From the IMG/VR virus record IMGVR_UViG_3300008117_000107, positions 1 through 46,520 of that record: a stretch of DNA of 46,520 nucleotides; one strand, 5' to 3'. Under the pieces are notes generated by a model, which was not told the DNA's origin, did no database searches, and saw nothing but the letters and a program-made list of their open reading frames with translations. Positions 1 to 46,520 of this stretch are shown here, piece after piece. The stretch is from a virus. Made by a program: the position numbers and the translations under genes. Position 1 is the stretch's first letter. Each line of letters opens with the position of its first letter.

Positions 1-187
1 CGGCGGATCTGCAGGCGGAGGTTCATGCGGTGGCGGAGCTGGAGGACAAGTAGGATTCGGATACAATGGTGTATCAGCAAGAAATGGAACTGGTTCTGGC
101 GGTGGCGGAAACGGACATACTGGAGATGGTTCTAGCGGTAGAGGAGGAGACGGTGTTGCCATTATTGAATGGTACATCAAGGCATAA
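1..187 (+). CDS. Glycine-rich tail adhesin-like protein, 3' end only
   Basis: This reading frame is open from the window edge (first full codon at base 2) to a TAA at 185-187, giving about 61 residues. Runs of Gly with Ser, Asn and Ala fill most of it. It ends in a short hydrophobic beta-strand-like tail, VAIIEWYIKA. The full-length glycine-rich protein at 740-1675 ends the same way (ICKITYYLKS), so the two look like paralogues. Such Gly-rich domains are known in phage receptor-binding proteins, where polyglycine-II helices pack together and present variable loops. The start and N-terminal part lie outside the window. The adhesin role is inferred from composition and from the surrounding fibre genes. 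Confidence 0.7.
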   Translation, partial: GGSAGGGSCGGGAGGQVGFGYNGVSARNGTGSGGGGNGHTGDGSSGRGGDGVAIIEWYIKA

Positions 188-189
188 TT

Positions 190-492
190 ATGTTTAGAGA
201 CGTAGTATTTTTAAATGAAGATGGAACAGTATTCAATATTCTAAATGTAAGAAGTTTAGAGGCTATTCAAGATATGCCAGACTATAATAATAAAACATGG
301 TTTGACTATACTGACTGGGAAGTAAAACCAGGACCTCAATCTACTTATAATTCAGAAACTCAAGAGTGGACACACTATAACCCTACAAAGCCTATGGCAC
401 CAGAAGATCTACCAAGACTTCATCCAATTGAAACTTCAGCAGAGGCAACTGATGTCCCATTGGCTTCAGATGCCGCAGTAGGAGAGGAATAA
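190..492 (+). CDS. Small fibre-associated protein, unknown function
   Basis: A 100-residue protein beginning MFRDVVFLNEDG. An in-frame start at 169 would overlap the upstream gene by 19 bases and add an unconvincing leader, so I prefer the ATG at 190, two bases after the previous stop. The N-terminus is a short strand-rich segment. The middle is rich in Trp and Tyr, and the tail is acidic and Ala/Thr-rich. It stands between two glycine-rich adhesin genes and is followed two bases later by another small protein. That layout suggests a chaperone or accessory subunit of the adhesin. I recognise no family, and the role is inference from context only. Confidence 0.65.
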   Translation: MFRDVVFLNEDGTVFNILNVRSLEAIQDMPDYNNKTWFDYTDWEVKPGPQSTYNSETQEWTHYNPTKPMAPEDLPRLHPIETSAEATDVPLASDAAVGEE

Positions 493-494
493 TC

Positions 495-740
495 ATGGGT
501 TACTGGGTACTTATTGAAAATGATGTTATTATAAACACTATAGTGGCAGACGAAGATTTTATTGCAGGTCATCCTGATTTGTCTCACTATGAAAGAGAAG
601 ATGTTTCAAATTATGAAATTGCTCCTTCAATTAACTGGAGAAAAGAAGATGGAAAATGGAAAGCTCCAAATACTGTTGTTCCAGAAAATTTACAACATAG
701 AACTGCTCCAGAAACTTACGAAATAGAGGTAATATCATAA
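495..740 (+). CDS. Small tail protein, possible fibre assembly factor
   Basis: An 81-residue protein opening with MGYWVLIENDVIINTIVADE. This kind of N-terminus (a residue run reading 'I-E-N-D-V-I-x-N-T-I-V-A-D') is familiar from short proteins that sit beside phage tail-fibre genes. The rest is hydrophilic with several aromatic residues. The stop overlaps the ATG of the next gene by one base (TAATG), so translation is probably coupled to the glycine-rich protein at 740. I infer that it helps fold or attach that protein. No catalytic motif, signal peptide or membrane segment is visible. Confidence 0.65.
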   Translation: MGYWVLIENDVIINTIVADEDFIAGHPDLSHYEREDVSNYEIAPSINWRKEDGKWKAPNTVVPENLQHRTAPETYEIEVIS

Positions 741-1675
741 TGGCAACATACGGAACAATTAATCAAATTTACGTACCAGGATTAGACACTCAAATACAAA
801 GTGCAACAACCACACTAGCAACACAGGTTGCTGTGCCTTTAATTGCTGCAAACCTATCTGGATTCTATAATTCATACGAGGTATCAATTTTAAGCGGCGG
901 AGTTTGGACAAGACCAGTAAATAGCGCTCCTTACATTGATGTAATTCTTGTAGGAGGCGGCGGAGGCGGCGGTTGCAGTAACGGTTCAACAAACCACGGA
1001 GGCGGCGGAGCAGGACAACTTTTAAGAAGAAAACTAGATATTTCATCTGTTGCAACAGGACAATCAATTCAGATTGGAATTGGAAATGGTGGAACGTGCA
1101 ACAACCAAGGTGGAAACTCAACATTTGGAACATCAGGACAACCATTTTACATGGTTGCATACGGCGGAGGAACAACTACTGGTAATGGTCAGTCAGGTTC
1201 ATGTGGACCTGGAGCAAACAATATTACTGGAATTGGCTCAGGCGGAGGGGGACAAGGACAATACCATAACTCATGGGGTTGTGGTGGTGGCGGCGGCGGA
1301 GCAGGCGGAGCTGGTAGAAAGCCTAATATTTGGTTTACAAGCTCTGGAGGATATTCTGGATACAGAGGTGGAAGTCCAGAGTCATCAGAGGGTTCATCAG
1401 GTGGTGCCCCAGGTGCAGCAAACGGTAACGATTCTGGAAATAGATCTCAAGGCGGAGAAGGTGGTCCAGGGTTATATGGACTTGCTGGAGGCGGCGGAGG
1501 TTCGGGAAGAGGCGTAGGTGGACCAGGTTCTGCTGGCGGAGGAGTTGGTCACGGAGATCACCTCGGAACTCCAAGAGCAGATGCAAGACCTAACTCAGGT
1601 TCTGGCGGCGGCGGAGGCGGCGGTAACACAGGTGGCTCAGGTATTTGTAAAATTACTTATTACCTTAAGTCATAA
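740..1675 (+). CDS. Glycine-rich receptor-binding (adhesin-like) tail protein
   Basis: A 311-residue protein. Residues 1-70 form a non-repetitive attachment domain rich in beta-branched residues. Residues from about 70 on begin with DVILVGGGGGGG and then alternate poly-Gly runs with short variable insertions containing Asn, Ser, His and Trp. The end is a hydrophobic strand (ICKITYYLKS). The VGGGGGGG entry and the closing strand are typical of glycine-rich domains in phage and marine virus tail proteins. By analogy with the S16 gp38 adhesin, the Gly runs would pack as polyglycine-II helices and the insertions would form host-contact loops. Several Cys residues sit in the loops. ORFs in other frames here are shadows of the repetitive GGN codons. 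Confidence 0.8.
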   Translation: MATYGTINQIYVPGLDTQIQSATTTLATQVAVPLIAANLSGFYNSYEVSILSGGVWTRPVNSAPYIDVILVGGGGGGGCSNGSTNHGGGGAGQLLRRKLDISSVATGQSIQIGIGNGGTCNNQGGNSTFGTSGQPFYMVAYGGGTTTGNGQSGSCGPGANNITGIGSGGGGQGQYHNSWGCGGGGGGAGGAGRKPNIWFTSSGGYSGYRGGSPESSEGSSGGAPGAANGNDSGNRSQGGEGGPGLYGLAGGGGGSGRGVGGPGSAGGGVGHGDHLGTPRADARPNSGSGGGGGGGNTGGSGICKITYYLKS

Positions 1676-1701
1676 TAATTAAGAAATAAAAGGAGAATAA
1701 A

Positions 1702-2139
1702 ATGCCAGTATCAATGACACCACAGGCTGTAACACCATCTTTGTGGACATATACATATCTTCAAGCTCCAATAAATGGGCAAGGATATACATACTTTAAT
1801 ATTCCAGTTGAATATTCAGATAAAGGAACAATCAACGCTGGAGGAACAGCAACTTGCGATCTTTCAGCAGCAGGAGTTTTTAGAATTAATGCTAATGGAA
1901 ACTTAACAGTTGTTTTTTCAAATTATCCATCTACAGCAAAAGCAGCATTTTGGCAAGTAGAAATTAAAGCTGGAGGCTCATATGCAATCACATGGCCTGG
2001 ATCAATTAAGTGGGATGGTGGAGGAGCAGCAAACGTTGCACCACTTCTATCAACAAACACAACACTTCTAAACTTCTATACAAGAGACGGTGGAACAACC
2101 GTTTATGGCGGATACGCATTCGCTGATTTATTCGTTTAA
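1702..2139 (+). CDS. Putative tail fibre or tail-tip protein
   Basis: A 145-residue protein with a good ribosome binding site (AAGGAG) seven bases before the ATG. It is rich in Gly, Ala, Thr and aromatic residues and looks all-beta. The pattern (cytosine-free 'TATCDLSAAGVFRINANGNLTVVFSNYP' type strands, then 'WPGSIKWDGGGAAN') resembles the compact receptor-binding or fibre-tip domains common in phages, where a Trp-Pro-Gly-Ser-x-Lys-Trp motif recurs. It has no signal peptide or membrane segment. It lies in the fibre island, so I infer a virion surface role. The specific family call is from memory of similar proteins and is only moderately certain. Confidence 0.6.
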   Translation: MPVSMTPQAVTPSLWTYTYLQAPINGQGYTYFNIPVEYSDKGTINAGGTATCDLSAAGVFRINANGNLTVVFSNYPSTAKAAFWQVEIKAGGSYAITWPGSIKWDGGGAANVAPLLSTNTTLLNFYTRDGGTTVYGGYAFADLFV

Positions 2140-2161
2140 TAACTAATTTAAAAGGGGCAAA

Positions 2162-2605
2162 ATGTACGCAATAGTTGAAAATAATAAGGTAGTTAGTGTT
2201 GGAGAACTGGCAATCCTATTCCCTGCTACCTCATTTCCATCTAATGGCGAATATGGAGATTTCTTTTTAGAGAATAATGTTAAAGAAGTAATTCAAGATA
2301 TTGATTTTAATCCAAGCAATGAAAGACTGATTTTTTGTGACCCATACATAGATAATAATAAAGTTTATGTTGTAAAGAAGGAAACTCTTTCTGATGATTA
2401 CAAAAAGCAAGAGCTTCTTGCACACATTGAATTTGAACTAATTTCAACAGAAGGATTAGATACTAAAGAAGATCTTTCTTCCGCTCACAAGCAAGCCTGG
2501 GCAAATTACAGAGACAAGCTAGAACTTTTAAAAGAATATTCAAGTATTTCAGAAATAACATGGCCAGAAAAGCCAGTTGTTTATGGTGGAACAGGAGATA
2601 ATTAA
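2162..2605 (+). CDS. Tail fibre accessory protein, unknown function
   Basis: A 147-residue protein preceded by AAAGGGG eight bases before the ATG. The N-terminal half (MYAIVENNKVVSVGE) resembles the small 'current value and name of a variable' type proteins found beside phage fibres. The C-terminal half contains an alpha-helical stretch with charged heptads (residues about 80-130) ending in a WPEKPVV segment. That arrangement, a short beta N-domain followed by a helical tail with a conserved Trp-Pro, is common to tail-fibre assembly or DUF4376-like proteins. The gene ends directly against the TTG start of the next gene. Function is inferred from context. Confidence 0.6.
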   Translation: MYAIVENNKVVSVGELAILFPATSFPSNGEYGDFFLENNVKEVIQDIDFNPSNERLIFCDPYIDNNKVYVVKKETLSDDYKKQELLAHIEFELISTEGLDTKEDLSSAHKQAWANYRDKLELLKEYSSISEITWPEKPVVYGGTGDN

Positions 2606-3322
2606 TTGCTACCTAATGCACGCTCAATGTTTCGTAGAGCAAGATTTACCACTGTTGGTCTTCGTCTTCATCTAGATGCTTCTCTTCCTGCCACATGTAT
2701 TAGAGACGGATCTAATTTTGTTTCAGCATGGAATGATAAATCTGGAGCTGGAAGACATATGGTGCAGGCAACACAAGCAAACAAGCCTCAATTTTTAGCA
2801 ACTGGCCTAGGCGGCCTTGGAGCATTACAATTTGATGGTTCAGATGACTTTATGACATTTTCCGATCAAACACTTGCTTATATTGCAGGAAAATCATTTA
2901 CAATTATATATGTTGCCTCAAAGCCAGCAAACAATAACACATGGATTTTTGGTGGAACAAACACGGGAACTAGAACAAATTTATTTGCAGGAAACTTAAC
3001 ATCTAATACGCATAGAATTGGATTCTATAATGATGACCAGGGATCTATTGTTACTGCAGCAGCATCAGGAACTACAGAAATTTACACTTTAGTTTACGAT
3101 TTAACAAATAATCAACGAACCGTAAGAAGAAATAGAGTAGAAGTCTCTCGTGCAGTCGCTGGAGGATCAGTTTCATCAATGACAGGACAGGCTATCGGCA
3201 GATATGTTTCCAGCTACGGAAATTTTAAAATTGGAGAATTTCTAATTTATGATAGAGCCTTACAGTTTGCTGAGTATGAAACTGTTGAAAAGGATCTAAT
3301 GTCGAAATGGTCTATAATCTAA
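2606..3322 (+). CDS. LamG/concanavalin-like tail protein
   Basis: A 238-residue protein starting with TTG. The choice is supported by AGGAG at 2593-2597, eight bases upstream, and by its position immediately after the previous TAA. The first ATG, at 2627, has no such site. The sequence carries a lectin-like signature: RLHLDAS near residue 20, then VSAWNDKSGAGRHMVQAT, then GALQFDGSDDFMTF. This is typical of LamG-type jelly-roll domains that bind glycans. The end (IGEFLIYDRAL, then EYETVEKDLMSKW) is also typical of this domain. It probably binds a surface sugar on the host as part of the tail. Family membership is clear by motif; the ligand is unknown. Confidence 0.75.
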   Translation: MLPNARSMFRRARFTTVGLRLHLDASLPATCIRDGSNFVSAWNDKSGAGRHMVQATQANKPQFLATGLGGLGALQFDGSDDFMTFSDQTLAYIAGKSFTIIYVASKPANNNTWIFGGTNTGTRTNLFAGNLTSNTHRIGFYNDDQGSIVTAAASGTTEIYTLVYDLTNNQRTVRRNRVEVSRAVAGGSVSSMTGQAIGRYVSSYGNFKIGEFLIYDRALQFAEYETVEKDLMSKWSII

Positions 3323-3336
3323 GGAGGGTTTAGTAA

Positions 3337-5712
3337 ATGTCATATGCTCCAATTAGATTCGCTGGTCCTTCATTAATACCATCATATCCCGCAAAAATTT
3401 ATACAGCAGTTTCTCCAATAATTATCAAAGAATTTACTGTAACTAACTTTAGCTCATCTACTCTTCCATTCAGCATATTTTTGCTTGGTGAAAATGGAGA
3501 TCAAGTATTAAATCTTTATAATGTAAACAGATCAAGCCTTGACCCATATACTCTTTATGGAAATGTAAATGTACCAAATAATACAACTTTAAGACTAGAG
3601 CATTCTTTAATTTTGGCTGCAGGAGAATCAATTGCAGCTGTTACAACAACCCCAAACTGCTACTCACTAACCATATCTGGAGTAGATATGTCTGGAACTT
3701 TATCTGGCGGAACAGGTAGCGGAGGAACTACTGGTGCTACAGGAGCAGGTTATTCAGATGTCACATCTATTACCTCTGTTCAAGTAAGCAATGGATTAAA
3801 AGTATTTTATGTAAATAATAGCGGAGCTTATACAGCAGGACAAAGAGTTCGTGTTATTAATCCTTTAAATGTTTCAACATATGTAGAAGGTGTTATTACT
3901 CAAGTTGTAAAAAACGTAAGCATATCTGTAAGCGTTGATACAAAAAACGGATCTGGAACTCTGTCAGAGTGGACATTTGCCGTAGTTGGAAATCCAGGAA
4001 CCCCTGGAGCCATAGGAGCAACAGGACCAACAGGCGCAGCAGGCGCAAACGGAACATCAGGTACAACGGGCCCAACAGGTGCCACAGGCGCAACGGGACA
4101 ATCTTTACAATTGCAAGGAACAGTTGCATCCGTAGGAGACTTGCCAACATTAGGCGGCTTAGGTATGGTGTACCTAGTTTCATCTACAAATGAATTATAT
4201 ATTTGGAATGGTGTTGCATGGGTTAATGGAGGAAAATTTCAAGGTCCTACTGGACCAACAGGATCAACAGGTCCTACAGGTTTAACAGGATCAACAGGTC
4301 CCACTGGCGCAGCTGGAAGATCAATTAATATTAAAGGCACAAAAGCAGATGTTGCATCTTTACCTTCATCGGGAAATGTAAGTGGAGATTCATGGATTGT
4401 ATTAACAGATTTACATCTTTATGTTTGGGATGGATCAACATGGATTGATGCAGGACAATTCCAGGGCCCAACAGGAGCAACTGGTCCAGCAACAATAGCA
4501 GTTGGAACAACAACCTCTACAGGTCCAACAGGAAATCCATCAGTTACAAATTCTGGAACAGCACAAGATGCAGTTCTTGATTTTGTTCTTAAGCAAGGGC
4601 CAACAGGGCCAACAGGTCCAACAGGCGCAGCCGCAGCAATAACAATAGGAACCGTTACATCAACAGGACCTACAGGAACAGTTTCTATAACAAATGTTGG
4701 AACACCAGAATCTGCACAATTAAATTTTGTTCTTAAGCAAGGCCCAACAGGAGCAACAGGACCAGCAGGACCAACAAGTATTGCAATTGGAACTATAACA
4801 GAAACTGGCCCAGACGGAGCTTCAGGAATTATAAACTCTGGAACAACTACAGATTTAGTTCTTAACTTTACTTTAAAAAGAGGCGCAACAGGAGCAACAG
4901 GACCCACTGGCGCAACTGGAGCAGCAAGCACAGAGGTAGGGCCAGCAGGAGCCACAGGCCCAACAGGACCTACAGGTGCAACTGGAACCGCAGGCGCAGA
5001 CGGAACTGGAGTTTCTATTCTAGGCTCCTATACATCATTAGCTGCATTACAAACAGCACACCCTTCAGGAATGACTGGAGATGCGTATTTAGTCAACGGC
5101 GAACTGTATGTTTGGGCAGGATCACAATGGACTAATGTTGGAAATATTTCAGGTCCAACAGGAGCCACAGGTCCAACAGGAGCCACAGGAGCAGGCGCAA
5201 CAGGCCCAACTGGACCTACAGGTGCCAATGGATCTAGCATAGTGGGCCCAACTGGACCCACTGGAACAGCAGGTGCAACAGGACCTACAGGTGCAACAGG
5301 CGCCACAGGTGCTACTGGGTTTGGGGAAACAGGCCCAACAGGACCAACTGGCCCATCTGGCGGACCAACTGGACCGACAGGACCGACAGGAGCAAGTATT
5401 ACGGCTAACTTTATTGTAACAAGCCCAGCGGGAGGAAGTTATACAATAGATGGCGCTTCAGGAAATCCAACATTAACATTATTAAGAGGTCACACTTATG
5501 TATTTACGGTAAATGCCCAAGGACACCCTTTCTGGCTTCAAACAACTTCTGGAGCATATAACTCTGCAAACACATACTCGACTGGTGTAATAAATGGTGG
5601 AGAAGATGTAGGAGGAATTACATTTACAGTTCCATTGAATGCTCCAGATGCTTTATATTATATTTGTCAATTCCATCCAAGCATGAACGGAATCATAACC
5701 ATAATCGGTTAA
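3337..5712 (+). CDS. Collagen-like tail fibre with C-terminal cupredoxin-like domain
   Basis: A 791-residue fibre with a strong site (AAGGAGGG) before its ATG. Residues 1-120 are a beta-rich N-terminal domain. From about residue 125 on, Gly-Pro-Thr and Gly-Ala-Thr triplets alternate with globular spacers of two kinds: three 'LYVWDGSxWxxxGxxxGPTG'-type modules and three 'GTxTSTGPTG...[11 protein letters not shown]'-type modules. Residues about 690-791 form a cupredoxin-like domain: GHPFWLQ carries His730, and C-Q-F-H-P-S-M carries Cys777, His780 and Met783. The C-x2-H-x2-M spacing matches the type-1 copper site of amicyanin. The triplets should form a trimeric triple helix. A glycosyltransferase gene follows 27 bases later. 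Copper binding is inferred from the ligands. Confidence 0.85.
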
Positions 5713-5739
5713 TGATTATATCCTAAAACAGGGAAATAA

Positions 5740-6810
5740 ATGAAAATAGCAGTATACACAATTGCTTTAAATGAAGAGCAATTTGTTGAAAGATGGTATG
5801 AATCTGTTAAAGATGCTGACTATATTTTAATTGCCGATACTGGATCAACAGATAAAACCGTAGAGATAGCTAAATCACTTGGAATAAATGTATTCCAAAT
5901 ATCAATAAACCCCTGGCGATTTGATGATGCTAGAAATGCGGCTTTATCTTTAGTTCCATCCGACATTGATTATTGTATATCCCTTGATATGGACGAAGTT
6001 TTATCAGAAGGTTGGAGAAAAGAATTAGAGTCTTTAGAAGGAACTAATGTAACTAGACCAATACACACACTTGTTAGCCACATATCAAAAATTGAAGACG
6101 AAGGTCTAGAATTTGATGCATTAAGAATGCATGCTAGACATGGGCACAGATGGAAATTTCCAATTCACGAATCTGTTTCTTTTTATGGAATAGAAGAAGT
6201 AAGAAAAAAGATTAATGTAAAAATATATCATCTTCCAGATAATACTAAATCTAGAGGACAATATCTTCCGCTTTTAGAAATGGCAGCAAAAGAAGATCCT
6301 GCTAGTGATAGATGTGCACACTATTATGCAAGAGAATTATTTTTTCACGCTAGATACAATGAGGCAGCAGAAGAATTTAAAAGACATTTATCTTTGCCTT
6401 CAGCATTTTGGAAACCAGAAAGATCTGAGTCTATGCGATATATAGCTAAATGCGATCCACAAAGTTCAGAGTTTTGGCTAAGGCAAGCAATTCAAGAATG
6501 TCCAGAAAGAAGAGAGCCGTACGTAGACTTGGCTCAATACTTTTATGAAAGACAAGACTGGATCAAGGTTAAAGAATATGCAAGCCTTGCATTAAACATA
6601 AAAGAAAAATACTTAGATTATTTTTGTGAAGCAGATGCATGGGGGTGGAAACCTCACGATCTTCTAGCTTTAGCTAGCTATAATTTAGGGTTTTACGAAG
6701 AGGCTTCAAAGCATGGAGAGATAGCAGTTTCTTTATGTGATGATCAAAGATTGCACGATAATCTAGGCTTTTATCATGCCGCTCAGAATCGTGAAAGTGG
6801 TATAATTTAA
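5740..6810 (+). CDS. Family 2 (GT-A) glycosyltransferase with TPR-like C-terminus
   Basis: A 356-residue protein. Residues 1-100 are a GT-A nucleotide-sugar domain: [13 protein letters not shown] near the start, DTGSTDKT at 33-40, and the metal-binding DMDE at 83-86. Residues about 180-340 are helical, with TPR-like repeats such as [22 protein letters not shown]. Enzymes of this shape transfer a sugar from a nucleotide sugar to a protein or glycan. The gene lies between two collagen-like fibre genes whose Thr-rich Gly-x-Thr triplets resemble the glycosylated triplets of Bacillus BclA, so I infer that it glycosylates those fibres. Modification of a host surface polymer is the alternative. A promoter for the next gene lies inside its last codons. 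Confidence 0.85.
6798..6806 (+). promoter_or_regulatory. Extended -10 promoter, leaderless start at 6813
   Basis: TGG followed by TATAAT at 6801-6806 lies inside the last codons of the glycosyltransferase gene. The ATG of the collagen-like fibre comes six bases later and no ribosome site is visible. No good -35 box is seen, so it depends on the TG extension. The transcript probably begins at or next to the ATG. Confidence 0.6.
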
Positions 6811-6812
6811 AA

Positions 6813-7595
6813 ATGCCAAGCAACTTAACGCCAAAAAACTTTAGGTATCCGACGCTAGATATGTCACCAGATATCCCTAGAGATTTGGGTTATTTGGCTC
6901 AAGATATCGACGACTATTTAACAGCAAATCCAGGACCAACGGGCCCAACAGGTCCAACGGGTCCTACAGGTGCCACAGGCGCAGACAGCACAGTCGCAGG
7001 CCCACAAGGCCCAACAGGTGCACAAGGTCCAACAGGCCCTACGGGCGCTACAGGCGCAGACAGCACAGTTGCAGGACCACAAGGACCAACAGGCGCACAG
7101 GGTCCAACAGGCGCAACAGGAGCTACAGGAACTGGCGTTACTATTTTAGGAACCTATCCAACTGTTTCAGCATTACAATTAGCACATCCAACAGCAAATC
7201 CAGGCGACGCTTATTTAATTAATGGAGATCTATATGTTTGGGATGACGTTAATGATGAATGGGACAATGTCGGAAATATTCAGGGACCTCAAGGAACAGT
7301 AGGTGCCGCTGGCCCAACAGGTGCAACAGGTGCCACAGGGGCAACAGGCGCTACGGGCGCAGACAGCACAGTCGCAGGCCCACAAGGACCAACAGGCGCA
7401 ACAGGCGCAACGGGTGCCAGGCGCAACGGGTGCCACAGGCGCAGACAGCACAGTCGCAGGCCCACAAGGCCCAACAGGTGCACAAGGGGCAACGGGAGCG
7501 ACGGGGAATACGGGTGCTACAGGACTTTCTGGCGGAATAACATTAACAGTAACAAATTCTGGCTCTGGGTCATATGTTATAAATGGATCAAATAA
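6813..7595 (+). CDS. Collagen-like tail fibre, 5' part (frame broken at 7419)
   Basis: This is the first part of a collagen-like fibre. Residues 1-40 ([20 protein letters not shown]) look like a virion-anchoring segment. Gly-Pro-Thr and Gly-Ala-Thr triplets follow, with repeated [14 protein letters not shown] blocks and one globular '[16 protein letters not shown]' spacer near residues 110-150 that matches the spacers of the upstream fibre. At base 7419 the expected GCC-ACA-GGC reads GCC-AGG-C, two bases short. The frame then runs through Arg-rich nonsense to a TAA at 7593-7595. The remainder of the protein continues in another frame to 8139. If the two bases were restored the protein would be 442 residues. 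The ATG has no Shine-Dalgarno sequence but lies six bases after TATAAT, so the mRNA may be leaderless. Confidence 0.75.
6969..7027 (+). repeat. 59-bp direct repeat, copy 1
   Basis: An exact copy of 7429-7487. It encodes part of the collagen-like tract ([19 protein letters not shown]) in the reading frame that starts at 6813. Starting points of the two copies are 460 bases apart. The pair could recombine. Confidence 0.9.
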
Positions 7596-8139
7596 TCCAA
7601 CATTATCTTTTATTAGAGGACATCGTTATGTAATTAATGTAAGTGCAACAGGGCATCCGTTTTGGATTCAAACTATTTCGGGAGCTTACAGCGCAGGTAA
7701 TATATATAACAATAGCGGTTTATCAAATAACGGAACTGATAGCGGAACAATTATATTTGAAGTTCCATTTGATGCTCCACAATTATACTATGCGTGTCAA
7801 TATCATTCTTCAATGGCAGGAGCAATTACTGTTTCTAATTTAGGTCCCACAGGTGCTACAGGAACAAATGGTGCCGCAGGTGCCACAGGGGCAACTGGAG
7901 CGACGGGTGCCACGGGAGCAACTCCAACTATTGCAGATGGTTCTATCACAAATGCTAAACTTGTAAACTCATCTATTACAGTAAATGGGTCCGCAGTAGC
8001 ACTTGGAGGATCTGTAACTGTTGCTGCAACAGCATATTCAAATGGAACAAATACGGCAAACTCAAATAAAATATTTTATAACAACACTGGCACTCCACCA
8101 TCTGGAACTGCAGCAGGCGATTTATATGTCTTCTACTAG
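7303..8139 (+). CDS. Collagen-like tail fibre, 3' part with cupredoxin-like domain
   Basis: This frame holds the rest of the broken fibre. Its first codons (7303 to about 7418) are an out-of-frame reading of the repeat and are not meaningful. Genuine triplets begin at about 7420 ([15 protein letters not shown]). A cupredoxin-like domain follows at about 7540-7840: its ligand His codon is at 7654-7656 (GHPFWIQ) and C-Q-Y-H-S-S-M is encoded at 7795-7815, which again gives C-x2-H-x2-M. More Gly-Ala-Thr triplets follow, then a small beta-rich tip ending [11 protein letters not shown]. No start codon with a ribosome site was found for this frame, so expression would need a +1 frameshift, repair of the deletion, or recombination between repeats. 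Sequencing or assembly error is also possible. Confidence 0.7.
7429..7487 (+). repeat. 59-bp direct repeat, copy 2
   Basis: An exact copy of 6969-7027. It begins ten bases after the 2-nt frame break at 7419 and is read in the downstream frame. Both copies are read in the same codon phase in their own frame. Confidence 0.9.
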
Positions 8140-8147
8140 GAATACAG

Positions 8148-9998
8148 ATGACTTTAAAAATATATGATGGAACTGACTGGAAGACACAAAGATCATTAAA
8201 ATTTTATAATGGTTCTGCCTGGTCAACAGCTAAACAAGCCTGGATATTTAATGGTAGTTCATGGGCAATTACTTATCCAGAATTCCCAAGTTCTTCAGCA
8301 AACCCATCTATAACTGTATCCTCTGGGACAAACGGAAGAATTGGTTGTACATATAGCACAACAGTAGGCTCTTGGAACGCAGACGATGCATATGCTCCAA
8401 CATCATACACTTATCAGTGGACAAGATCAGGCGTAGATATATCAGGAGCAACAGCATCCACATATACAACAACAGCATCTGATGCAGATAAAACAATTGG
8501 AGTTAAGGTAAAAGCTATCAACCAAAGAGGCGAGACAACAACTTCAGCAACTACAGGAATTACAATGCTTCCATTTGTAAGCTCTTTGTCTGCTACAAAC
8601 ACAACACAATCTGTCTCGGCCCCAACAGTTACTTTTAACGTATCTAATTTAACTTATAGCGGAAGCTGGACAGCTGTTTCAAATGCTACTACTTATGAAA
8701 CTACTTATGGAGGAACTGCAGGAGCGCCTTCTGTAAATATAGGAGCAAGAACATTTTCTGGATCTGGAACAGCAGGATCAGCCTCTTTTTCTGTAAGAGC
8801 TGTTAATACAAATAGAATAGTGTCTTTAAGTTGGACGGCAGCTGTCGGAGCAGTCTCGTATGACATATATGTAAACGGATCTTTATATACAAATACTGGA
8901 AATACTTTGACTAGTTTTACTTACAATCCTCCAGATGATAACTCTAGAACATATATTGTTTATCCACGAACATCTACAACTCAAGGGTACGGATCAAATC
9001 AACCTTCAGTTGCAGCTGCCGCAACATATTCTACATATGGAACAGGAAGCGGAACTCTTGTTCAGCCAAACGCAACTTCGCCAACATCAGCATCGTCTTC
9101 TATAAGCCAAACAAGCTTTTTTGTTTCTTGGTCTGGAGCAACAAATGCAACAAAATACAGAATATATTGGGTAAGTCAATCTAACTGGACGGGAGACCCT
9201 ACTGTTTCTTACGATGCAGAAACAACAAATACTTCAGTAACGTTTACTTCAAACTTTAATCCTGGAACAACGTATTATGCATACATTTCTGCATCAGGAG
9301 ATAATAACGTATGGACTCCATACGGAGCATATAAAACTTCTGCAACTGTTGCATATCCAGCACCAGGAACGCCTTCTCCGTCCACATCTAGCGTTACTTC
9401 TACATCATTTAATATTTCATGGAGTGCAACAACTTATACAGATAGCTACAGGGTCTGGGTCGGTACTTCAAGCGGAGGAAATAACATAGTAAATACAAGC
9501 ACAACATCAACCTCTTATTCAGTAACTGGACTATCTAATAGCACAACATACTATGTCACAATTACTGGATATGGAAGTAATTATGGCGGATATGGAAGTG
9601 ATGGAACAACATCAGCAACAACACTTGCCCAACCAGGATTTATTAACTCGGCTCCAACTGTTCAATTTGAAAGAACTGCTTCAGTCATTAAATGGGGTAT
9701 AGACAACCCATCAAGCACCTCTTATGGCGGATCTTTAAACCTTGTAGGTGTTTACTGGGAAGTTAGAACTGCGGCAGGCGGAGGAACACTAGTTGGTAAT
9801 GGTACTAAAAACTTTACTACTTCTTACAATACAGCTACCACAGTCAACGGATATTACTGGCACTATCTGGTTAGATCTAACGGAACTGTGCCAGATGTTC
9901 CATACAGCGCAAGTTCTAGATATTTAAGATGTCAATTATATGGAACTGACTCAAATACTGGAGCCACAGTTAATGGCCCATTTTCTAGTTGGCTATAA
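8148..9998 (+). CDS. Ig/FN3-like tail fibre protein
   Basis: A 616-residue all-beta protein. The first 45 residues hold three short repeats of the form 'YDGTDWKTQ', 'FYNGSAWSTA' and 'IFNGSSWAIT'. Short Trp repeats like these cap many phage fibres. Residues 50-145 resemble an Ig-like domain with YTYQWTRSG and ATASTYTTTASDADKTIGVKV. After that come several fibronectin type III-like domains with the usual 'SFNISWSATTYTDSYRVWVGT' and 'YSVTGLSNSTTYYVTITGYG' strands (residues about 300-500). The Thr/Ser content is very high and nearly all Arg codons are AGA. Such domains bind carbohydrate or serve as spacers on virion surfaces. It starts nine bases after the broken fibre gene and overlaps nothing important downstream. 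Confidence 0.75.
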   Translation: MTLKIYDGTDWKTQRSLKFYNGSAWSTAKQAWIFNGSSWAITYPEFPSSSANPSITVSSGTNGRIGCTYSTTVGSWNADDAYAPTSYTYQWTRSGVDISGATASTYTTTASDADKTIGVKVKAINQRGETTTSATTGITMLPFVSSLSATNTTQSVSAPTVTFNVSNLTYSGSWTAVSNATTYETTYGGTAGAPSVNIGARTFSGSGTAGSASFSVRAVNTNRIVSLSWTAAVGAVSYDIYVNGSLYTNTGNTLTSFTYNPPDDNSRTYIVYPRTSTTQGYGSNQPSVAAAATYSTYGTGSGTLVQPNATSPTSASSSISQTSFFVSWSGATNATKYRIYWVSQSNWTGDPTVSYDAETTNTSVTFTSNFNPGTTYYAYISASGDNNVWTPYGAYKTSATVAYPAPGTPSPSTSSVTSTSFNISWSATTYTDSYRVWVGTSSGGNNIVNTSTTSTSYSVTGLSNSTTYYVTITGYGSNYGGYGSDGTTSATTLAQPGFINSAPTVQFERTASVIKWGIDNPSSTSYGGSLNLVGVYWEVRTAAGGGTLVGNGTKNFTTSYNTATTVNGYYWHYLVRSNGTVPDVPYSASSRYLRCQLYGTDSNTGATVNGPFSSWL

Positions 9999-10012
9999 CA
10001 GGAGAATATGGT

Positions 10013-10213
10013 ATGATAACAAAAGAAGGTAAAATTGAACTTATAGATCAGTATTTAAAAAAATTAGGCGGAGAAAAATACACCTATAGTAATAAAATTA
10101 CCCCTGATTTAAATCAGGAGGAAATTGCTGAAATAAATTTCAGCATCTCAGAAATAAATAAAAAGATTCAAGCCGTTGAGTCTGAAAAAATAAAAATAGA
10201 ACAAGGAGAATAA
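10013..10213 (+). CDS. Small coiled-coil-forming protein, unknown function
   Basis: A 66-residue protein. A longer TTG start at 9989 is possible, but the ATG at 10013 has AGGAG at 10000-10004 with an eight-base spacer, which decides the start. The sequence is Lys/Glu/Ile-rich. Its second half (EEIAEINFSISEINKKIQAVESEKIKIEQ) looks like an amphipathic coiled coil. One base separates it from another small helical gene, so the pair is probably translated together. Similar short helical proteins occur between fibre genes in several phages, but I recognise no named family. The role is unknown; a tail accessory role is context inference. Confidence 0.6.
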   Translation: MITKEGKIELIDQYLKKLGGEKYTYSNKITPDLNQEEIAEINFSISEINKKIQAVESEKIKIEQGE

Positions 10214-10214
10214 A

Positions 10215-10415
10215 ATGCCAACATATACAAAGCTAACAGATGATGAAAAGTCTGCAATTACTCAAGCTGAGGTAAGAAACTTAGAGTATCAGATGTACTC
10301 TTTTGAAGTAAGACTTATTGCGGAAAATGCAAAAACTCAGCCAGATCCAGCAGTGGTTGAAACTTTAAATGCACTTATTGCAGAAAAGCAAACACAAATA
10401 ACAGCAGTTAGTTAA
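10215..10415 (+). CDS. Small helical protein, unknown function
   Basis: A 66-residue protein with AAGGAG six bases before the ATG, spaced one base from the previous gene. It is mostly alpha-helical by composition, with a Leu/Glu/Ala pattern from residue 10 (AEVRNLEYQMYSFEVRLIAENAK) and a final helix near the C-terminus (ALIAEKQTQITAV). There is no Cys and no membrane segment. It may form a complex with the preceding 66-residue helical protein, because the two share size, position and character. The function is not known, and I offer no family name. Confidence 0.6.
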   Translation: MPTYTKLTDDEKSAITQAEVRNLEYQMYSFEVRLIAENAKTQPDPAVVETLNALIAEKQTQITAVS

Positions 10416-10437
10416 TCAATAATTATAGGAGAAGTCT

Positions 10438-12264
10438 ATGTCATATTTTAGAACCGTACTGGCTGACTTCCCCGTATCTTATTACACACTAGATGAAGTA
10501 AAATCTGGAACGTTTGATTATTATAATGAAATTATTTCTACATATCCTACATATCAAGCATTACGAGATGCATTTACTTCATACGAAGAAATATCTGGTC
10601 AAGCTCTCCTAGACTACTCTGGAAATTTTAACAATGGAACAGTTTCTGGAATATCGGGGTCTAAAATAATGCCATTAGTTGCAGGTGGTATATATGGAAC
10701 ACTTGTATCAGATACTACAATTATGGAGTATGAAGCTCCAGGGCTTGCAAACAAATATTATTCAGATAATCAATTTTCTATCGAGGCCTGGGTAAAATTG
10801 CCAAATGCAAACAATACACAAGTAACCATTATAGGAGATCCAGATGAAAATATTGGGGTATTTTATAAAAATGGAGACCTTATATTTAAAGCAGGATTAA
10901 ACGAAACAAGATATAAATACTCAAACAATAAAGCTATTCATGTTGTTTGTATATATACAAAAAATAATTTATCTATGTATATAAATGGAAATCTAGTTTC
11001 TTCATCCTCATTGAATAATTTTGTTTTTTCTAACAATTCAACAGCCTGGAAAACAGGCCCGTCTTTGCCAAATAATTATTTTGTAATTGACTCTGTTTCT
11101 TTTTATAGACATGCTTTAACAGGATTAAAAATTGCTAAACATTACTCTGAAGGAATAAAAGAACTAGACTACTCTCAAATAGTATACCCAGACGGCGGTA
11201 TTTTCTTCAGCTTAAATCATTCAAAAATTAGACCAGTTGCAAGATACTCTTATCCAGAGACTAAGCCGTGGTCACAAATTATTGATGAAAATGTTGTAAT
11301 GTCTACAGATCAGTCTTATATTACTTTTGCAAAAACAATAAGTCCTTCTACTAAAACATTTACTTTTACAGAAACCATTATAGTCCCAAGCTCTTTAAAT
11401 GTTTCTAGCTCTCAAATATCCTGGGATGACGATGTTGAAAATATTATCGTTCAGGTCAGCCAGGACAACGCAGCCTGGCAAAATTGTAAAAATAATTTTC
11501 CAATACCATTTTTTAATAAAAATGACGGAATATCTTCAGGACTACTTTATTTAAAGGTAACAATGTCTTCTTCTGACACCTCAAAAGATCTGCCAGCGTT
11601 AAGATCAATTTCACTTGACCTTTATTCAAACACAGATTTTTATGCAGACAATTCTTCAGACAGAATATATTCATCTTTAGATTACGGACTGTCAAGATAT
11701 AATCATCCTATAATTTCTTATAATGATTATAATGGATTAAGAATGTATAACGGCGGAGGTATTAGCGTTGACTCAAATACTCAATTTAGAACCATAGAGT
11801 TTGTCTTCACCCCGTCCTTAGCAGGATCTTTACAAAATGTTTTGTTTTCTAGTAATACCAAAATATTTGAGTGGAGTTCTACTGGAGTAATCAATAAGTC
11901 TGGCATATCTAATATTTATGTAAATGGCGTAGATTACACATCTGCAACAAATATATCTGACTTCTTAACTAGAGGCATGCCACACCATATGGTCTTAGTG
12001 CTATCTTCAGCGGCAACAAGTAATATTAAGTTTAACTCTAATCAGTCAGGCTCAGTTTCTGGAACAAGTAATTTGTATAGCAATATAGCCCTCTACCCAG
12101 ATGCCCTGACTGCTGGGCAGGCCACAAATCATTACCAGCTTTATACAAAGCAATATGTGCTATCTGTGTCAGACATTTCTTTTTCTATTACAGAATCTGA
12201 CCTAGGGAATGACCAAACAGCCTACCTAGTTAATAATACTGAGTATCAATCTGCAAATATTTAA
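10438..12264 (+). CDS. LamG-like tail protein
   Basis: A 608-residue protein with TAGGAG before its ATG. Residues 1-75 begin SYFRTVLADFPVSYYTLDE and resemble the N-terminal attachment region of other LamG fibres. Residues about 75-230 form a LamG-like jelly roll: LLDYSGNFNNGTVSG, then FSIEAWVKLPN, then LSMYINGNLVSSSSL, then DSVSFYRHALTGLKIAKHY. This is a carbohydrate-binding fold common in phage side fibres. The rest is beta-rich, with a second lectin-like segment near residues 440-560 (EFVFTPSLAG, MVLVLSS). The gene closes the fibre island and is followed by an inverted repeat and a promoter for the head genes. Host-surface binding is inferred from the fold. Confidence 0.75.
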   Translation: MSYFRTVLADFPVSYYTLDEVKSGTFDYYNEIISTYPTYQALRDAFTSYEEISGQALLDYSGNFNNGTVSGISGSKIMPLVAGGIYGTLVSDTTIMEYEAPGLANKYYSDNQFSIEAWVKLPNANNTQVTIIGDPDENIGVFYKNGDLIFKAGLNETRYKYSNNKAIHVVCIYTKNNLSMYINGNLVSSSSLNNFVFSNNSTAWKTGPSLPNNYFVIDSVSFYRHALTGLKIAKHYSEGIKELDYSQIVYPDGGIFFSLNHSKIRPVARYSYPETKPWSQIIDENVVMSTDQSYITFAKTISPSTKTFTFTETIIVPSSLNVSSSQISWDDDVENIIVQVSQDNAAWQNCKNNFPIPFFNKNDGISSGLLYLKVTMSSSDTSKDLPALRSISLDLYSNTDFYADNSSDRIYSSLDYGLSRYNHPIISYNDYNGLRMYNGGGISVDSNTQFRTIEFVFTPSLAGSLQNVLFSSNTKIFEWSSTGVINKSGISNIYVNGVDYTSATNISDFLTRGMPHHMVLVLSSAATSNIKFNSNQSGSVSGTSNLYSNIALYPDALTAGQATNHYQLYTKQYVLSVSDISFSITESDLGNDQTAYLVNNTEYQSANI

Positions 12265-12266
12265 TA

Positions 12267-12291
12267 ATTTTGTCATATTTATTGACAAAAT
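12267..12291. repeat. Perfect inverted repeat, 9-bp arms
   Basis: ATTTTGTCA and TGACAAAAT flank a 7-base loop between the last fibre gene and the head operon. It contains TTGACA and lies just upstream of the candidate promoter at 12294-12322. It lacks GC richness and a T run, so it is not a clear terminator. It could be a repressor or activator binding site. Confidence 0.65.
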
Positions 12292-12293
12292 CC

Positions 12294-12322
12294 TGGACTT
12301 GTGTAAGTAATAATGGTAAAAT
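12294..12322 (+). promoter_or_regulatory. Promoter for head operon
   Basis: TGGACT (12294-12299), a 17-base spacer and TAAAAT (12317-12322), with TGG directly before the -10 box. The ATG at 12331 follows eight bases later without a ribosome site, which suits a leaderless transcript. Confidence 0.6.
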
Positions 12323-12330
12323 AAAGACAT

Positions 12331-12672
12331 ATGGATATGAATAAGATAAAGTATAAGACTTTAGAAGAAGAAAGCACCCTAGGGGTATACGTTTGGGAAA
12401 TGCCCGACGGGCGCTGGATTGGTGATGATGAAGGAAACTATCTTTCGGTTACGTCAAAAAAAGGAAATCGATCCAGAATCGATGCTTTGGCTAGAGAAGT
12501 TCGCTCGTACGGTATATATGAGGGCGGGCCTAAATTTCTTTCAGCAAGACGAAAAGTCACAGATGAAGAGTATGCCGAACAAGAACAAAGATTAAAATGG
12601 GGACTAATACCAGATCCATTAGATATTGGAAATTATAAAGACGAAATGAAAAAGTTGGGTGGTTTAAAATGA
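12331..12672 (+). CDS. Conserved small protein upstream of portal, unknown function
   Basis: A 113-residue soluble protein with VYVWEMPDGRWIGDDEGNYL near residue 20, then a basic region. A helical acidic segment follows (TDEEYAEQEQRLKWGLIPDP). It has no ribosome binding site. A TAAAAT box ends eight bases before the ATG, so the mRNA may be leaderless. Its end overlaps the portal gene by four bases (ATGA). Proteins of this position and shape occur just ahead of portal genes in related phages, but I know no assigned function. A role in DNA packaging or head assembly is inferred only from the coupling to the portal. Confidence 0.65.
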   Translation: MDMNKIKYKTLEEESTLGVYVWEMPDGRWIGDDEGNYLSVTSKKGNRSRIDALAREVRSYGIYEGGPKFLSARRKVTDEEYAEQEQRLKWGLIPDPLDIGNYKDEMKKLGGLK

Positions 12673-14252
12673 CAGTAGAATTCTTAGATGATGATTCAAA
12701 AGAAAACATCATCGACATCACCAATAACTCAGATTGGTTTACATTCAAAAAAGAACAAGCCTCAACAGACCCATTTGCTGCAGGCTTAGAAGATCTTAAG
12801 AAGGTAAAAGGGCTTGGACCTACATTTAAGAGAAAAGTAAGTAGAGAGCTTTCAAAAGCATTTAGCGGAGTAGAAAACACAGGCACACAGCAGAACCTCT
12901 TAGCACAAGCAATTACTGGCTATGCAATGTTTGATCTTATTGAGCCTCCATATAACCTTGAATATTTGTCAAAGGTTTATGAAATCTCTACATACAACTA
13001 CGCAGCAATTAATGCTAAAGTTGCAAACATTGTAGGACTCGGATATGATTTTATTGAAACTAAAAAAACAAATGATGCATTTGATTCTATTACGGATGAA
13101 AAACAACTTGAAAGAGCACGCAGAAAACTTAATAAATTAAGACAAGACCTACATTCTTGGCTAGACACTACAAACGAAGAAGATACATTTACACAAACAT
13201 TGATTAAGGTTTACACAGATTTAGAAGCTACAGGAAATGGCTACATAGAGGTAGGTAGAACGACAGCTGGAAATATAGGATACATAGGGCATATTCCTTC
13301 AAAAACAATGCGTGTTCGCAGACTAAGAGATGGCTTTGTTCAATTACTATATGGCAAGGCAGTATTCTTTAATAACTTCGGAGACAACCAAACAGAAAAT
13401 CCGATTGCAGGACAAGAAGATCGTCCTAATGAAATTATTCATTTAAAGAAATATACCCCTATGAATAATTATTATGGAATTCCAGACATAATTGCTGCCC
13501 AGGTAGCCCTTGCTGGTAATGAATTGTCTGGAAGATATAACATTGATTATTTTGAAAATAAGGCGGTCCCAAGATATATTATTACCGTTAAGGGAGCAAA
13601 GCTTTCAACGGAATCAGAAAGAAAACTCCTCGAATTTTTCCAAGTAGGGCTTAAGGGCAAAAACCACAGGTCTCTTTATGTTCCACTGCCAGCTGATTCT
13701 GCAGACTCTAAAGTTGAATTTAAAATGGAGCCTATAGAGGCAGGCAGTCAAGAAGGGTCTTTTGAAAAATACCGCAAGTCTAATAGAGATGAAATTCTTC
13801 TTGCACATCGTGTACCTATTAATAAAATTGGAACACCAGAAGGAGTCAACTTAGCGGTTGCCAGAGATGCGGACAAGACGTTTAAAGAACAAGTTTGCAG
13901 GCCGTCACAAATGATTCTTGAGAAAAAAATTAATAGGATATTCGAAGAAAAAACTGATGCATTATTGCTTAAATTCAATGAATTAACTTTAACTGATGAA
14001 GACACTCAGTCTAAGATTGACGAAAGATATTTAAGAATGCAAGTAATTACCCCCAATGAAGTTAGAATTAGAAAGGGTATGATTCCTCTAGAAGGTGGGG
14101 ACGAAGTCGTTCAATTAAAGCCAGAGGCAGCCGCAGAAGAAAGAAGTCAGGCTGGAAAAACTAGGGCAAGAGATTCTGAGAGGTCGGCAAATTCATCAGA
14201 TTCTTCGGGAGAAGGCAGAAATGCTAAGGGCGATGGAAGACAGGTCGACTAA
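12669..14252 (+). CDS. Phage portal protein
   Basis: A 527-residue protein, close to the usual size for the HK97/SPP1 portal class. It forms the dodecameric ring at one capsid vertex through which DNA is packaged and ejected. Visible landmarks are an N-terminal clip-like region with a helical start (YLSKVYEISTYNYAAINAKVANIVGLGYDF), IIHLKKYTPMNNYYGIPDII near residue 255, the FENKAVPRYIITVKG segment, and an APRPV-like QVALAGNELSGRYNIDYF helix. The C-terminus (residues 470-527) is a Lys/Glu/Ser-rich disordered tail. The position, just before the prohead protease and capsid genes, fits. No terminase large subunit is found upstream in this window, which is unusual. Confidence 0.9.
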   Translation: MTVEFLDDDSKENIIDITNNSDWFTFKKEQASTDPFAAGLEDLKKVKGLGPTFKRKVSRELSKAFSGVENTGTQQNLLAQAITGYAMFDLIEPPYNLEYLSKVYEISTYNYAAINAKVANIVGLGYDFIETKKTNDAFDSITDEKQLERARRKLNKLRQDLHSWLDTTNEEDTFTQTLIKVYTDLEATGNGYIEVGRTTAGNIGYIGHIPSKTMRVRRLRDGFVQLLYGKAVFFNNFGDNQTENPIAGQEDRPNEIIHLKKYTPMNNYYGIPDIIAAQVALAGNELSGRYNIDYFENKAVPRYIITVKGAKLSTESERKLLEFFQVGLKGKNHRSLYVPLPADSADSKVEFKMEPIEAGSQEGSFEKYRKSNRDEILLAHRVPINKIGTPEGVNLAVARDADKTFKEQVCRPSQMILEKKINRIFEEKTDALLLKFNELTLTDEDTQSKIDERYLRMQVITPNEVRIRKGMIPLEGGDEVVQLKPEAAAEERSQAGKTRARDSERSANSSDSSGEGRNAKGDGRQVD

Positions 14253-14269
14253 CCCTACTCAACCAATAT

Positions 14270-14298
14270 TTGCCTTTTTATATATAAAAACCTATAAT
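14270..14298 (+). promoter_or_regulatory. Promoter for protease-scaffold gene
   Basis: TTGCCT (14270-14275), a 17-base spacer and TATAAT (14293-14298). The ATG at 14306 begins seven bases later with no ribosome site. Unlike the other ten promoters it lacks the TG extension. Confidence 0.6.
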
Positions 14299-14305
14299 TA
14301 AGCAT

Positions 14306-15652
14306 ATGAATATTGAAAAATCTGCATGGTCCAGCAATGGCAACGACATATCTCTTTCGGTACCTTTTACAAAGGTAAACCGTGAGAAAAGAACCGTCTC
14401 TGGTTTTGCTACACTAGACAATCTTGATCAAACAGGAGATGTTGTAACAGCAGAAGCAAGCATTAAAGCATTCGAATCTTTCCGTGGAAACATTAGAGAG
14501 ATGCACGGATCAAATGCTGTAGGTAAAATGATTTCATTTAAACCAGAAACATTTTATGACCCATTTACAAAAGAATTTTATAATGGCGTATATGTAGATG
14601 CTTACATTTCAAAAGGCGCACAGGACACATGGGAAAAAGTTTTAGACGGAACCCTATCTGGATTTTCAATCGGCGGCAAAATAATTGAGTCAGATAATGA
14701 AGTTAATAAGTCAACAGGTAAGACAACTAGATTTATAAAAGAATATTCTTTAATGGAACTTTCAATTGTTGATTCTCCAGCAAATGAACTTTGTAATATC
14801 TTGTCTATTCAAAAAATGAACGGACAACTTATTTTTAAAGGAATTGCAGCAGAAACAAAAATGGAAAATATTTTTTATTGTGAAGAAAGTGATTCTGTTT
14901 TTATTTCAACAGAAAAAACATATGACTCTCCAGTATCTGGAAAGCCAGCAGAACTTATTGGATGGGTTGAAAGCTCAGACGTTAATAAGTCAAAAGAAAT
15001 AGATAAGATTCTTGATGCATATAAGCAATCAAGATTTACGTTGCCTGATACACAAATAGCAAAACAGGCAAACGCAGAAGGAGGTAAAGAAGTGTCAGAA
15101 AATACAGAAAACGTAGTTGCAGAAGATGCAGTAGCACCAGAAGCAACCGTAGAAGATACAGCAGTAGTTGCAGATGCAGCTCCAGCTGAGACAGAGGCTA
15201 CAGCAGATGCACCAGCAGAAGCAGCAGCTCCTGCCGAAGACGCTCCTGCCGAGACTCTGGAAAAAGCAGCCGACGTATCAGAAATTGAGGTCAATGCAGA
15301 ACCTGATTTTGCAAAAATGTTAGGCGAACTAAAAGGCTTTTTCTCAGAAACTTTGAATAAAGCATCCGAATCAAATGCTGCTCAAGTGTCATCCATCAAG
15401 GAAACAGTTGAGACTTTCAGCAAGAGTGTAGATGTTAGAATTTCAGAGTTGGCAGAACAAGGTGCAGCGTTATCAAGCGCTGTCAACGAAGTAAAGAACA
15501 CCCTAGCGGGAGTTCAAAAGCGTGTAGATGCCGTAGAAGCAGAAACCGCAATTAAGAAGTCTTCCGATCTTGGCCGATCAGAAGAGGTAACAATCAAGAA
15601 ATCTAAATGGAACGGTTCTTTCCTCGGTTCCGTAAACGAAATATTTAACTAA
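14306..15652 (+). CDS. Prohead protease with C-terminal scaffold-like domain
   Basis: A 448-residue protein in two parts. Residues 1-165 match the HK97-type prohead serine protease: NREKRTVSGFATLDN, His67 in REMHG, the LSGFSIGG strand with Ser118 and Ser121, and ELSIVDSPANELC, where the fold ends. Residues about 165-260 are an extra globular segment. Residues 270-335 are an Ala/Glu/Pro-rich linker, and about 340-430 form an amphipathic coiled coil typical of phage scaffolds (SSIKETVETFSKSVDVRISEL). The fusion probably serves both to nucleate the prohead and to cleave capsid or scaffold during maturation. There is no ribosome site. TATAAT lies seven bases before the ATG, so the transcript is probably leaderless. 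Confidence 0.85.
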   Translation: MNIEKSAWSSNGNDISLSVPFTKVNREKRTVSGFATLDNLDQTGDVVTAEASIKAFESFRGNIREMHGSNAVGKMISFKPETFYDPFTKEFYNGVYVDAYISKGAQDTWEKVLDGTLSGFSIGGKIIESDNEVNKSTGKTTRFIKEYSLMELSIVDSPANELCNILSIQKMNGQLIFKGIAAETKMENIFYCEESDSVFISTEKTYDSPVSGKPAELIGWVESSDVNKSKEIDKILDAYKQSRFTLPDTQIAKQANAEGGKEVSENTENVVAEDAVAPEATVEDTAVVADAAPAETEATADAPAEAAAPAEDAPAETLEKAADVSEIEVNAEPDFAKMLGELKGFFSETLNKASESNAAQVSSIKETVETFSKSVDVRISELAEQGAALSSAVNEVKNTLAGVQKRVDAVEAETAIKKSSDLGRSEEVTIKKSKWNGSFLGSVNEIFN

Positions 15653-15666
15653 GGTAGGTATAAATA

Positions 15667-16722
15667 ATGAGCAATGAACTATTAGAAAAAGCAGCTGAAG
15701 CTGGTACAACAGTAACTGGCACATTTGCTTCGACAACTGGAGGAACAGGAACACACAGAGCTAGCGAAGCTGGCAACGGTGGTCTCCTTAACCCAGAACA
15801 ATCTGCTCGCTTCCTTGACTATATGTTCGACGCAACCGTAATCGGCAAGGTCGCACGTACAGTAAGATTGAAGTCAGACACAGCAGAAATTGATCGTATG
15901 TCTGTAGGAGAGAAGCTTATGAAGCTTGCTTCAGAAGGAGAGAACACTGGTGTAAACTCAGCTGTTACTTTCTCAAAGATTTCTCTTACAACAAAGAAAC
16001 TCCGCATGGACTGGGAGCTTTCAACAGAGTCTCTAGAAGACAACATTGAGGGTGCAGATCTTGAAGATCACATTGCACGCTTGATGGCAACACAAGCAGG
16101 AAATGACATTGAAGATGTTCTTCTAAACGGAGATACATCTCTAACATCAGACGCACTTTACAAGTCATTCGATGGCGTTGTAAAGAAGTCAAAGGCAACA
16201 GGTCGTGTTGTTGATGCAGCGGGAGCAAACGTTTCTCGTGCAGTATTCAACTCAGCACTTAAGGCTATGCCAAGAAAGTACAAGCAACGTCGTGCAGACC
16301 TTCGCTTCCTTTCAGGGTCAAACCTAATTCAAGATTACCTATACTCAGCATCACAGTTGGGTGACTACGGTTCAGCTAACCCACAAGATATCGCTTCAAG
16401 CGTTATCCGTGGAACTCAACCAGGTCTAGGTGGTCCAGCAGGATTTGTGGCACCATTCGCATTTGGAATTCCAATTGTTGAAGTACCACTACTTCCAGAA
16501 ACACAGACAGGAACTCACACAGGAGCTTCAGGATCACACGGAGATCTACACTTGACATTCCCAAATAACATTGTTATTGGTATCAAGCGTGACGTAACCG
16601 TTTACAGATTCTTCTGGCCACGTAAGGACTCTATCGAGTACACAATGTATACTCGTGTAGGCGTTCAAATCGAGCAGGCAGACTGCTGGGTAGTTGTCAA
16701 GAACGTTAAGGTCGCTTCCTAA
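15667..16722 (+). CDS. Major capsid protein, HK97 fold
   Basis: A 351-residue protein downstream of the protease-scaffold gene. A mobile Gly/Thr-rich N-terminal arm (residues 1-45) is followed by LLNPEQSARFLDYMF, then the capsid core: VRLKSDTAEIDRM, then LSTESLEDNIEGADLEDHIARLMA, which is the spine-helix region. The A-domain segment (GIPIVEVPLLPE) and WPRKDSIEYTMYTRVGVQIEQADCW at the C-terminus fit HK97-type capsids. About 400 copies would build the shell. Its Arg codons are mostly CGT/CGC (about 14 against 4 AGA), in contrast with the neighbouring fibre genes, as expected for the most highly expressed protein. A strong terminator follows at 16744. Confidence 0.9.
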   Translation: MSNELLEKAAEAGTTVTGTFASTTGGTGTHRASEAGNGGLLNPEQSARFLDYMFDATVIGKVARTVRLKSDTAEIDRMSVGEKLMKLASEGENTGVNSAVTFSKISLTTKKLRMDWELSTESLEDNIEGADLEDHIARLMATQAGNDIEDVLLNGDTSLTSDALYKSFDGVVKKSKATGRVVDAAGANVSRAVFNSALKAMPRKYKQRRADLRFLSGSNLIQDYLYSASQLGDYGSANPQDIASSVIRGTQPGLGGPAGFVAPFAFGIPIVEVPLLPETQTGTHTGASGSHGDLHLTFPNNIVIGIKRDVTVYRFFWPRKDSIEYTMYTRVGVQIEQADCWVVVKNVKVAS

Positions 16723-16743
16723 TATATAGGATTTAGATCCGCT

Positions 16744-16777
16744 AAAAGCCCCTCAAATTAATTTTTGGGGGGCTTTT
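16744..16777 (+). terminator. Rho-independent terminator after capsid gene
   Basis: A 14-bp stem (AAAAGCCCCTCAAA with TTTGGGGGGCTTTT, one G-U pair) closes a 6-base loop and ends in a T run, 22 bases after the capsid stop codon. It should end capsid transcription, with a new promoter following directly. Confidence 0.85.
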
Positions 16778-16793
16778 CATTTGAATTTAACAA

Positions 16794-16802
16794 TGCTATA
16801 AT
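16794..16802 (+). promoter_or_regulatory. Extended -10 promoter after capsid terminator
   Basis: TGC plus TATAAT at 16797-16802, about 28 bases before the ATG at 16831, which has its own AGAAGGAG. A TTTTCA 17 bases upstream could act as a weak -35 box overlapping the terminator. Confidence 0.65.
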
Positions 16803-16830
16803 TGTTGATACCTAGTAGAAGGAGTAATAC

Positions 16831-17238
16831 ATGTCATTTGAGACATTAAAAGTTGCAGAACTCAGAGAAATTGCAGAGAACTTTGCAGTAGACACTGACG
16901 GAATTAAAAGCAAAGCAGACATAATTGCCGCATTAGCAGAAGATGGAGTTACCTGGACAGTTTACCAGAAGACTCTAGAAAAAATTAAAGATGCAAACGA
17001 AGACGTATTTTCAACTGAAGAAGTTCTTCCAAGACTTGATCCAAAATCAGTAAATGCAGAAGACACCGTATTGGTTAGAATGACTAGAGAAAACTTTAGA
17101 TATGACATTCTAGGATTTACTTTTACAAAAGAGCATCCTTTTGTTGCAATGCAAGAAGAGCAGGCTCAAGAAATTTTTGACAAGGAGGAAGGTTTCCGTT
17201 TAGCTACCCCAAAGGAAGTTCAAGAGTACTACGGATAA
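16831..17238 (+). CDS. Head protein with SAP/Rho-N-like N-terminus, unknown role
   Basis: A 135-residue protein with AGAAGGAG eight bases before the ATG and its own extended -10 promoter after the capsid terminator. Residues 1-37 (LKVAELREIAENFAVDTDGIKSKADIIAAL) match the helix-turn-helix SAP or Rho N-terminal pattern, which binds nucleic acid or protein. The remainder is an alpha/beta segment with VRMTRENFRYDILGFTFTKEHPFVAM, similar to C-terminal segments of small capsid accessory proteins that end LATPKEVQEYYG. The position between capsid and connector genes suggests a head-vertex or head-completion accessory role. The function is inferred. Confidence 0.65.
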   Translation: MSFETLKVAELREIAENFAVDTDGIKSKADIIAALAEDGVTWTVYQKTLEKIKDANEDVFSTEEVLPRLDPKSVNAEDTVLVRMTRENFRYDILGFTFTKEHPFVAMQEEQAQEIFDKEEGFRLATPKEVQEYYG

Positions 17239-17248
17239 TCTTTAAAAA

Positions 17249-18223
17249 ATGGATATATTGATAGGTAACAATGCACCTATAAGACACAAATTGTATTGGC
17301 AGGGAAATGCAGTAGATGCAGACACCTTACCTACAGCATCTTTTTATGATGTAACACTAGATCCAGAATACTCTATAGATCCTAATATTGTTCAGTCAGC
17401 CTCTACAGCTTCAAAATTTGAAACAGACATTGGAGTTTATGAAGTATTTCCTCCATTAAATTTAGTTGATAGAAATAAAAAGCTAAAAGTTAGATGGCAG
17501 TATACCGTACAGGGGCAGTCTTTTGTAAAAGATCATTATGTTGATGTAATAACGCCATATGTTGATGTAACGCAAGCAGGAGAAGAATTAGGATTAGGTT
17601 CAGACCCTTCTGATCCAAACTATAAAACATATTCTCAAATTATGCGTGCAGAGCAGTATGCAAGAAAAACTATTGAAAATTTTACAGGACAAAAATTTTA
17701 TTTGTATCCAGAGACAATAACAGCCTATGGCTCAGGGTCAGATGTTTTACCTTTGCCATCAAAAATTAACAAAATTTATAAAATATATCAAAACGATGTA
17801 CTTCTGGTTAATACTTTAAATCAAACAAACAATTGGCTATACCAAACTGTAATTTCTGATTCTGGATTTGGAATCAGGGTAGACAGAACTGGCATGCTAG
17901 ATAATACTGTTTACATAGCAAACGGAATGGTTCCACCATCAATTAATGATTCATATAACGGAGCATTCGGAAAAGATTTAGTATATAGAATTAATGCTCA
18001 ATTTGGCTGGGATGCTGTCCCAAATGAAATTGAAGAAGCTGCAGTAGAATTAATGAAAGACTATTTTTCAAGAGATAGAATTTGGAGAAACAAATATATA
18101 AAGTCTATCTCTACATTTGATTGGGACTTTGAATATACATCAGAGGCACACACAACAACGGGCAATCTTTATGTAGATAATCTTTTGTCAGACTACGTAG
18201 TTAGTCATATGGTTGTTATATAA
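17249..18223 (+). CDS. Head-tail connector (gp6-like adaptor) with N-terminal beta domain
   Basis: A 324-residue protein. Residues 1-110 are a beta-rich domain (RHKLYWQGNAVDADTLPTASFYDV) like those seen in neck proteins. Residues about 115-280 resemble the gp6/SPP1 gp15 adaptor: a helical start MRAEQYARKTIENFTGQKFYL, then PLPSKINKIYKIYQNDVLL, and a helix VPNEIEEAAVELMKDYFSRDRI. Adaptors of this family bind under the portal and open the path for the tail. No Shine-Dalgarno sequence is visible before the ATG, although a poly-A stretch is. It is read through a TAATG overlap into the next neck gene. Domain calls are from motif resemblance. Confidence 0.75.
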   Translation: MDILIGNNAPIRHKLYWQGNAVDADTLPTASFYDVTLDPEYSIDPNIVQSASTASKFETDIGVYEVFPPLNLVDRNKKLKVRWQYTVQGQSFVKDHYVDVITPYVDVTQAGEELGLGSDPSDPNYKTYSQIMRAEQYARKTIENFTGQKFYLYPETITAYGSGSDVLPLPSKINKIYKIYQNDVLLVNTLNQTNNWLYQTVISDSGFGIRVDRTGMLDNTVYIANGMVPPSINDSYNGAFGKDLVYRINAQFGWDAVPNEIEEAAVELMKDYFSRDRIWRNKYIKSISTFDWDFEYTSEAHTTTGNLYVDNLLSDYVVSHMVVI

Positions 18224-18651
18224 TGAATGATTTAATAGATTCTATACTCAGTATGAGAATGGATGTCTATAAACAAATAGACAATCAAGATACTGAGACT
18301 GGGCAATTAAAAAAAGAATGGCAGTATGACAGGACAATGCCATGTCATGCAAAAGGCGTAATCTCTAACTCAACAACTTCAAGGAGTGGAGACAAGCAGA
18401 TACTAAGCAACAAGTATACAAATGAGCAAATTATACAAATAAGAACTGTTTCAAAAATTGGGTATAGAGAAAAGATTACAAATTTACGTGACTCAGAAGA
18501 TAATGTAATTTGGGTAGAAGCAAACTTTCCCACAGATACACCTACGGTTTTTGAAGTTATGGGAACTACTCCAATAACAGATCTTTTTGGAAAAGTTATA
18601 GGATTTAACACTACAATAAAAAGATCGGAGAATCAGGTAATTGGACTCTAG
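18223..18651 (+). CDS. Head-closure/neck protein candidate
   Basis: A 142-residue protein starting at the ATG that overlaps the previous TAA by one base. It is rich in beta strands, with MRMDVYKQIDNQDTETGQLKKEWQYDRTMPCHA at the N-terminus and VIWVEANFPTDTPTVFEVMGTTPITDLFGKVIGF near the end. This ordering (cap, Gly/Ser-rich middle loop, final strand pair) resembles the SPP1 gp16 or HK97 gp7-type stopper proteins that plug the portal channel. Its place between an adaptor and a tail-completion gene supports the call. I did not identify a diagnostic motif, so it stays tentative. Confidence 0.6.
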   Translation: MNDLIDSILSMRMDVYKQIDNQDTETGQLKKEWQYDRTMPCHAKGVISNSTTSRSGDKQILSNKYTNEQIIQIRTVSKIGYREKITNLRDSEDNVIWVEANFPTDTPTVFEVMGTTPITDLFGKVIGFNTTIKRSENQVIGL

Positions 18652-19423
18652 CGCAGTATTGGTTCAAGCAGCAAGCGGACTTAGCAAGTACATGTCTGGC
18701 ACGACTGGCGTTATTATTAAAGATAGCACTGTTGCTCAAATTTCTGCTGCCATATATTATCAGTCTCAAGTTGTATCAAAGTTGACTACTAGTAAACAAT
18801 TTCAGTCTAAATTTAGAAATGTAATATTTTCTCAAATTGAAAAAGATTTTGGAGAATACGTTGATGCTCAAGCAAGAATAAATCCATCGACACTGCATCA
18901 CGTATATGAGTGGAAAAAAACTGGAAACAAATCTCACAGACTATTTAAATTAAATATAAAAGAATCAATGGGGCTTTCATTTAGTATGGGATATTCTTTT
19001 ATTGATTCAAAATCTATGGTGCCAACAAACTACGGAAAGTCAAGACATGTTTTTAGAGAAAAGGCAAGAGTTATGGAAGCGGGCAACCCAGTAGTAATTA
19101 GACCTAGATCTGCTGAAAGACTTGTTTTTGAAATAGATGAAAGAGTAATTAGAATGCCTAAAGGTGCTGCAGTAACAGTAAAAAGACCAGGCGGAGGCAA
19201 AGCTACAAATAGATTTCAAATATCATACGCAAGATTCTTCACTGGAAACTTAGTAAACCTATCAATAAAGAAATCAGGATTTCAACAAATATTTAATTCA
19301 TCAATGTCTAGAGCAATGAAATTACCTCCCGATATTAAAAAAGTAAAATACTCTTTTTCACCAAACACTGTAGAGTTGCAAGCTTCTTCTGCGGTAGCAG
19401 CAGCATTCGGAGGTATAGCATGA
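18641..19423 (+). CDS. Tail-completion/neck protein candidate
   Basis: A 260-residue protein with a TTG start that overlaps the previous gene by 11 bases. The bases upstream include TCGGAG and CAGG. The N-terminal half is helical (SAAIYYQSQVVSKLTTSKQFQSKFRNVIFSQIEKDF), followed by a YEWKKTGNKSHRLFKLNIKES region. A short Gly/Lys-rich loop lies near residue 180. A strand-rich C-terminus ends AVAAAFGGIA. In the gene order portal-capsid-adaptor-stopper, this slot is normally an HK97 gp10-like tail-completion protein. I see no decisive motif, so the role rests mainly on position. The stop overlaps the next ATG as ATGA. Confidence 0.55.
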   Translation: MDSSAVLVQAASGLSKYMSGTTGVIIKDSTVAQISAAIYYQSQVVSKLTTSKQFQSKFRNVIFSQIEKDFGEYVDAQARINPSTLHHVYEWKKTGNKSHRLFKLNIKESMGLSFSMGYSFIDSKSMVPTNYGKSRHVFREKARVMEAGNPVVIRPRSAERLVFEIDERVIRMPKGAAVTVKRPGGGKATNRFQISYARFFTGNLVNLSIKKSGFQQIFNSSMSRAMKLPPDIKKVKYSFSPNTVELQASSAVAAAFGGIA

Positions 19424-19941
19424 GCCCATCAGCTAACGATTACAAGTACGATGTAATGTATGATTTAAGAAAACACCTGTGGCAGTCTTTAAAGGACATA
19501 GACATTCTTGACCCGCAGGAATACTATAGCGATAACCTGGGCGAGGAGCTGGTCCCAATAATTCCAGTTCAACAAATGCCAGAAATGAATCAGTTTTTAA
19601 GCGGGAAGACTCATATAGTATATGACAAGATTGGAATGTCATATGAAGACAACTGGGTAATATGTTGTGAGCAAATACTATATTCTATTTATTCTACAGA
19701 TATATCAGAGATTGCTCAGATCAGAAACCTTATGGTCGACCTATATAGGAGAATGGATGACTCTGCTACGGAAATAAACAGAAGTCCAATACCTTCAAAT
19801 AAATTTAAATTCTATAGTATATTTGTAGCAGACATATCCCCCACCAGCCCATCTGAAGAGCTAGCTGGGTTTTTCTCAGCCGATGTTATCCTAGAGGTCA
19901 AATATTCTAGGAATGTAGACTCAAGCGGACGTTTTAATTAA
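19420..19941 (+). CDS. Tail terminator-like protein
   Basis: A 173-residue protein starting at the ATGA overlap. Its length and alpha/beta character fit the tail terminator family (lambda gpU, SPP1 gp17), which caps the tail tube at the head side. It contains MYDLRKHLWQSLKDIDI at the N-terminus, WVICCEQILYSIYSTDISEIAQIRNLMVDLYRRMDD in the middle, and FKFYSIFVADISP followed by ADVILEVKYSR at the end. The helix and edge strand pattern is typical. Position directly before the tail tube gene supports this. I name it from position and shape, not from a diagnostic residue. Confidence 0.6.
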   Translation: MSPSANDYKYDVMYDLRKHLWQSLKDIDILDPQEYYSDNLGEELVPIIPVQQMPEMNQFLSGKTHIVYDKIGMSYEDNWVICCEQILYSIYSTDISEIAQIRNLMVDLYRRMDDSATEINRSPIPSNKFKFYSIFVADISPTSPSEELAGFFSADVILEVKYSRNVDSSGRFN

Positions 19942-20014
19942 ATTTGCGTTAAGGGGCATTATACTCTATTATTGGATATAGAGGGAAGGGCCTAGCCAGC
20001 CAAAGATTCAAAGA

Positions 20015-20041
20015 TTGACAGCAACAAAATATATATATATT
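20015..20041 (+). promoter_or_regulatory. Possible promoter for tail tube gene
   Basis: TTGACA at 20015-20020 is followed by an AT-rich run containing TATATT at 20036-20041 (15-base spacer). The region 19942-20067 is otherwise without a gene and is long for this genome. The -10 box is uncertain because the AT repeat gives several choices. Confidence 0.4.
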
Positions 20042-20067
20042 TTTTTGAAACAGGAGGAAACATAAAG

Positions 20068-20751
20068 ATGGCATTTAACTCAGCCAAAAATATTCTTGTG
20101 GGAGCTTCACCGCTTTACATCTCGAATTCCGACTCCACAGTATCAGGTTATGTAGAAAATACAGAGCCAGGTGTTGCAAGAACTGGTACATCTGCAAAAG
20201 ATGGCGTTCCAGCATTTGCTTCAACTGCTTCTTATCGTACTACACTAGATGCTGCACAGTCAACAACAAACAATGCTTTCCGTAACGTTGGATTTACTAA
20301 CAATGGTCTTCAGATCACTTATAACCCAACTTACGATTCAGTAACTGTAGACCAGTTGCTTGATACAGCAAAGCTATTTAAGTCTGCGATGGAAGTTATG
20401 ATCGCAACTGAAATGGCAGAAGGAACACTAGAGAACGTTCTTGTAGTTTTCGGACAGGGACAATCAACTCTTACAAATTCAGGAGCTACTCTTGGACTTG
20501 AAGCAGGATCTCTAGGTGTTGCTCCAACAGAGCGTCAGCTAGTTGCTATTGGACAAGCTCCAACAACCAGCACACCAAACTCAGAGCGTATTTACTATGC
20601 ACGTCGTGTATTGTCTGTACAACAGTCACAATTCTCACTTGCACGTAATACTCCAACCACATTCCCAGTAACATTCCGTCTTCTTCCAGACGCAGGTTAC
20701 GTAGGATCAGAATACGGTAAGATTATTGACCGTACTTGGACCCCAGCTTAA
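20068..20751 (+). CDS. Major tail (tube) protein
   Basis: A 227-residue protein with CAGGAGGAAAC before its ATG, and a strong hairpin terminator after it. It is rich in Thr, Ser, Ala and beta strands: ASPLYISNSDSTVSGYVENTE, then AFRNVGFTNNGLQITYNPTYDSVTVDQLLDTA, a helix-to-strand segment AMEVMIATEMAEGTLENVLVVF, and QFSLARNTPTTFPVTFRLLPD near the C-terminus. Many copies stack into the tail tube. Arg codons are mostly CGT, in contrast to its neighbours, so it is expected to be very highly expressed. It precedes the chaperone pair and the tape measure, the canonical tail order. Confidence 0.85.
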   Translation: MAFNSAKNILVGASPLYISNSDSTVSGYVENTEPGVARTGTSAKDGVPAFASTASYRTTLDAAQSTTNNAFRNVGFTNNGLQITYNPTYDSVTVDQLLDTAKLFKSAMEVMIATEMAEGTLENVLVVFGQGQSTLTNSGATLGLEAGSLGVAPTERQLVAIGQAPTTSTPNSERIYYARRVLSVQQSQFSLARNTPTTFPVTFRLLPDAGYVGSEYGKIIDRTWTPA

Positions 20752-20763
20752 TTAAATTAAGAT

Positions 20764-20793
20764 AATAAAGCCCCCTCTTTAGGGGGCTTTATT
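20764..20793. terminator. Strong terminator after tail tube gene
   Basis: A perfect 13-bp stem (AATAAAGCCCCCT with AGGGGGCTTTATT) closes a CTTT loop. The A run before and T run after make it work on either strand. It ends the tail tube transcript 13 bases after the stop codon. Confidence 0.9.
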
Positions 20794-20814
20794 GTTGTAT
20801 ATGTAATATCATTA

Positions 20815-20823
20815 TGCTATAAT
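20815..20823 (+). promoter_or_regulatory. Extended -10 promoter before tail chaperone
   Basis: TGC then TATAAT at 20818-20823, just after the terminator, with a TTGTAT 17 bases upstream. It would start a new transcript for the chaperones and the tape measure; the TTG start at 20850 has AAGGAGG. Confidence 0.65.
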
Positions 20824-20849
20824 AATTAAGACTATCCAAGGAGGATAAA

Positions 20850-21188
20850 TTGGCAACTACAGTATACAGCGTAGAAGAAGTTACTCTACAAGATGGCTCA
20901 ATAGTAAAATTGAAGCCGTTATCTATTAAAGAACTAAGAAAGTTTATGGCAGTAATAACCAAGACATCACAGGTTACAGAACAAGCAGAGTCGCTTGATC
21001 TTTTGATTGATGCTTGCGGAGTTGCTCTTGAAGGGCAGCTACCAAACTTGGTAAAAGACAGAGATGCTTTAGAAGCAGCATTAGACATTCCAACAATTAA
21101 CAGAATCCTAGAAGTCTGTGGCGGAATTAAGATGGATGCAGACAATGCGGATTTAACTCAGGCGGCGGTTCTAGCTGGGATGAACTAG
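20850..21188 (+). CDS. Tail assembly chaperone, short (G-like) form
   Basis: A 112-residue protein starting at a TTG behind AAGGAGG, which decides the start. It opens with a beta stretch, TVYSVEEVTLQDGSIVKLKPLSIKELRKFMAV, the usual opening of siphovirus chaperones that bind the tape measure. It then has a helical segment. It lies between tail tube and tape measure, as lambda gpG does. The stop is at 21186-21188, and the next frame (-1) continues through it to 21517. In lambda-like phages a fraction of ribosomes slip to make the longer gpGT form. Here the -1 frame is open from 21131. Confidence 0.8.
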   Translation: MATTVYSVEEVTLQDGSIVKLKPLSIKELRKFMAVITKTSQVTEQAESLDLLIDACGVALEGQLPNLVKDRDALEAALDIPTINRILEVCGGIKMDADNADLTQAAVLAGMN

Positions 21189-21517
21189 ATCTAGCCGCCT
21201 TAGAAGGAGAAGTTTTTCTTCTAGGACATTGGCGGAATTACGATGAGCTAGAAGCAAATCTATCAATGCCAGAACTTATTCAAACTTTAAAAGCAGTATC
21301 TAAAAAGGAATCAGAACAAAGAAAGTTTACGGCAAGCCTTAAGGGTATTAATTTAGAGGATGATGAGAAAAAAGAAAACAGTTCTAGTTTTGAAGAAGTC
21401 AGAAGAAGGGCGCTAGGAATAGATGCAGATGAAAACGATATTGTTTCTTTGCAAGGACCACTAGCAAGCGAAGCTGGCTTTGGCATAGGAGCAGGACTAG
21501 GATATGTTAAGGAGTAA
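20850..21517 (+). CDS. Tail assembly chaperone, long (GT-like) -1 frameshift product
   Basis: This entry describes the fusion that would arise when ribosomes slip back one base before 21188. The -1 frame is open from 21131 to the stop at 21515-21517 and continues WDELDLAALEGEVFLLGHWRN, then MPELIQTLKAVSKKESEQRKF, then a Glu/Asp-rich helix. The opening Trp-Asp-Glu-Leu and Phe-Leu-Leu-Gly segment is the normal start of the T extension. The fusion is about 222 residues. A hairpin at 21164-21199 and an imperfect slippery sequence TTTAACT at 21152-21158 could promote the slip. Slippage at GGG near 21177 is the alternative. There is no in-frame start with a ribosome site before the T part. Confidence 0.7.
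21152..21199 (+). promoter_or_regulatory. Candidate -1 frameshift signal of tail chaperones
   Basis: TTTAACT at 21152-21158, read T-TTA-ACT in the zero frame, is followed after five bases by a hairpin: GGCGG (21164-21168) and CTAG (21171-21174) pair with CTAG (21191-21194) and CCGCC (21195-21199), with a two-base bulge. The heptamer is imperfect, so the exact slip point is uncertain. Confidence 0.45.
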
Positions 21518-21526
21518 ATAGTATAA

Positions 21527-24500
21527 ATGGCTGATGAAAACATTGTAACTAATATAGTTGCCAATGCAGATTTTTCAAATCTTATTGCAGATGTCAATAA
21601 GGTATCAGCATCTTTATCTAAATTACAAGCCCAGATAATTCAGTCGGACGCAAAACTTGCAAACCAAGTTGCGGTCATGAATCGTTCATTTGCAGAAAAC
21701 CTCAGAAGAACTGGCCAGTTTTCAACACACTTCGTAACATTAACCTCTGATGTAGAAAAATTTGGTAAAAACCTTGACGGTGGAAAGCTAAAGCTAAGAG
21801 ACTATTTCAGAACTTTTCAAGAGCATACAAAGACCTCTGGCGGGCTTATAAGAGAATTAGCCAAGCAACAGGTAGCACTACAAAATGCAATAGTTCAACC
21901 CCTTGGGAAAAATGCACAAGGTTTAATGCAATACAATGTGCATATTCCTCAAGGACTAGATGCAGTAAAAAATAAAACAGCGTTAGCAAGACAAGAACTT
22001 CAAATAATGAATAAAGTTATTCAGGATGGCGGAGTTCAGTTAATTAACTGGGGTAAGAATACACAGTGGGCTGGTAGACAATTAACCGTAGGTCTAACCG
22101 TGCCGCTAGCAGCATTTGGTGCCGCAGCAGCAAAAGCATTTAGAGAAGCAGATTCCGAGTTAACAAGATTAACAAAGGTTTACGGCGGAGTTGCTGCAAC
22201 ATCTGCGGCAGACCTTGCGGCAATTAGAAGAGACGTTTCTTCAACAGCAAAAGAACTTGCATCCGCATATGGAACATCTTTTAAAGAGACAATACAACTT
22301 GCTGCTGATATAGCAGCCACAGGAAAACAAGGCGAAGAACTTATTGGTTCAGTAAAAGAAACAAGCAGACTTGCAGTCCTCGGTGAAGTAGATCGTCAAG
22401 ACGCAATGAAAGCAACTCTTGCAATACAAACAGCATTTAAACAAAACACACAAGAACTTACAGAATCAATTAACTTTTTAAACTCTGTTGAAAACCAAAC
22501 TTCAACAAGCCTTGCAGATCTAATTGAGGCAATTCCAAAAGCTGGTCCAGTAGTTCAGGGACTTGGGGGAAGCGTAAAAGATCTTGCTCTTTATTTAACA
22601 GCAATGCGTGAAGGTGGAATTAATGCAACAGAAGGCGCCAATGCTTTAAAGTCAGCACTTGCATCTTTAATCAATCCAACAAAAGTTGCGACAGAACAAT
22701 TTGCTGCAATGGGAATAGATTTAAAGGGAATAGTTACAGATAACGCAGGTGATTTAACAGGAATGATTATGGAGCTGCAGGGAGCTCTAGATAATTTAAA
22801 TCCACTTCAAAAATCTCAAGCAATTGAACAGTTATTTGGAAAATTCCAGTTTGCAAGAATGCAAGCCTTGTTTGAAAATTTAGGAAAAGAAGGAAGCCAA
22901 ACTTTACAGGTATTAGACCTTATGAAAGCAAGTACTCAAGATCTTGCCGCAGTTGCTGATCGAGAGTTGTCTCTTGTAACAGACTCAGCTTCAGGAAGAT
23001 ATAAAAGAGCGGTAGAATCTTTAAGGGCTAATTTAGCGGGCATCGGAGAAGAATTTCTTAAGGTTCAAACATTTTTTGTTCAAGTTGTAGATAATATTGT
23101 TCAATTTGTAAATAAATTGCCTGCACCAATTAAAACTATTTTAACATTTGTTACAGGACTTACTGCAGTAATTGGACCAATAATCATGTTAACTGGTGTG
23201 CTCGCCAACTTCTTCGGATACATAATTAAAGGAGCGGCACACTTTAAAGCATTGTTTAAGGGCGGCGAAGGCTGGAAAATGCTTACCCCTCAAATGATGG
23301 CTGCTCAAAAAGCAGGATCATTAATTGAAGCTACATTTTACAGTGATGCAAAAGCTGCTACTGTATTAAAAACATCAATTGAAGGATTGATTGCAGAACT
23401 CTCCATACTAGAAGCCAAGGCAAAAGCAGGACAGATATCTACAACCCCTGTGTTTACAACAGCCGCTGGAACTATAGTTGCAGGAGGCGGAAGACAAGTA
23501 AATCCTGGACATCCACTAATAAGCCCAACAGATACAAGATCGATGTCTCATTTAAATCCAGTTTCTGGAATGACAACAGATCAAAGAATGACACAAACAA
23601 TATTTGGAACAGTTCCTGGCGCACCTAAAGTTAATCAAAAAATTGGCGGAAATCCTCAGATGTACATGTCAGGAGATTTGCCAAAAATAGAAGGACTTAC
23701 TTCTATTAAAGGAGTTTCTACAGGTATAGTTGCAGAAGAAGCAGCAAAATGGCACTCCATGACTGCGGCATTGGCTATGCAGTCCGAAGCAGAAATAAAA
23801 GCTTTAAAGACAGAAGTTTCTAGAACTGGACTAATTACTTCTGAGTTATCAGATTCTTATCAAGCACTTCTTCCAAGAATGACAGAGATTACTTCTAATG
23901 CTGCAGCCGCTTCTGCAAAAATTGTTGCAGAGCTACAAGCAAGCAAAATTACTGTAGATCAAGCAAGACAAAAAATATTAGCATTAAACGCAGAAGTAGA
24001 AGCAATGATGGCGACAACCGCAACAAACATAGCGGGAGCGCAAGGAAGATCTATTGCTTTAACAAGCGTGCCTTTATTAAATCAACCAGTGATGGATCCT
24101 AAAACAGGCAAGACCAATATGAAAGAGCTATCAAGACCTGGAAGAACTAGAGAGTTGCTAAATAAAATTGCAAGAGGGCTAGGTGTTAAAACTTATGGTG
24201 CTCCATACAGCACTGAAACCACAATGCCAAAAAGATTTGCAACTGGCGGTCCAGTATATATGGCTCACGGTGGACCACATGGGACAGACACCGTACCTGC
24301 ATGGTTAACAGAGGGAGAGTATGTATTAAAGAAGTCGGCTGTAGATAAACTTGGAGTTCCACTTCTTGATAAATTAAATAGCATTGCTGATGGACAAAGT
24401 GCATCAAGGCCTAGACAGGCAGCGCACATAAGCATGCCAGCACAAATGACTGCAGCTGAGCTTGGCTCAGTGTTTGGAGATAATCTTCCTAAAGGTGCCG

Positions 24501-27500
24501 ACACACTTGCAAGGGTAATGCCAGAACACACTGTTCAGGTTTATGATGAGCAAACTCTTTCTTTAACTGATAAAGAAAACCAATATTTAAGAGAAGGCAA
24601 AAGAGGTCTTACTCGTAGCGAGCTTTTGCGTGCACTTCAATCTGAAAAAATATTTAACACAAGACATTTCAAAAACTTATCCCCTAAAGCTAAAAAAGAA
24701 TTACAAAAGCTATTACTTAGAAATGCTGTATTGCTTCCAGAAGGAAGAATTTATCACGATAGAGATTTGTCAGCAATTTGGGGAATGACAAAAGATTCAA
24801 TAGACAAAATTCCTAAAGGAGCTAGAACTGAAATACAAGCAGCTTTAGAAAAAGCACAAAAACCATCTATGTTCAGAGCAGACACATTTAAAGGTGGAAA
24901 GTCTTCGGGACAAATGAGTACAGATGCAGCCAGAAAAGCAGCAGGAGCAGATCCATTCTATTATCAGCTTCCAGATTCTGATGCAGGTAAAAAAGGTAAG
25001 TCTGCAGTAATGTTAACTGATCCAGTAACTGGAGCAAAATCTGCACACGTAACAGGCGGAACAAAAAAGTTTAAAAAGGGAGTGATGCAAGACGCAGCAG
25101 CACTTTTAGCGTTTAAGGGAGCACAAAGAAAAGCTTCAGGCGGGTATGTGGGTATGTCTTCTGGACCACAAGGGTATGCTGATGGTGGACCAGTTAAGGG
25201 CTATGCAGCAGGAGGTCTTGTTGCAATGCTTGCGGCAGCAATGGGTATTCCTTTCTTAGGAAACATGCTGGGCAATAAAGTTGGCGGAACCGCTGGAGCA
25301 TCAATATCCAATGTTTCAAATATACTTCCTTTCTTACTACCTATGGGCGCAATGAGCGGAATGACAAGGGGTATTACAAGCAAGCTTCCTCAAAGTGCAA
25401 CATCAACAATTAAACCTCTTGCACAAACATCAGCAAACTTAATGGCAATGGGCAAGGCGGGTTCAACTGCAGGTCCAGTAATGGCAAAACTAGGACCTAT
25501 ATTTGGAAGAGTTCTTGCATCTGCAACCCCACTAGGATTAGCAATAACTGGTATAACAACAGCTCTTACAGCAGGATTTACTATATATAAAAAGCATCAA
25601 GAGCAGATGAAGCTCAATGCTTTAGGGTTTGGACTCACAGCAGAGGCTGCTAAAAAAGCTGGAGTTAAATATGTTGATTATAATCAAAAGATTAAAGATA
25701 GTATTCAAAGATCAAAAGATCTAATGGAGGCCAACAAGCTTTCATATGAGAGCATGACCCAAGCAGGTATTCCAATTAAGATGACTATTACCGAATATCG
25801 TAAGTTAAAAGAAGAGGTTAAGGGTGCTTTTGATGAACAAATTAAATTAATTAATTCTACAAAGAAAGCAGAGCTTGGAGACCTAGCAGTTAGATTTAAA
25901 CAACAATTTATCGCTGCTGGAATGTCTGCGGATGAAGCTACAAAAAAAATATATGCAATGTTTGCATTATCAAAAAATGCGGATATGGCATCAATATCTA
26001 CTGTAGGTAATAAAGACTTTAGTGCAATTCAAGATGCAAAGAGTGCAGCAGCTGGGTCATTAAAATCATTTGATACTGCTACAAGACTAGGTAATGCTCA
26101 GTCTCAAGCAGCTGCATTAAATACTGCATTGACCGCAGTAGACGCTGGAATTGAAGAAATTATTAAAAAGAGCGAAGAAGCTGCAAAGAAAGACAAGACT
26201 GGCAAAACTGAAAAAATTAGTATGTACCAAGCTGAAATTCAAATGATGGATTATTTGAATCAAAGTCAATATAAGCAAACAACATTAACTGCGGCAACAA
26301 TTAAAGAAATGGCAAAAGCTAACCCAGCAATTAAAGAGCTTGCAAATACATCAGATACCGTTGTTAGTGTGTGGCAAAAGCTTAGAATGCAAGCCATGGG
26401 GCTGGCTGGAGATTTGTCTAAATTGAGTGCTGATCAAACAGCGGCTTTATATAATTTAGGTAATGCTATAAGTGAAAGAGTTATTGCAGTAAACAAAACT
26501 GGTTTATTAAAAGACGAGTATGACCAGCTTGGTAAATTACAAACAAGAAGAAACAATTTAGCAATACAGGCAAGAGGGCAAAAGGTTCAAGATCAAATAG
26601 ATGCAAGAGATAAAATTAAAGCTCTTCAAAAACAAATTGATCAAACTAATAAACTTGCAGACGCAAGAATTAAAGCACTTAATGCTTCCAAGGAAGATGC
26701 TGATCTTAATCGTGAGATGGAGTCAGCAAGACTTGAATTACAATTCGCAGAGTCTACTGGCAATACGCAACAAGCAGCTCAGGCAAGATTAAGATATGAT
26801 TCAGCTGTTCAAAATCTACAAACCCTCGGGCAAACAAGATCAATTGAGGCTGCAAGAGATAAAGCAAATGCACCATTAATTGATCAAATTCAAAAAATTC
26901 AAGATGCTAATACAAAGATTGCAGATGCAGCAGCACTGGCAGGAGAATCTCTTGCGTCTATAGATAAACAAATAGCAAAGCTTTCGGGTATTATTGATAA
27001 TTTAAATCAAGCACAAACATCTTATAATTTCAACATGGCTAAGTGGATGACAGAAACGGGTGGAACTAAAGAACAATTTGCAGCAACCGAACTAGGAAAG
27101 TATTTAGGCGCAGGACTAGTTGCCCCAACAGAAGCAGCTGGCAAAAAGCTTAAAGATCCAGGTCCTAACATACCATTTAAAGATGGACTTAGACCAGCAG
27201 GTCCAACAAAAATAGATCAGGCCTCAGACCTTGCAACAAAATCTATAAAAGCAGATAGTCTTGTTATCGGTGATAAAAACCTTGTAGATATATTTAAAAA
27301 AGCAGCAGGTCAACCATCACTTCCAACCGTAACCACAAGTGGCGGCGGCGGAAGAACTATAACTAAACCAGTAACAGGAACAAGACCACCGCAATTTACA
27401 ACTATGAAAGAAGCACTTGCTGCATCTGCAGATAAAACAAAAAATACATTTATAGATAGCAACGGAGCAAAATGGGTTCTTTCCGTAACTAGAAATGGTG

Positions 27501-27874
27501 CAAACTGGCGTTCAGGTGAATGGTCAATGCCAGGAGTAAAAGCTGGAAAAGGATTAATGAACATTGATCCAAGTATCCCTACAATTGTGGGTGACATGGG
27601 ACCAGAGGTAATTTATGGTAATATGGTTATACCTAATCTAAACAGCATACCATTTGCAACTCCGACTTATGACGTAAATGCTGGCAAAAAAAGTTTTGCT
27701 AATTTAGCAGCTCAGTCTGAGCCACAGCAGCCAATTGTTCTTAATCAAACTATAGTTCAGGCCCCAGGAGAAAATACAGATGCCCTGGTTAGAAAAGTAT
27801 CTCAAGCTACAATTGAAATTCTTGATAAGGGAAACAAAAGATCAATTTCTGAGATAGGTCCAAGGAGATCGTAA
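21527..27874 (+). CDS. Tape measure protein
   Basis: A 2115-residue protein, by far the largest in the window and right after the chaperones. A long helical N-terminal part (residues 1-220) leads into the TP901-type tape measure domain (residues about 160-560): LTVGLTVPLAAFGAAAAKAF, AAIRRDVSSTAKELA, then MREGGINATEGANALKSALASLINPT. Hydrophobic stretches lie at about residues 535-570, 1225-1245 and 1335-1355. A FATGGPVYMAHGGPHGTD motif near residue 905, and a later YADGGP-type copy, are typical of actinophage tape measures. Residues about 930-1200 are an insert that I cannot assign. The C-terminal helical half ends with RSISEIGPRRS. Length sets tail length, roughly 1.5 angstrom per residue, or about 300 nm by that rule. 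Confidence 0.95.
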   Translation: MADENIVTNIVANADFSNLIADVNKVSASLSKLQAQIIQSDAKLANQVAVMNRSFAENLRRTGQFSTHFVTLTSDVEKFGKNLDGGKLKLRDYFRTFQEHTKTSGGLIRELAKQQVALQNAIVQPLGKNAQGLMQYNVHIPQGLDAVKNKTALARQELQIMNKVIQDGGVQLINWGKNTQWAGRQLTVGLTVPLAAFGAAAAKAFREADSELTRLTKVYGGVAATSAADLAAIRRDVSSTAKELASAYGTSFKETIQLAADIAATGKQGEELIGSVKETSRLAVLGEVDRQDAMKATLAIQTAFKQNTQELTESINFLNSVENQTSTSLADLIEAIPKAGPVVQGLGGSVKDLALYLTAMREGGINATEGANALKSALASLINPTKVATEQFAAMGIDLKGIVTDNAGDLTGMIMELQGALDNLNPLQKSQAIEQLFGKFQFARMQALFENLGKEGSQTLQVLDLMKASTQDLAAVADRELSLVTDSASGRYKRAVESLRANLAGIGEEFLKVQTFFVQVVDNIVQFVNKLPAPIKTILTFVTGLTAVIGPIIMLTGVLANFFGYIIKGAAHFKALFKGGEGWKMLTPQMMAAQKAGSLIEATFYSDAKAATVLKTSIEGLIAELSILEAKAKAGQISTTPVFTTAAGTIVAGGGRQVNPGHPLISPTDTRSMSHLNPVSGMTTDQRMTQTIFGTVPGAPKVNQKIGGNPQMYMSGDLPKIEGLTSIKGVSTGIVAEEAAKWHSMTAALAMQSEAEIKALKTEVSRTGLITSELSDSYQALLPRMTEITSNAAAASAKIVAELQASKITVDQARQKILALNAEVEAMMATTATNIAGAQGRSIALTSVPLLNQPVMDPKTGKTNMKELSRPGRTRELLNKIARGLGVKTYGAPYSTETTMPKRFATGGPVYMAHGGPHGTDTVPAWLTEGEYVLKKSAVDKLGVPLLDKLNSIADGQSASRPRQAAHISMPAQMTAAELGSVFGDNLPKGADTLARVMPEHTVQVYDEQTLSLTDKENQYLREGKRGLTRSELLRALQSEKIFNTRHFKNLSPKAKKELQKLLLRNAVLLPEGRIYHDRDLSAIWGMTKDSIDKIPKGARTEIQAALEKAQKPSMFRADTFKGGKSSGQMSTDAARKAAGADPFYYQLPDSDAGKKGKSAVMLTDPVTGAKSAHVTGGTKKFKKGVMQDAAALLAFKGAQRKASGGYVGMSSGPQGYADGGPVKGYAAGGLVAMLAAAMGIPFLGNMLGNKVGGTAGASISNVSNILPFLLPMGAMSGMTRGITSKLPQSATSTIKPLAQTSANLMAMGKAGSTAGPVMAKLGPIFGRVLASATPLGLAITGITTALTAGFTIYKKHQEQMKLNALGFGLTAEAAKKAGVKYVDYNQKIKDSIQRSKDLMEANKLSYESMTQAGIPIKMTITEYRKLKEEVKGAFDEQIKLINSTKKAELGDLAVRFKQQFIAAGMSADEATKKIYAMFALSKNADMASISTVGNKDFSAIQDAKSAAAGSLKSFDTATRLGNAQSQAAALNTALTAVDAGIEEIIKKSEEAAKKDKTGKTEKISMYQAEIQMMDYLNQSQYKQTTLTAATIKEMAKANPAIKELANTSDTVVSVWQKLRMQAMGLAGDLSKLSADQTAALYNLGNAISERVIAVNKTGLLKDEYDQLGKLQTRRNNLAIQARGQKVQDQIDARDKIKALQKQIDQTNKLADARIKALNASKEDADLNREMESARLELQFAESTGNTQQAAQARLRYDSAVQNLQTLGQTRSIEAARDKANAPLIDQIQKIQDANTKIADAAALAGESLASIDKQIAKLSGIIDNLNQAQTSYNFNMAKWMTETGGTKEQFAATELGKYLGAGLVAPTEAAGKKLKDPGPNIPFKDGLRPAGPTKIDQASDLATKSIKADSLVIGDKNLVDIFKKAAGQPSLPTVTTSGGGGRTITKPVTGTRPPQFTTMKEALAASADKTKNTFIDSNGAKWVLSVTRNGANWRSGEWSMPGVKAGKGLMNIDPSIPTIVGDMGPEVIYGNMVIPNLNSIPFATPTYDVNAGKKSFANLAAQSEPQQPIVLNQTIVQAPGENTDALVRKVSQATIEILDKGNKRSISEIGPRRS

Positions 27875-28332
27875 TGGCAATAACACTACCAGTAGGTTCA
27901 GTTCTTTACATAGACACTTCTACAACAGACACCCCAACCTGGGTAAAATTAACTGAACATAATAGAGAGCCAATAAGTATTGCAAACAATAGAATTGAAA
28001 AACAACAAAGAATGGCTAATGGTACTATGCGTAAGCTGTTTACAGCAGACAAAAAAGTCATATCTACCAGCTGGAGAATGTTGCCTTCATATAGCAGTAT
28101 GACAATAGATAGCGGATATGGAGCAGTAGATTTAAAAACTTTCTATCATGACAAAGGAAAGGGATCCTTTAAATTAAAAATTTCTTACAATGCAGTTTCT
28201 GCAAGAGATGAAATTATTAATGTAGTGTTTTCAGAATGTAGTCATACTCTTATAAAGAGAAACGTAAAATCAAAATCTTCTGATGCCGCTCAAGAATTTT
28301 GGGACGTTAGTATAGGCCTGGAAGAAGTATAA
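27874..28332 (+). CDS. Distal tail (Dit-like) protein candidate
   Basis: A 152-residue protein with AAGGAG before its ATG. It starts one base inside the tape measure stop. It has LPVGSVLYIDTSTTDTPTWVKLTEH at the N-terminus, a middle RKLFTADKKVISTSWRMLPSYS region, and a C-terminal SECSHTLIKRNVKSKSSDAAQEFWDVSIGLEEV. The N-terminal jelly-roll-like strand pattern and the closing 'W-D-V-S-I-G-L-E-E-V' are features I have seen in small tail proteins just after tape measures in actinophages. The slot is that of Dit, which links the tube to the tail tip. The call is from position plus partial resemblance. Confidence 0.65.
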   Translation: MAITLPVGSVLYIDTSTTDTPTWVKLTEHNREPISIANNRIEKQQRMANGTMRKLFTADKKVISTSWRMLPSYSSMTIDSGYGAVDLKTFYHDKGKGSFKLKISYNAVSARDEIINVVFSECSHTLIKRNVKSKSSDAAQEFWDVSIGLEEV

Positions 28333-31300
28333 TGCTGACGGGTTACAACACAGCTCTAGAGGCTATCAACAAATCAGTTTCATACACATCCGTACCTGGG
28401 TGCTGGATTGAATATAACATGAATGATTTAATTGATGGTGCAGATATTGTTTCTTCAACAGATGTAACAACATCTTCGGGGGACACCCTGCCGTTTAAAA
28501 AACTATTTCCAATTAAATCTATAATTGATCCAAGAAGGCCTAAGACTGCAGGAATTAAATATTTTATATTAAATTCAGCAGTTAATCAATATCCAACAGT
28601 ATATTCTGCCTCATCTAATCAAACATATAGGCTATATTATCCAGGGGATAAGGTTGAATATAAGTATTGGGTAAGTAAGAGAGCAATAGGAACATCTCTT
28701 ACTGGATGCCTACTAACCGTTTCTTATCCAGTAAGCAAGACGGCTGCATCTAATAAAATTACAATAAAGTTTGAAACATCCCACACCAAGCCCAACGCCT
28801 GGACAGTTAAGATTAAAAATTTAGCAGGGGTTGAATCTACAATATCTACAAACGCTGTTGTTCCAAATAACGGCGTTGTGGATCTATACTATAACGGATC
28901 TTCTTGGTCTACAACTAAATTTACTACTCCATCGTCTCCTGTAGGAATTTCAGAAATTAAAGTAGAGGTTACATCGGTAACAACGGCAAATGAGTATGTT
29001 GGAATTATTGAAATTGCAGCAAAATATATTAAAGATGTAACCGATAGGATTGTTACTTTTGATGTAAGAAAACAGTCTTCAAGCTCTTCAGACGGAATAA
29101 CTCCAGTTGGAATGGTTACGGCAAACTCCCTATCCATAGATTTAAACTGCTATGACGAAACAGGATTTATGTATGATAAAACATTTGCCTTTAATAAAGA
29201 TAAAATAAATCTTTATAAAAATATTATAATAGAGCCATTTATTACAATAGAAAATTCAGATAAAATTCCTTACGGAGTTTTTTATGCTACAGAAGAAATT
29301 TCCCTTAGTGAATATGGAGATGTGTCTATAAGTGCATTAGATGGCGCAGGCTATCTTCAAAAGATAATGGCTCCAGATATTTTAATGAGAGATTATTCTT
29401 CTCAAGCAATTATAAGAAGGTTGTTAGACAGTGTAGGATTTACAAATTACAATTTTAATACAACAACAACAGACTCTTCTACTGTAACCCCTTTATTTTA
29501 TTATACAAATAGCACAAAAACAATGTGGGAGCATTTACAAGATTTGTGTAATGATACTCAAATGGTTGCCGTATTTGACGAATATGATGTTTTGCAGTTT
29601 TATACAAGAGAGTATTTATTTCAAAATAAAAATGCAGCATTTAAATTTAGATACGAAAAGATTGGAAACAATCTTCCAAACATCGTAGATTTAAAAAAGA
29701 CAGTTGTTCCTTCGGCAAAAGCTGTCAAGGTTAGATACACTCCGCAATTAACTTCTCAGTATACATATTCTGCAGATCCAGTCTACGAGTCTGGAATAAT
29801 TAAACTAGGTGCAGCTGCACTCACACAAACCCTAAGCTCATCTACTGGCCCAGGAGGATCTATTTTTACCGAACCAGTTTCTGTGTATGAATCAGCAGTA
29901 GACCATGTGTTTTATCAAAAAGCAGGATATCTTTTGATTAACAAAGAAGTAATAGAATTTGATGCAATTAAATATACATACAAGGTTGCAGGACAAAATT
30001 TAACGGCAGAGCAATGGATAACATCAGACATTGATATTGCAAAATATCAGGGTCTTTCAGAGGCGGGCACCTTTAAGCCAACGGGAGAATTTAGAATAAA
30101 GCAAAGAAATGCTTTTAATTTATTGACTGCTCCAGCAACACATGAGGTAAATCTAAGCGCAATTAAATCAAGATGGACAACATATGTTTATGACAAAGAT
30201 GCCAAAACCTCTACTTTAAATAACAATTTAATTACGCTAGAGTCAACAGACTCACAAGGTCTTAAAACACCAAGATCTATGCTTACAGTAAACTCATTAA
30301 TTACAGCAACACCAACATCAACATCTCCTACAAAATACACTATATCTAGCACAACTGCAAAAACAATAAGATCGGGCTATAGTAATTTTGTTGCTGCAAC
30401 AAGCATGTATTTTCCTATTGCAAAAAATTCAGACGGCACGGCAAGCGGAAATCAAATTTGTGTAGGGGGAATTGCAGTTTGTTTAAACGAAGATCACACA
30501 TCAGGGTATATAGTTCATGTCGAGCCTGTACAAAGCGCAGTTGCAAGAGATTTAAAAGAAAGATGCGTAAAGATAATTAAGGTTGTAAATGGAGTAGCCA
30601 CAACTTTGCCAGACAGCCAAACTGATTCAAATCAATTTCAAAACATAACTGGTGGCAAGATGTATAATATTCAATTAAAGGTAAATCAAACAACCAACGG
30701 TACTGAAACCTATAAAACCTTTAAGCTAATGATAGACAACACGGAGATATTTATTTTAGACAAAGACCCTTTGCCTACAACAAACAGAGTCGGTCTTGTG
30801 GCTGGAATAGGAACGGCTAGATATGATTATCTATACACCTCTCCTATTACCGAAAGCGAGTTTGTTACAAAGGAAGTCTATAACCCATACAAGAGCTACC
30901 TTGGGCAAAATTCATTTTTAGTAAAACAGTTTTCAAGTTTTATCTTATCAAAGGGATCCGTAACCGAAGAAATTGGATACATGGAAGAGTTTGGACCAGT
31001 AGCAAGAGAAATTATAAAGCTATCTGCCAGAATAACTTCAGGAGACAATGCTCCAGCCATACCAAGATATCCAGTAATTACAATGAATCCATTTGCAACT
31101 ATTGTAGGATCTAACATAGATGCCTTCACCATGGAAGCTTTTGTTATAAATAACTCAGGAACTTATACTATGCTAAGCGATGGAGAAACAAAGTTTTTTA
31201 AAGTAATTGGAGACAGCATTGTAAAATCAGATTCATTTGAATATATAGATCCTAACCTTACTGATAAAGAAAAACAAGAACAGTTTGCATTTGATTCAAA

Positions 31301-31583
31301 CTGGATACAAAAAGAGTCTGAAGCAAAAGCTTTATCTGAATGGATGAAAACCCAGTGGTCTAGACAACAAACTATTATAGAGATGTCCGTATTTTTTAAT
31401 CCGCTTTTGCAAATAGGGGATATTGTAGAAATATCTTATCCTAAATCAGAGCTATACTCATCAGAGGACAGTTCAGTTCCAGCAGGCTACTCCGTTGGAA
31501 AATATGTAGTTTTAGATATGAACCACGATTGGGTGGACGGGCCTTCAACAAAAATATTGTGTAGGTCGATTTATGTTAGCTGA
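28332..31583 (+). CDS. Minor tail (Tal/tail-hub-like) protein
   Basis: A 1083-residue protein directly after the Dit candidate. The first 250 residues are beta-rich. Around residues 290-460 is a tail-hub-like segment, with RDYSSQAIIRRLLDSVGFTNYN, TMWEHLQDLCNDTQMVAVFDEYDVLQFYTREYLF and a following KKTVVPSAKAVKVRYTPQ. This run resembles the second hub domain of tail-associated proteins in gram-positive siphoviruses. A LamG-like insertion follows at about residues 690-850 (GGIAVCLNEDHTSGYIVHVEP). The C-terminus has an IIEMSVFFNPLLQIGDIVEISYP strand set. It probably forms the tail tip channel with the next proteins. Confidence 0.75.
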   Translation: MLTGYNTALEAINKSVSYTSVPGCWIEYNMNDLIDGADIVSSTDVTTSSGDTLPFKKLFPIKSIIDPRRPKTAGIKYFILNSAVNQYPTVYSASSNQTYRLYYPGDKVEYKYWVSKRAIGTSLTGCLLTVSYPVSKTAASNKITIKFETSHTKPNAWTVKIKNLAGVESTISTNAVVPNNGVVDLYYNGSSWSTTKFTTPSSPVGISEIKVEVTSVTTANEYVGIIEIAAKYIKDVTDRIVTFDVRKQSSSSSDGITPVGMVTANSLSIDLNCYDETGFMYDKTFAFNKDKINLYKNIIIEPFITIENSDKIPYGVFYATEEISLSEYGDVSISALDGAGYLQKIMAPDILMRDYSSQAIIRRLLDSVGFTNYNFNTTTTDSSTVTPLFYYTNSTKTMWEHLQDLCNDTQMVAVFDEYDVLQFYTREYLFQNKNAAFKFRYEKIGNNLPNIVDLKKTVVPSAKAVKVRYTPQLTSQYTYSADPVYESGIIKLGAAALTQTLSSSTGPGGSIFTEPVSVYESAVDHVFYQKAGYLLINKEVIEFDAIKYTYKVAGQNLTAEQWITSDIDIAKYQGLSEAGTFKPTGEFRIKQRNAFNLLTAPATHEVNLSAIKSRWTTYVYDKDAKTSTLNNNLITLESTDSQGLKTPRSMLTVNSLITATPTSTSPTKYTISSTTAKTIRSGYSNFVAATSMYFPIAKNSDGTASGNQICVGGIAVCLNEDHTSGYIVHVEPVQSAVARDLKERCVKIIKVVNGVATTLPDSQTDSNQFQNITGGKMYNIQLKVNQTTNGTETYKTFKLMIDNTEIFILDKDPLPTTNRVGLVAGIGTARYDYLYTSPITESEFVTKEVYNPYKSYLGQNSFLVKQFSSFILSKGSVTEEIGYMEEFGPVAREIIKLSARITSGDNAPAIPRYPVITMNPFATIVGSNIDAFTMEAFVINNSGTYTMLSDGETKFFKVIGDSIVKSDSFEYIDPNLTDKEKQEQFAFDSNWIQKESEAKALSEWMKTQWSRQQTIIEMSVFFNPLLQIGDIVEISYPKSELYSSEDSSVPAGYSVGKYVVLDMNHDWVDGPSTKILCRSIYVS

Positions 31584-31585
31584 AA

Positions 31586-31594
31586 TGGTAGAAT
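31586..31594 (+). promoter_or_regulatory. Extended -10 promoter, leaderless start at 31601
   Basis: TGG plus TAGAAT at 31589-31594 spans the end of the tail-hub gene. The ATG at 31601 begins six bases later and has no ribosome site. The -35 region is poor. Confidence 0.55.
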
Positions 31595-31600
31595 GTTGAT

Positions 31601-31954
31601 ATGGCAAAGAATCCAACAAACCCTAAATTAAAGTTATTTGAGGATGACCCTTTAACCAAGGTTCTTAAAAAAGAACACTGGGACAAGGTAGACCCTTTTA
31701 CTTTTGATTTTGACGAAAGCGCAAGCTCAACTTTGCCTAAAGACAAATTTACTTTTGAGGTAAAAATTGGCGAAGACAATGATGATGAAGAAGAAGATTT
31801 AAGCAAGCTTAAAGCTCCAAATTTAGAAGACATATCTGTAGTAAAATCAGAGATATATTTTGATCAAAAAAACATACCTAGAGCAAGATTTATATTTAAT
31901 GTTAAAAATAGTGGCGGAGAAGATGTTATAGGCGTTTACGGAAAGGGAGGATAA
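31601..31954 (+). CDS. Acidic tail-region protein, unknown function
   Basis: A 117-residue, strongly acidic protein, with an Asp/Glu run (GEDNDDEEEDLSKL) near residue 60. The flanking regions are Lys-rich and beta-like, with VKSEIYFDQKNIPRARFIFNVKN near the end. There is no ribosome site before the ATG; the TGGTAGAAT box lies six bases upstream, which suggests a leaderless transcript. The acidic loop might bind a cation or a neighbouring protein. The gene stands between two tip genes. I do not recognise a family and will not name a function. Confidence 0.65.
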   Translation: MAKNPTNPKLKLFEDDPLTKVLKKEHWDKVDPFTFDFDESASSTLPKDKFTFEVKIGEDNDDEEEDLSKLKAPNLEDISVVKSEIYFDQKNIPRARFIFNVKNSGGEDVIGVYGKGG

Positions 31955-31955
31955 T

Positions 31956-32909
31956 ATGAACCTAGTAGGAGAATATGTATTTTATGAAGAAGGCAAAGAA
32001 ATTTGTCGTCAGTCTAATATCCTTACAAGATTTGGAAAAAGATTTTTGACTTCCTATTTAGCTGGAGCTGTAACCTTTAATAATAAAAGCATAGCTTTAG
32101 GCATAGGATCAAGCACCCCTTCTGTAGAAAACAGCCAATTAGATTTTGAATTTTATAGATCTGCAGTAAATTTAGGCAGCATAGATATTCAAACAAACCC
32201 ACTAACTCAAGCTTCAACTTATGCTGTGGTTTATAAAACCACAATTCCAACAGATATAGTAGGAACAATAAAAGAAGTAGGATTATTTGCAAGCGAAACA
32301 GAAGGAAATACTGACTACTCAAGCAGATTTATTTCTACATTTGAAAATAATTTAAGCTGGCTAGACGATGCTGGAGGACCAGCAGTTGTATCCTACACAC
32401 CAGCACCTAGAATAGGAAACACATGGTTTAGCCTTTCTGCATCGGCAAACCAGTCAATTAAATATAATTTAAATACAAATTTTGATATCTCTGGGTATAG
32501 TCAAAACGATAGTCTAACTCTTGCTCTTAAACAACAAGATACAAATTTAGATTATGTGTTTGTTAGATTTTATAGCACAACAACAAGCTATTATGAAATT
32601 AGATTCCCAGGACTTACTGGAGCTGGTGCAACCGATAACAGGCTTTCAGCAATAACTCTAAACAATTTATATGCTTCAGGATATGGCTCAGGAACTCCAG
32701 ATGCCGAATCTATAGTAAAGGTGTCTGTTGGCGCAAAAGCAAAATCATCAGGAGCAACAACGGTACTTTTAGACGGGCTAAGGATTAACGATGAAGATAC
32801 ATTTAACTCTTATTCATCAATTATTAGTAGATCTGTTTTGACTAATGCTGTTAATAAAACTTACGGCAGAGAGATGGATATAGAATATAGAATAGGGCTA
32901 ACATTCTAA
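31956..32909 (+). CDS. Tail-tip or fibre-attachment protein
   Basis: A 317-residue protein with GGAGG before the ATG, one base after the previous stop. The first 30 residues (MNLVGEYVFYEEGKEICRQSNILTRFGKRFLTSYL) and the KSIALGIGSSTPSVENSQLDFEF segment match a domain common at the start of tail-fibre proteins and seen in many phage fibre N-termini. The second half has a jelly-roll-like pattern (SLTLALKQQDTNLDYVFVRFY, then TTVLLDGLRINDED). It resembles a carbohydrate-binding-module-like fold, probably used as an adhesion site. It ends in a TAATG overlap with the S74-type fibre gene. Confidence 0.6.
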   Translation: MNLVGEYVFYEEGKEICRQSNILTRFGKRFLTSYLAGAVTFNNKSIALGIGSSTPSVENSQLDFEFYRSAVNLGSIDIQTNPLTQASTYAVVYKTTIPTDIVGTIKEVGLFASETEGNTDYSSRFISTFENNLSWLDDAGGPAVVSYTPAPRIGNTWFSLSASANQSIKYNLNTNFDISGYSQNDSLTLALKQQDTNLDYVFVRFYSTTTSYYEIRFPGLTGAGATDNRLSAITLNNLYASGYGSGTPDAESIVKVSVGAKAKSSGATTVLLDGLRINDEDTFNSYSSIISRSVLTNAVNKTYGREMDIEYRIGLTF

Positions 32910-35860
32910 TGAGAGATCCAGGCCTTGATGGGGATTTTATAAGCACGGCAGATCTTCAAAAAAATGAAGATGGAATTGATGCATCTAATAATATACTTTC
33001 TAAAGACTCATACTCTGTAACAATAGAAAATTTACCAGTAAAGCTTGTAGGTAAATATAATTTTGTTTTTAATTATTATTACAAAAATCCAGATGAGACA
33101 CAATCAACCCCACTGCTCGGACCTCCTTCTGCAACATATTCAATTGAGCTGACAATACCAGATTTATCAGAAGCTCCAACAAATGTTGTAGCAGTCGGTG
33201 GAGTTTCTTCATACACAGTTTCATGGGACAAACCAACATTTAAAACATATGGCGACACTATAGTATATGAAAGCGACACAAACTCTTTCAACTCTTCTTC
33301 TAAGGTAGTTTTTGTAGGCACAGATACTCAATGCAGTGTTATTACTTCTGATTACAATAACAAATGGGTATATGTTGTTCATAGAGATATATTTAGAGAA
33401 GCACATAAAAAGGGTACGGTTGCAGGACCAATCACAATAAAGACTGCTGACCCAGACACAACATTCACCGTAGCAAACCCAGGAAGCACCAGCGCTTCTG
33501 CATCTATAGATCCTTCTGACCTAAGCGGATTTAGTTTAGTCTCAACAATATCGTGGGCACAATCCACAGATACAAAAACTGCTGGTTATGCTATACGGTG
33601 GTCTACCAATGATCCATCTGTAGTTCCAACTCCGCTATGGGAGTATGCATCCGTTTCTGGAAGATCAACAACTTCTTTTACAGCTACAGGTTTAATTCCA
33701 AACACAACATATTATTATCAAGTTGCCTCAACTACCCCTTACGACGTAGTAAATTGGACTGGAGCCGCTTCGGGAACATTTATAGCTTCAGATGCAGACG
33801 GAACAGCAGCTGGAGCCCTGGCAAGACTTAAATCATATATTGCAATAGGTGGAGCATCCCAAGATCTATTTAAAATTGGAACAGGAATTTCTCAAGGAAT
33901 TAATTTAAATACAGAACCATTAACAACTCCATCATTAACAAGCGGAACCTATCACGGAATTATTTTAAATAAATCTACCACAAATGTTGGAAACAATTTT
34001 TGGCTAACAACAGGACAATTTAGAGTTGGAAACCCAACAGAGTTCATGTATTGGAATGGAGCCAACCTATACCTAACTGGAAATATAAATGCCACTGGCG
34101 GAAAGTTTACAGGCAACGTTCAGTTAGCTATACCAGCAGGTGCAACAACAAGCGGAGTTCTTTATGCAGGGGCTTCTCCTACAAGCGGCACAAGAGTTAG
34201 ATTTAATAGCGAAGGCATATTTGGATACGATGCAAACGGAGAAACATTTAAGCTACAGTCTTCCGACGGCTTGATGACTGCAAGTAAAGGACAAATTGCT
34301 CAATGGACAATAGACGGCACAAAGCTTACTAAAAATAATGCAAGGCTAGACAGCACTGGAGTAATTGAATTAGGTGTTTCAAATACAGATAACATAATCA
34401 GGCTTGATGCAAATGATCCAACCTATAGACTGTGGATTGGAAGAAACTCTTCGTCTACTGCTCCTTTTAGAGTTACAAAAGAAGGTGCACTAATAGCAAG
34501 TGGAGTTACAATAAATGGAAACTCTACATTCTACGGAACATTAACAGTAGGGACACAGCTTTCAGACGGAACTACAATTGATACAGTTAAAACAAATGCT
34601 TTACAGGGTATAACCGATGCTGGCGCAGCAGCAAGCCAAGCAGCAATTGCAAAAGCCAGGGGAGATGAAGCCTACAATGCGGCAATAGCTGCAGGACAAA
34701 GTGCTACTGCAGCAGCAAATGCCGCACAAGCCGCATCAGACGCAGTGGCATTAAAAATGTCGGCATCTGACATTAACACAGTCTTAGATCTTAATACAAC
34801 AGTAATTAATGGAAGCAGAGTAACAACGGGAACAATTGATGTTGCAAGATTAAATATTTCTGGAGGATCTGCAGGTTTTAATGGATTTGTTGTAGACGGA
34901 AATGGAATTCGTGCAACAAACGGAGGATACCAAACATTAAATATATCTTCAACGGGAACTATTTCTTTAGGAGATTCTACTAATGGATGGACAGTAGATA
35001 ATCAATATATTAAATCAAGAAGTTATTACACTACAGGATATACTGAATTAATTTTAGATGGATGGAATGGATCTATTACAGGTGGAAGAATTTCAGGAAC
35101 AACAATTGAAGGAAACACAATTAAGGGAAACACAATTACTGGTGGAACAATAACAGGATCAGTGGTTCAAACAAGTACCAGTAGCACAAATGTTAAATTA
35201 CAAAATTCTGGTATTGATAGCTTAGAGGTTACACTAAGTGGTACTACAGTCGGTCACATTTATGGGGTGCTTGCTGGTGGAACAACTTCAGCAATAATTA
35301 TGCAAGGTGGAAGCGCTGACCCAAGCTCGACTGCATCCGTATATCCTAGAGCATATATAGGATCATCTGTTATTTCTATTGGGGCAGACGCAAGCACTTC
35401 TATACTACTAAATTCAGTTGACAATACAACTAAACTATTTGGAAGCGGAGGTATTTACACAGATACGGTAGGATCTTTTTACATGAGATCTGGAGACACT
35501 ACAGCTGCTGTTGCAAACATGCAAATTGTAAGCACTGCAGGAACCACCTTTGGAAAGGTAGCTAGATCCACTTCTTCTAGAAGATACAAAACTGATATAG
35601 AGGAAATTTCTTACCCAAACGAATCTGTCAAACTTTTAAGGCCAGTTAAATACCATGGAATAAAAGATATGGAACGTGGAGATAATACTTGGTATACTGG
35701 ATTAATTGCAGAAGAAGTTGCAGAGATACCTGGACTTGAACTATTGGTGACATATGACGACGAAGGTCAACCAGATGCAGTAAACTATGCAGGGCTCTCA
35801 GTAGTCCTAGCACAAGTAGTTAGTAGAATATTAGATAGGCTTGACGCCCTAGAGTCGTAA
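32909..35860 (+). CDS. Tail fibre with FN3-like domains and S74 intramolecular chaperone
   Basis: A 983-residue fibre. Residues 1-75 form an N-terminal domain. Residues about 85-280 are FN3-like (TNVVAVGGVSSYTVSWDKP, TTSFTATGLIPNTTYYYQVAST). From about 390 comes a long beta-helix or beta-prism region with repeated 'GNTITGGTITGSV'-type steps. The C-terminal 95 residues are an S74 chaperone: SSRRYKTDIEE begins near residue 889 and holds the catalytic Ser with the S-x-x-x-K spacing of the S74 family, followed by LLRPVKYHG, TGLIAEEVAEI and YAGLSVVLAQVV. The domain folds the trimer and is known in this family to cut itself off, so the mature fibre would end near 888. A good TTGACG-17-TATACT promoter overlaps its end. 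Confidence 0.85.
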   Translation: MRDPGLDGDFISTADLQKNEDGIDASNNILSKDSYSVTIENLPVKLVGKYNFVFNYYYKNPDETQSTPLLGPPSATYSIELTIPDLSEAPTNVVAVGGVSSYTVSWDKPTFKTYGDTIVYESDTNSFNSSSKVVFVGTDTQCSVITSDYNNKWVYVVHRDIFREAHKKGTVAGPITIKTADPDTTFTVANPGSTSASASIDPSDLSGFSLVSTISWAQSTDTKTAGYAIRWSTNDPSVVPTPLWEYASVSGRSTTSFTATGLIPNTTYYYQVASTTPYDVVNWTGAASGTFIASDADGTAAGALARLKSYIAIGGASQDLFKIGTGISQGINLNTEPLTTPSLTSGTYHGIILNKSTTNVGNNFWLTTGQFRVGNPTEFMYWNGANLYLTGNINATGGKFTGNVQLAIPAGATTSGVLYAGASPTSGTRVRFNSEGIFGYDANGETFKLQSSDGLMTASKGQIAQWTIDGTKLTKNNARLDSTGVIELGVSNTDNIIRLDANDPTYRLWIGRNSSSTAPFRVTKEGALIASGVTINGNSTFYGTLTVGTQLSDGTTIDTVKTNALQGITDAGAAASQAAIAKARGDEAYNAAIAAGQSATAAANAAQAASDAVALKMSASDINTVLDLNTTVINGSRVTTGTIDVARLNISGGSAGFNGFVVDGNGIRATNGGYQTLNISSTGTISLGDSTNGWTVDNQYIKSRSYYTTGYTELILDGWNGSITGGRISGTTIEGNTIKGNTITGGTITGSVVQTSTSSTNVKLQNSGIDSLEVTLSGTTVGHIYGVLAGGTTSAIIMQGGSADPSSTASVYPRAYIGSSVISIGADASTSILLNSVDNTTKLFGSGGIYTDTVGSFYMRSGDTTAAVANMQIVSTAGTTFGKVARSTSSRRYKTDIEEISYPNESVKLLRPVKYHGIKDMERGDNTWYTGLIAEEVAEIPGLELLVTYDDEGQPDAVNYAGLSVVLAQVVSRILDRLDALES

Positions 35861-35869
35861 TGGTATACT
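35841..35869 (+). promoter_or_regulatory. Strong promoter for 52-residue coiled-coil gene
   Basis: TTGACG (35841-35846), a 17-base spacer and TGG-TATACT (35864-35869). It overlaps the end of the S74 fibre gene and precedes AAGGAG and the ATG at 35892. Confidence 0.7.
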
Positions 35870-35891
35870 GTTTATCTATCAAGGAGATAAA

Positions 35892-36050
35892 ATGGCAGAA
35901 AAAATTGAATTAGTTGTAAATGCTCTTCAACAAAGAATTGGAGATCTTGTCTCACAATATGAGACAACCATGGCAATTCTTCGTGCTGAAATTACGCAGC
36001 TATCGGATAAAATAGAAGAAATGGAAAAGTCTAAAAATACTGAGGAGTAA
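35892..36050 (+). CDS. Small coiled-coil protein (52 aa)
   Basis: A 52-residue reading frame with AAGGAG before its ATG and its own promoter at 35841-35869. The sequence (MAEKIELVVNALQQRIGDLV, then ILRAEITQLSDKIEEMEKS) shows heptad-like spacing of Ile, Leu and Val and is probably an alpha-helical coiled coil over its whole length. The stop is two bases before the next gene. Coiled-coil proteins of this size sit near tail fibre or lysis genes in several phages. I cannot say which, so the role stays open. It deserves to be kept because of its strong expression signals. Confidence 0.7.
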   Translation: MAEKIELVVNALQQRIGDLVSQYETTMAILRAEITQLSDKIEEMEKSKNTEE

Positions 36051-36052
36051 AT

Positions 36053-36514
36053 ATGGCATTTAATAATCTAACACCAGTAACTATAGGAGACGGGGATCCA
36101 GTAACAGCCGACGTCTTGCGTAAGATCGTTGAGAATATTAATATTATTGCTAAAGGCGAAACGGTAACTCCAGTAAAGATTGAAAGCACAACTATTAATG
36201 GCGGAACAGTTGTAGGTGTTAAAGGATTTAATACTACGGTTGGCGGAATTATTTCTGGAAAAACTTTAAAGACAGATATGAAATCTTTTTCAGTAGGCTT
36301 ATCGAGTATCGGGTTTATAGAAACTCCAACAGTAAATGTAACAATTGAGTATGCTTCTGCAGCAGACTCATCAGCTTTATATACTCCATATATTATCAAT
36401 GCAAGTAAAGATAAGTTTAATATAATTTGCAAAGCCCCTAAAGGCACAAAGACAATAACAACGGCAAAGATACATTGGAGTGCTAGCGGAAATACTTCCA
36501 GTTTAACCGAATAA
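36053..36514 (+). CDS. Putative fibre or head-decoration protein, unknown family
   Basis: A 153-residue protein. It starts two bases after the stop of the 52-residue protein, with a GAGGAG site overlapping that stop. It begins AFNNLTPVTIGDGDPVTADVLRKIVENINIIAKGE, a helical start typical of virion-attached fibre proteins. It then becomes beta-rich: VGVKGFNTTVGGIISG, then VNVTIEYASAADSSALYTPYIINASKDKFNIICKAPKG. It lacks a signal peptide and Cys clusters. It is the last gene of the structural operon and is followed at once by a strong promoter. Its role as a virion decoration or fibre protein is inferred from position and composition. Confidence 0.6.
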   Translation: MAFNNLTPVTIGDGDPVTADVLRKIVENINIIAKGETVTPVKIESTTINGGTVVGVKGFNTTVGGIISGKTLKTDMKSFSVGLSSIGFIETPTVNVTIEYASAADSSALYTPYIINASKDKFNIICKAPKGTKTITTAKIHWSASGNTSSLTE

Positions 36515-36518
36515 ACTA

Positions 36519-36546
36519 TTGACAAGTCAAAACATTATGTTATAAT
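36519..36546 (+). promoter_or_regulatory. Strong promoter ahead of DNA-metabolism module
   Basis: TTGACA (36519-36524), a 16-base spacer and TGT-TATAAT (36541-36546). Both boxes lie in small inverted repeats. The transcript would start near 36553, a few bases before the terminator hairpin at 36558. Confidence 0.75.
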
Positions 36547-36557
36547 TCATATAACAT

Positions 36558-36580
36558 AAAGTCGCTTCTTGCGACTTTTT
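36558..36580 (+). terminator. Terminator/attenuator just after promoter
   Basis: AAAGTCGC and GCGACTTT pair around a TTCTT loop and end in a T run. It lies right after the promoter at 36519-36546, so transcripts from that promoter would meet it after about 28 bases. It may end the upstream operon, act as an attenuator, or leave a very small RNA. Confidence 0.75.
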
Positions 36581-36599
36581 ACATATATTAAGGTATTTA

Positions 36600-37400
36600 A
36601 TGGCTAACGATTTAAAATGGATGCTGTCTTCAGATCAGCAATTCCCATATCAAGATGATAAAATGATTGCTCTGTGGTTTAAAGTTATGAAATGGTTTAA
36701 GCCCGACGTAGTGGATTATTTAGGAGACACTGATGATCAAGCTTGCTACAGCAAGTATACAGAAGGAAGATCAGCGGAATTTTTAAATTTACATAAGACA
36801 GACAGCAGAGATCTAATAGTTCCGATGATGAGGCATGAAGCAAAGGGAGCAAGAGATTTCTATGCAAAGACTCGTGAAATGTTGCCAGAGGCACAATTGT
36901 TTTCGGCATTAGGAAATCACGATGTTCGTATTTTTAATTATATGGATGCTAAGCTTCCAGATTATCTAAAAGAGGTTACACCAGAGACCCTGTGGAATTT
37001 AGATACATTAGGATATGAATACATATACTATGATTCATTGCCAAAGCGACGCTTCGGAGACGTTCACGTACATCATGGAATTTCAATTTCCGCAACTGGC
37101 TCTGTTCGCAAAGACATGGAAGATCTTCAAGTATCTCTTATCCGTGGACACTCACACAGAATTGCATCACACCTTGTAACTTATGAACTAAGAAATAATG
37201 GAGAGGGCGAAACGCTTCGTGGGTATGAAATTGGACACATGTGTGATGAAAAGGGTCCAGGAATGAAGTACACCCAACACCATGACTGGCAAAAGGGATT
37301 TGCAATAGCTCATATTGTAAACGACTATCCTCATATTCAAATGATTCATGTTGCTCCAGATTATTCGTGCGTTGTAGACGGGAAAGTGATTTCTTTATAA
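36600..37400 (+). CDS. Metallophosphoesterase
   Basis: A 266-residue calcineurin-like phosphoesterase. Visible motifs are D12-Q-Q (the usual D-x-H is replaced by D-x-Q), G42-D43, G105-N-H-D108, H158-H159-G160 and G183-H-S-H186. These place two metal ions and the active site. Replacement of the first His by Gln is seen in other phage members and may alter metal use. Phage enzymes of this class act on nucleic acid ends or on nucleotides; which applies here is not visible. It is the first gene of the early/DNA-metabolism module and overlaps the next, tiny zinc-binding gene by one base. Confidence 0.85.
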   Translation: MANDLKWMLSSDQQFPYQDDKMIALWFKVMKWFKPDVVDYLGDTDDQACYSKYTEGRSAEFLNLHKTDSRDLIVPMMRHEAKGARDFYAKTREMLPEAQLFSALGNHDVRIFNYMDAKLPDYLKEVTPETLWNLDTLGYEYIYYDSLPKRRFGDVHVHHGISISATGSVRKDMEDLQVSLIRGHSHRIASHLVTYELRNNGEGETLRGYEIGHMCDEKGPGMKYTQHHDWQKGFAIAHIVNDYPHIQMIHVAPDYSCVVDGKVISL

Positions 37401-37585
37401 TGTGGTGCGGTAAATGCGGTGGAAGAGTGTTTGTAGATAGAGTTTTTTCACAAAAACTTCACGTAGAAGTTTTCTGCATTTTGTGTGGTAAACGTAATAT
37501 GATTAACAAAGAAACGAGTGCTTTCGGAAGATGGCTAGAAAAACTAGAAAATCAAAACTCAAAGAACTACGGTATTTCTTCTTAA
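37400..37585 (+). CDS. Small zinc-ribbon protein
   Basis: A 61-residue protein. The ATG at 37400 overlaps the previous TAA by one base. A GTG at 37367 would add eleven out-of-context residues, so I prefer the ATG. It has W-C-G-K-C at residues 2-6 and C-I-L-C-G at about 27-31, a C-x2-C pair twice, which is a zinc-ribbon pattern. Such mini-proteins often bind RNA polymerase or other nucleic-acid enzymes. The C-terminal half is Lys/Glu/Ser-rich. Its 3' part overlaps the next gene by 55 bases, which is more than usual, so one of the two starts could be wrong. Confidence 0.65.
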   Translation: MWCGKCGGRVFVDRVFSQKLHVEVFCILCGKRNMINKETSAFGRWLEKLENQNSKNYGISS

Positions 37586-38010
37586 ACGAAAAAGTGCATA
37601 AGGTTTTAAGAGCTTCAAGATCTAAAGACGAAGTCATTGCCTGGCACTATGAAAGTAAAAAAAGAGTATTGTATTCATATTCGCAGGTTGAAAAAAATAT
37701 GTCTAAGGCTTATTCTATTTCAGAAGTTGCTTCGTTATTAAATAAACACAGGATAACTATTGAAGACTATATACTAGAGGGTAAAATTAAAACACCCGTA
37801 AAGATATATTCTATTAGCGATCCAGACAATAAAAATTGGTCTAAATATTTATTTAGCGAATCGGACATTTTGGACATACATCAGTACATATTGGACGCAG
37901 GGCATTCAGGAAACCTTCCGTCAAGGGCAGAATTATTGGGTCTTTTCAAACACAACATTATATTGTATACTAAGACCGATAACGGATTTGTACCTGTATG
38001 GAAGGCGTAG
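37531..38010 (+). CDS. MerR-like helix-turn-helix protein
   Basis: A 159-residue protein. The N-terminal half (residues 1-58) is basic with an EKVHKVLRASRSKDEVIAWHY segment. Residues about 60-125 carry a winged-helix, MerR- or excisionase-like helix-turn-helix: YSISEVASLLNKHRITIEDYILEGKIKTPVKIY. It matches a protein family I know from actinobacteriophages, where it is annotated as a MerR-like DNA-binding protein. It may control transcription of the early genes or assist recombination. No effector domain is seen. The start overlaps the zinc-ribbon gene. Family recognition is by memory; DNA target unknown. Confidence 0.75.
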   Translation: MARKTRKSKLKELRYFFLNEKVHKVLRASRSKDEVIAWHYESKKRVLYSYSQVEKNMSKAYSISEVASLLNKHRITIEDYILEGKIKTPVKIYSISDPDNKNWSKYLFSESDILDIHQYILDAGHSGNLPSRAELLGLFKHNIILYTKTDNGFVPVWKA

Positions 38011-38011
38011 A

Positions 38012-38116
38012 GTGTCTAGAATACTTACATGTGAAAAGTGCGGGAAGAGTTGGGAACTTAGGTGGGGCGTATTTGCTCACGAAAGTTTAAGCAGACATAT
38101 GAAGGAGCATAAATGA
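38012..38116 (+). CDS. C2H2-type zinc finger mini-protein (34 aa)
   Basis: A 34-residue reading frame starting at GTG, one base after the stop of the helix-turn-helix gene. It has C-E-K-C followed by 12 residues and then His, Arg-His and Glu-His (C-x2-C-x12-H-x5-H-x3-H). That is a classical C2H2 finger pattern with a spare His, in a protein hardly longer than one finger. Its TGA overlaps the ATG of the next gene as ATGA, the strongest argument that it is translated. It could bind DNA or a host protein. C2H2 fingers are uncommon in bacterial genomes but known in phages. Confidence 0.6.
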   Translation: MSRILTCEKCGKSWELRWGVFAHESLSRHMKEHK

Positions 38117-38316
38117 CAACGAAAGTTAAGGTGGACCTTTCGTTTACAAGGAATCTTGGCAATTACGAAAGCATTAAGATAGGCATTGGCGTAGAAGATG
38201 ATGTCAGATCTGGTGAAAACGTAAATTCCGCAACAGAGCGTGTTTATAAATTTGTTGAAGAAAAGCTAATTGAAAAAACTCGTGAAGTAGAAAAAGAGTT
38301 AAATAATGGCAAATGA
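38113..38316 (+). CDS. Small conserved phage protein, unknown function
   Basis: A 67-residue protein with GAAGGAG before the ATG. It reads TTKVKVDLSFTRNLGNYESIKIGIGVEDDVRSG then an amphipathic helix (TERVYKFVEEKLIEKTREVEKELNN). The N-terminal strand set with a single helix resembles small proteins I have seen in front of phage replication genes, but no function is assigned to them. It overlaps the zinc finger gene by four bases and the next gene by eleven. It presumably belongs to the helicase-primase operon. Confidence 0.65.
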   Translation: MTTKVKVDLSFTRNLGNYESIKIGIGVEDDVRSGENVNSATERVYKFVEEKLIEKTREVEKELNNGK

Positions 38317-38620
38317 AAAACAGCCTTACGTATTAATTGGCCTATACATTTCTTTGTATAAAGAAAAATACAATAAGTCTATTTCAATAAACAAGTTTCG
38401 TGAAAAGTGGGCAATGCAAGATGTTATAGATAGCGTAGGCTACGAACGTGCCAAGGAGCTCTTAGTGTATTATTTTAGTACAAGTAAATCAGGTCACCCA
38501 TTAAATTTTTTTTATAACAATTTTGACAGAATAGATGTTTTGAATAAAGAAATACAAAAAGATAAGGTTAATCGCAGCATCTTGCTTGATGCGACTAAAA
38601 AGATGGTGGAGGGCGAATAG
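38306..38620 (+). CDS. Replication-associated protein, helicase-loader candidate
   Basis: A 104-residue helical, basic protein. It overlaps the preceding gene by eleven bases and its stop overlaps the GTG of the helicase gene by one. It contains a KYNKSISINKFREKWAMQDVIDSVGYERAKELLVYYF segment with Lys/Arg and aromatic residues and a helical C-terminus. Proteins in this slot just upstream of a DnaB-type helicase are often loaders or regulators. No sequence motif proves it, so the function is inferred from the coupling only. Confidence 0.55.
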   Translation: MANEKQPYVLIGLYISLYKEKYNKSISINKFREKWAMQDVIDSVGYERAKELLVYYFSTSKSGHPLNFFYNNFDRIDVLNKEIQKDKVNRSILLDATKKMVEGE

Positions 38621-39888
38621 TGAATACAGAGGCAACATTAATATCTGCTGTATGTAAAAATAAAGACATAAGCACTCTGCTTGCGGATAACGTAGACGAG
38701 TTATTTACTTCTCACAGAGATATTTGGGAAAGCTTAAAGAGTTATTACTATAAGTTTAAAGCAGTCCCAGAGGTTGGAATCTTAATTGAAAGACACAAAG
38801 ATTTTGAGCCAGTAGACTCTAAAGCCGAAACAGGTTACTACCTAGACCAATTAAAAAATGAATTCATTTCTAATAAGTTAAAGTCCATCATCATACGTGG
38901 AGGTTCTGCATTAAAAGAAGATGCAGCCTCTAGAGTCCTTGCACAAATGCAAAGCGACTTAGCAAATTTAAGCAGGTATACAAATAACGTAAGAGATTTA
39001 GATATAATTGATGTAGAAAATGCAGCAAGACATTATCAAGCAGTAAAAGATAGATCTGCGGTAATGGGCGGAGCTCCAGGAATCCTTACTGGCTTTTCTG
39101 CAATCGATAAGGCATACCCAACGGGCATGGCTCCAGGTCATTTAATTGTCGCCATCGGCTGGCCAGGTAAAGGTAAAACTTGGTTCACGGCGTACCTAGC
39201 GTGTAAGGCTTGGGAACAAGGATTTAAGCCTATGATTGTTTCTCTTGAAATGTCTCCCGAAAACATGCGTGACCGCATATTTACAATGCTCGGATCTGGA
39301 ATATTTCGTGCAAGTGATTTATCAAAAGGAGATATTAATATTGACGACTTTAGGTCGTGGGGAAACAAAAAGTTTGAGGGAAAGAACAGCTTTGTTCTTA
39401 TTTCAAATGAAGGAAATTCTGAAGTAACCCCTGCTACAATTCAAGGTAAGATTGATCAGCATAAGCCAGATTTAGTTATATTAGATTATCATCAGCTATT
39501 TAATGACAACAAGCGTTCTAATTCTGAAGTAGAAAGAAATAGAAACGTTTCTCGTGAGTTTAAAATGCTTGCAGTGTCAAATAATATTCCAATTATTGAT
39601 ATCACTGCAGCAACAGCAGACGACATTTCAGATCAAGATAATCCACCGATGATGTCTCAAGTGGCATGGTCAAAAGCAATTGAATACGATGCAGACATGG
39701 CACTGGCTGTTCATAGATATCCTCAAACTAATATGATTGAGATTGTGTCAAGAAAAAATAGACACGGTCACGATTTTAATTTTTATTTAGACTGGGATAT
39801 CAATCGTGGTATCGTCAAGGAAATTTACGAAAATCCGTTCCAACAAAATGAATCACAAACAGATAAAAAGATTTCAAGTAAGGGTTGA
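38620..39888 (+). CDS. DnaB-like replicative helicase
   Basis: A 422-residue protein with a GTG start (GGAGGG lies 9 bases upstream and the start overlaps the previous stop). The N-terminal 130 residues are helical, like the DnaB N-domain. The ATPase core has Walker A GWPGKGKT at 180-187, then a PMIVSLEMSPENMRDRI element, then Walker B LVILDYHQ at 285-292. An AVHRYPQTNMIEIVSRKNRHG segment near residue 370 corresponds to the end of the RecA core. The protein unwinds DNA 5' to 3' at the fork. It is somewhat shorter than host DnaB. Primase, SSB and polymerase genes follow. Confidence 0.85.
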   Translation: MNTEATLISAVCKNKDISTLLADNVDELFTSHRDIWESLKSYYYKFKAVPEVGILIERHKDFEPVDSKAETGYYLDQLKNEFISNKLKSIIIRGGSALKEDAASRVLAQMQSDLANLSRYTNNVRDLDIIDVENAARHYQAVKDRSAVMGGAPGILTGFSAIDKAYPTGMAPGHLIVAIGWPGKGKTWFTAYLACKAWEQGFKPMIVSLEMSPENMRDRIFTMLGSGIFRASDLSKGDINIDDFRSWGNKKFEGKNSFVLISNEGNSEVTPATIQGKIDQHKPDLVILDYHQLFNDNKRSNSEVERNRNVSREFKMLAVSNNIPIIDITAATADDISDQDNPPMMSQVAWSKAIEYDADMALAVHRYPQTNMIEIVSRKNRHGHDFNFYLDWDINRGIVKEIYENPFQQNESQTDKKISSKG

Positions 39889-40150
39889 GTTTGCTGACGA
39901 TTCTGGTATACCTAGATTAAAATACCAGTACGAAAACATGCTTAGTCATGACATGAGAAGCAAAGGGTACGCTAGGGTACTTGACATAGACACAGCATTT
40001 TCGATAGAATTTGACGGTCAGACATGGGTGTTCTTAATGACACTTTATGGAGTATACGTAGGAAAGAAGAAGGCATGGCTATCAGAGGGCATAACGCAAG
40101 GAAAATTGATTCCACGCAGTATGCGCCCAACCATATCAAGTCAATTGTAA
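39848..40150 (+). CDS. Small protein between helicase and primase, unknown function
   Basis: A 100-residue protein. A GTG at 39806 would overlap the helicase by more, so I prefer the ATG at 39848; there is no convincing ribosome site for either. It has a FQVRVEFADDSGIPRLKYQYENM stretch followed by DTAFSIEFDGQTWVFLMTLYGVYVGKKKAWL, a beta-rich set. Its C-terminal part overlaps the primase start region by about 76 bases. I do not recognise the family. It may be an accessory of the helicase-primase pair. Its reality rests on the long open frame and reasonable codon use. Confidence 0.55.
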   Translation: MNHKQIKRFQVRVEFADDSGIPRLKYQYENMLSHDMRSKGYARVLDIDTAFSIEFDGQTWVFLMTLYGVYVGKKKAWLSEGITQGKLIPRSMRPTISSQL

Positions 40151-41073
40151 AAAGCTTAGGTCTTGATATAACGGCGGAACCTGGAAACGAGGTAATGTTC
40201 TATTGCCCATTTCATTCAAATAGACATACTGCTTCTTGCTGCATAAATAAAAGCACTGGTGCATGGCTTTGTTTTAACCCCTCATGTGGAGAGTCTGGAA
40301 CATTAATAGAACTAGTAAAGCGTGTTTTAAACAAAAATGATTTTCAAGCAATGAGATTTATTTTATCCCAAGAGGCAGAGATATTAAATAATTTTGACGA
40401 GATAGTCTCTGGTATGTTTGAAGATAAGCCAGACTTTGAAGAGTTTTCTCAAGAAACTTTAGACGGATTGCATTTAAATCTTTTAAATTCTAGTGCAGCA
40501 AAAGATTATTTAATCTCAAGAGGAATAAACGAAGACTCTATGAAGCACTTCGGATTGGGATATTCTTTAAATATGTCAATGGTAATAACGCCAGTTCACA
40601 GCCCTAGCGGTATTCCAATAGGACTTGTAGGAAGATCTATTGAGGGTAAGGCTTTTAAGAACAGCACAAACCTTCCTAAGAGCAAAACTATGTTTAACAT
40701 ACATCGTGCAAAAAAAATTGGCAATCATGTAATTGTAGTAGAATCTAATTTTGATGCAATAAGAGTTCATCAGGCGGGATTTCCAAACGTTGTGGCCACC
40801 CTAGGCGGATTTTTGTCAGTAGAGCAGCAAGGATTGCTTAATAGATATTTTAATAAAATAACCATAATGACGGACAATGATTTAGCAGGCAGAGAGCTTG
40901 GATATAGCATAGCAAATAGATTAAGAAATAAAGACCTATTGTGGTCTTCGTATGAATATGGTAAGATATATCCTCATGGTGCAAAAGATGCAGGTGATTT
41001 GACCGACGAAGAGATTAGAGCCTGTATTAAAAATTCTGTATCCGACATAGAATACAGATCTTGGAACTCGTGA
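40075..41073 (+). CDS. DnaG-like DNA primase
   Basis: A 332-residue primase. The ATG at 40075 is preferred over one at 40024 because AGGAAAG lies about eight bases upstream. The N-terminal zinc finger is C44-x2-H47 ... C66-x4-C71; the usual spacing is C-x2-C. The TOPRIM catalytic part has E223 in VVESNFDAIR and D267-N-D269 in TIMTDNDLAGREL, the acidic residues that hold metal ions. It makes RNA primers for the DnaE polymerase, working with the helicase. It lacks the long C-terminal helicase-binding domain of host DnaG, as phage primases often do. Confidence 0.85.
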   Translation: MAIRGHNARKIDSTQYAPNHIKSIVKSLGLDITAEPGNEVMFYCPFHSNRHTASCCINKSTGAWLCFNPSCGESGTLIELVKRVLNKNDFQAMRFILSQEAEILNNFDEIVSGMFEDKPDFEEFSQETLDGLHLNLLNSSAAKDYLISRGINEDSMKHFGLGYSLNMSMVITPVHSPSGIPIGLVGRSIEGKAFKNSTNLPKSKTMFNIHRAKKIGNHVIVVESNFDAIRVHQAGFPNVVATLGGFLSVEQQGLLNRYFNKITIMTDNDLAGRELGYSIANRLRNKDLLWSSYEYGKIYPHGAKDAGDLTDEEIRACIKNSVSDIEYRSWNS

Positions 41074-41079
41074 TATAAT
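41071..41079 (+). promoter_or_regulatory. Extended -10 promoter for SSB gene
   Basis: TGA-TATAAT, where the TGA is the stop codon of the primase gene. The SSB start with AAAGGAG follows 45 bases later. The -35 region is weak. Confidence 0.55.
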
Positions 41080-41124
41080 AAAAAATACAGATGGATTTAT
41101 ACCATCAACTACAAAGGAGAATAA

Positions 41125-41796
41125 ATGAGTATAGTAAAGGGTCTAAAAGACCTAAACAAGGCACTAGATAAGCCTACATATAGCGGCGGAGATGAAAACA
41201 AAGGACGCTGGCTAAAAATTGAAGACGGAGAAAGCGTAAAGGTTAGATTCCTTCAAGAGCTAGACCCAGATTCACCAAATTATAATGATAAGCTCGGATG
41301 TGGATTTATTGCACTAGAGCATACAAACCCTAAAGATTACCGTCGCAAGGCTCTAGATACAATGGAGTCTGAAGGCCGTGACTGGGCACAGGAACAACAC
41401 CGCAAGGATCCAAAGGCTGGCTGGAAAGCAAGAACACGACTATACATTAACGTGTTGGTAGATGACGGAAAGAATGATCCATACGTCGCAATTCTTTCAC
41501 AAGGCACAAGCGGTAAAACAATTACACCTACATTAATTGAATATGCTGGCGAAATGGGAAGCATCACTAACCTGATGTGGAGAATTAAGCGCAACGGTTC
41601 AAAAACAGATACAAGTTATACAATCATTCCTCTAGCAAAAGACGAAGCACAATTTGACTTCTCTGGCCTAGAACTATTTGATCTAGAAAAAACTGCTGTA
41701 AGACATGTTCCATATGCTGAGCAAGAAGCTTTTTATATGGGTGAAGGCGGATCTTCAGACGAAGTTTCTGAATCAAGTTCAAGCGTAGATTGGTAA
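41125..41796 (+). CDS. Single-strand DNA-binding protein, gp32-like
   Basis: A 223-residue protein with AAAGGAG before the ATG and a TGATATAAT box in front. It has a SGGDENKGRWLKIEDGESVKVRFLQE start, then aromatic and basic residues (KDYRRKALDTM, WKARTRLYINVLVDD) and a C-terminal tail SSDEVSESSSSVDW that is acidic and ends with an aromatic residue. The tail resembles SSB tails that recruit partner proteins. The core looks like the OB fold of the gp32-like phage SSB class. It coats single strands at the fork. A hairpin terminator follows at 41807, consistent with a need for high, separate expression. Confidence 0.8.
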   Translation: MSIVKGLKDLNKALDKPTYSGGDENKGRWLKIEDGESVKVRFLQELDPDSPNYNDKLGCGFIALEHTNPKDYRRKALDTMESEGRDWAQEQHRKDPKAGWKARTRLYINVLVDDGKNDPYVAILSQGTSGKTITPTLIEYAGEMGSITNLMWRIKRNGSKTDTSYTIIPLAKDEAQFDFSGLELFDLEKTAVRHVPYAEQEAFYMGEGGSSDEVSESSSSVDW

Positions 41797-41806
41797 TATA
41801 AATAAA

Positions 41807-41836
41807 TGCAGGGCTAGTCTATTGACTGGCCCTGCA
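41807..41836 (+). terminator. Terminator after SSB gene
   Basis: A 13-bp stem (TGCAGGGCTAGTC with GACTGGCCCTGCA, one G-T pair) closes a TATT loop 10 bases after the SSB stop. The T run is interrupted (ATATTTGTT). Its 3' arm contains the -35 box of the next promoter. Confidence 0.75.
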
Positions 41837-41850
41837 ATATTTGTTAAAAT
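41822..41850 (+). promoter_or_regulatory. Promoter embedded in terminator, leaderless start at 41857
   Basis: TTGACT (41822-41827), a 17-base spacer and TGT-TAAAAT (41845-41850). The ATG at 41857 follows six bases later with no ribosome site. It drives the Cys-rich gene and the polymerase. Confidence 0.7.
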
Positions 41851-41856
41851 AACAAT

Positions 41857-42063
41857 ATGATTTCATACGATATACCTGATCCATTTGAAACTTTTGTTTC
41901 AAATAAATACAAAAATTACGTCGGTGCGGTGTATGATTTTTTTGCCAGGGAATGGCATATGAAATGTGGTTGTTGCAAAGAAGACCTGTATGCACCAAAT
42001 AAAAAAACTATGACAAAGATTAGACTTTATCATACTAGAAACGAATGCTGTGGCGGTTATTAA
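41857..42063 (+). CDS. Small Cys-rich protein, unknown function
   Basis: A 68-residue protein with no ribosome site. Its ATG sits six bases after the TAAAAT box of a good -35/-10 promoter, so the mRNA is probably leaderless. It contains WHMKCGCCKEDLYA near residue 34 and LYHTRNECCGGY at the end, giving five Cys and two His in a pattern that could hold one zinc ion. The family is unknown. The stop overlaps the polymerase start by one base, so it is co-expressed with the polymerase and could modulate it; that is inference. Confidence 0.65.
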   Translation: MISYDIPDPFETFVSNKYKNYVGAVYDFFAREWHMKCGCCKEDLYAPNKKTMTKIRLYHTRNECCGGY

Positions 42064-45000
42064 TGAGTTTTACACATCTGCATGTTCACTCATACTATTC
42101 ATTAATGGATGGTCTTAATTCGCCTGCAGACTTAGTTAAAGCAGCAAAAGATGCTGGGCAAACAGCATTAGCAATTACTGACCACGGAACATTGTCTTCA
42201 CATCGTGAAATGCAAATAGCCTGTAAGGAACAGGGTATAAAGCCTATACTTGGGGTAGAGGCGTATATATCTCCTACAGATAGATTTGATCGTTCGTCTA
42301 AAACAGATAAATCAATTCAGGCCTATAACCATATTATTCTACTTGCTAAAAACAAAAAGGGTTTAGAGAACATAAATATTTTGCAAGAGCTCGCATGGAA
42401 CGAAGGCTTTTATCACAAGCCACGTATTGATAGGGAGATACTTAATGAATACTCGGAAGGCGTTATTGTATTGTCTGGATGCCTTAATGGCCTCATCTCT
42501 AAATGCATCGAGAAAAACGAGTTCTCTGAAGCTAAACTTATTCTCAAAGATTTTAAGAAAAATTTCGGTGAAGATTTTTATATTGAGGTTCAGGCTCACA
42601 ATCCGAAAGAAATAAATGAAGGCCTATTGGCGCTAGCAGATGAGCTTAAAATTAAAGCGGTGGCAACAGGAGATGCTCACTTTGCCAAAGAAGAAGATAG
42701 AGTTTTAGAAGAAGCAATGCTTATCTTATCTACATCTCCAAAAGCAGATAAAGAAGCAGATTTTGAAATGTCTAGACAGATTAAAGATATGTTAGATAGA
42801 TTCAATTATCTATATCCTGATAGAAAAATATCATTTGTTGACTATAATTTATTTATTCAGACTAGGGCTGAAATAGAGGCGGACTTTAAAAAGGCTGGCA
42901 TAGATAGAACCGACATATATACCAATACCATGGAGATAGCCCATAAAATTGAAGAATACGACTTCTACCAGGGGTTGGACCTCCTGCCTGTTCCTAAGAC
43001 CAATGCTGACCAAAAGCTCCGCCAGATGGCCTTAGAGGGCCTTAAAAGGCTAGATCTGGACAAAGAGCAGGTCTACTTAGACAGAATTGAGGAAGAGTTA
43101 TCTATAATTAAAGATAAGTCTTTTGCCTCATATTTTCTTGTTGTGGCAGACATGGTTAACTGGGCAAAGGATAACGATATTGTTGTAGGGCCAGGGCGTG
43201 GCTCTGCAGCAGGCTCCCTTGTATGCTACACATTAGGAATTACAGATGTAGATCCAATTAAATATGACCTTCTATTTTTCCGATTTATTAATCCTGAACG
43301 TAATGACTTTCCAGACATAGATACAGATTTTGAAGATCGTCGCCGTAAAGAAGTTAAAGAATATTTAAAAAAGAAATTTAAGCATGTTGCTTCTATTTCT
43401 ACATACACTTATTTCAAAGACAAAGGCGTAATTCGTGATGCTGCTCGTGTGTTCATGGTTCCGCTTTCAGATGTAAATCGTGCCATGAAATCAATTGATA
43501 CATTCGAAGACTTTATAGATTCTCCAAACACAAAAGAATTTAGAATGAAATACCCAGAGGTCTTGTGGCTTGCAGAACGTTTACGTGGAAAGATTAGGTC
43601 TGTTGGAGTACACGCTGCTGGAGTTGTGGTTGCTAAAGATGATATTAGAAAGTATGCGCCAGTAGAATCTAGGGCGGATGCAGACGACGATGTTTCTGGA
43701 AGAATTCCTGTGGTTGCGTACGACATGGATACTGTTGCAGATATAGGATTAATTAAGCTAGATGCACTGGGACTAAAAACGCTTTCAGTTATTTCTGACA
43801 CATTAAAATCAATTAAGAAAAGAACCAAAGAGGATATAGTTTTATCAAGGTTGCCGCTAGACGATAAACTTGTATATAAAACATTAAGCGAAGGATATAC
43901 AAAGGGTGTCTTCCAGGCTGAAGCTACCCCTTATACAAACCTACTTATCAAAATGGGAGTTGATAAGTTTGAAGATCTTGCTGCATCAAATGCATTGGTT
44001 CGCCCAGGGGCTATGAATACAGTAGGAGCTTCATATGTTAAGCGTAAACACGGAGATGAAGCGGTACAATTTATCCATCCAATTATGAAGCCGTTTACCG
44101 AGAACACATATGGTGTTATTATATACCAAGAGCAGGTTATGCAGGCATGCGTACACCTAGGAGGGATGACTTGGTCAGAAGCCGATAAGGTTCGCAAGAT
44201 CATTGGTAAAAAGAAAGATGCAAAAGAGTTCGACCAGTTCAAGGATAAATTTATTGTTGGGGCTTCAAAACACATTTCTAAGAAGCAAGCCGAAGACCTC
44301 TGGCACATGTTTGAGGCTCATGCGGGGTATTCTTTCAATCGTTCTCATGCCGTTGCTTATTCTCTTCTTTCTTATTATACTGCTTGGCTTAAGCATTATT
44401 TCCCTCTTGATTTTATGTTTTCAATTCTTAAAAACGAAAACGATAAGGATGCTAGAACTGAGTACCTCATTGAGGCAAAAAGATTAGGGCTTAAGGTATC
44501 ACTTCCTCACATCAATGAATCAGAAATTAATTTTTCATTAAAAGATAATAAAATTGTTTTTGGACTTGCTGAAATTAAATTTATATCTGACAGCATTGCA
44601 AATAAAATTTTAGCTTTGCGACCATTTAAAGACTACGCAGACTTTATAGAAAAAGCTTCTAAAAAAGGCAGTGGAATAAATAGTAGAGCAGTTTCAGCAT
44701 TAAACGCAATTGGCGGTGCAGCATTTGAAGACAACAAAAGGTCTGGAAATGAAAAGGATAGTTATTATGAATATTTAGGTATACCTACATTTAACCTAGA
44801 GGGTATTCCTCCAAGAATTAAATCGCAAGCAAGGCCAATTGAAGAGTTTGACGACTTAGGTTCTTTTGTAATGTTCGGAATGGCTAAGTCTATTAAAAGA
44901 GGAAGCGGATGGGCAAGGGTAGAGTTGGTTGACGAAACTGGATCAATAGGATTATTTGATACAGAGCAAACAAAAATAGAAACTGGGCAAATGTATTTTG

Positions 45001-45332
45001 TTTTAGTTGGAGATAATAGAATTGCAAGGTATGTAAAGGTATCTGACGTAAGTCCTGATTCAAAAGATATATTCGTAGACTTTCTTTATAGAAAACAATA
45101 CGACCTTGCGGAAGGCGAGTACTATGTGGTAAACTTTACTCCCTATGTGACAAAAGCAGGAAAGACTATGAGCCATATTGTATTATCAAATAAAGATAAA
45201 GATCTTACACGAGCCATTGCTTTTCCAAGTATGTATAAGATGTCTCTTGCAAAAATGCGAGAAGGCATGAGTTGTAAAGTGGTTTTGTCAAAACTAGATG
45301 ACGGAACTCTTATGGTAAAGGAAATAAAATGA
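42063..45332 (+). CDS. dnaE: DNA polymerase III alpha subunit (DnaE-type)
   Basis: A 1089-residue polymerase. I prefer the ATG at 42063, which overlaps the previous stop, over one 18 bases earlier. The N-terminal PHP domain keeps the metal ligands: H-L-H-V-H near residue 5, ITDHG, GVEAYI and TGDAHF. The palm has GPGRGSAAGSLVCY, then PDIDTDFEDRRR with catalytic Asp at 418/420/422, and D567 in GLIKLDALGL. The fingers (EAHAGYSFNRSHAVAYSLLSY) and a C-terminal OB-like region follow. It synthesises phage DNA with the primase and helicase. The intact PHP domain suggests its own 3'-5' proofreading. Confidence 0.95.
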   Translation: MSFTHLHVHSYYSLMDGLNSPADLVKAAKDAGQTALAITDHGTLSSHREMQIACKEQGIKPILGVEAYISPTDRFDRSSKTDKSIQAYNHIILLAKNKKGLENINILQELAWNEGFYHKPRIDREILNEYSEGVIVLSGCLNGLISKCIEKNEFSEAKLILKDFKKNFGEDFYIEVQAHNPKEINEGLLALADELKIKAVATGDAHFAKEEDRVLEEAMLILSTSPKADKEADFEMSRQIKDMLDRFNYLYPDRKISFVDYNLFIQTRAEIEADFKKAGIDRTDIYTNTMEIAHKIEEYDFYQGLDLLPVPKTNADQKLRQMALEGLKRLDLDKEQVYLDRIEEELSIIKDKSFASYFLVVADMVNWAKDNDIVVGPGRGSAAGSLVCYTLGITDVDPIKYDLLFFRFINPERNDFPDIDTDFEDRRRKEVKEYLKKKFKHVASISTYTYFKDKGVIRDAARVFMVPLSDVNRAMKSIDTFEDFIDSPNTKEFRMKYPEVLWLAERLRGKIRSVGVHAAGVVVAKDDIRKYAPVESRADADDDVSGRIPVVAYDMDTVADIGLIKLDALGLKTLSVISDTLKSIKKRTKEDIVLSRLPLDDKLVYKTLSEGYTKGVFQAEATPYTNLLIKMGVDKFEDLAASNALVRPGAMNTVGASYVKRKHGDEAVQFIHPIMKPFTENTYGVIIYQEQVMQACVHLGGMTWSEADKVRKIIGKKKDAKEFDQFKDKFIVGASKHISKKQAEDLWHMFEAHAGYSFNRSHAVAYSLLSYYTAWLKHYFPLDFMFSILKNENDKDARTEYLIEAKRLGLKVSLPHINESEINFSLKDNKIVFGLAEIKFISDSIANKILALRPFKDYADFIEKASKKGSGINSRAVSALNAIGGAAFEDNKRSGNEKDSYYEYLGIPTFNLEGIPPRIKSQARPIEEFDDLGSFVMFGMAKSIKRGSGWARVELVDETGSIGLFDTEQTKIETGQMYFVLVGDNRIARYVKVSDVSPDSKDIFVDFLYRKQYDLAEGEYYVVNFTPYVTKAGKTMSHIVLSNKDKDLTRAIAFPSMYKMSLAKMREGMSCKVVLSKLDDGTLMVKEIK

Positions 45333-45613
45333 GTGAAGAGCAAGTTGTTGTAAATCAAGAACCAGATTTTGATGTAAATGAAGTTCAAGCACAATTAACT
45401 GCAAGTAAGGTTCTAATTTCAATCTTAGAAACTCTAGGACAAGTAACAGTGCCAACTAAAACTTTGTTTGAGGCAAACAATAAAGACAAAGAATTAGTTG
45501 TAGACTATGACGAAAAAACCCTAAGCTTTATCTTTAGGCTTCCTAGAGAAGAAGACATGGTATACAATGCAGAATTAATAGAAGAAAATGAGTTGATTAA
45601 TGACTTCGAATAG
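45329..45613 (+). CDS. Small acidic protein, unknown function
   Basis: A 94-residue acidic protein that starts in the last codons of the polymerase (ATGA overlap, AAGGAA upstream). It has a VNEVQAQLTASKVLISILETLGQVTVPTKTLFEAN helix and a beta hairpin (KELVVDYDEKTLSFIFRLPREEDM). No Cys, membrane segment or catalytic motif appears. Similar short genes follow DnaE in other phages, but I cannot name a family. It overlaps the MazG-like gene by 14 bases, so it belongs to the same operon. Confidence 0.6.
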   Translation: MSEEQVVVNQEPDFDVNEVQAQLTASKVLISILETLGQVTVPTKTLFEANNKDKELVVDYDEKTLSFIFRLPREEDMVYNAELIEENELINDFE

Positions 45614-45947
45614 TATTGTTACTGAGTACGGCTTAGACGCTTTATCAGCACTTTTGCATGAGGCGGCAAGGCAAAAAGGTTTTTGGGATGGCGAATACAC
45701 TAATGATAAGATAGGCAATAAGCTAGCCCTTGTACATTCTGAAGTAACAGAGGTGTTAGAGGCAATTAGAAAATCTAAAGGCAGCGAGCATATAGTAGAA
45801 GAAATTGCAGACATTTTAATTAGAGTCCTTGATGTCTATGCTGCAATGAGAAATGAAGAACAAGTTATTCACAGCTTAGATGAAATTTTAGAAAACAAAA
45901 TAAATAAAAATAAAGAACGCCCAAGACTTCACGGCAACCTATTTTAA
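45600..45947 (+). CDS. MazG-like nucleotide pyrophosphohydrolase
   Basis: A 115-residue helical protein. The helix LALVHSEVTEVLEAI carries the E-x2-E metal-binding motif, and the second helix IVEEIADILIRVLDVYA carries E-E-x2-D. Together these are the MazG or dUTPase-like fold that hydrolyses nucleotide triphosphates. Phage MazG proteins are thought to lower (p)ppGpp or clear non-canonical nucleotides during infection. Length and single domain match the phage type. The gene precedes the RecA promoter and ends the polymerase operon. Confidence 0.8.
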   Translation: MTSNSIVTEYGLDALSALLHEAARQKGFWDGEYTNDKIGNKLALVHSEVTEVLEAIRKSKGSEHIVEEIADILIRVLDVYAAMRNEEQVIHSLDEILENKINKNKERPRLHGNLF

Positions 45948-45956
45948 TGATATAAT
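45948..45956 (+). promoter_or_regulatory. Extended -10 promoter for recA
   Basis: TGA plus TATAAT at 45951-45956, right after the MazG-like gene's stop. The start codon at 45981 follows a weak AGAAAG site. A TTCACG lies 17 bases upstream as a partial -35 box. Confidence 0.6.
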
Positions 45957-45980
45957 AAGCAGAGAGAAGAAAGAATAATA

Positions 45981-46520
45981 ATGGAAATTATACTAGACGA
46001 TATACTAGCAAAACTAGATCCAAAAACAAGAGCACGAGTTCAATCAGCAGTAGATGTAAATGTAGATAAGCAGCCTACGCCAAGCATAGGGCTAAACCTT
46101 GCTTTAAAAGGCGGACTTGCTTATGGAAGACAGATTCTTGTTTGGGGAAATAAATCTGCGGGTAAATCTTCTTTTTGCTTACAGATGTTGGCCCTGGCAC
46201 AAAAAGAAGGTAAGAGTTGTGCCTGGATTGATGCAGAGCATTCTTATGATCCAGATTGGGCAAGGAGCCTCGGCGTAGATTCAGAAAAATTAATTTATTC
46301 ACAAGCAAAAACTGTAAATGATATGGTAGATGTTGCAACTAAGTTAATGGAAGCAGAAGTCGATATTATTGTTGTTGACTCTATCTCGGCATTGCTACCA
46401 GCAATTTACTTTGAAAAAGATGGAAACGAATTAAAAGATTTGCAAGACACTAAGCAAATCGGTGCAGAAGCAAAGGATATGACTCACGCAGTCAAAATGT
46501 TAAACTATGCAAACAAAAAT
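45981..46520 (+). CDS. recA: RecA-like recombinase, 5' part (runs off window)
   Basis: A reading frame of 180 codons open to the window edge. It starts ATGGAAATTATACT after a TGATATAAT promoter and a weak AGAAAG site. Residues 34-55 (TPSIGLNLALKGGLAYGRQ) lead to Walker A GNKSAGKSS at 56-64. AWIDAEHSYDPDW follows near 81, as in RecA, and DIIVVDSISAL near 128 is Walker B. It should promote strand exchange in phage recombination and repair. The N-terminal domain of host RecA is much shortened here; phage recombinases often lack it. The C-terminus is outside the window. Confidence 0.9.
   Translation, partial: MEIILDDILAKLDPKTRARVQSAVDVNVDKQPTPSIGLNLALKGGLAYGRQILVWGNKSAGKSSFCLQMLALAQKEGKSCAWIDAEHSYDPDWARSLGVDSEKLIYSQAKTVNDMVDVATKLMEAEVDIIVVDSISALLPAIYFEKDGNELKDLQDTKQIGAEAKDMTHAVKMLNYANKN

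What the first reader, a model, noticed from the sequence alone, without database searches (positions are those of the whole stretch)
5395..5712. Cupredoxin-like domain with all four type-1 copper ligands at the tip of a collagen-like phage fibre
Residues about 690-791 have the cupredoxin strand pattern, with His730 (GHPFW), Cys777, His780 and Met783. C-x2-H-x2-M is the amicyanin spacing. A tail fibre that might bind copper or scavenge electrons at the host surface is unusual. The domain could alternatively be a copper-free structural cap.
Basis: partly seen in the sequence, partly recalled or inferred. Interest (0 to 1): 0.75.

Follow-up and report, generated by a model that had tools for sequence, protein, structure and literature searches.

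The report
Blue-copper domain on phage tail fibres
A bacterial virus carries, at the end of its collagen-like tail fibre, a small domain that looks like a true copper-binding protein, and the same domain with the same four copper-binding residues appears in tail-protein genes of hundreds of recorded cyanobacterial viruses and in some bacteria, although no copper has yet been measured in it.

Summary
Residues 687-791 of the 791-aa collagen-like fibre (window 5395-5709) are predicted to fold as a cupredoxin with His730, Cys777, His780 and Met783. The AlphaFold2 model (pLDDT 96.8) aligns to rusticyanin over 95 residues at about 2.1 A, Z 10-11; the 50 rows shown are all copper proteins. A family profile matches auracyanin A, plastocyanin and amicyanin (E 1.3e-5 to 4.6e-4). 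A ligand-blind scan, using only the 42 residues before the site, returned 80 loci; 80 of 80 keep HP...C-x2-H-x2-M. Metal binding is very likely; a copper-free cap is unlikely here. The domain is not unique: a second copy lies at 7543-7833, 344 of 50,697 phage records have it (336 named as cyanophages), often at the end of 'gp9', and 58 loci of bacterial and archaeal genomes carry it, two of them collagen-like surface proteins of Actinomycetota. My searches of an open library found no paper naming a cupredoxin in a phage fibre. What the metal does is untested; I favour a copper-loaded head that contacts the host.

The parts
3337..5712 (+). collagen-like fibre gene, 791 aa, with the cupredoxin domain at its C-terminus
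   Evidence: PF01391 6.8e-12
5395..5709 (+). cupredoxin domain 1, residues 687-791
   Evidence: AF2 pLDDT 96.8; rusticyanin Z 10.2-11.1, 95 aligned; profile to PDB
5524..5526 (+). codon of His730 (ligand 1, GHPFW)
5665..5667 (+). codon of Cys777 (ligand 2)
5674..5676 (+). codon of His780 (ligand 3)
5683..5685 (+). codon of Met783 (axial ligand)
6813..8139 (+). second collagen-like fibre gene; reading frame broken within the collagen repeats in the window, open in contig L001
   Evidence: ORFs 6813-7595 and 7303-8139; L001 ORF 6052-7386
7543..7833 (+). cupredoxin domain 2, same four ligands, 56% identical to domain 1

Best explanation
The C-terminal 105 residues are a cupredoxin domain with an amicyanin-type type-1 copper site (His730, Cys777, His780, Met783), carried at the end of a collagen-like, presumably trimeric, fibre. 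The domain is made in the reducing cytoplasm, would load copper after lysis in the surrounding water, and then acts as a compact metal-stiffened head that touches the host surface. I think host contact is its main job and copper a needed part of the head; whether the copper also moves electrons, or is itself what the host recognises, is open. Shown here: predicted fold, ligand set, strict conservation in a ligand-blind sample, presence in many tail-protein genes. Inferred: copper occupancy, trimer, tip place, loading after lysis, host contact. Metal binding alone I put at about 0.85.
For: Second AF2 model pLDDT 96.8, pTM 0.88; Foldseek to PDB: AcoP cupredoxin 2.3e-5, rusticyanin 5.6e-5, plastocyanin 4.7e-4, amicyanin 6.3e-4; VIA rusticyanin Z 10.2-11.1 over 95 residues, 248 of 999 chains at Z 8 or more, 50 of 50 rows shown are rusticyanins, copper nitrite reductases or laccases. 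Profile A3 to PDB: auracyanin A 1.3e-5, plastocyanin 2.7e-5, amicyanin 4.6e-4, with Cys, His, Met in register. Ligand-blind scan: 80 of 80 loci, 51 of 51 distinct stretches keep the set. All copies collected: 188 of 196 distinct have H-C-H-M. Ligand columns 0.90-0.92 against a median column of 0.44 in 39 viral representatives. His and Cys codons vary silently (CAT 128/CAC 60, TGT 137/TGC 51, CAT 126/CAC 62). Two copies (L089, L212) swap Met for Gln, an axial ligand that stellacyanins use (recalled). [quoted passage not shown]
Against: No metal was measured, and ligand distances could not be read (no coordinates). The lone domain scores below the Pfam and NCBIfam cut-offs, and a PF00127 search of the window finds nothing at 1e-3. 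The 49-row profile gave weaker PDB values than the 33-row one (plastocyanin 0.0021), and the first AF2 model had RhoGDI as its top VIA row. Eight of 196 copies lack the full set, L039 and L252 with the fold apparently kept. The ligand-blind scan kept the best 80 of 184 confirmed loci, so it leans to close kin. Nothing here shows that the domain binds a host.
Confidence: 0.6

Rival explanations
1. Copper-free structural cap: the cupredoxin-like sandwich only ends the collagen helix and helps the three chains register; the four residues are a leftover or pack in the core.
For: Copies without the set exist (L039 FAVM, L252 TSNQ, partial gp10-like L034, L036, L038), so the fold can live without the site. 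The place at the end of a collagen-like chain suits a cap.
Against: 80 of 80 ligand-blind loci keep the set; ligand columns are among the most conserved in viral and in cellular copies; the exceptions are mostly Met-to-Gln or joint losses. In bacteria the domain mostly sits on proteins without collagen repeats: only 2 of 65 copies have them.
Confidence: 0.1
2. Redox device: the copper takes or gives electrons at the host surface, or destroys reactive oxygen near the virion, and this, not binding, is what is selected.
For: The ligand set is that of electron-transfer cupredoxins; nearest folds are rusticyanin, AcoP, plastocyanin and laccases.
Against: No electron partner is known, and none was seen beside it among the window genes read by eye; a lone type-1 site at the end of a long fibre has no evident electron path (inference).
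Confidence: 0.12
3. Copper as the handle: like the idea proposed for iron in tail fibres, the bound copper is recognised by a host metal-uptake protein and brings the phage to it.
For: Iron-binding HxH motifs in tail fibres have been proposed to work so (PMC11705849, passages); the carriers infect both cyanobacteria and, by its record, an actinobacterium.
Against: No copper receptor is named here; hosts with and without an outer membrane would need different receptors (inference).
Confidence: 0.1
4. Surface mimicry: the domain is shared with bacterial surface proteins and lets the fibre bind the partner of the host's own collagen-cupredoxin protein.
For: L209 and L225 (Actinomycetota) carry an N-terminal hydrophobic segment, collagen repeats and this domain in chromosomal settings read by eye, and fall with window domain 2 in the tree (SH-aLRT 93, not starred).
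Against: The tree has 103 columns and few strong branches. The bacterial version is rare: 7 of 247 genomes of the class and 2 of 396 of the phylum at 1e-10, both counts including these two seeds, so transfer may have run from phage to bacterium. The host of the window phage is unknown.
Confidence: 0.12

Closest known systems
Plastocyanin/azurin-type cupredoxins (Pfam PF00127): amicyanin for the ligand loop; rusticyanin and AcoP for the fold
   Same: Predicted fold, ligand order H...C-x2-H-x2-M, profile kinship
   Different: A module of a collagen-like phage fibre; His followed by Pro; below the Pfam cut-off on its own
PHROG 677, cyanophage gp9 'baseplate wedge tail fiber protein connector'
   Same: Its profile positions 305-409 of 412 are this domain (3.9e-24)
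   Different: The rest of gp9 is not shared; the window carrier is a collagen-like fibre
Iron-binding HxH tail fibres (T4 gp37, Alteromonas phage R22Y)
   Same: A metal proposed in a phage fibre (PMC11705849, passages)
   Different: Other metal, other motif, other fold; there the iron lies along the fibre, here one site per chain at its end
Cyanophage plastocyanin PetE
   Same: A cupredoxin gene carried by cyanophages (PMC2984593, passages)
   Different: A stand-alone photosynthesis carrier for the infected cell, not a domain of a tail protein

Membership tests
Cupredoxin fold | Greek-key beta sandwich alignable to solved cupredoxins over most of its length | tested here: met
   AF2 model; rusticyanin 95 of 105 residues, about 2.1 A, Z 10.2-11.1
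Type-1 copper proteins | His, Cys, His and an axial ligand in order, Cys/His/Met in the C-terminal loop | tested here: met
   Residues in place; Cys, His, Met in register with plastocyanin and amicyanin, first His with auracyanin A's but two residues off plastocyanin's
Type-1 copper proteins | Four ligand side chains meet at one site | not testable with these tools
   No coordinates are given out; only strand positions
Type-1 copper proteins | Copper bound, blue or green absorption, EPR | not testable with these tools
   Needs the protein
Pfam PF00127 Copper-bind | Score over the gathering cut-off of 21.2 bits | tested here: not met
   Window domain 13.2 bits. Of 20 relatives scanned singly, 4 pass (L234 23.9, L240 24.0, L262 26.4, L022 21.7)
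Amicyanin (NCBIfam TIGR02657) | Equivalog cut-off of 110.2 bits | tested here: not met
   12.3 bits: amicyanin-like loop, not an amicyanin
PHROG 677 (gp9 connector) | Match over the whole protein | tested here: not met
   Only profile positions 305-409 of 412 match: shared domain, not the same protein
Electron-transfer cupredoxin | Moves electrons between partners | not testable with these tools
   Needs biochemistry

The most novel reading that the evidence does not exclude
Tailed phages of unrelated kinds, and perhaps some giant viruses, carry a shared, copper-loaded cupredoxin module on their virions, and the copper itself takes part in finding or entering the host: a copper counterpart of iron in tail fibres, with the module traded with bacterial surface proteins.
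Probability: 0.3. Interest if true: 0.88.

Novelty: new variant of a known kind. Interest (0 to 1): 0.7.

Why it matters
If it binds copper, a metal site of the redox type is built into tail proteins of many cyanophages and their kin, hidden under names such as 'tail fiber connector' and 'hypothetical protein'. That would tie virus attachment to copper supply, make such virions possible copper ligands in water, and give a direct test: remove copper and measure adsorption.

Tried and rejected
Single-sequence searches against Pfam, NCBIfam and PDB were too weak to decide. The first AF2 model (14 sequences, pLDDT 86.2) gave Foldseek PDB hits no better than 4e-3, with RhoGDI as top VIA row; the 49-sequence model replaced it.

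Counts from scans whose patterns held ligands (scan 2; bacterial genomes; in part scan 1) are biased towards the site and are not used as proof; one search was run to remove that bias. My first count on it gave 79 of 80 through an offset error of mine (the missed locus L204 is intact); the repeat gave 80 of 80. In one search rows under 70 residues and repeats of an identical sequence were dropped before counting, and L023/L024 (the window's own copies) left out; earlier tallies were 100 H-C-H-M of 105 by the listed exceptions and 124 of 126.

I tried to show by a published virion proteome (S-CREM2, PMC10665884, passages) that a domain-bearing protein is in virions; I could not tie its detected ORFs to the domain, so presence in virions rests on annotation and gene place. 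PF25489 (At5g54830-like) matched 4 of 49 members; scans of 20 members did not show which, and I left it. A DUF4352 match of domain 2 (0.002, below its cut-off) was judged a generic sandwich match.

Papers: (cupredoxin or blue copper with tail fiber/fibre) found 0 papers, (cupredoxin, cyanophage) 1, on Borgs (passages). Searches were wider; of those only listings with the starts of abstracts were seen, save passages of PMC8115048, PMC2984593, PMC10665884 and PMC11705849. The library holds open-licence papers only, so absence from print is not shown.

Full report
WHAT IS THERE. The window is a virus record of 46,520 bases; gene order, read by eye, is fibre genes, portal, capsid, tail, replication. 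Its major capsid protein is nearest to Streptomyces phages (the 20 rows listed are 55-60% identical, records of 121-132 kb; 127 of 216 matching records are Streptomyces), so an actinobacterial host is likely (inference). ORF 3337-5712 encodes a 791-aa collagen-like protein (PF01391 6.8e-12). Domain residue n below is protein residue n + 686.

FOLD. With 49 sequences AlphaFold2 gives pLDDT 96.8 and pTM 0.88. Foldseek's best PDB matches are the cupredoxin AcoP (2.3e-5) and rusticyanin (5.6e-5), with laccases, pseudoazurin with an engineered amicyanin loop (3.1e-4), plastocyanin (4.7e-4) and amicyanin (6.3e-4) among the next; 48 matches reach 0.001. VIA-align puts rusticyanin first, Z 10.2-11.1, 95 of 105 residues, about 2.1 A, 22-23% identity; 248 of 999 chains reach Z 8, and the 50 rows shown are rusticyanins, copper nitrite reductases or laccases. 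Strand 86-90 runs into C91, then H94 and M97, then strand 98-104; H44 lies between strands 34-40 and 47-49. That is the cupredoxin plan (recalled). A shared fold shows no function by itself.

SEQUENCE KINSHIP. The lone domain is under Pfam's Copper-bind cut-off (13.2 of 21.2 bits) and a PF00127 search of the window record finds nothing at 1e-3. A profile of 33 phage copies (under 62% identical) finds in the PDB copper nitrite reductases 3.5e-6, auracyanin A 1.3e-5, plastocyanin 2.7e-5 and amicyanin 4.6e-4. Cys, His and Met align with plastocyanin's and amicyanin's; the first His aligns with a His of auracyanin A and lies two residues off plastocyanin's. The 49-member profile, with cellular copies, gave weaker values (auracyanin A 3.1e-4, amicyanin 0.002, plastocyanin 0.0021). 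Of 20 relatives scanned singly, 4 pass Pfam's cut-off.

IS THE SITE KEPT? Several scans searched with patterns that contain the ligands, so I ran one with only the 42 residues before the first ligand; its pattern was N[PK][TA]L..., none of it in the site. One of its eight rows (L018) ran three residues further, into G-H-P, but the pattern used did not. All 80 loci returned (best 80 of 184 confirmed) carry HP...C-x2-H-x2-M, 51 of 51 distinct stretches. Over everything collected, 188 of 196 distinct copies have H-C-H-M: window 2 of 2, scan 1 16 of 16, phage records 24 of 28, scan 2 51 of 52, scan 3 33 of 33, bacterial and archaeal genomes 62 of 65. The eight others: Met to Gln in L089 and L212; first His lost in L214; H, C and H lost in L039; all four in L252; and three gp10-like stretches where the match stops before or lacks the site (L034, L036, L038). 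His and Cys codons vary silently, so the residues are held by selection and not merely by recent copying (inference). Among 39 viral representatives under 62% identical (of 131 rows) the four ligand columns stand at 0.90-0.92, the median column at 0.44; among 22 cellular ones (of 65) at 0.91-0.95 and 0.45. Other columns (G32, G64, F37, Y89, P25) are as conserved, as expected for the fold. Since a few copies keep the fold without the ligands, the ligands are not there to hold it. The simplest reading is metal binding.

WHERE ELSE. Domain 2 lies at 7543-7833 in the next collagen-like gene (56% identical). That gene's frame is broken in the window within its collagen repeats; contig L001, 99.86% and 99.88% identical over 6.4 and 4.3 kb, has it open. 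Of 50,697 phage records 344 match at 1e-3, 336 of them named Synechococcus, Prochlorococcus or Cyanophage, and 353 at 0.1; one is a lake actinophage, DSL-LC01; no Streptomyces phage is in either tally. [quoted passage not shown] By predicted fold it also rides on other phage proteins, among them S8/S53 and S74 peptidase-like ones, and on 'beta-sandwich' proteins named from Pithovirus and Marseillevirus genomes (ligands there not seen). In bacterial and archaeal genomes a scan found 58 loci, 46 of them titled as Bacteroidota. Their carriers include CHRD, DUF7282, laminin-G, fibronectin and FGE-sulfatase domains (10 scanned); four that I read start like lipoproteins (L206, L210, L212, L234). L209 and L225 (Actinomycetota) have an N-terminal hydrophobic segment, collagen repeats and this domain, beside genes that read as pstSCAB and uppP (by eye), and fall with window domain 2 in a weak tree (SH-aLRT 93, 103 columns). 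So the domain is rare in these bacteria, and the direction of transfer is open.

HOW IT MOST LIKELY WORKS. Shown: predicted fold, ligand set, constraint, distribution. Inferred: the C-terminal domain of a collagen-like chain sits at the free end of a trimeric fibre; it is made without copper and takes it up after lysis; the copper form is the working head that meets the host. I put about 0.85 on binding copper or another soft metal, and much less on any one use of it.

KNOWN OR NEW. Fold and site are known; a cupredoxin as a module of phage tail proteins was not found in my searches of the open library, while iron in tail fibres has been proposed (PMC11705849, passages) and plastocyanin petE is a known cyanophage gene (PMC2984593, passages). 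I file it as a new variant of a known kind.

Noticed in passing
window 6813-8139: The second collagen-cupredoxin gene is broken in frame within its repeats in this record but open in contig L001, which is 99.9% identical elsewhere: a repeat-number change, real or from assembly.
   Followed up: partly
L209 4632-5285, L225 1341-2141: Actinomycetota chromosomal proteins with hydrophobic N-terminus, collagen repeats and the same cupredoxin domain, beside pst genes or uppP by eye.
   Followed up: yes
L212 5001-5288 and L089 5861-6142: Natural Met-to-Gln change at the axial position, once in an Acidobacteria genome and once in a viral contig.
   Followed up: partly
L034, L036, L038 near 4930-5340; L033 4300-4683; L030 5950-6300: gp7/gp10-region tail proteins of cyanomyoviruses hold long-insert relatives of the domain: ligands kept in L033 and L030, missing or unaligned in L034, L036, L038.
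   Followed up: partly
BFVD hits A0A481Z6J5, A0A481YVH3 and others: Predicted 'beta-sandwich' proteins named from Pithovirus and Marseillevirus genomes match the fold; whether they keep the ligands was not seen.
   Followed up: no
L211, L213, L215, L216: Alphaproteobacterial proteins carry two such domains in tandem, both with C-x2-H-x2-M.
   Followed up: no
L210 and L223: Marivirga proteins join 4 or 6 DUF7282 repeats to one C-terminal cupredoxin domain.
   Followed up: no
window 5740-6810: A gene that reads like a glycosyltransferase lies between the two collagen-cupredoxin genes (by eye); a glycosyltransferase is also annotated near the domain in phage DSL-LC01.
   Followed up: no
window 740-1675, 2606-3322, 8148-9998, 10438-12264: Glycine-rich, lectin-like and fibronectin-like genes (by eye) make the first 12 kb a dense host-contact module.
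   Followed up: no
window 42045-45332: A 1095-aa ORF reads like a bacterial DNA polymerase III alpha subunit (by eye).
   Followed up: no
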